From a virus, in the IMG/VR virus record IMGVR_UViG_3300029826_000012, positions 1 through 27,182 of that record: a stretch of 27,182 nt of DNA; one strand, 5' to 3'. Below the pieces are notes generated by a model that saw only the letters and a program-made list of their open reading frames with translations, did no database searches and was not told the DNA's origin. Both the position numbers and the translations under genes were made by a program. Of the stretch, positions 1 through 27,182 are shown piece after piece. Each line of letters opens with the position of its first letter. Position 1 is the stretch's first letter.

Positions 1-804
1 GGCAGGCCTTCATCAATCCTGACCTTTGGTATCAAGGGTGGATTTGAAGCCGGTGTGAAGTTCTACGATGCATTGAAATTGGTTAAGCGTTTGGTTAAAA
101 CCGAATCGGTATTGCATAACGGATATACGGTGGGACCGTTGATCATAATCGATACGTCATCGGCCAACATCGACCTGGATAATGAAAACGATAATTCGCA
201 AGCCAGCCGAGCGGTATCGGCAATCCGGGAGAATCTGGGTAATGCGGCATGCTGGGTGGTTTGCCATACCGCAAAATCGCTTAAACGCGCGGATGTAAGC
301 GATTTATCCGCGAGGGGTGCGGGGGCTTTTGGTGGTGATGTAAACGCCACCGCATTTATTTTTTCCGAGGATGCGCTGCCGAACAAGAGATTCATGGCCC
401 TGGATAAAAAGCGGTTCGAATCTGAATTTACCGAGATTGAATTCGAAACGGAAACCGGCGAAGAAATAGTCAGCACTCCTTGGGGCGGAGAACAAAAAGT
501 GATTTATCGTGTCGGCATGCCCGCGCCATCATCACCAGGGGACCGGATACGCGCCAGGGAGATAGCCGCCGAGTCGCAGATTGAAAACGCGGAAAAATTA
601 AAAAAAGAACGAATACGGGATGAAATACTTAAAACACTACTCGTTTGCGGAGATATGTCAAAAACCAGGCTGATAGATATCGTGGCCGGTAAAAAATCGT
701 TGCGGCGGGATGTTGTGAATGAAATGCTGGACGACGGGTTATTAGAACTATCTAACGAAGTGAAGTATGGTCGAAATTTAGTTACATTAAACGGTTTTGT
801 TTAA
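1..804 (+). CDS. RepA/RecA-like AAA ATPase, 5'-truncated by the window edge
   Basis: The frame is open from base 1, so the true start and the Walker A region lie outside the window. A GTG at 55 is inside the gene and is unlikely to be the start. The visible 267 residues contain a Walker B-type strand (PLIIIDTSSANID, Asp near base 151). A WVVCHTAKSL stretch follows, where RepA-like ATPases usually have a VxHxxK motif, and then ARGAGAFGGDVNA, resembling the RG-SA-xxxxD loop of the AAA_25 family. The last ~60 residues look like a small helical/winged-helix domain. Family members are hexameric helicases or DNA-repair ATPases, so a role in phage replication is inferred. It is on the opposite strand from the polymerase block at 23066-27182. 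A recombinase role cannot be excluded because the N-terminus is missing. Confidence 0.8.
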   Translation, partial: GRPSSILTFGIKGGFEAGVKFYDALKLVKRLVKTESVLHNGYTVGPLIIIDTSSANIDLDNENDNSQASRAVSAIRENLGNAACWVVCHTAKSLKRADVSDLSARGAGAFGGDVNATAFIFSEDALPNKRFMALDKKRFESEFTEIEFETETGEEIVSTPWGGEQKVIYRVGMPAPSSPGDRIRAREIAAESQIENAEKLKKERIRDEILKTLLVCGDMSKTRLIDIVAGKKSLRRDVVNEMLDDGLLELSNEVKYGRNLVTLNGFV

Positions 805-986
805 CAAATTTAAAACATGCTTTTAATACGAAGCAAGGTAAAAAGTCGTTTTTTAAAGATAACGCCCCGGCGTTTTCCTTCTCCACCGACGTGCGAAAAC
901 TAGAAAAAACCGGACTTGATTACACGAGCGTAAAAATCGAGAAAGGCACCCCCGAAAATAGGCTAAGTAGTGGTACGCCCCCCTAA
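756..986 (+). pseudogene. Start-less open frame after the ATPase gene, possible coding remnant
   Basis: The frame is open from 756 to a TAA at 984-986, in the -1 frame relative to the ATPase gene, and overlaps its last 49 bases. From about 816 the translation reads like ordinary protein (for example NAPAFSFSTDVRKLEK and LDYTSVKIEKGTPENR), with codon choice similar to neighbouring genes. No ATG, GTG or TTG occurs before a GTG near 891. It could be a decayed gene end, a fragment of a longer ancestral C-terminus, or chance. No classical slippery heptamer was seen at the overlap. Confidence 0.25.
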
Positions 987-1122
987 GGAAAAATGAAGGG
1001 GCGGAAGTTGGGGCGTTATTTAATACATACCCCCATTTGGGGACTTAAGGTCCCCCAAAATGGGAGGGTATATATCAGTATTTTACGATAACGCCGGAAA
1101 CGCCAGATAACGCCCCGGCATT
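858..1122. repeat. Scattered ATAACGCC repeats, iteron-like
   Basis: GATAACGCCCCGGC occurs at 858-871 and again at 1106-1119, with both followed by A/GTT. GATAACGCCGGAA is at 1087-1099. The reverse complement of ATAACGCCCC (GGGGCGTTAT) is at 1010-1019. Four copies of an 8-10 bp core within 265 bases, two of them 19 bp apart, is more than expected by chance. Next to a RepA-like ATPase gene they could be protein-binding sites of an origin or operator. That role is inference. Confidence 0.45.
1027..1071 (+). other. Long GC-rich imperfect hairpin
   Basis: ATACCCCCATTTGGGGAC (1027-1044) can pair with GTCCCCCAAAATGGGAGGGT (1050-1069) and flanking AT bases, allowing three small bulges, around a 5-base TTAAG loop. 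The stem is about 17 bp and mostly G-C. It is not followed by a T run on either strand, so it is not an ordinary intrinsic terminator. It may be a structured RNA element, a cruciform, or an origin feature. Confidence 0.6.
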
Positions 1123-1210
1123 GCAGGGGCACCGGGCGGAAGTTTAGATGTTAAAAACTTACCTGGTGAAATTTAAAAAAAGATTGTAAATTGGAAAATT
1201 GCAGTTTAGC

Positions 1211-1277
1211 GAACCGGGGGGCTTATGTGATGCCGGATAAATCAAGGGGATACATCTTATGTTTGGTTATCCGGTTC
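1211..1277 (+). promoter_or_regulatory. Two mutually exclusive stems sharing one strand
   Basis: GAACCGG (1211-1217) is the exact reverse complement of CCGGTTC (1271-1277). CCGGATAA (1233-1240) is the exact reverse complement of TTATCCGG (1267-1274). The CCGG at 1271-1274 is common to both, so only one stem can form at a time. Such geometry is found in attenuators. Here it lies upstream of the next promoter and may equally be the folded 3' end of the upstream transcript. Confidence 0.3.
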
Positions 1278-1291
1278 AAAAATATGTAGGA

Positions 1292-1321
1292 GTTTTAAAT
1301 TTGTTAAAACAAGTGTATAAT
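1292..1321 (+). promoter_or_regulatory. Putative promoter for the small-gene operon with overlapping palindrome
   Basis: TATAAT at 1316-1321 is a perfect sigma-70 -10 box. At 17-bp spacing the -35 position (1293-1298) reads TTTTAA, a poor match. The -35 and spacer are occupied by GTTTTAA-ATTTG-TTAAAAC (1292-1310), a perfect 7-bp inverted repeat. A palindrome there is the usual position of a repressor or activator site. The predicted start near 1328 leaves a ~97-base leader before the gene at 1425. Confidence 0.5.
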
Positions 1322-1376
1322 ACCCCCAAAGCTTGGTAATATTTTACTTAGCTTTTTTGTAAAAATCGGTATTTTA

Positions 1377-1411
1377 TAGTCCAGGGTCCAGAAAGGTTCT
1401 GGATCAGACTA
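1377..1411 (+). promoter_or_regulatory. 5'-UTR stem-loop directly upstream of a ribosome binding site
   Basis: TCCAGAA (1387-1393), a 3-base AGG loop and TTCTGGA (1397-1403) form a perfect 7-bp hairpin. Outer TAGTC (1377-1381) and GACTA (1407-1411) extend it across an internal loop. The AGGAGA ribosome binding site starts 3 bases later. The stem leaves the site free, so a stabilising or protein-binding role is more likely than occlusion. Confidence 0.45.
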
Positions 1412-1424
1412 AAAGGAGAAAAAA

Positions 1425-1700
1425 ATGAACATCTTCAACTTATATGTGGATCTGATACTCAGACGCGGAAGCAGCGGAAGAGTTTACTATCCAGAAACCG
1501 TGAAAGCGGCAAACATAGCCCTTAAGTCGGCGCAGAGCGAACTAGGGCGCGATATCCATCACGCCGCCGATTCTTTGCTGATGGAAATAAGGGATACCGA
1601 ATTTTTGAACATGTTCGAGGTATGTCTGCAATCCGTCGCTTGTTCTGGGGATTATCCATATGCCAGCGACGAGTTAAAAGAAGTGGGTTTTAAGTTTTAA
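1425..1700 (+). CDS. Small hypothetical phage protein (91 aa)
   Basis: I do not recognise this protein. The start is set by a strong AGGAGA site 7 bases upstream. The product is soluble-looking with no signal peptide or membrane segment. It starts with a hydrophobic NIFNLYVDLIL stretch, is basic near SGRVYYPETVKAAN, and ends in an acidic/aromatic tail. Two cysteines lie near the C-terminus (CLQSVACSG), with no paired metal motif. It is the first gene of a four-gene small-ORF cassette between a -10/palindrome element (1292-1321) and a terminator (2497-2526). Position suggests an accessory or host-takeover role, but no motif supports a specific one. Confidence 0.65.
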   Translation: MNIFNLYVDLILRRGSSGRVYYPETVKAANIALKSAQSELGRDIHHAADSLLMEIRDTEFLNMFEVCLQSVACSGDYPYASDELKEVGFKF

Positions 1701-1706
1701 TCAAGC

Positions 1707-1723
1707 AAAGGAGAAAAAAATGA
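1707..1723 (+). promoter_or_regulatory. Ribosome binding site copy identical to that of the gene upstream
   Basis: AAAGGAGAAAAAAATGA here (1707-1723) is identical over 17 bases, including the start codon, to 1412-1428. The A-rich spacer is the same length in both. It firmly sets the starts of both small genes and suggests that the translation-initiation module was duplicated along with a gene, or copied. Confidence 0.7.
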
Positions 1724-1977
1724 TTTCTAGACTAAAACGAGCAAGATTTATCCGAGGGTACATAACCGCCAATCCAGATATTCCTATTTGGGAAGTGGTT
1801 TCTAAATTCGCCCTTGAGGTACGAATGGTTAGATTACTGGGTGAAGGCACAGCGGTGTTTTTCATAGTAGCCAGAGGGGGCACCCTTGTAGCTTCAATGG
1901 TGCTTCCGTTTACGAAAATAATACCGGATCTTAAGATCGGTAAATGGAACTGGAGTATTACGCCGTGGACGCAATAG
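1720..1977 (+). CDS. Small hypothetical phage protein (85 aa)
   Basis: The function is unknown. The start follows a strong AGGAGA site. The protein is basic at the N-terminus (MISRLKRARFIRGY). It has a central hydrophobic segment around VFFIVARGGTLVASMVL (about residues 46-62) that could be a buried beta-hairpin or a weak membrane segment, and a Trp-rich end (GKWNWSITPW). The last 34 bases overlap the start of the next gene in a different frame. Second gene of the bounded small-gene cassette. The two upstream genes share a start-site sequence, but their proteins do not look alike. Confidence 0.6.
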   Translation: MISRLKRARFIRGYITANPDIPIWEVVSKFALEVRMVRLLGEGTAVFFIVARGGTLVASMVLPFTKIIPDLKIGKWNWSITPWTQ

Positions 1978-2333
1978 TAGGTAATGAAATAAGCGAGTGG
2001 TTACAGCAAAATCTTACCGGACGATGGAGCAAACGCTACGGGCTTCGAATGACGTTTAACTACCTGCCTGGTGATCATCTGAACGCTAGCTTTAAATGGG
2101 ATGAGAAGAACGATGTGCTGACGAACGAACGGTACCCCGGAACATCGTGTGTTTATCTTGGTGAAAGCCCGGACGATATCCCGGAAGCGGTGGATGAGGC
2201 CTTGGCGCTAGGCGGACCACATTTGATACTCATTAAGGGCGACTTCGTAGGATTCGGGCGAAACGGGAATGAAATTCTGTTAGCCGGTGCGGTAGTAGTA
2301 AAACGATGGGAGATAGAACATGACCATGTATGA
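1944..2333 (+). CDS. Small hypothetical phage protein (129 aa)
   Basis: Not recognised. It begins inside the end of the preceding gene (34-base overlap), with no good ribosome binding site (only GATCGGTAA upstream), so translation by coupling is likely. The product is mildly acidic, with several Trp and Tyr residues, and looks like a compact alpha/beta domain: a helical N-terminus (AIVGNEISEWLQQNL), a basic patch (GRWSKRYGLR), an acidic helix (SPDDIPEAVDEALALGG) and a beta-rich end. No catalytic signature or transmembrane segment is seen. Its last 14 bases overlap the next small gene. Small acidic proteins in such cassettes are sometimes host-factor or DNA mimics, but the charge here is not extreme. 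Confidence 0.6.
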   Translation: MELEYYAVDAIVGNEISEWLQQNLTGRWSKRYGLRMTFNYLPGDHLNASFKWDEKNDVLTNERYPGTSCVYLGESPDDIPEAVDEALALGGPHLILIKGDFVGFGRNGNEILLAGAVVVKRWEIEHDHV

Positions 2334-2484
2334 TTGTGTGGTGGAAGAGAAGCCACCGGAAACGAAGGCGGAGGATGCCGGGTTTCCTAGCATCCATGAT
2401 GAATTTAGCCGGTACATAGCGGTTAGGATAGCGACCGGATCTGACGATTTATGGGAAGAATTTAACGGCATGCCGAGAGAGTAA
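2320..2484 (+). CDS. Very small acidic hypothetical protein (54 aa)
   Basis: This short gene starts at ATG 2320 inside the end of the previous gene and stops at TAA 2482-2484. A GGGAGATAG stretch ends about 4 bases before the start and provides a ribosome binding site. The product is acidic, with an N-terminal part rich in Glu and Pro (CVVEEKPPETKAED) and a probable helix around HDEFSRYIAVRIATG, followed by an acidic DDLWEEF motif. It has no recognised family. The intrinsic terminator begins 13 bases after the stop, making this the last gene of the cassette. Frame, ribosome site and tight spacing support it being real. Confidence 0.55.
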   Translation: MTMYDCVVEEKPPETKAEDAGFPSIHDEFSRYIAVRIATGSDDLWEEFNGMPRE

Positions 2485-2496
2485 TGGCACCGAATT

Positions 2497-2526
2497 AGCC
2501 AGTCTATTTCACTAGACTGGCTTTTT
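2497..2526 (+). terminator. Intrinsic terminator closing the small-gene cassette
   Basis: AGCCAGTCTA (2497-2506), a 6-base loop TTTCAC and TAGACTGGCT (2513-2522) form a perfect 10-bp stem, followed directly by a T run (2522-2526). This is a textbook rho-independent terminator for plus-strand transcription. It separates the small genes from the late operon. Confidence 0.9.
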
Positions 2527-2560
2527 AATGCTTGCAAAACTAGCTAAAATAGTGTATGCG

Positions 2561-2569
2561 TGGTATAAT
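2561..2569 (+). promoter_or_regulatory. Extended -10 promoter for the late operon
   Basis: TGGTATAAT is an exact TGn-TATAAT extended -10 element placed 35 bases after the terminator T run. The sequence 17 bases upstream (TAGCTA) is a weak -35, as is common for extended -10 promoters. The predicted start near 2576 leaves a leader of about 24 bases before the ATG at 2600. It would drive terS and the structural genes. Confidence 0.6.
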
Positions 2570-2599
2570 ACCAGCATTTTAGAATCTTCGGAGTGTTTT

Positions 2600-2854
2600 A
2601 TGGCCGTAGCCTCTCGTGGGAATACACTGCAAGCTAAGATTAAAGGCAGTTTATTAATAGGCAGAATACAAAATCATGCCCTCGGCAAAGAGGATATGAC
2701 TCCTACACAGCTTGACGCGGCTAAATTCCTATTAAACAAAATACTAGGCAACGCCCCCTATGAAGTGATTTTTCCGAATATGGGGAATAACATCACTCGC
2801 GTGGAGTTAGTTCCGTTTGGAATGAAGGAAGATGACGGGTCAGACTTGTACTAG
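2600..2854 (+). CDS. terS: Terminase small subunit
   Basis: The DNA-recognition subunit of the packaging motor, which binds the phage pac/cos site and passes DNA to the large subunit. The 84-residue product has the pattern LQAKIKGSLLIGRIQNHALGKEDMTPTQLDAAKFLLNKIL. That resembles small terminases of many proteobacterial phages, where the first helices form a helix-turn-helix and the MxPTQxxAAxxLLxK stretch follows. The frame is open to 2528, but the ATG at 2600 is chosen because GGAG lies 6-7 bases upstream and the promoter -10 lies inside the longer version. The last 23 bases overlap terL, the expected partner. Confidence 0.8.
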   Translation: MAVASRGNTLQAKIKGSLLIGRIQNHALGKEDMTPTQLDAAKFLLNKILGNAPYEVIFPNMGNNITRVELVPFGMKEDDGSDLY

Positions 2855-4226
2855 GGTTTACTTGCCGGACAAGCTAATTCCGGTTTTTAGTGGCCGTGCG
2901 GATGCCAGGGGCGCATATGGCGGACGAGGCAGTGGTAAAACCCGGTCGTTTTCTAAAATGGCGGCGGTCAAGGGGTATATGTTCGGCCAAGCCGGGGTGC
3001 CCGGAAACATCCTATGCGCCAGGCAATACATGAATTCCCTATCCGATAGCTCGATGGAAGAGGTTAAGCGGGCCATCATGGAAGAGCCGTGGCTAAGCGA
3101 TTACTACGAGATCGGCGAAAGGTTTATTAGAAGCCGGGATAAGCGTATTTCATTCCAGTTCGCCGGGCTGGATAAAAGTATTAATTCAGTTAGGTCAAAA
3201 GGCAAGATATTATTATGCTGGGTGGATGAAGCGGAAGCGGTTAGCAATAATGCGTGGAATGTGTTGTTGCCTACCTTGCGCGAGGAAGGCGAGGACTGGC
3301 ATACAGAAATTTGGGTGACTTGGAATCCAGGCCGTAAAAACTCACCAACTGATAAACGATTTAGACAGACACAGGACCCCAATTATAAATTTGCCATGCT
3401 TAATTGGCGGGACAATGATAGATTCCCGGCAGTATTGGAAAGGCTGCGTCAGCGCGATCTAGTGAACAATGAAGATGATTATGACCATGTATGGGAGGGG
3501 GCTTACGGTGTAAGCCGGGGCTCTATTCTGGGTAAATGGGTCAGTCAGGCCGAGCGCGAGGGAAGGGTTCATCGTGATGTAGAATTCGATAGTGAAGGGG
3601 CTCGGATATTCGTTAGCTCGGATATCGGATTTAGAGATACGGCAAGCTGGTGGTTTTGGCAGCCTTGTATAAACGGGGCTAAGTTACTAGCGTATGATGG
3701 TGATAGCGGACTAGACGCGGACGATTGGATACCGAGAATTCAAGACCGGCTATCGGGTTTCGGGGATGATGTTCTGGATAAAATATGGCTTCCCACCGAT
3801 GCAAAAGCGAAGACTTTTCAAAGCAAACATACAACATGGGATAAGTTCAGGCGTGGATTCGGTGCGGATAAAGTTCGCATAACCCCTCAATCCAGGAAAT
3901 CCGATCAAATAGAAGCCGCTCGTACGGTAATAAAGCAGTGCGAATTTAATTCGGAAACGTGTGAAGACGGCATTAACGGTCTACGGGCTTGGGAATTCGA
4001 GTATAACGAAGACTCCGAAGTGTTTAGCAAAGAGCCAAAACACAATGCGGCTAGCCATCCGTCAGACGCTTTTGCATATGGCTGCCAAGTATTGCGGGAA
4101 CACAGAAAAGAAAACCCGGAAACCCCGGTTGAAAAAAGGTTGGAATCCGTGTCCGTTCAAAACATACCTATGGGCGAATTAACCAAACGCCATTTACGCA
4201 AAATGAAAGCCACACGGGAGCGGTAA
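2832..4226 (+). CDS. terL: Terminase large subunit (ATPase-nuclease)
   Basis: Motor and nuclease that pumps DNA into the prohead and cuts the concatemer. The length (464 aa) is normal. Visible motifs: Walker A GGRGSGKT at residues 30-37; Walker B LLCWVDEAE with catalytic Asp132/Glu133; a TWNP coupling-type motif at 163-166. The C-terminal RNase H-like nuclease has acidic residues at Asp264 (SSDIGF), Asp323 (PTDAKAK) and Asp412 (HPSDAFAYG). The overall pattern matches the Terminase_3 (PBSX-like) type, which often goes with headful packaging, though the packaging mode is not proven here. The start overlaps terS by 23 bases, with AAGGAAG just upstream. The portal gene begins at the very next base after the stop. 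Confidence 0.95.
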   Translation: MTGQTCTRVYLPDKLIPVFSGRADARGAYGGRGSGKTRSFSKMAAVKGYMFGQAGVPGNILCARQYMNSLSDSSMEEVKRAIMEEPWLSDYYEIGERFIRSRDKRISFQFAGLDKSINSVRSKGKILLCWVDEAEAVSNNAWNVLLPTLREEGEDWHTEIWVTWNPGRKNSPTDKRFRQTQDPNYKFAMLNWRDNDRFPAVLERLRQRDLVNNEDDYDHVWEGAYGVSRGSILGKWVSQAEREGRVHRDVEFDSEGARIFVSSDIGFRDTASWWFWQPCINGAKLLAYDGDSGLDADDWIPRIQDRLSGFGDDVLDKIWLPTDAKAKTFQSKHTTWDKFRRGFGADKVRITPQSRKSDQIEAARTVIKQCEFNSETCEDGINGLRAWEFEYNEDSEVFSKEPKHNAASHPSDAFAYGCQVLREHRKENPETPVEKRLESVSVQNIPMGELTKRHLRKMKATRER

Positions 4227-6440
4227 ATGAAATATGACGATATAAAATTCTGGATAAGTGAGCTCGATTCGGCAAAAAAGCGCCAAAAATCGTATATCAA
4301 GGAGGGGCGGCGCATAGTCAATATTTATCAGGCCGAGGGCAACGATAAAGCCGTTTTTAATATTCTGTATTCGAATACCGATGTTTTGCTCCCCGCATTG
4401 TACTCGGCTACGCCATCACCCGTAGTAAAACGCAGGTTTTCCGTTGACGAAAACCCATTGGCCCGCGCAGCGGCTAAAGCTAGCGAACGGATGTTGTCAT
4501 ATTTATTGGATACTAATTTAAACGGTTACGAATCGTTCGATGAGTCGATACGCAATATCGTTCTGGACGGGCTATTACCGGGCCGGGGATGTTCTAATGT
4601 AAAATATGACGCAGATATCCAGGATACCGGAGAATATGAAGAGAAAGCGGCGGAGCATATATGCAATGAATCGATCCCGTGGGATTCTGTACTGTTTGGG
4701 TATTCTAAAAAATGGGCGGATTGTCCCTGGGTAGCCATAATAAAAGTCATAAACAAAGAGGAAGCCATACGTCTTTTTGGTGCTGACGAAGCCGCTAAAC
4801 TTAGTTATGAAGATGACCGTGACGATAATGACCGTGACCGTGATGATTCAAGTCAGGACTTAGGCGACCAAGAGAAAAAGCTTAACGGTACCACCACGAT
4901 ATATCAGATCTGGGACAAGGATGGCGGCAATAAGGTTCGTTACATATCTAATCAAAAAACAGATGGGTTTTTACGGGTAGATGACGATCCGCTCGGCCTA
5001 TCCGGGTTTTTCCCAGTTCCTAGGCCTTTTTTGCCCATCGCCAAATCTAACGATTTATGCCCTACGCCATTGTATTCTCTGTACGAGGATCAAGCGGAAG
5101 AGCTTAATAGAATTTCTCGTAGCATAAAAAGCATTACGAAAGCGATTAAGGTTAAGGGTTTATACGATGCCGAACTTGAAACAGATCTGTCACAATTGTT
5201 TGAGGGTGACGATCTATCCATAATCCCGGCGAACAAATCGAGTACATTATCCGCTGAAAAAGGATTCGACAACATAATTTGGTTCATGCCGGTTGATATG
5301 TTAATTCGGGTTCTTCGGGAGTTATATGTAGCGCGTAACGAATGCAAGCAGACAATCTACGAGATAAACGGAATCGCAGATATTATCCGGGGCGCTACGG
5401 CAGCTAACGAAACCGCTACAGCGCAGTCTATCAAATCGCAATGGGGGACAATGCGGCTGAAACGGTATCAAGCTGAAGTACAGCGGTATTGCCGGGATAC
5501 CTTGCGTTTAATGTTAGAAGTGGCCGTGAACAACTTTAGCGTTCAAACGTGGGCGCAAGTTACCGGGTTAAATTACGCAACCTCCGAGCAAGTATTTCAA
5601 GCGCAACAAATATTGCAAAACATTCCCCCGAATAACCAAAATCCGAAGATTCAGGAAGCCCTTCAAAACGCCCAGCAAATGCTTAATGCCCCACGGTGGG
5701 ATGATATCCTTAAGATATTGCGGGATGATATGCAACGGTCCTTTCAGATCGATATTGAAACCAATTCAACAGTAATCCCGGAAGCCACCGAAGATAAGCA
5801 GAACATCAACGAAGCGTTAATGGCTATAGGCGCGTATTTAAAAGATTCGTTGCCCGTGGTGGAAAGAGGGTATCTATCTTTCGGAATATTCAAAAACATT
5901 CTGCTAAAAATATCGCGCCAGTATTCATTCGGTGAGGAAATCGAAAATGAACTTAATAGCTTACAACCTCCTCCTCCACCCGCACCGCCAGCATTAGCGC
6001 CGGATCACACAATGGAGCTGGAGCAAATGCGGCAGCAACAAGAAATGCAAAAAATGCAACATGCTTTGCAAGTGTCGGCTGGCGATTCGAAAATAAAATT
6101 AGATATCGAACAAATGCGGCAGCAACAAGAAAACGCAATGGAACAGAATCGGGCGCAAACCCAAATACAAATCGAACAAATGCGTCTGGAGCATGATAAA
6201 GAAATAGAAGTCATGAAAGCGCAAGCAGAGTTCAATATTGAACAAATGAAAATGGCAGCAATGGCTAAAATCGAACAAGTTCGGGCGGAGTTACAACAAA
6301 CCCCGGAAGCGCCGCCCAACGAAGGCGCGGAAATTGGCGCAGCAATGCAACAACATACCGAGTTATTGGCCGCATTAGTGAATGAGCTAACTCAGCCTAA
6401 AACGATCATTAAAGACGAGTCCGGGTGGACTATTAATTAA
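4227..6440 (+). CDS. Portal protein (P22 gp1-like)
   Basis: Dodecameric ring at the capsid vertex through which DNA enters and leaves. At 737 aa it is close to the P22-type portal (about 725 aa) and has the family's typical start (WISELDSAKKRQKSYIKEGRRI) and NxLYSNTDVLLPALYSATP segment. Two regions stand out. At about residues 195-212 there is an Asp/Arg low-complexity stretch (DDRDDNDRDRDD) encoded by GACCGTGA repeats. From about residue 581 a poly-Pro hinge leads into a ~110-residue Gln/Met/Glu-rich coiled coil with repeated IEQM-x-QQQE units. In P22 the portal C-terminus forms a long helical barrel inside the head, and this coiled coil is in the matching place. GGGAG precedes the ATG, which directly abuts terL. 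Confidence 0.92.
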   Translation: MKYDDIKFWISELDSAKKRQKSYIKEGRRIVNIYQAEGNDKAVFNILYSNTDVLLPALYSATPSPVVKRRFSVDENPLARAAAKASERMLSYLLDTNLNGYESFDESIRNIVLDGLLPGRGCSNVKYDADIQDTGEYEEKAAEHICNESIPWDSVLFGYSKKWADCPWVAIIKVINKEEAIRLFGADEAAKLSYEDDRDDNDRDRDDSSQDLGDQEKKLNGTTTIYQIWDKDGGNKVRYISNQKTDGFLRVDDDPLGLSGFFPVPRPFLPIAKSNDLCPTPLYSLYEDQAEELNRISRSIKSITKAIKVKGLYDAELETDLSQLFEGDDLSIIPANKSSTLSAEKGFDNIIWFMPVDMLIRVLRELYVARNECKQTIYEINGIADIIRGATAANETATAQSIKSQWGTMRLKRYQAEVQRYCRDTLRLMLEVAVNNFSVQTWAQVTGLNYATSEQVFQAQQILQNIPPNNQNPKIQEALQNAQQMLNAPRWDDILKILRDDMQRSFQIDIETNSTVIPEATEDKQNINEALMAIGAYLKDSLPVVERGYLSFGIFKNILLKISRQYSFGEEIENELNSLQPPPPPAPPALAPDHTMELEQMRQQQEMQKMQHALQVSAGDSKIKLDIEQMRQQQENAMEQNRAQTQIQIEQMRLEHDKEIEVMKAQAEFNIEQMKMAAMAKIEQVRAELQQTPEAPPNEGAEIGAAMQQHTELLAALVNELTQPKTIIKDESGWTIN

Positions 6441-6461
6441 CACAATCCGAGGAAACAAGAC

Positions 6462-6860
6462 GTGGCTAATACAATATACCCATTATACAAACAAGCACTG
6501 CTGCAAGGTGATACCGGCATCAGCCTAACCACGGGAACGCTTAAAGTGGGGTTGCTGGATACAGGAACGGTTTCATACAGTGCGGCTCATCAGTATTATG
6601 ATGACGTATCGAGCGGTATAGTCGGTACGCCACAAACCATAGGGTCAGTAACCGTTTCTACAGACGGGACGGTAGATGGCGCTGACGTAACGTTTACATC
6701 AGTTACAGGCAATACTACGGAAGCCCTTGTATATTATCTGGATACCGGAACCCCATCAACATCACGACTAGTGTATTGGGAAGACGAGAATGTCGGTGCC
6801 ACGCCTAATGGCGGAGACATTAATGTAGTGTTTAACGCATCCGGTATTTTTACACTTTAA
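6462..6860 (+). CDS. Predicted phage virion protein, beta-rich (132 aa)
   Basis: The start is GTG at 6462, with GAGGA about 8 bases upstream. The protein opens with ANTIYPLYKQALLQG and continues with Thr/Gly/Asp-rich beta strands (LKVGLLDTGTVSYSAAHQYYDDVSSG). I recognise this as the start of a widespread but poorly characterised phage structural-region family. It has no signal peptide or membrane segment. It is the first gene of a cassette inserted between portal and scaffold. A decoration or fibre-associated role is plausible, but the sequence shows only a beta-rich fold. Confidence 0.7.
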   Translation: MANTIYPLYKQALLQGDTGISLTTGTLKVGLLDTGTVSYSAAHQYYDDVSSGIVGTPQTIGSVTVSTDGTVDGADVTFTSVTGNTTEALVYYLDTGTPSTSRLVYWEDENVGATPNGGDINVVFNASGIFTL

Positions 6861-6871
6861 AAAAGGGAGGC
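6854..6871 (+). promoter_or_regulatory. Shared leader/ribosome-binding element, copy 1
   Basis: ACTTTAAAAAAGGGAGGC here is identical over 18 bases to 11909-11926 in front of the major capsid gene. It includes the GGGAGG site and, in this copy, the stop codon of the preceding gene. Reuse of the capsid gene's strong initiation element suggests high expression of the gene at 6876. Confidence 0.6.
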
Positions 6872-6875
6872 TGAA

Positions 6876-7136
6876 ATGCCTACTATGCGTAGCGAAATCA
6901 TATCTAAAACGGTACGGGAGGATTCATCGATATATGTACACGAGCGGCATATCCATAGCAACGGAAGAGTTGTTGATGTGGTATATGACATACTCGATGA
7001 GGGTGATATAGACGCGCGGATAGAGGCCGAACTCAAAACAAGAGCAGCTAAAATAGAGAAATTTTTATCACGCCTCGGCATAGGTTATGGCGGGGTGACT
7101 AGCCTTACATTTTACGGTTTTCCGGAGGACAACTGA
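6876..7136 (+). CDS. Small hypothetical protein, paralogue of the next gene (86 aa)
   Basis: Its N-terminus (SEIISKTVREDSSIYVHERHIHSNGRVVDVVYD) aligns with that of the following gene (SEIVSAVTQADTSISVQERHIDHNGVVYDQIY). The shared core is SEI-S-VT-xDxSI-V-ERHI-xNG, including the ERHI motif and a conserved Asn-Gly turn. The rest is an Arg/Glu/Lys helical region and a hydrophobic tail. It is preceded by GGGAGG, and its TGA overlaps the next ATG. Likely a small virion or assembly protein. No enzyme motif is seen. Confidence 0.7.
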   Translation: MPTMRSEIISKTVREDSSIYVHERHIHSNGRVVDVVYDILDEGDIDARIEAELKTRAAKIEKFLSRLGIGYGGVTSLTFYGFPEDN

Positions 7137-7579
7137 TGCCCATAGTATCCAGTGAAATAGTATCAGCGGTTACTCAGGCTGATACTTCAATAAGCGTACA
7201 GGAGCGCCACATAGACCATAACGGTGTGGTGTACGATCAGATTTATATAGCGCCCCCTGGACTGGACATAAACACGGTTTTGGCGGAACGGGCCGTTAAG
7301 TTATCGATATTCATAGATAATAAGGAGGCCGTAGATTTAGAAGCAGCTAACTTCGTAATACCCATTCGCATGGAAGATTTTTTATTACGGCTAACATCGG
7401 CAGAAAGGTCCGCAATCAGAGAAGCGGCCAAGACCGACACCGAGGTAGACGACATTCTTTTTATCGCCGTGAACAGGCGAGAGATTAATATCCAATCCGC
7501 TACTACACAGGGCATGTTGGATACGTTAGTCACTAAGGGTCTGCTTACATCACAACGTGTTGCCGAGATTACGGTATGA
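7136..7579 (+). CDS. Hypothetical virion-associated protein, paralogue of the preceding gene (147 aa)
   Basis: The first ~45 residues repeat the domain of the preceding gene (ERHI-xxNG core). A new C-terminal part follows, with a helical segment around FLLRLTSAERSAIREAAKTDTEVDDILF and an end reading TLVTKGLLTSQRVAEITV. The helical part is reminiscent of small phage proteins that cap or chaperone fibre subunits, but this is not a firm assignment. GGAGG lies 5-7 bases before the ATG. Translation is coupled on both sides (TGATG at 7134-7138, ATGA at 7576-7579). Confidence 0.7.
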   Translation: MPIVSSEIVSAVTQADTSISVQERHIDHNGVVYDQIYIAPPGLDINTVLAERAVKLSIFIDNKEAVDLEAANFVIPIRMEDFLLRLTSAERSAIREAAKTDTEVDDILFIAVNRREINIQSATTQGMLDTLVTKGLLTSQRVAEITV

Positions 7580-8889
7580 CTATTTATGTAGATTCGGCGG
7601 GTAGTGACACCGCACCATACGATTCATGGGCTACGGCTGCAACGTCCATATATACCGCTATTGCTTACACGTCAGCGGATGGTCAGGAAATATGGGTTGA
7701 AAAAGGATTTACCGAAGCTATAAATGAAGTGGCCCTTAACTTTTTGTACAGCGGAAGAATTTTGTGCGTAGATAAGACAGATGATTCTATCGCCATCAGT
7801 ACAGGTTCTTTAACAAGCACGGGACAAATTTACATTAACCCGTATAACATTAACCTATCTATTTATGTATTCGGATTAAATTTTGTATCCTCTACCACGA
7901 ACACAAGTAAGCACATCTATGTTGGCAATAAAGAGGGAACCCAAATAATTTTAGAAAATTGCGGGATAGAGCATAATTCAGGCTCTAACGCATTTATCGT
8001 GCTTGGTGCATATGGTGTCGATAGAAATCCGTCCTTTGTTAAGCTAATCTCTCCACGAATTAAATTTAATAACGCAGCGCAAGCTCTCAGGATACCCTCT
8101 GTTTGTGAGATAGAAGATTTACAGACGGTAACAGGCTCCACTAGCACCGACGTGTTGATAAATAATAGCAACACCAGCGGGTTAAATAGATACGCTAACG
8201 CATCGGTAAAAATCACTAATAGCGATTTATCGCAGATTAACGATTATGTGGTTGGCGATTGCTATAAACCGGGAATTATAGCAACATTTATTGATTGTTC
8301 CCTTCCGGCTATTCCGTTATTGGCACCACAAACGGTTAAAAACAAATCCTCAGCTCAGGTATATATTTTTAATTCCAGTTCGTCGGATCAGCATTACCAT
8401 ATAGGCTATGCCGATGTATTTGGCGAGATTATTTGTGATACGGGTATTTATAAAACGGATAACCCTGGAAGTTTAAGCTGGAAGATCACAACGACTAGCG
8501 ATTGTACGATATACGCCCCGTTTATCACGCCTTTTCTGGATGCGTGGCATACAGAAACATCCGCTATTACTCCATCGATAGAAATTATGAGGAACGATAG
8601 CGCATCGGCCCTTTACGATAATGAGGTTTATGCAAAGTTTAGTTATCAGGGTACGTCAGGCAGCCCATTAGGAATATCAGTCAGCAATAGAATGGAATTA
8701 TTAGGCACCCCGGCAGCTATTCCGGATGGTGCAGGCCTAGCCTCCTGGACGGGTGAGGGTGGTACAGCATGGAGTGGTAAATTAGTATCTCCTAGTATTA
8801 CGCCTCTAAACCCCGGAACCGTTAGAGCACAGATAGCAGTGAGCAAAGCTAGCCAAACTATCTATGCCAACCCCTTTGTGGATATATAA
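7576..8889 (+). CDS. Predicted right-handed beta-helix virion protein (437 aa)
   Basis: The protein begins TIYVDSAGSDTAPYDSWATAATSIYTAIAYTSADGQEIWVEKG, the usual entry of pectate-lyase-like beta-helix proteins. It continues with many short Ser/Thr/Asn/Ile-rich strands of beta-helix rhythm (for example IILENCGIEHNSGSNAFIVL). The last ~90 residues (from about ASALYDNEVYAKFSYQGTSG) look like a separate compact beta domain. No catalytic acid cluster of a glycan lyase can be pointed to by eye. A receptor-binding or capsid-surface appendage role is inferred. ATGA overlap upstream and 1-nt overlap downstream place it in a single translational unit. Confidence 0.75.
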   Translation: MTIYVDSAGSDTAPYDSWATAATSIYTAIAYTSADGQEIWVEKGFTEAINEVALNFLYSGRILCVDKTDDSIAISTGSLTSTGQIYINPYNINLSIYVFGLNFVSSTTNTSKHIYVGNKEGTQIILENCGIEHNSGSNAFIVLGAYGVDRNPSFVKLISPRIKFNNAAQALRIPSVCEIEDLQTVTGSTSTDVLINNSNTSGLNRYANASVKITNSDLSQINDYVVGDCYKPGIIATFIDCSLPAIPLLAPQTVKNKSSAQVYIFNSSSSDQHYHIGYADVFGEIICDTGIYKTDNPGSLSWKITTTSDCTIYAPFITPFLDAWHTETSAITPSIEIMRNDSASALYDNEVYAKFSYQGTSGSPLGISVSNRMELLGTPAAIPDGAGLASWTGEGGTAWSGKLVSPSITPLNPGTVRAQIAVSKASQTIYANPFVDI

Positions 8890-9908
8890 TGACTATTCAA
8901 TCGCACGTTACCCCATTCGGTTGGATACAATTTGATGATACCGTTGAAGTCAGTCATGTTGTACCTGGGGGCTGGTTTCAGAATAACGCAACAGGAGGGC
9001 AAACAATATCGCCCTCGCTGTTCACTAACGATCAAACGTTTTACAGTTCCGGTCTAACGTTTGGCGCGATCGATGTATCGCCCTCTCTGTTCACCAATGA
9101 CCAAACATTTTACAGTTCAACGGTTTCAGCGGGCGGTCAGCTAATATCGCCCTCTCTGTTCACCAATGACCAAACATTTTACAGTTCTGGGCTAACGTTC
9201 GGCGCGATCGATGTATCGTCCTCTCTGTTCACCAATGACCAAACATTTTACAGTTCCGGTCTAACGTTTGGCGCGATCGATGTATCGTCCTCTCTGTTCA
9301 CTAACGATCAAACGTTTTATGACCCCGGTTTAACGTTTGGTTCGGTGGATATCAACTCAACGCTATTCACTAACGATCAAACATTTTACGATCCAGATCT
9401 AACGTTTGGCGCGATCGATGTATCGCCATCCTTGTTCACCAATACCCAAACATTTTACGATCCGATTGTACTTGCGGGCGGTCAGCTGATAACGCCCTCC
9501 TTGTTCACCAATACCCAAACGTTTTACGGCCCCGATCTAACGTTTGGCTCGGTGGATATTAATTCAACGCTATTCACCAACACCCAAACGTTTTACAGCT
9601 CGGTAGTTTCAGCGGGTAGCCAATTAATAACACCCTCCCTGTTCACCAACACCCAAACGTTTTATGACCCAGATCTAACGTTCGGTGCAATCGATGTATC
9701 GCCCTCGCTGTTCACTAACGATCAAACGTTTTACAGTTCAACGGTTTCGGCAGCAGGAATAACACTATCGCAAGCGGATATTAACGCCATTGCGGATGCG
9801 GTATGGGCTAGGATATTCGCCGCGCTCCCATTGGCTGCCAATATAACCCAAGTTAACGGCGTATCGGTAACAGGAACCGGGTCCCCTGGCGATCCTTGGG
9901 GACCATAA
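8889..9908 (+). CDS. Virion repeat protein with eleven 23-residue LFTNxQTFY repeats
   Basis: A ~40-residue N-terminal part contains two related GGW/FGW turns (HVTPFGWIQFDDTVEV, HVVPGGWFQNNATGG). It is followed by 11 tandem repeats with consensus SPSLFTN-D/T-QTFY-xx-LTFGAIDV, and then an ITLSQADINAIADAVWARIF helix and a short end, TGTGSPGDPWGP. Two repeat sub-types alternate irregularly: LTFGAIDV/GSVDI and VSAGGQLI. Repeats of the form LFTNxQTFY are known from phage virion proteins of proteobacterial phages, function not established. No cysteines or membrane segment. Its ATG overlaps the previous stop by one base. It may form a fibrous or surface-exposed beta structure. Confidence 0.85.
   Translation: MTIQSHVTPFGWIQFDDTVEVSHVVPGGWFQNNATGGQTISPSLFTNDQTFYSSGLTFGAIDVSPSLFTNDQTFYSSTVSAGGQLISPSLFTNDQTFYSSGLTFGAIDVSSSLFTNDQTFYSSGLTFGAIDVSSSLFTNDQTFYDPGLTFGSVDINSTLFTNDQTFYDPDLTFGAIDVSPSLFTNTQTFYDPIVLAGGQLITPSLFTNTQTFYGPDLTFGSVDINSTLFTNTQTFYSSVVSAGSQLITPSLFTNTQTFYDPDLTFGAIDVSPSLFTNDQTFYSSTVSAAGITLSQADINAIADAVWARIFAALPLAANITQVNGVSVTGTGSPGDPWGP
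9009..9767 (+). repeat. Eleven 69-bp tandem coding repeats
   Basis: Units of exactly 69 bp (23 codons) run from 9009; the eleventh (9699-9767) grades into unique sequence. Several units are nearly identical at DNA level: copies 3 and 4 share long stretches such as AACGTTTGGCGCGATCGATG, while others differ at synonymous sites. Copies 1-6 and 11 encode NDQ, and copies 7-10 encode NTQ. This pattern points to repeated unequal exchange or slippage with later divergence. Confidence 0.95.
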
Positions 9909-10378
9909 TGCCATCCGCGTGGGGGCAATCATGGGGGCAATCATGGGGGCAATCATGGGGGCTAAATTTAGTTCCTGTGATTATAGTCGGGGGTGACGAT
10001 GCGTGGGCGGAAAGCCCCCGGTACCGGGCTAAATCGATTCGGGGTATTGTAGATAGGGGGATTGATGCGGTATATGCCGAGCTTATGGCTTCCAAAAAAC
10101 CGGGGATTGCGCGAAAAGCTAAAAAAGTGGTCAAGCCCCATATGCAAAGTGGTGAGATACAATGGGGCTCTGTGCTGGCGGATAACATAGCGTATATTCG
10201 ACTGATTAGGCTCTACTTGCAAATTTATACAGAACAACAGAACGCTAATTTAAACACGGATATCGCCGCTATCAATGAAATTGAACGTCTGATTAATGCC
10301 CGAAGAGCGGCGGCGATAGCGGCGATATCGATAATAGAAACGAGTGATTTATATGCCAATTTACGTTTACGAATGTAA
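9908..10378 (+). CDS. WGQS-repeat hypothetical virion-region protein (156 aa)
   Basis: The ATG at 9908 overlaps the previous stop by one base and is preferred over an upstream in-frame TTG at 9896. The N-terminus has four WG units (WGQSWGQSWGQSWG) encoded by perfect 12-bp repeats. The rest is helical and basic in the middle (KPGIARKAKKVVKPHM), then rich in Ala/Ile/Asn. WGxS N-terminal runs recur in phage structural-region proteins of unknown function. No transmembrane segment. The stop lies 25 bases inside the next gene. A structural or assembly role is inferred from position only. Confidence 0.7.
   Translation: MPSAWGQSWGQSWGQSWGLNLVPVIIVGGDDAWAESPRYRAKSIRGIVDRGIDAVYAELMASKKPGIARKAKKVVKPHMQSGEIQWGSVLADNIAYIRLIRLYLQIYTEQQNANLNTDIAAINEIERLINARRAAAIAAISIIETSDLYANLRLRM
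9920..9963 (+). repeat. Perfect 12-bp tandem repeat encoding WGQS
   Basis: TGGGGGCAATCA is repeated three times without change (9920-9931, 9932-9943, 9944-9955) with a partial fourth copy. The exact identity, in contrast with the diverged 69-bp repeats next door, suggests a recent or actively slipping repeat whose copy number may vary in frame. Confidence 0.9.
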
Positions 10379-10778
10379 AAAATGTGGGGTTATAGAACGA
10401 CGAATGCCGGTTTCCGAACATTCATCGTATATAACATGCGGTAAATGCGGGTGCGTGGCGCAACAGGTAATAACGCCACCGACAGTGCATATTCCGGCAG
10501 ATATGCGGGCCGATTTTAACCCGTATGAATCTCCAGCTACCGGGAGGCCGATATCTACCAGTAGACAACGCCGGGAGGACTTAGCGTCTAGCGGGTGCGT
10601 GGAGTATGATCCAGAAATGTTACGGGATTCCGAACGCATTAGGGCCGAGGCCGATAGCAAGCTGGAACGTGAAATAGACGATACGGTGGAGCGTGAAATT
10701 AGTAAATTGGATTCCGATTCAGTTAACCGGCTGGGCGCGGAATTAGAATCAAATGACATAGGTTATGAGAGGGTTTAA
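10353..10778 (+). CDS. FmdB-type zinc ribbon protein (141 aa)
   Basis: The product begins MPIYVYECKKCG, the hallmark of the FmdB/CxxC regulatory-protein zinc ribbon. Metal ligands are Cys8, Cys11, Cys29 and Cys32 (CxxC-17-CxxC). The remaining ~100 residues contain a Pro-rich linker and a highly charged Glu/Arg/Asp helix (SERIRAEADSKLEREIDDTVEREISK). The ATG at 10353 is chosen over a GTG at 10344 because homologues start MPIYxYxC. It overlaps the preceding gene and lies directly before the scaffold gene. In phages such ribbons are found near head genes; a morphogenesis or regulatory role is inferred. Confidence 0.85.
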   Translation: MPIYVYECKKCGVIERRMPVSEHSSYITCGKCGCVAQQVITPPTVHIPADMRADFNPYESPATGRPISTSRQRREDLASSGCVEYDPEMLRDSERIRAEADSKLEREIDDTVEREISKLDSDSVNRLGAELESNDIGYERV

Positions 10779-10780
10779 TC

Positions 10781-11776
10781 ATGGAATTAAATATTGATGA
10801 AGGCGTGGATTCCATTGCCGAAGGTATGGGGTGGGAAAGCGAAAATGAAGGGGATATTGAAGAGGTTAACGAAGAGGTTAACGAACGCGATGAACTGTAT
10901 AATCCAGATGACGAGGACGAAGAATCCGAAGCCAGCGAGGACGAAGAATCCGAAGCCGACGAAGATCCTACCGAGGAATCTAAAGAGATCCCGGAAAACG
11001 TCCCTCCAGCATCCTGGGCTAAGCAATACCATGAAACGTGGAACAAGCTGCCCGCCGACGCACAGGAATACATAAAGCTACGCGAAAAGCAAATGTTAGA
11101 CGGGATTGAACAGTACAAAAACGGAGCCGCATACGCCCAAAACATCCGAAACATTCTAAATCCGCATATGGAAGCCCTTCAGCAACACGGGTTAAGCGAA
11201 ACCGCGGTCATTGAAAATGTTCTTGGGTGGAATCAAGCATTAACTAGCGGCTCGATGGATCAACGCCGACAGGCATTTATAGCATTGGGCACGGATTTAG
11301 GGTTAATGCCCCAAGGTGAAGATGGGGCCGAAGTTGATCCGTACATAGCGCAGCTGCAAGACCGGATAAACAGAATGGAGCAAATAGCAGTACAGCAACA
11401 GCAAGCCGCATACAACAACCAATATCAACAAAATCTACGAACCGTGGAAGAATTCGCCAATGATCCGGCTCATACGCATTTTGAATTAGTGTACGAGGAT
11501 ATGATTCCGTTGTTAAATGCGGGTTTAGAATTGAAAGACGCTTACGACCGAGCTGTTTGGGCGAATCCGGTAACTCGTGCTCAAGAACAAGCCAGGCTAG
11601 ATGGGGAAAGGGCCAAAAAAGCCGCGGACGAACGGCAAAAAACTGTAAATGCCGCTAAAAACGCTACGCGGGCTAATGTAAAAACTGCAAAGATAAACAG
11701 GAAAACCCCTACAGAGCCCCTCGGCTCTTGGGATAGCACTATGCAAGAAATTTTATCCGAGATTGACAAACGCTAG
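10781..11776 (+). CDS. Scaffolding protein (331 aa)
   Basis: It lies immediately upstream of the capsid gene and has the classic make-up: a very acidic, low-complexity N-terminus (about residues 20-75, Asp/Glu/Ser-rich), the conserved-looking PPASWAKQYHETWNKLPADAQEYI motif, long Gln-rich helices (MEQIAVQQQQAAYNNQYQQ) and a basic C-terminus (NAKNATRANVKTAKINRK). In the family the basic C-terminal helix contacts the coat protein and the rest is expelled before DNA packaging. The acidic region contains in-frame DNA duplications: a 21-nt unit at 10913-10933 and 10937-10957, and GAAGAGGTTAAC twice just before. The stop is 2 bases before the -10 region of a promoter for the capsid gene. Confidence 0.85.
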   Translation: MELNIDEGVDSIAEGMGWESENEGDIEEVNEEVNERDELYNPDDEDEESEASEDEESEADEDPTEESKEIPENVPPASWAKQYHETWNKLPADAQEYIKLREKQMLDGIEQYKNGAAYAQNIRNILNPHMEALQQHGLSETAVIENVLGWNQALTSGSMDQRRQAFIALGTDLGLMPQGEDGAEVDPYIAQLQDRINRMEQIAVQQQQAAYNNQYQQNLRTVEEFANDPAHTHFELVYEDMIPLLNAGLELKDAYDRAVWANPVTRAQEQARLDGERAKKAADERQKTVNAAKNATRANVKTAKINRKTPTEPLGSWDSTMQEILSEIDKR

Positions 11777-11791
11777 GGTTTGTGATAGTGT
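11763..11791 (+). promoter_or_regulatory. Putative promoter for the major capsid gene
   Basis: A perfect -35 box TTGACA (11763-11768) lies inside the last codons of the scaffold gene. A 17-base spacer ending in TGA gives an extended -10, TGA-TAGTGT (-10 at 11786-11791, 3 of 6 matches). It would add transcription specifically of the capsid and later genes, which are needed in excess of scaffold and portal. Confidence 0.5.
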
Positions 11792-11929
11792 TAATTGCGG
11801 CGTATAAAAATCTGACAGATTATTACCGCTAATCTGCTCAAATAAATTCCCACCCCGGTCCGACAGACCTCCCGTGAGATTAGAATAGAGCGTAATCGTT
11901 TTTTCTAAACTTTAAAAAAGGGAGGCCTT
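11777..11929 (+). promoter_or_regulatory. Capsid gene leader with hairpin and strong ribosome binding site
   Basis: This is by far the longest gap inside the late operon (153 bases). It contains CAGATTA-TTACCGC-TAATCTG (11816-11836, perfect 7-bp stem) and then copy 2 of the 18-base element ACTTTAAAAAAGGGAGGC (11909-11926), ending 3 bases before the ATG. No T run follows the hairpin, so it is more likely a 5'-end stabiliser or processing site than a terminator. Confidence 0.5.
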
Positions 11930-12886
11930 ATGGCATCACCAAATTCAACGTTTACGGAGCTGGTATCTACCACGTTCCGTAAACATAAAAAAGAAATAAA
12001 GGACAACGTTTCCAATCGAAACGCGTTTCTTAATCGCATAATGAAGAAAGGCAATTATATCCTGGAAGACGGCGGGCTAACCATTGCCGTGCCCCTCGAT
12101 TATGCCGAGAACGGAACGTATCAACGCTATAGCGATTGGGATACGTTAAATATCGCTCAATCGGAGGTAGTAAGCTCAGCAGAATATCAATGGCGACAAA
12201 TCGCAATAAACATCGTTGCGTCCGGTCGTGAGCTTCGCATCAATAGCGGAAATTCCCGAATTATCAATCTGGCTAAAGCCAAGATGAAAAACGCGATCCG
12301 CACTTTTAACAACAACTTTTCTACTGATCTGTACAGCGCGGGTTCACTGTCTAACCAAATAAACGGGCTGCAAGCCTTAGTCGCTGATACCAACACCAAC
12401 ACGGTGGGGGGTATTGACGCAAATACTTGGTCTTTTTGGCAAAACACTGTATTCGACTTATCTGACCATTCAGTAACACTTTCCGCAACGACTATTGAAA
12501 ATAGCGCCATGCTTCCGTTATGGCTATCTCTCGATAGGGGCCCCGGCGATTGCCCGGATTTAATCCTGATGGATTCAACACATTATTCATTTTTCGAAGC
12601 TTCCCAAACCTCGCTCAAACGCTACGCGAATGCCGAAAGCGCCAGCGGCGGTTTTGTAATGCTCAAATATAAAAATGCGGATGTTATCTATGATGCTGGT
12701 GTGCCTAGTGCACATACCTACATGCTAAATACAGAATACCTTAAATTGCATGTGCATCGGGATGCCGATTTAACGGAAGTCCCGGAACAACGCCCCGTTA
12801 ATCAAGACGGATCTGTTACGCCCATTTTATGGATGGGTAATTTAGTTTGTTCAAACCGTGCCCAACAAGGCACTATCATTGCGTAA
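11930..12886 (+). CDS. Major capsid protein (318 aa)
   Basis: The shell subunit. Its start (TFTELVSTTFRKHKKEIKDNVSNRNAFLNRIMKKG) and the segment GGLTIAVPLDYAENGTYQRYSDWDTLNIAQSE match a common podovirus/siphovirus major capsid family of the HK97-fold type. A helical region (LRINSGNSRIINLAKAKMKNAIRTFNNNFSTDLYS) corresponds to the long spine helix and is followed by GLQALVAD. The C-terminal beta domain ends LWMGNLVCSNRAQQGTIIA. The length suits the family, with no extended N-terminal delta domain, consistent with a separate scaffold gene. It has its own putative promoter, a structured leader and a GGGAGG site, as expected for the most abundant virion protein. Confidence 0.92.
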   Translation: MASPNSTFTELVSTTFRKHKKEIKDNVSNRNAFLNRIMKKGNYILEDGGLTIAVPLDYAENGTYQRYSDWDTLNIAQSEVVSSAEYQWRQIAINIVASGRELRINSGNSRIINLAKAKMKNAIRTFNNNFSTDLYSAGSLSNQINGLQALVADTNTNTVGGIDANTWSFWQNTVFDLSDHSVTLSATTIENSAMLPLWLSLDRGPGDCPDLILMDSTHYSFFEASQTSLKRYANAESASGGFVMLKYKNADVIYDAGVPSAHTYMLNTEYLKLHVHRDADLTEVPEQRPVNQDGSVTPILWMGNLVCSNRAQQGTIIA

Positions 12887-12897
12887 GGGGGTGGATT

Positions 12898-13362
12898 ATG
12901 TCTTTATTCGCAGGGGTTTTAATATCGCGGGTAGACGATACCCCCCAGTTTACGTTGGGTGAAATCTATCATGCTCAGGGTGGTAAAAAATATAAATATG
13001 TTCAGTATGTTGTCGGAGCGGGTTCTGTTGCAGCTGCGTCGGGTAATTTTGTCGGATATTATGCACCGAGCGGGGCATCTGCCGGGGCGACCACCGTTGT
13101 CACCGCTGATGTTTCAGACACCGCCAGAGTTGGGGCGGGAGTATTGCAAAGCGCACCAACCAACGAACAATATTGTTGGATTCAAGTCACGGGTCCGGCA
13201 ACGCTTACAACGGCGCTAACCGCAGGTGCGGATGGCAATGCCTTATCTTTGGCCGGTGCTGGCGATAGTACGGTGGATGTATCCGCAGCGGTAACAGACC
13301 ACATCTGTGCAGTTGCGATAGATGCGTCAGCCAAAATTGTAATGGTTACATGCCCTGAATAA
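12898..13362 (+). CDS. Probable capsid decoration/head-associated protein (154 aa)
   Basis: ATG 12898 with AAGGGGG upstream is chosen over an in-frame ATG at 12847 inside the capsid gene. The product is Ala/Gly/Thr/Val-rich and beta-like, with a conserved-looking core YKYVQYVVGAGSVAAASGNFVGYY and a regular series of short strands. Small beta-rich proteins encoded right after the capsid gene are typically head decoration or stabilisation proteins; that assignment rests on position and composition. No membrane segment or enzyme motif. Confidence 0.7.
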   Translation: MSLFAGVLISRVDDTPQFTLGEIYHAQGGKKYKYVQYVVGAGSVAAASGNFVGYYAPSGASAGATTVVTADVSDTARVGAGVLQSAPTNEQYCWIQVTGPATLTTALTAGADGNALSLAGAGDSTVDVSAAVTDHICAVAIDASAKIVMVTCPE

Positions 13363-13371
13363 TTTAAACAC

Positions 13372-13397
13372 GGCCAGGGATGGCCTTAACCTGGAGT
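13372..13397 (+). promoter_or_regulatory. Small hairpin near a ribosome binding site
   Basis: GGCCA-GGGA-TGGCC (13372-13385) can fold. Alternatively CCAGG within it can pair with the CCTGG that contains the GGAG site of the gene at 13402. The two folds compete, so the element could tune initiation. The stems are short. Confidence 0.25.
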
Positions 13398-13401
13398 TAA
13401 A

Positions 13402-14067
13402 ATGTCAGTAGAAATTCAAGAGGCCAGCACGGTAATGCCGTTTGTGAGGTTTGAAACATTGGCGGTCGAGGATAAGGTGGCTAGTTTAGCTGCCGGGCAT
13501 TATGTGGCTCGTGACGTGGACGTGGCGCTAATAACTCCACCGTACAGCAAAGACGTATTCAAACAAAAAGTAGGCGCATGGTTCGATCAACTTAGGGCTG
13601 ATGTTAAAAACCGGCGAATTCCAGATGATTGGGTGGATAAGTACATCAGAATGTACGAGGCGTTTAAAAAAGGTCAAGAGCTACCCATCGACGGTACTCC
13701 AATTAAATCCTGGGGCGTGATTTCTCCAGCTCAACAGAAAACGCTAATAGCGATGCACATATTGACGGTGGAGGACTTAGCTAAAGTCAATGATGAAGGA
13801 CTTAAGCGCATAGGCATGGGAGCGGCGGATCTTAAAAACAAAGCTAATGCTTGGTTGCGGCAACTGAAAAAAGCGGGGTCGGTGGCTATCGAGTTTGCGG
13901 CAATCAAGAACGAAAACGAACAGCTTATTGTTACAGTAGCCGCGTTAGAAAAAAAAGTCGAGGAGCTGTCAAATCTTTTGAAGTCCGCCAGTTTCGATAA
14001 GGCCGTAGCTTCCGGCATTGATGTTGATATAAACGATTTAATTGGTGACGTGAATGACACTACTTGA
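13402..14067 (+). CDS. Hypothetical head/tail-region protein with helix-hairpin-helix-like segment (221 aa)
   Basis: The N-terminal half (residues ~1-95) carries KDVFKQKVGAWFDQLRADVKNRRIPDDWVDKYIRMYEAFKKGQELPIDGTPIKSW. The middle (HILTVEDLAKVNDEGLKRIGMGAADLKNKANAWL, about residues 117-151) reads like a helix-hairpin-helix: 'time-to-LxxLxxIGxxxAxKI' spacing with GMGAAD as the hairpin. A heptad-like coiled coil follows (ENEQLIVTVAALEKKVEELSNLL). Proteins with this order occur after the capsid genes of related phages without known role; DNA or internal-head binding is a guess. The GGAG site is at about 13392. The last 14 bases overlap the adaptor gene. Confidence 0.7.
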   Translation: MSVEIQEASTVMPFVRFETLAVEDKVASLAAGHYVARDVDVALITPPYSKDVFKQKVGAWFDQLRADVKNRRIPDDWVDKYIRMYEAFKKGQELPIDGTPIKSWGVISPAQQKTLIAMHILTVEDLAKVNDEGLKRIGMGAADLKNKANAWLRQLKKAGSVAIEFAAIKNENEQLIVTVAALEKKVEELSNLLKSASFDKAVASGIDVDINDLIGDVNDTT

Positions 14068-14761
14068 GATCGTAAATAAATTTTGTAAAGTAACGGCGCT
14101 TCCTAGTGTTATCACAGCTATCGGAAGCACTAATACCCAAACTAGTCAAATCGTGGCGTTACTGGAGGAGGAATTAATTGATTTAGCCTCGCGGCATCAA
14201 TGGCAGGTGCTAACAAAAATAGTCAATTTCACGTCCATCGATAGCGAGGATCAGGGAGAAATAAGCACTATCGCGGAGGGGTTCTCGTACATCTCAAATA
14301 ATACTTTTTGGGATCTGTCTAATAACGTACCAATAACCGGGCCCCTAACCGGGCAACAATGGCAAGAAATAAAGGCCGTATTCAATAACGGCCCCCGGTA
14401 TCAGTACCGAATGGCTAACAATAAACTGCTAATAAACCCGGTTCCCGAAGCGGGGTTGTCCTGGGTTTTCGAAGCCACCACAAAAAATCCAATTATAGAT
14501 GCGGCGGGAGCCACCACTAAAAGCGCCTTTTCCGAAGATACGGATGTGTTGTTGTTAAACGAATGCCTTGCGCTCCTCGGCCTTCGGTGGAGATGGAAGC
14601 GGGAAAAGGGTTTAGATTATGCTGAACTTTTCAATATGTATGAATTTCAGGTAAAAGAGGCGATCGGCAGGGATGGCGGAGCACAAAACATTTCTATGGA
14701 AGATTCTAAGGCACCCACCCCCGGCGTTTTCGTACCTGCCGGGAATTGGATCACACCATGA
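14054..14761 (+). CDS. Head-to-tail adaptor protein (235 aa)
   Basis: Placed between capsid and nozzle genes and of the expected size. The N-terminus LLEIVNKFCKVTALPSVITAIGSTNTQTSQIVALLEEELIDLASRHQWQVL and the later NKLLINPVPEAGLSWVFEATTKNPI match the phage adaptor / tail tubular protein A-like family. These form a ring below the portal in podoviruses. The C-terminal part (LALLGLRWRWKREKGLDYAELFNMYEFQVKEAIGRDGG) is a helical hairpin also usual for this family. Translation is coupled to both neighbours (14-base and ATGA overlaps). P22 gp4 would be the functional counterpart. Confidence 0.8.
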   Translation: MTLLEIVNKFCKVTALPSVITAIGSTNTQTSQIVALLEEELIDLASRHQWQVLTKIVNFTSIDSEDQGEISTIAEGFSYISNNTFWDLSNNVPITGPLTGQQWQEIKAVFNNGPRYQYRMANNKLLINPVPEAGLSWVFEATTKNPIIDAAGATTKSAFSEDTDVLLLNECLALLGLRWRWKREKGLDYAELFNMYEFQVKEAIGRDGGAQNISMEDSKAPTPGVFVPAGNWITP

Positions 14762-16323
14762 GATCACCCGCCCGTCAAAAAACAATATCCAAGGGGCAAG
14801 TGGCTAACATAGTTAATTTGTCAGCCCCCGTTGGTGGATGGAATGCCATAGACGGTTTGGCTAACATGAAGCCCGACGAGGCCGTTTGGCTAGATAATTG
14901 GTATCCAAATCTGACGGACTGCGAAAAACGAGGGGGGTATATCGAGCATGCTAGTGGAATGTCCGGGGATGCCAAAACGCTAGCGGTATACAATGCGTTG
15001 AACGGGGCAAGCCAGATTTTTTGCTTAACCGATGAGGGGGTATTCGATGTATCATCGTCAGGTACGGTAGGGGCATCAGAAATCGCCAGGACGGACGGAA
15101 AACACGTTTTTACGATGTTTGGTGACGGCACCAACAACTATTTAATACTGTGCAATGGTGTCGATAAGCCGTTGTATTATGACGGTACCAACTGGTTGGC
15201 GGTGGATGACACGACATCCCCGGCGTTAACCGGGATAACCACCACATCATTGTCCGCCCCCATAGTGTTTAAGGGGCGCTTACTTTTCATAGAAAAAAAT
15301 TCGCTATCGTTTTGGTATTTATCCGCTGGGGCCGCTGGCGGGGCGTTAACCGAGTTCCCGATGGACGGGATAGCAAAGCACGGCGGGCAACTAATAGCCG
15401 GGGAATCATGGTCCGTTGATGCCGGTGACGGCATGGACGACAATCTAGTATTTGTTACCTCCGAAGGGGAAGTCATTGTATATCAAGGCACGGACCCATC
15501 GAGTGCTAGTACATGGGCTTTGGTGGGGACATACCAAATAGGAAAACCGCTAGGAAAGAATTGTATTTTTAAATATGCCTCCGAGCTATTGTTTCTGACT
15601 AAGCAGGGCGGGTTTCCGTTAACTACGGTGTTTAATGCGGGAGGGATGGATTTCTCAAAATCCGCCACCCGAAAAATACAACGTGTGTTTAACGAATCGG
15701 CAGCATTATACGGCAATACCTATGGATGGAAAGTTGTATATTTCCCGGTAAAATCAGCAATCATTATAAATGTTCCCATTGCCGAGAACGGAATTCACCA
15801 CCAATATGTAATGAACACCTCTAATAATTCATGGTGCCGGTTCATAGGATGGAATGCGGAGGATTTTGCAATTTTAGGCGATGAAATATATTTTTGCAGT
15901 GGCACCGAAACATTCAGAGCTTGGTACGGGTCAGCAGATAATGGGGGCAACATTGAGCTTTATGGAAAATGCGCGTTTTCATATCTTGGTCCCCGTGGAG
16001 TCCAAAAACACATTAAATTGGCGCGTGGCATATTCACGGCGAACGGGGCATTTAGCTATCTATTTAACATAGATACTGATTTTGAAGATACCGAAGTTCT
16101 GGAAAGTATTTCCGCTTCTAAACCTACATCGACACTATGGGGTACGGCAGTATGGGGCGCAGATACCTGGGGATCTGCTACCAGCGTTCAACAAAAAGAC
16201 TGGTACACTCCCTCCGCTTTTCCGGGATATGCCTTGAGCGGTAAAATAAAAATATCCGACAAAAGCCTAGACATTCAATGGCAAGGGATGGATTACATTT
16301 TAGAATCGGGGAGCGGATTTTAA
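14758..16323 (+). CDS. Tail nozzle / stabilisation-type protein (521 aa)
   Basis: ATG 14758 overlaps the previous stop (ATGA) and is preferred over a TTG at 14746. The protein starts with a basic strand and then NIVNLSAPVGGWNAIDGLANMKPDEAVWLDNWYPNLTDCEKRGGY, a characteristic opening of a widespread podovirus tail protein. Repeated blade-like segments follow (FCLTDEGVFDVSS, YLILCNGVDKPLYYDGTNW, LVFVTSEGEVIVYQGTD), consistent with a beta-propeller. By position and fold it corresponds to the tail nozzle or head-completion protein (P22 gp10 or T7 gp12 role). The C-terminal region has WGTAVWGADTWGSA repeats leading to a terminal beta domain. Confidence 0.75.
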   Translation: MRSPARQKTISKGQVANIVNLSAPVGGWNAIDGLANMKPDEAVWLDNWYPNLTDCEKRGGYIEHASGMSGDAKTLAVYNALNGASQIFCLTDEGVFDVSSSGTVGASEIARTDGKHVFTMFGDGTNNYLILCNGVDKPLYYDGTNWLAVDDTTSPALTGITTTSLSAPIVFKGRLLFIEKNSLSFWYLSAGAAGGALTEFPMDGIAKHGGQLIAGESWSVDAGDGMDDNLVFVTSEGEVIVYQGTDPSSASTWALVGTYQIGKPLGKNCIFKYASELLFLTKQGGFPLTTVFNAGGMDFSKSATRKIQRVFNESAALYGNTYGWKVVYFPVKSAIIINVPIAENGIHHQYVMNTSNNSWCRFIGWNAEDFAILGDEIYFCSGTETFRAWYGSADNGGNIELYGKCAFSYLGPRGVQKHIKLARGIFTANGAFSYLFNIDTDFEDTEVLESISASKPTSTLWGTAVWGADTWGSATSVQQKDWYTPSAFPGYALSGKIKISDKSLDIQWQGMDYILESGSGF

Positions 16324-16796
16324 TGCAAACATCGGCACAATTGGCATTCGAGGATGACGAAAGCATAGAGCCGCGCTATCGCATGAATATGGACCTAGAG
16401 GCTTGTAGAAACTGGAATTACAAGCAAACTGGAAAGATCAGTTCGGATTTTATACATACCATCGGGCTAATGCTAGATGGTGAAATGATAGCGGTCACTG
16501 GATTCAGTAATTTTACGGATAAATCATGTCAATTACATTTCACGCTTAAACCGGATGCCAAGGTTAGCCGCGAGTACATTCAATTTGTGTTTTGGTATCC
16601 ATTTGTACAATTGGGGCTAAATGTGATTATTTGCATGGTTCCGGATAAAAATGAGAAGGCGGTTAGGCTAGTGCGGCATTTAGGTTTTAATGAGAATTTA
16701 CATTTACATGACGCGGGGCTTCGGGTGTTTACGATAACTAAAACCCAATGCAAATGGGTTCAATATAAATGGGAGATTCATCATGGGTGGCAGTAG
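16323..16796 (+). CDS. GNAT-like protein of the tail/ejection region (157 aa)
   Basis: ATG 16323 overlaps the preceding TAA by one base; longer in-frame versions lie inside the nozzle gene. The fold is GNAT-like: an N-terminal acidic strand, a GLMLDGEMIAVTGFSNFTDKSCQLHFTL beta-hairpin, and the C-terminal VPDKNEKAVRLVRHLGFNENLHLHDAG, the usual 'N-x-xA-xxLxxxxGF' helix of acetyltransferases. A classical Q/RxxGxG/A acetyl-CoA loop is not seen, so it may be a structural relative. Podoviruses often carry a GNAT-like gene at this point, as with T7 gp13. It overlaps the next gene by 14 bases. Confidence 0.75.
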   Translation: MQTSAQLAFEDDESIEPRYRMNMDLEACRNWNYKQTGKISSDFIHTIGLMLDGEMIAVTGFSNFTDKSCQLHFTLKPDAKVSREYIQFVFWYPFVQLGLNVIICMVPDKNEKAVRLVRHLGFNENLHLHDAGLRVFTITKTQCKWVQYKWEIHHGWQ

Positions 16797-17604
16797 CAAT
16801 CCTCCCGCGCCAAACTATGTAGGTGCGGCAACAGCGCAAGGCGCAGCCAATAAAGAAGTGGCGCGTATATCGGCCAAAATGAATAATCCGAATGTCATTA
16901 ACCCGTTGGGCTCCCAGACGGTAACATGGAATAACGACATTCCAACCTTAACGCAAACCTTGTCGCCAGAACAGCAGAAAATTTTGGGCTTGCAGGAACA
17001 GGCACAGCAAAATATCGGAGCTGCCGGTATCGCATCATCCGCTCAGCTATCGGATATTCTCGGTTCCGGTCTGGATTTATCCAAGTTGCCCGAATACATA
17101 GATCCACAGACTCAATATAAGCAAGACGTTATTGACGCTATGATGAGTCGGGTTAAAGAGGATTCAGGGCAAAATCGGGATGCAATGCAATCGCGGCTTA
17201 TTGCTGCCGGTATCCGGCCAGGGACCGAAGCATACGCGCGTGAAATGACGCAACTGGACAGACAATACAACGATGCGTACAACAATGCACTATTAGCCGC
17301 TGGACAAGAATCCACCGCACAACGGCAACAGGCCTTAGCAGAAATGTTAACTCAACGTCAAACACCGTTAAACGAGGCCATAGCACTACAAACCGGAACG
17401 CAGGTATCAAACCCATTTGCTGGTGGTTTAGGGTATCAGGCGGGAACGAATATTCAAGCAGCGCCCACTTATCAGGCGGCGGTTAATCAGGGGCAAGCGC
17501 AGCAGAATCAATATAATGCTAGTCAGGCCTATAAAAATAATCTCATAAGCTCAGGGGCCGGATTATTGGGTTCACTGGGCAGCGCATATCTAACGTACCC
17601 ATAA
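16783..17604 (+). CDS. Predicted DNA ejection / internal virion protein (273 aa)
   Basis: Begins GGSSNPPAPNYVGAATAQGAANKEVARISAKMNNPNVINPLGSQTVTW, a recurrent start of podovirus internal or tail-associated proteins. The body is Gln/Ala-rich and helical (EQQKILGLQEQAQQNIGAAGIAS, YAREMTQLDRQYNDAYNNALLAAGQESTAQRQQALAEMLTQR). The C-terminus ends in a hydrophobic Gly-rich stretch (SSGAGLLGSLGSAYLTYP). This composition is typical of ejectosome proteins released into the cell envelope on infection. First of four such genes in a row. Confidence 0.7.
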   Translation: MGGSSNPPAPNYVGAATAQGAANKEVARISAKMNNPNVINPLGSQTVTWNNDIPTLTQTLSPEQQKILGLQEQAQQNIGAAGIASSAQLSDILGSGLDLSKLPEYIDPQTQYKQDVIDAMMSRVKEDSGQNRDAMQSRLIAAGIRPGTEAYAREMTQLDRQYNDAYNNALLAAGQESTAQRQQALAEMLTQRQTPLNEAIALQTGTQVSNPFAGGLGYQAGTNIQAAPTYQAAVNQGQAQQNQYNASQAYKNNLISSGAGLLGSLGSAYLTYP

Positions 17605-17621
17605 CATACTAGTGCACGAAT

Positions 17622-18509
17622 ATGGTTAATTATTCAGGTATAACAGATTGGGGAGACTGGCAAACGATGCCAGATTATAGGCAGTACGCGCCTAGAAAAA
17701 ACTCTAGTCCTATTGCCAGTCTTGGTCGAATGCTAGATCCCATGACTCATATTCCCGGTGTAAACATTCTGCCTAACTATGTTCACGATGCCGCCGAGTA
17801 TGTAGCCGAAAAAGGTAATCAAGCTCTATCCCCGGTTTTCGGGGCGCTGGGATCTGTTGCCGAAAAGATTGACCCCGTGCAAATGTCGCTGAAAGCTACT
17901 TTCCCGGATCAGCATATGCGGGTGAAAGAGTGGGTAACAAACCACCCAATCGACACGATGGCGCTAGTTGCAGCCGCCTATTTTGGCGGGGCCGCTGCCG
18001 GTGGCATTGGGCAAGCTGGCGCTCCAGCGGCATCAACTGCCGGGGGTGCTGGTGGAACAGCAGGAATTCAGGGTGCTGGGGCCGCTGCAATCACTCCGAC
18101 GTTTTCTAGCGGGGCCATAACCGCACCGGGGGCGTTCGGAGCGGGCAGTACAACGGGTAGTTTATTGGGCGCGGAGGCTATCACACCCGCGTTAGCTTCC
18201 GGCGCATACGGTGGAGTCGCCGGGGCAGCAGGAACAGGAACTCTTGGAACCGCTGGAACGTCTGCTGGAATGGCGGCGCTAACGCCTTCATTCGCTAGCA
18301 TGGGGGCATCATCACCATCGCTTTTAAGCCAACTTAAAAATCTGTATAAAACATACGGCAAGTACAATAGGTACAGAACTAACGTGCAGCAATTTGCCGA
18401 TAAAACGCCATCATCTAGAGATAGACTAAGGGCACAGTATAACGCAGAGGCGAACGCATTGGCTGAACGAGTTTTAAATTCTGGACAGAACCCGCAGAGG
18501 TATAGATAG
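17622..18509 (+). CDS. Predicted ejection protein with hydrophobic Ala/Gly-rich core (295 aa)
   Basis: The start at 17622 has a weak ribosome site; an ATG at 17667 follows GGGGAG at looser spacing and is an alternative. The N-terminus is aromatic and polar. A hydrophobic segment IDTMALVAAAYFGGAAAGGIG (about residues 110-130) could cross a membrane. A ~110-residue Gly/Ala/Thr/Ser low-complexity region (TPFSSGAITAPGAFGAGS-type) leads to a basic helical tail (YKTYGKYNRYRTNVQQFADKTPSSRDRLRAQYNAEANALAERVL). Amphipathic, flexible proteins of this kind fit membrane-spanning ejectosome parts. No enzyme motif. Confidence 0.65.
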   Translation: MVNYSGITDWGDWQTMPDYRQYAPRKNSSPIASLGRMLDPMTHIPGVNILPNYVHDAAEYVAEKGNQALSPVFGALGSVAEKIDPVQMSLKATFPDQHMRVKEWVTNHPIDTMALVAAAYFGGAAAGGIGQAGAPAASTAGGAGGTAGIQGAGAAAITPTFSSGAITAPGAFGAGSTTGSLLGAEAITPALASGAYGGVAGAAGTGTLGTAGTSAGMAALTPSFASMGASSPSLLSQLKNLYKTYGKYNRYRTNVQQFADKTPSSRDRLRAQYNAEANALAERVLNSGQNPQRYR

Positions 18510-19643
18510 ATGAACGCAGCAGATATGGCGGCAATCCAGCGTAGGCAACGAATTGCAGAAATGCTAATGCAACAAGGCAGTACCCCGATAAACCCGGTTC
18601 AGACCGCTGGTGGGTATGTGATCCCGGTTAGCCCTCTCGAAGGGTTAAGTAAAGCCGCGCAACAGATAGCCGGGGCGTGGATTGGTAAAAAAGCGGATAC
18701 GAAGAAAGCTGAATTGCTGCAACAAGACCTAGATGCCTTGAGTAATCTTGATATAGGCTCACCGGAAGCCGCAAACAAACTATTTAGCATGGGCCGGATA
18801 GCCGATGCGATATCGCTAAAAAAATTAAATGCCCCTGGCGGCGTTAAAGGAGTGCCCACCGGGTTTACTCAAACATCGACAGGTGAAATCGCTCCGATGC
18901 CTATTTCGGGCGGCGGAAATTACATGGACTATCAATTGCAATTAGCGCAGCAACGCGCGGCCATGCCCAGTTTTGGCGAACGCGAACGCTTGCAAATGCA
19001 ATATGAAAATCAAGCCATGCAAAGGCAAATGGCACAAGAGCAACTAAAACAAATGGCGCTTAACGAGCAAAGCAAACGCCAACAAATTGAAATAACTAGC
19101 GCCAAAGAAAAACAGGCTGAAAAAGAACGGCAATACCCTAAATTGACCGAAGCACAAGCCAAAGGCGCAGCGTTTGCTAGCCAGATGCAATCGGCTAATA
19201 CCGAATTGAAAAACGTGGAATCCAGCGGGTTCGATCCCTCATCCTTAAGAGCACAGGCGGCTACGGCATTGGCGGGGGGCGTAACAAATCCTCTCGCACC
19301 AGCAGACGCGCAGCAATATAGGCAAGCACAAGAGCAATGGGCAGAGGCATATCTCAGATTTAAAACAGGAGCCGCAGCAACGCAGGACGAAGTAGACCGA
19401 AACATCAGGACCTATTTCCCGCAAATTGGCGATTCAGCCGCGGTGGTTAAGCAAAAAGAAAACGCGCGTAAAAAGGCGTTTAATGACGTTTTAATGACTT
19501 CCGGCAGGGGACAGGAATTAGTGAAACCGAGCGCCCCGGTACCGAATAAATCCGTATCGGCAACACCGGCATCTGATACCCTAACACCAGCAGAGCAAGA
19601 AGAACTTAGGCAGCTTGAAAAAGAGTTCGGGGGTGCACAATGA
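18510..19643 (+). CDS. Predicted DNA ejection protein, Gln-rich coiled coil (377 aa)
   Basis: The ATG follows the previous TAG directly, with GAGG about 9 bases upstream. After an N-terminal helix (MAAIQRRQRIAEMLMQQGSTPI), a long Gln/Met/Glu coiled coil occupies about residues 140-210 (ERERLQMQYENQAMQRQMAQEQLKQMAL). A domain at about 260-330 follows (QYRQAQEQWAEAYLRFKTGAAATQDEVDRNIRTYFPQIGD). The GAAATxxEVxxxxxxYFPxxGD block is a motif I associate with phage DNA-transfer/ejection proteins. The C-terminus is acidic. It overlaps the next gene through ATGA, indicating linked synthesis of ejectosome subunits. Confidence 0.75.
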   Translation: MNAADMAAIQRRQRIAEMLMQQGSTPINPVQTAGGYVIPVSPLEGLSKAAQQIAGAWIGKKADTKKAELLQQDLDALSNLDIGSPEAANKLFSMGRIADAISLKKLNAPGGVKGVPTGFTQTSTGEIAPMPISGGGNYMDYQLQLAQQRAAMPSFGERERLQMQYENQAMQRQMAQEQLKQMALNEQSKRQQIEITSAKEKQAEKERQYPKLTEAQAKGAAFASQMQSANTELKNVESSGFDPSSLRAQAATALAGGVTNPLAPADAQQYRQAQEQWAEAYLRFKTGAAATQDEVDRNIRTYFPQIGDSAAVVKQKENARKKAFNDVLMTSGRGQELVKPSAPVPNKSVSATPASDTLTPAEQEELRQLEKEFGGAQ

Positions 19644-21523
19644 CGGATAAGGAGCGTTTAGAAAAACTTAGAAGATATAAGTATCTGAAAGAGAAAGCCG
19701 CGGCAGCCGCTAAACTTAGTGTACCACAATCCCCGGAAACCGAGGTTGAGCCGGGATTAAACGAGGCCGAGTGGAAACAAAAATTCAAAAACCTATCTCC
19801 CTTGGATCAATTGTTGGTGGGTATGGGAAAGGGTGCACATGACACCTGGACCGGGCTAAAGCAGACTTTAAACATCGGGGACCAAGATGCCCTGCGCCGT
19901 GAGATTGCTCAAAACAGAATAAAGTTAGCCGGTGTTGGGAATAGCATACCTGGCATGGCCGGAAATCTAGTTGGCAGTGTTGGCTCAACCGCGCCCCTCG
20001 CCTTTGTGCCTGGAGCTAATACAGCACTGGGAGCGACGGCAATAGGGGCAGCAATGGGCGGCTTTTTATCCCCCTCTTTATCCCCAGAGGAAGCATTGAA
20101 TAATGCCATGATGGGCGGTGCCGGAGCGGGCGCGGCAACGGCGGCAACTCGATTTATTCCCGGAGTATTAAAAGCGTTTGCCCGGCCTTTTAGTGAAGGC
20201 GGACGCAAAAAAATAGCGGCGGAGGCATTGCGAAGCGCCTATCCTGAAAAAGATCTGGTACAAAAATTGATGGCCGCTAAGTCTCGTACTTCAGGGGCCA
20301 GTCCTACGGTGCAGGAAGCTTTGATGACACCCAACGTATCCACACTGCAAAAAAGTATTCGCAATATTCCTGGTGCTAAGGATGCCTTAATAGGTAAGGA
20401 AAACGCCAACAAATTAGCCCGGTTAGCAGCGTTAAAACAGGTATCCGGATCTGAAGATGATTTATTGGCGGCGATGGCTAAACGGGAATCCGTAGCGGCC
20501 CCATTATATAAAAAAGCGGAATCCGTAGTTGTTGAATCTGATCCCATGTTTAAAAGTTTACTGGAAAAGCCATCTATCAAAGCCGCATTGCGAAAGGCCG
20601 ATAAAATAGCGCAGGAACAAGGATCTTCCTTTAATGTAGCGCCTAAAAAATTAAAAATTTTGGACGCTTCCGGCAATCCAGTAGAAGTACCCCCTGATTT
20701 ATCCGGCAAAAACCTGCACTATCTAAAAATGGGCGTGGATGACGTTATTCAAGCGCACCCAAAAATGGGTATCGGCGGCCACCAAAATAAAGCTGTCATC
20801 GGAACTAAAAAAGAGTTAGTCGATTGGATACGCCAAAAAAATCCGGCGTATGGTGAAGCTTTGGATGCCTATACGGAAATGTCGGTTCCGATAAACCAAA
20901 TGCAAGTGGGGGAAGCCCTTCGACAAAAATTAACCCCCGCGCTATCCGAGAGTTCTATTAATCCGGTTGAAAGGGCATCCACGTTTGCGGATGCTATTCG
21001 GAATCAATCCTCGCTGGTGGAAAAAGCCACCGGGTTATCTAATAAAAAGCTGGCCGATATATTAACAAAAAAACAGCTCAAAAAAATATTAGGGGTTAAG
21101 CGAGATCTAGCGCGTGAATCCGATGCGTACAGGTTAGCCGCAACACGAGGCAGCGATACCGCACAAAATTTAATAGCCGATCAAATGCTAAAAAATATTG
21201 CGGGGCCGCTAGGCATGCCAGATAGCTTTATAAAGGCGACTATAGCGAAGGCCATACCCCAGCGGGTTATTAGCGTTGCGATTCCAGGAGTTGAGCAACA
21301 AGTTCAGCAAGAGCTTGGTGCAATGATGGCGGACCCGAAAATGGCGGCGGACATATTAACTAAAATGGCGGCCAGTGGAATGCTTAAGCTCCCGCCTATT
21401 GAGGCCTTGGTGGGCGCTAAGGCGGCGTTATTAAATGAGGCCAAACCCACTAAAGAGGATTTAGCCACCCCTATAAAGCAGCCGATGATGGAACCGCGGC
21501 GGCTATCACACAATCTTAGGTAA
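19640..21523 (+). CDS. Large predicted ejection / internal virion protein (627 aa)
   Basis: The largest of the four ejection-type proteins. It starts with a charged helix (TDKERLEKLRRYKYLKEKAAAAAK). A hydrophobic Gly/Ala stretch follows at about residues 105-160 (AGNLVGSVGSTAPLAFVPGANTALGATAIGAAMGGF). The remainder is a long mostly helical body (ALRSAYPEKDLVQKLMAAKSRTSGASPTVQEALMTPNVSTLQKSI, a KNLHYLKMGVDDVIQAHPKMGI segment) and a C-terminus with IEALVGAKAALLNEAKP. No transglycosylase Glu motif could be recognised by eye. By size and order it corresponds to P22 gp16 or T7 gp16-type roles, inferred from position. Start coupled by ATGA. Confidence 0.7.
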   Translation: MTDKERLEKLRRYKYLKEKAAAAAKLSVPQSPETEVEPGLNEAEWKQKFKNLSPLDQLLVGMGKGAHDTWTGLKQTLNIGDQDALRREIAQNRIKLAGVGNSIPGMAGNLVGSVGSTAPLAFVPGANTALGATAIGAAMGGFLSPSLSPEEALNNAMMGGAGAGAATAATRFIPGVLKAFARPFSEGGRKKIAAEALRSAYPEKDLVQKLMAAKSRTSGASPTVQEALMTPNVSTLQKSIRNIPGAKDALIGKENANKLARLAALKQVSGSEDDLLAAMAKRESVAAPLYKKAESVVVESDPMFKSLLEKPSIKAALRKADKIAQEQGSSFNVAPKKLKILDASGNPVEVPPDLSGKNLHYLKMGVDDVIQAHPKMGIGGHQNKAVIGTKKELVDWIRQKNPAYGEALDAYTEMSVPINQMQVGEALRQKLTPALSESSINPVERASTFADAIRNQSSLVEKATGLSNKKLADILTKKQLKKILGVKRDLARESDAYRLAATRGSDTAQNLIADQMLKNIAGPLGMPDSFIKATIAKAIPQRVISVAIPGVEQQVQQELGAMMADPKMAADILTKMAASGMLKLPPIEALVGAKAALLNEAKPTKEDLATPIKQPMMEPRRLSHNLR

Positions 21524-21528
21524 AAACA

Positions 21529-22212
21529 ATGTCAAGAAACGGCTCAGGTGTTCAGTCAAGCCCCGTTTCCAGCTTTCCGGCAGTAGACGGGACAGTAATA
21601 GAAGCGGCAAAATTTAACAATGTTATTACAGATATAAACAATGAAATTTCAAACTCTATTGCGGCGGACGGGCAAACCTCGATAACGGCTAATATTCCGA
21701 TAAACGGGTTTAAAATCACAGGGGCGGCGGCGGCGACCATTTCCGGGCAATATGTAGAATATGATCAGTTCCTTGCAGGGCTAGCCAGTGTATCGGGGGA
21801 TGGATTCGAAGCGGGCACATCTATGGTTTTTACACAATCGTCCGCCCCGACCGGATGGACCATAGACTCATCTAAAACCGATCGATTGGTGTATATTAAC
21901 ACCTCATCTGGTGGTAGCAACGGAGGTTCCCACGACCCATTGACAATGAATAAGGTTCCGTCCCACACTCATTCGGCATCAACCAGCTCAACTCAAGCCT
22001 CGCATAACCACGCTACCACAACCTATGGCGGGGCCAGTGCCACCACAAATAAAATCACGGCTGCGTATTCAAACGGAGCCTCTTACGGTACGGTATACAC
22101 CAACAGCAAAACACCGGCGATCACCTCGACAACCACGGTTAATGCGAATGCCTCATCCTCTAATTGGCTACCTAAATACACGACTGGCATTATAGCCACC
22201 AAGGATGCTTAA
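21529..22212 (+). CDS. Tail fibre/collar-type protein (227 aa)
   Basis: The N-terminus (VQSSPVSSFPAVDGTVIEAAKFNNVITDINNEISNSIAADGQTSITANIPINGFKITG) is the familiar podovirus tail-fibre start, with a predicted short coiled coil. From about residue 95 the protein has a collar-like domain: MVFTQSSAPTGWT, then SHDPLTMNKVPSHTHSAS with a His-rich metal-type motif, and the end NWLPKYTTGIIATKDA. In such fibres the HxH loops bind metal and the tip contacts the receptor. It is short for a full fibre, so it may be an adaptor or a single-domain fibre. Starts 5 bases after the previous stop. Confidence 0.85.
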   Translation: MSRNGSGVQSSPVSSFPAVDGTVIEAAKFNNVITDINNEISNSIAADGQTSITANIPINGFKITGAAAATISGQYVEYDQFLAGLASVSGDGFEAGTSMVFTQSSAPTGWTIDSSKTDRLVYINTSSGGSNGGSHDPLTMNKVPSHTHSASTSSTQASHNHATTTYGGASATTNKITAAYSNGASYGTVYTNSKTPAITSTTTVNANASSSNWLPKYTTGIIATKDA

Positions 22213-22213
22213 C

Positions 22214-22534
22214 ATGAACATAGAACTGGAATGCCCCCTAGGATCAAAATGTGAACGAATAGGAACTGATAAAAACGGAAATCCTACGATCATACGGTGC
22301 AGGGCATACACCAAAATAGCCGGGGTTAATCCAAACACCGGGGAACAGGTAGACGAATTCAAATGCTCGGTGTTCGAATGGCAACCGATATTATTACTTG
22401 AAATAGCTTCGGTATTGCGGGGCAATCAGGCCTCCATAGAATCTTTTAGAAACGAAACAGTGAAGGGCCAAAATAATTTTTTATTTTTAGCTCAAGCGGC
22501 GATGCAAAACAAATTAATAAAAAAAGAGGAGTGA
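22214..22534 (+). CDS. Small Cys-containing phage protein (106 aa)
   Basis: ATG 22214 is preferred over 22205 because AAGGA lies 8 bases upstream. The protein starts MNIELECPLGSKCERI and has Cys7, Cys13, Cys29 and Cys51, suggesting a small metal-binding N-terminal half (CPLGxxC ... RCRAYTKIAGVNPNTGEQVDEFKC). The C-terminal half is helical (QASIESFRNETVKGQNNFLFLAQAA). I recognise it as a recurrent small gene of podovirus late operons, of unknown role. Position after the fibre gene suggests a virion-assembly or lysis-region function. Confidence 0.7.
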   Translation: MNIELECPLGSKCERIGTDKNGNPTIIRCRAYTKIAGVNPNTGEQVDEFKCSVFEWQPILLLEIASVLRGNQASIESFRNETVKGQNNFLFLAQAAMQNKLIKKEE

Positions 22535-22540
22535 CAAGCC

Positions 22541-22945
22541 ATGTCTTTAGAGTTTATACCGGATTCTGTTATAGGCGCTGGAATAATGGCGGTGTCAATA
22601 GGTATAACTCAGGCATGGCGCTTTTTTAAGCAAGTAAAAACCGATAACGCCGAGATAAAGTTATCGGATCTGATATCGAACAGCGCCGATGCCAAAATCG
22701 ATATTATAGAACTACTACGGGCCGAACTTAATCGGGAAGCGACAACCGTGGACGCGCTCAAAAGTGAAGTTGCGGACATGCGAATTAAACTTGATGACCA
22801 AGGCGTTGTACTAGCGGAATTCAAAATTCTACTGGTGGCAATAAAGGATTCTCTATGCTCGGTGGCGTTGAGCGATGCTACGGTGGTATGCCCTATAAAA
22901 CAGATGGTAGAAAAAAGTAAGATAGGTAAAAACCTTGGAGCCTGA
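22541..22945 (+). CDS. Membrane-anchored coiled-coil protein, possible holin-like (134 aa)
   Basis: The first ~30 residues contain a single hydrophobic segment (VIGAGIMAVSIGITQAWRFF) followed by a long charged helix (AKIDIIELLRAELNREATTVDALKSEVADMRIKLDDQGVVLAEFKILLVAIKDSL). A short Cys-containing end follows. One N-terminal membrane segment with a cytoplasmic coiled coil occurs in some phage holin or spanin-type proteins, but the length and single segment do not settle it. GAGGAG gives a strong ribosome site. It sits at the usual lysis position, yet no endolysin gene is next to it here. Confidence 0.55.
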   Translation: MSLEFIPDSVIGAGIMAVSIGITQAWRFFKQVKTDNAEIKLSDLISNSADAKIDIIELLRAELNREATTVDALKSEVADMRIKLDDQGVVLAEFKILLVAIKDSLCSVALSDATVVCPIKQMVEKSKIGKNLGA

Positions 22946-22947
22946 TT

Positions 22948-23085
22948 ATGCCTTTAGTGCCCGGTAAAAGTAAAAAAGCGGTTAGCGAGAACATTAAAAC
23001 CGAGATAGCCGCAGGAAAGCCTTGGAAACAAGCGGTGGCTATTGCATTGACCAATGCCCGACGGACTAAAAAGCAGCGGATTTAA
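22948..23085 (+). CDS. Very small DUF6496-like basic protein (45 aa)
   Basis: A short gene starting at ATG 22948, two bases after the previous stop, with GGAG upstream. The sequence GKSKKAVSENIKTEIAAGKPWKQAVAIALTNA matches the pattern of the DUF6496 family of tiny phage proteins: GKSxKxI/V-x-NI-x-EI/M-x-AGKPxKQAVAIAL. Basic tail ARRTKKQRI. Function is unknown in the family. Its 3' end overlaps the minus-strand helicase gene by 20 bases, closing the plus-strand operon. Confidence 0.75.
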   Translation: MPLVPGKSKKAVSENIKTEIAAGKPWKQAVAIALTNARRTKKQRI

Positions 23086-24448
23086 AAGCCTTTAATAACG
23101 CTAGTTGTACGGAATCTTTTGATTTAGTTCTCGCTATAACGTATTCGTCTAATGTGTTTTTTGCGATTATGTTGTAAACGAATACCGGCCTGTTAAACCC
23201 TGCTTGTATTTGTCGCACCGGTCCTATTCGTTCTAACACTTGAAGTCTCGATTCCAGATTCCACCAGTGGGAATAATAAACTAGGATGTTACCACCATAT
23301 TGTAAATTAAGGCCGTGCCCCGCAGAATCCGGGTGCGCCAATAAAACTTTTATCTTCCCGTTATTCCAGTCGTCTATCGTCTTTGGGTTATCATCCAATA
23401 CCACGGCAGTCGGAAACGCCCGCTTTATCCTGATTAAATCGAACTTCCAATGATACGCCACCATGACTGGCATTCCAGCGGCTTCATGTACGATGCTTTC
23501 CAAGGCTTGTAACTTAGCGTCATGGAGATCTTCATATCTCGATGTAGTGTTATCTAAATATAATGCCCCCGATGCTATTTGCAGACACTTCATAGTTTTA
23601 CCGGCAGCGTTGGACGCATTCACGCCTAGAACTTCCACTCGTAATTTGTTAAACATCTGCTTGTACATATCGCGTACCCCTGGTGGCATATCTACATAGA
23701 TGTTAATTTCAACCAACGAATCGATTTTAAAATAGTCCGCTGCGTCTATCGATATACAAAGATCCCGTAAACGTTCCGTTATCTCGTTTTGCGCGAATGA
23801 TTTAGGCTCATACCGCACCATTGCCCTTTCCGGACCCACTTGCACCGCATTAAACCACCGATTTATATAGGCTCTATAGCTTTTGCCTAGTCGTTTCCCG
23901 CCATCTAAAAACCATGCTTGCCCCCAAAGATCGGTTAATCCGTTCGGTGATGGTGTTCCGGTTAATTGAATGAACCTGTCTATATGTTTTGATACTGATT
24001 TCAGGGCCCTGGCCCGCTTGCCCCCTTGATATTGCCGCAGCGATTTCAGGCGTGTACTTTCATCCGCCACCACCGTTTTGAACGGCCATGAATCCCCCAC
24101 GGTATCGACTAGCCACTGGATGTTTTCATAGTTGATTGTGAAGATATCTGCGTTCGATTGTAGCGCCTTAATCCTGCTTTTTGGCGCACCTAATAGCGGG
24201 GTTACCCGTAAATCTGATAAATGCGCCCATTTCTCCGCCTCCCCCGGCCAGGTACTTTGAGCTACTCGGCGAGGGGCTAGGATCAATACCGGACCACTTT
24301 CCACCAATTGAAGCGCGTGGATAGCGGTTAAGGTAGCTACGGTTTTCCCGGCACCCATAAAGCACCAGATAGCGCATTTTTTATGCTTGATAATATGCTT
24401 GAAAATTTGTGTTTGATAAGGTTTAGGGCTATATGCTTTCATAGTCAT
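23066..24448 (-). CDS. SNF2-type DEAD/DEAH helicase, phage type (460 aa)
   Basis: Superfamily 2 ATPase. Motif I is MGAGKT at residues 31-36, motif Ia APRRV near 58-62, motif II DEST at 129-132 and motif III LTGTPSPNG at 162-170. A C-terminal RecA domain carries GHGLNLQYGG and the motif VI region QVLERIGPVRQ (403-413) with the arginine finger. Phage members pair with VRR-NUC nucleases, as here, and may act in replication, recombination or branch processing. The start codon overlaps the nuclease stop (ATGA), so expression is coupled. Motif II departs from DEAH/DExH, as in other phage SNF2 proteins. It converges on the late operon without a visible terminator. Confidence 0.92.
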   Translation of the reverse strand: MTMKAYSPKPYQTQIFKHIIKHKKCAIWCFMGAGKTVATLTAIHALQLVESGPVLILAPRRVAQSTWPGEAEKWAHLSDLRVTPLLGAPKSRIKALQSNADIFTINYENIQWLVDTVGDSWPFKTVVADESTRLKSLRQYQGGKRARALKSVSKHIDRFIQLTGTPSPNGLTDLWGQAWFLDGGKRLGKSYRAYINRWFNAVQVGPERAMVRYEPKSFAQNEITERLRDLCISIDAADYFKIDSLVEINIYVDMPPGVRDMYKQMFNKLRVEVLGVNASNAAGKTMKCLQIASGALYLDNTTSRYEDLHDAKLQALESIVHEAAGMPVMVAYHWKFDLIRIKRAFPTAVVLDDNPKTIDDWNNGKIKVLLAHPDSAGHGLNLQYGGNILVYYSHWWNLESRLQVLERIGPVRQIQAGFNRPVFVYNIIAKNTLDEYVIARTKSKDSVQLALLKAFKSAAF

Positions 24449-24774
24449 ACCAACGGCGAATATTCGAATTCTTCGATATAATCCGAGAATAGCTCATCTG
24501 CTCCATCGAACGAATTTATAGTTCTAACATCTTGTCCTAAGTTTTGCATTACTATGTGCTCGTGTCGTTGTCCTGCTGTTGGGTGGAGGTTTTTTCCTTT
24601 AGCTTCCACCCAACATAAGGCACCGCCAGGAAACAGAATAACGTAATCGGGGGCGTAGTTTCGTCCCTCCCACCGAACTTTTCGTATTTCGCACCCATAT
24701 CGGGCGCTTAGATGCGTTAGATATCGTGTTACTTCTCGTTCAGTCCAGTCTAACGGTTTTCTTCTGGATGCCAT
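24445..24774 (-). CDS. VRR-NUC domain nuclease (109 aa)
   Basis: PD-(D/E)xK nuclease of the VRR-NUC family. KVRWEGRNYAPDYVILFPGGALCWVEAKGKNLHPTAGQRHEHI contains the catalytic set Pro42-Asp43, Glu57-x-Lys59 and the family QxxH helix; an upstream acidic helix (TEREVTRYL) supplies the usual early Glu. Stand-alone phage members are endonucleases that may act on branched DNA. A strong AAGGAGA site lies 7-8 bases before the ATG (24774, minus strand). It is sandwiched between polymerase and helicase and overlaps the helicase start. The length is typical for the stand-alone form. Confidence 0.93.
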   Translation of the reverse strand: MASRRKPLDWTEREVTRYLTHLSARYGCEIRKVRWEGRNYAPDYVILFPGGALCWVEAKGKNLHPTAGQRHEHIVMQNLGQDVRTINSFDGADELFSDYIEEFEYSPLV

Positions 24775-24793
24775 GTTATAGTCTCCTTATCGC

Positions 24794-26812
24794 TTATTTT
24801 CTATACCGATATGCGTCAAATCCGGCAGCCGCCAAGGGTATGCCCTCCGCCCACGGTGGCGCGGTGCACATCAGTTCCGATAGCTCGGCACTAGAATAGC
24901 TATCGTTATCCAGTGTTTCACACACTATTTCATCATGTACCGTGAGGCATATTGCATATCCATTCCGATCCGCGTTAAGCATGCCAGACGCTAGAATATC
25001 TCGGCTACTCGCCTGGACTATGTTTTCGGTCAGTTTCCCCCCGTAGGTTTTTAAACGCTCGAACCGCCTAGATATTGCGTTTCTGCCTAGGTATGAAAGT
25101 TTATTATCCTTTACCTTAATTCCCGGATAGCATAAATACCGGCCCGAAGGTAATTTAATTCGGCCCCAGTTTTTTTGTTTATCCACCACTACCCGCTTAA
25201 CTTGTATGCGACGGTTCGGTTTTTCGCATACCGATATTAGAGCGTTTTCAATATCCTTCCAAAACTGAACCGTGTGCGGGTGAGACTTTCGCCACCCTTG
25301 CACAATTGCTTCGCATGCAATCCAAGTAGATTCCGATAGGCCGTATGTTTTCAGGCCTTTTTCTTCGAACCACGCCAGCATCTTTTCAGCATCCTTTATT
25401 TTGTCATCGCTAAGCGTTGGATATATGTTATCGGCCATGTCATTGAGGTCTATGCCATACGCAGCGGCGAATTGAACGAATGCCCCATGTCGCCCTTGAT
25501 ATCCGAATGCCAGTTCCTCGACTTTTCCTATTTGGCGCTGGCTTTTGCTAACGCTATTTGGTGATACCCCAAACGTTTTAGCGTACGCCATGTTATAGAT
25601 ATCCGCGCTTAGCCCTAAATCACTATCTCGGAACGCATCAAGTTTCCAGTCCTCGCCGGTTAACCACGCTAAAACGCGCCCCTCGATATTGGATAAATCC
25701 GATGCAACCAATTTTTTCCCCGGCGGAGCCGTGATGCACCCCCTAACAACGTCCCCGGCAACGGCAATTGGATCATCGAATATTAAATCTACACCGTTGT
25801 TTTTTATCGCCGCAATTCCTGATTCGATCAGACGGTTGGGCATAGACGGTCTAATTAAGTTTTGGGGTTGAAATCTTCGTCCAGACCACCGCCCCGTCCG
25901 TTCGGCCCCGTTGAATTGCAGCGTACCTCGCAATCGGCCATCGGAACTAACACAATTAAGGAGTGTTTTGTATTTGCTAACATTGGCCGAGCCTGACCGT
26001 AGCCTATTCTGTAATAACTCCCGTACTTCTGGTGGAATTTCAGACTCCAATAGTTTTTCTACTGTGCCTTTTTGTAGATTTTGAATATCAATTCCATGCT
26101 CGGATAGGATGTATTCCCGTGTTTTAACAACTTGTGTTGCAGAGCTAACCGCGCCATTTGTTAATTCGTCGGCTCTTTTAGATAGTCGTGCTTTGGCCGT
26201 TTTAACTAGATTAGCCGCCTTGTATGCCAGATCTACATCGATGCAAAATCCCCTATCGTTTATAGTCTGGTCAAGGTGCCATAACTCTCTTTCATCATTC
26301 CAACTTGGTAGCTTTTTATCGCATGCCCGCATAGCTAAAATGTCATATCGGGCATACTCAATGAATTTAGCCCAGTCATCTGGGTGGGATTCCGGCCCGT
26401 TTCGCATCCCCATTTTATTAGGCTTGCAAAATATCCGAATTAGTCTTTTCCCGTCTTCGTTTTTAGGGGTATCCACCCTTAGGATCTTACTCAGTAAATT
26501 CAACTCACCGGGTAATGAATGCGCTAACGCTTTCACCATAGTGCAGCGCCATTTTGATAAAGGGGATTTAAACCCGGTATGCTCCAGAATCGTTCTATCG
26601 AATTGTGCATTATGCGCGACAATTTCATCCGCGCTTTTTAAAAGATTCGGAGCCCTGCTCAAGATATCCGGCCCCGTCAAAACTTCAACAGGGCCGTCAT
26701 TTATCGCAAATGAAAACATTAAAATTTCAGCGTCTTCCGCGTATCTATGCAAACCTACGGTTTTAAGATCTAGCTCACAGAATGTTTCGAGGTCTAAATA
26801 TAATGTTTTCAT
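24794..26812 (-). CDS. DNA polymerase, family A with 3'-5' exonuclease domain (672 aa)
   Basis: Replicative polymerase. The N-terminal DnaQ-like proofreading domain has Asp7/Glu9 (YLDLET), Asp72 (AHNAQFD) and Asp157 (YARYD). The polymerase domain shows ERTGRWSG, motif A SDLSNIEGR (Asp372, Glu377), motif B RQIGKVEELAFGYQG (Arg426, Lys430, Tyr438) and motif C VHDEIV (Asp627). There is no 5'-3' exonuclease domain, as usual for phage enzymes of this size. The ATG at 26812 is chosen because GGAGAGA lies just before it. A TTG at 26869 would add 19 residues that correspond to a degenerate copy of the upstream 36-bp repeat. The gene is first in line with the nuclease and helicase. Confidence 0.93.
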   Translation of the reverse strand: MKTLYLDLETFCELDLKTVGLHRYAEDAEILMFSFAINDGPVEVLTGPDILSRAPNLLKSADEIVAHNAQFDRTILEHTGFKSPLSKWRCTMVKALAHSLPGELNLLSKILRVDTPKNEDGKRLIRIFCKPNKMGMRNGPESHPDDWAKFIEYARYDILAMRACDKKLPSWNDERELWHLDQTINDRGFCIDVDLAYKAANLVKTAKARLSKRADELTNGAVSSATQVVKTREYILSEHGIDIQNLQKGTVEKLLESEIPPEVRELLQNRLRSGSANVSKYKTLLNCVSSDGRLRGTLQFNGAERTGRWSGRRFQPQNLIRPSMPNRLIESGIAAIKNNGVDLIFDDPIAVAGDVVRGCITAPPGKKLVASDLSNIEGRVLAWLTGEDWKLDAFRDSDLGLSADIYNMAYAKTFGVSPNSVSKSQRQIGKVEELAFGYQGRHGAFVQFAAAYGIDLNDMADNIYPTLSDDKIKDAEKMLAWFEEKGLKTYGLSESTWIACEAIVQGWRKSHPHTVQFWKDIENALISVCEKPNRRIQVKRVVVDKQKNWGRIKLPSGRYLCYPGIKVKDNKLSYLGRNAISRRFERLKTYGGKLTENIVQASSRDILASGMLNADRNGYAICLTVHDEIVCETLDNDSYSSAELSELMCTAPPWAEGIPLAAAGFDAYRYRK

Positions 26813-26832
26813 TCTCTCCGCTTCCTTGTAAT

Positions 26833-27050
26833 TGGGTTTAGTCGCAGGGTATGGCCCGCTTATATTCAATTGGGTTTCTCAATAGCATTGGCACGTTTTT
26901 TGTCCTTGGGTTTCTTAATTCCCTTTACACGCTCCTGATATCTGGGTTTCTTGAAGTAATTGGCTCGCTTATCTATTATGGGTTTCTTGAAGTAGGTGAC
27001 ACGCTTATCGAACATGGGTATGTAATTTAATCTGGCGTGTAATACTTATT
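26833..27050 (-). repeat. 36-bp direct-repeat array upstream of the DNA polymerase
   Basis: On the plus strand TGGGTTT begins at 26833, 26871, 26907, 26943 and 26979, and TGGGTAT at 27015. The steps are 38, 36, 36, 36 and 36. A second conserved block about 20 bases into each unit reads TGGCCCGCTTAT, TGGCACGTTTTT, TTACACGCTCCT, TGGCTCGCTTAT, TGACACGCTTAT and TGGCGTGTAATA. Four inner units lie within a 49-codon minus-strand frame. The first unit lies between that frame and the polymerase start, and the last upstream of its ATG. The units are diverged, so the array is old or under selection. It could be coding, an iteron-type origin, or a regulator-binding array. Confidence 0.8.
26866..27015 (-). 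CDS. Small basic repeat protein (49 aa), four 12-residue repeats
   Basis: ATG at 27015 (minus strand), TGA at 26866-26868. The product is strongly basic and consists of four 12-residue units, with the shared pattern (D/Q/K)(K/E)R(V/A)xxxxKKP: DKRVTYFKKP, DKRANYFKKP, QERVKGIKKP, KKRANAIEKP. Differences between units keep the frame and include synonymous changes (CGT/CGA), which favours translation. There is no good ribosome site before the ATG, and the frame is also the frame of the preceding zinc-ribbon gene, whose TAA lies 30 bases upstream. Readthrough or re-initiation is possible. I do not recognise the family; a nucleic-acid-binding role would fit the charge, as inference only. Confidence 0.5.
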   Translation of the reverse strand: MFDKRVTYFKKPIIDKRANYFKKPRYQERVKGIKKPKDKKRANAIEKPN

Positions 27051-27182
27051 TAACAAGGTTCTCTTTCGGGAAGTATTTGCCGCAATCTTTACACTTCCAC
27101 CAGGACCGATAAACACGAGATAGGGAAACATAGTTTATCTCATCTCCATAAATGTTCCTGACAAAATCTGCGTCTTTGTGCT
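27046..27182 (-). CDS. Zinc-ribbon-type protein, 3' end only
   Basis: Only the C-terminal 44 residues are in the window; the start lies beyond base 27182. The visible sequence runs DADFVRNIYGDEINYVSLSR, then SWWKCKDCGKYFPKENLVK, with one CxxC pair. The partner ligands could be the His at the edge of the window or lie upstream. The IYGDEIN-then-WxCxxCG order is familiar from small phage zinc-ribbon proteins near replication genes, where the function is unknown. The stop TAA at 27046-27048 is followed in the same frame by the repeat ORF. Confidence 0.7.
   Translation of the reverse strand, partial: HKDADFVRNIYGDEINYVSLSRVYRSWWKCKDCGKYFPKENLVK

Follow-up and report, generated by a model that had tools for sequence, protein, structure and literature searches.

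A degenerate 36-bp repeat array in the leader of a phage DNA polymerase gene, probably a duplicated gene-boundary sequence

The virus record IMGVR_UViG_3300029826_000012 comprises 35,903 bases, and the window, meaning the whole stretch of DNA presented here, corresponds to its first 27,182. Ten N (27183-27192) follow the end of the window. They are apparently a scaffold gap and break the small gene upstream of the repeat array, so that the length of this gene is uncertain. Since the record is an assembly and the gap lies ~130 bp from the array, the number of repeat copies given below is provisional. One terminus of the record cuts through a primase/helicase-like frame, and at the opposite terminus the first frame of the window has an open end; because frames are open at both ends, the map is probably circular. 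The plus strand carries the late genes and the minus strand, from ~33.9 kb down to 23.1 kb, an early operon. The array lies in a gap of 233 nt (26813-27045) between the stop codon of the small gene and the ATG, at 26812, of a DNA polymerase gene. The nearest named relatives of the polymerase were those of BPP-1-type Bordetella phages, with 51% identity. Homologues of the small gene were phage proteins of 54 to 64 amino acids, most with an RNIYGDEI-like stretch, and with C..CGK. The features of the locus are as follows.

24794-26812, minus strand: family-A DNA polymerase gene, downstream of the array (phrog_17 at 4e-120, PF00476 at 1.6e-13)
26810-26839, minus strand: unit 6, partial, ACCCA at 26837, overlapping the polymerase start, both its ATG and its Shine-Dalgarno region (AAGGAAGCGGAGAG)
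26840-26877, minus strand: unit 5, ACCCA at 26875, 38 bases, holding indels and the TGA stop of the open frame
26878-26913, minus strand: unit 4, ACCCA at 26911
26914-26949, minus strand: unit 3, ACCCA at 26947
26950-26985, minus strand: unit 2, ACCCA at 26983, identical to unit 1 at 28/36 bases
26984-27021, minus strand: unit 1, ACCCA at 27019, ATACCCATGTTCGATAAGCGTGTCACCTACTTCAAG, more similar to the seventh copy than any other unit
27015-26866, minus strand: open frame of 49 codons with 12-residue basic repeats (MFDKRVTYFKKPIIDKRANYFKKPRYQERVKGIKKPKDKKRANAIEKPN), probably not translated, stopping at the start of unit 5
26997-27037, minus strand: gene-boundary sequence of 41 bp shared with the seventh copy (35/41 bases, 85%), reaching 22 bp upstream of the start codon of the open frame
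27046-27182, minus strand: 3' end of the small phage gene (C..CGK zinc-finger-like protein), with TAA at 27046-27048 as its natural end, homologues ending at the corresponding point

The array consists of six minus-strand units whose ACCCA blocks follow each other at steps of 36, 36, 36, 36, and 38 bases. This spacing had been proposed in a preliminary description of the window, and its coordinates were confirmed. At lag 36, 101 of 197 positions matched within the gap 26813-27045, giving a z of 7.3, whereas 2,000 sequences simulated with a first-order Markov model reached at most 4.05 across lags 5 to 100. Among 892 scoring windows of the 35.9-kb record, a higher periodicity score was observed only in the 69-bp repeats of a late gene. 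It had also been stated that the repeats run on beyond the stop codon of the open frame, and this held, with the frame stopping at the start of unit 5 and unit 6 lying in the polymerase leader. The array is degenerate, units 1 to 4 sharing 20 to 28 of 36 bases pairwise and units 5 and 6 fewer. Including the dispersed copy described below, ACCCA is present in all seven copies, an invariance that is partly by choice since the units were anchored on it; AAGCG is present in most, and every copy lies on the same strand. The fold of the array was no better than that of shuffled sequences, no inverted symmetry was detected within it, and it had no match in Rfam. A folded leader RNA or a known RNA family was therefore unsupported. 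Promoter-like and terminator-like sites in the array occurred at chance level only, and with no excess of sites an array of promoters or terminators was rejected.

The seventh copy was found beyond the window at record positions 28378-28418, on the same strand and ~1.38 kb upstream of the array. Its 36-bp core matched the 5' end of the array at 89% (E = 4e-6). The similarity starts right after the TAG of a 60-codon gene, in the 75-nt gap before the next gene; on the array side, it begins 8 nt past the TAA of the upstream gene. In the seventh copy, AGG replaces ATG, so that no frame starts there and the copy is non-coding. Because the similarity extends 22 bp upstream of the ATG and the copy carries AGG, the duplicated seed is best read as a gene-boundary sequence rather than a protein repeat. 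No further copies were found in the record, the motif thus being limited to two places. A 14-bp match in an IS110-like gene was at chance level and was not taken as a copy. An IS110-type Transposase_20 protein (PF02371, E = 1e-5) is encoded at record 28989-29894, by an ordinary gene within the early operon. A PAPS-reductase-family gene (PF01507, E = 5e-23; record 27360-28121) is situated between the array and the seventh copy, which therefore flank an accessory-gene cassette.

For comparison, 71 regions upstream of homologous polymerase genes were collected from loci found with the downstream helicase as the query, from annotated phages, and from earlier loci. Neither a comparable array nor the pattern ACCCA-N6-10-AAGCG was found in any of the 71 (best periodicity z = 4.3), although all relatives examined were distant, the closest being ~51% identical in the polymerase, which makes the non-conservation weak evidence. 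A profile of the units, applied to 2.8 million positions of other loci, had single, weak sites as its top matches. Scanning viral contigs for the pattern yielded two isolated hits, roughly the chance expectation or below it, and no array, while BLAST of the 403-bp region against phages and plasmids returned only E values of ~0.4. A relative sought through the PAPS-reductase gene was not found, and records with a 59 to 68% identical terminase contained no polymerase match, though most of these are fragments; none of these searches yielded a relative close enough for a selection test. Polymerase loci of this type thus do not generally carry the array, its use within this phage being a separate matter. 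The annotated relatives carried differing genes in the interval that separates the DUF2815 protein from the polymerase, as expected of a site for accessory genes.

The recurrence of the motif raised the possibility of a cis-acting array, in which a phage or host protein would bind ACCCA-N8-AAGCG in DNA or in leader RNA and thereby control the polymerase and the gene after the dispersed copy. Both motif-bearing gaps (233 and 75 nt) are among the larger ones of a tightly packed early operon and both lie directly before a gene, and the conservation of ACCCA (7/7 copies) and mostly of AAGCG, with all copies on one strand, is consistent with such a role. However, the motif occurs in only two places of the record, the outer units are degenerate, inverted symmetry, fold, and promoter excess are lacking, and the array is missing from the 71 relatives. 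Furthermore, the clustering of conserved columns in units 1 to 4 was not above chance (p = 0.36). A cis-acting array was therefore considered unlikely, though it is the strongest of the alternatives. If the array does work in this way, it would represent an uncharacterized control point for the replicative polymerase of the phage.

Two known classes of repeated phage sequences bear on this possibility. Like the start-associated sequences (SAS/ESAS) of cluster K mycobacteriophages, which have no known role, the units described here are short repeats located before several genes of one phage and are not shared by most phages (PMC3203893). The SAS, however, is a 13-bp motif present in 11 to 19 places, where it is associated with start codons, and it is conserved among relatives (PMC3203893), whereas the present sequence occupies two places, in one of which it forms a tandem array, with no conservation seen. 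In place of many conserved, start-tied copies, the motif was thus found twice in this record and was absent from the 71 distant relatives. The promoter early stem-loops (PeSLs) of T4-type phages, as cited in PMC4503421, are likewise repeated intergenic sequences of the early region associated with the shuffling of accessory genes. Unlike PeSLs, the copies here have neither a stem-loop nor an excess of promoters and are confined to two places; an early promoter and stem-loop in each copy were not observed.

It was also considered whether the 49-codon open frame is a small gene for a basic protein of 49 amino acids with 12-residue repeats, perhaps binding nucleic acid, with the repeats running on past its stop. 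In favor of this, the frame is open and free of indels up to the stop, and a change in length occurs only afterwards. Mismatches between units were in excess at third codon positions (p = 0.09 by column shuffling and p = 0.04 against a neutral simulation), and the replacements between units were slightly conservative (p = 0.06). Against it, the ATG is preceded by ACACGCCAGATTAAATTACATACCC and by no Shine-Dalgarno sequence, whereas most other early genes have one. Of 23 codon pairs that differ between neighboring units, 21 were non-synonymous. The synonymous-codon score of the frame was -0.150, compared with 0.049 +/- 0.062 in the real genes of the phage, that is, 3.2 standard deviations low and below every segment tested, while its overall coding score fell in the zone where real and spurious frames overlap. 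No homologues were found in PHROGs, Pfam, phage genomes, or viral contigs, and the start codon is replaced by AGG in the dispersed copy. Translation of the frame as a gene in its own right was therefore judged rather improbable. The preliminary description had regarded the array as a coding repeat and a DNA repeat at once. This dual role was poorly supported, given the lack of a Shine-Dalgarno sequence and of homologues, the odd synonymous codons, and a non-coding copy that remains similar upstream of the ATG. It is very improbable that the array is a new kind of phage regulatory element in which candidate ACCCA-N8-AAGCG sites in the leader, and one distant site, would be bound by protein to set polymerase expression, with the repeats also translated into a basic peptide.

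The 49-codon frame follows the TAA of the upstream gene in the same frame. The repeats as a read-through tail of that gene were nevertheless rejected, as its homologues (TunaTartare gp145 and others) end near the TAA. The opposite strand is also open, at 26851-27030 of the window (plus strand), where it would encode 12-residue hydrophobic repeats (GFLNSIGTFFV, GFLNSLYTLLI, GFLEVIGSLIY). The score of this antisense frame was lower than that of the sense frame, and its openness is probably incidental.

An iteron-type replication origin beside the polymerase gene was the least probable reading, with only a slight chance of being correct. Its attraction lies in direct tandem repeats near a replication gene and partly within an open frame, as in the lambda origin and iteron plasmids (PMC5043065), together with an A+T-rich 40-mer (82.5%) at 27307, ~290 bp from the array. 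The lambda origin, located inside the O gene, is a precedent for iterons within coding DNA (PMC5043065). However, in lambda the iterons are inverted repeats of 19 bp, bound by dimers of O (PMC5043065), whereas the units here are 36 bp long. The iterons of plasmids are as a rule spaced in helical phase (PMC5043065); in contrast, a step of 36 bp corresponds to 3.4 turns of 10.5 bp, not a whole number, and the units are degenerate, lie away from the skew extremes, and have no known initiator. No strict DnaA box was found in the whole record, and one relaxed DnaA match lies at 27289. The most A+T-rich 40-mer of the record falls within the divergent control region, at 34067. The cumulative GC-skew minimum, which had been suggested as a check for an origin at the array, lay instead at ~35.4 kb, with the maximum at about 22-23 kb, although skew largely follows gene strand here and is a weak test. 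In addition, one copy lies 1.38 kb away, and the array is absent from relatives with homologous replication genes. The origin proposed in the preliminary description thus found no support in the skew extremes, the DnaA boxes, the helical phase, or the 71 relatives.

Taken together, the array is probably a non-coding gene-boundary sequence of the early operon that has been tandemly duplicated and has partly decayed in the polymerase leader. Decayed duplication is favored because the periodicity is far above chance while the identity of the units decays, and because the dispersed copy lies between genes, does not code, and remains similar for 22 bp beyond the ATG. It is also favored because no fold, promoter, terminator, or Rfam signal was obtained and the coding signals were weak, and because none of the 71 polymerase loci has the array and the genes before the polymerase differ among relatives. 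Further, a second gene-boundary duplication is present in the same operon, where record 33452-33538 matches 33885-33971 at 77% over 87 bp (E = 4e-12); it spans the end of a small early gene and the Shine-Dalgarno sequence and start of the next. In order of probability, decayed duplication was followed by the cis-acting binding array, then by the small gene, and last by the origin.

Under decayed duplication, a short boundary sequence would have been duplicated in tandem about five times with a 36-bp period, after which the copies diverged. The dispersed copy, 1.38 kb upstream after the stop of another gene, would probably have arisen from recombination of the kind that shuffles small accessory genes in this region. 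The last unit may now provide part of the ribosome-binding region of the polymerase, and the open frame would most likely have arisen incidentally, the unit length being divisible by three. The array as a whole would appear to have no strong selected function. Two observations count against decay: the persistence of four exact 36-base steps, free of indels in spite of ~40% divergence, and the invariance of ACCCA hint at constraint, and the excess of third-position mismatches (p = 0.04 to 0.09) hints at past coding. The suggestion that the array might be the remains of a longer repeat gene was partly borne out, in that the remains of a longer repeat come close to decayed duplication, but the seed appeared to be a non-coding boundary sequence rather than a gene.

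The array is mainly an example of the duplication and decay that short gene-boundary sequences undergo in the early regions of phages, and of how their remnants come to resemble genes when the unit length is a multiple of three. In the 87-bp duplication, one copy encodes a C-terminal MYDGEMGGLSRY, and the other is a remnant before a different gene. Elsewhere in the window, at 9007-9734, a late gene contains a large in-frame array of ~10 copies of a 69-bp repeat, with SPSLFTNDQTFY-type repeats, and its product is probably a structural or fiber-like protein.
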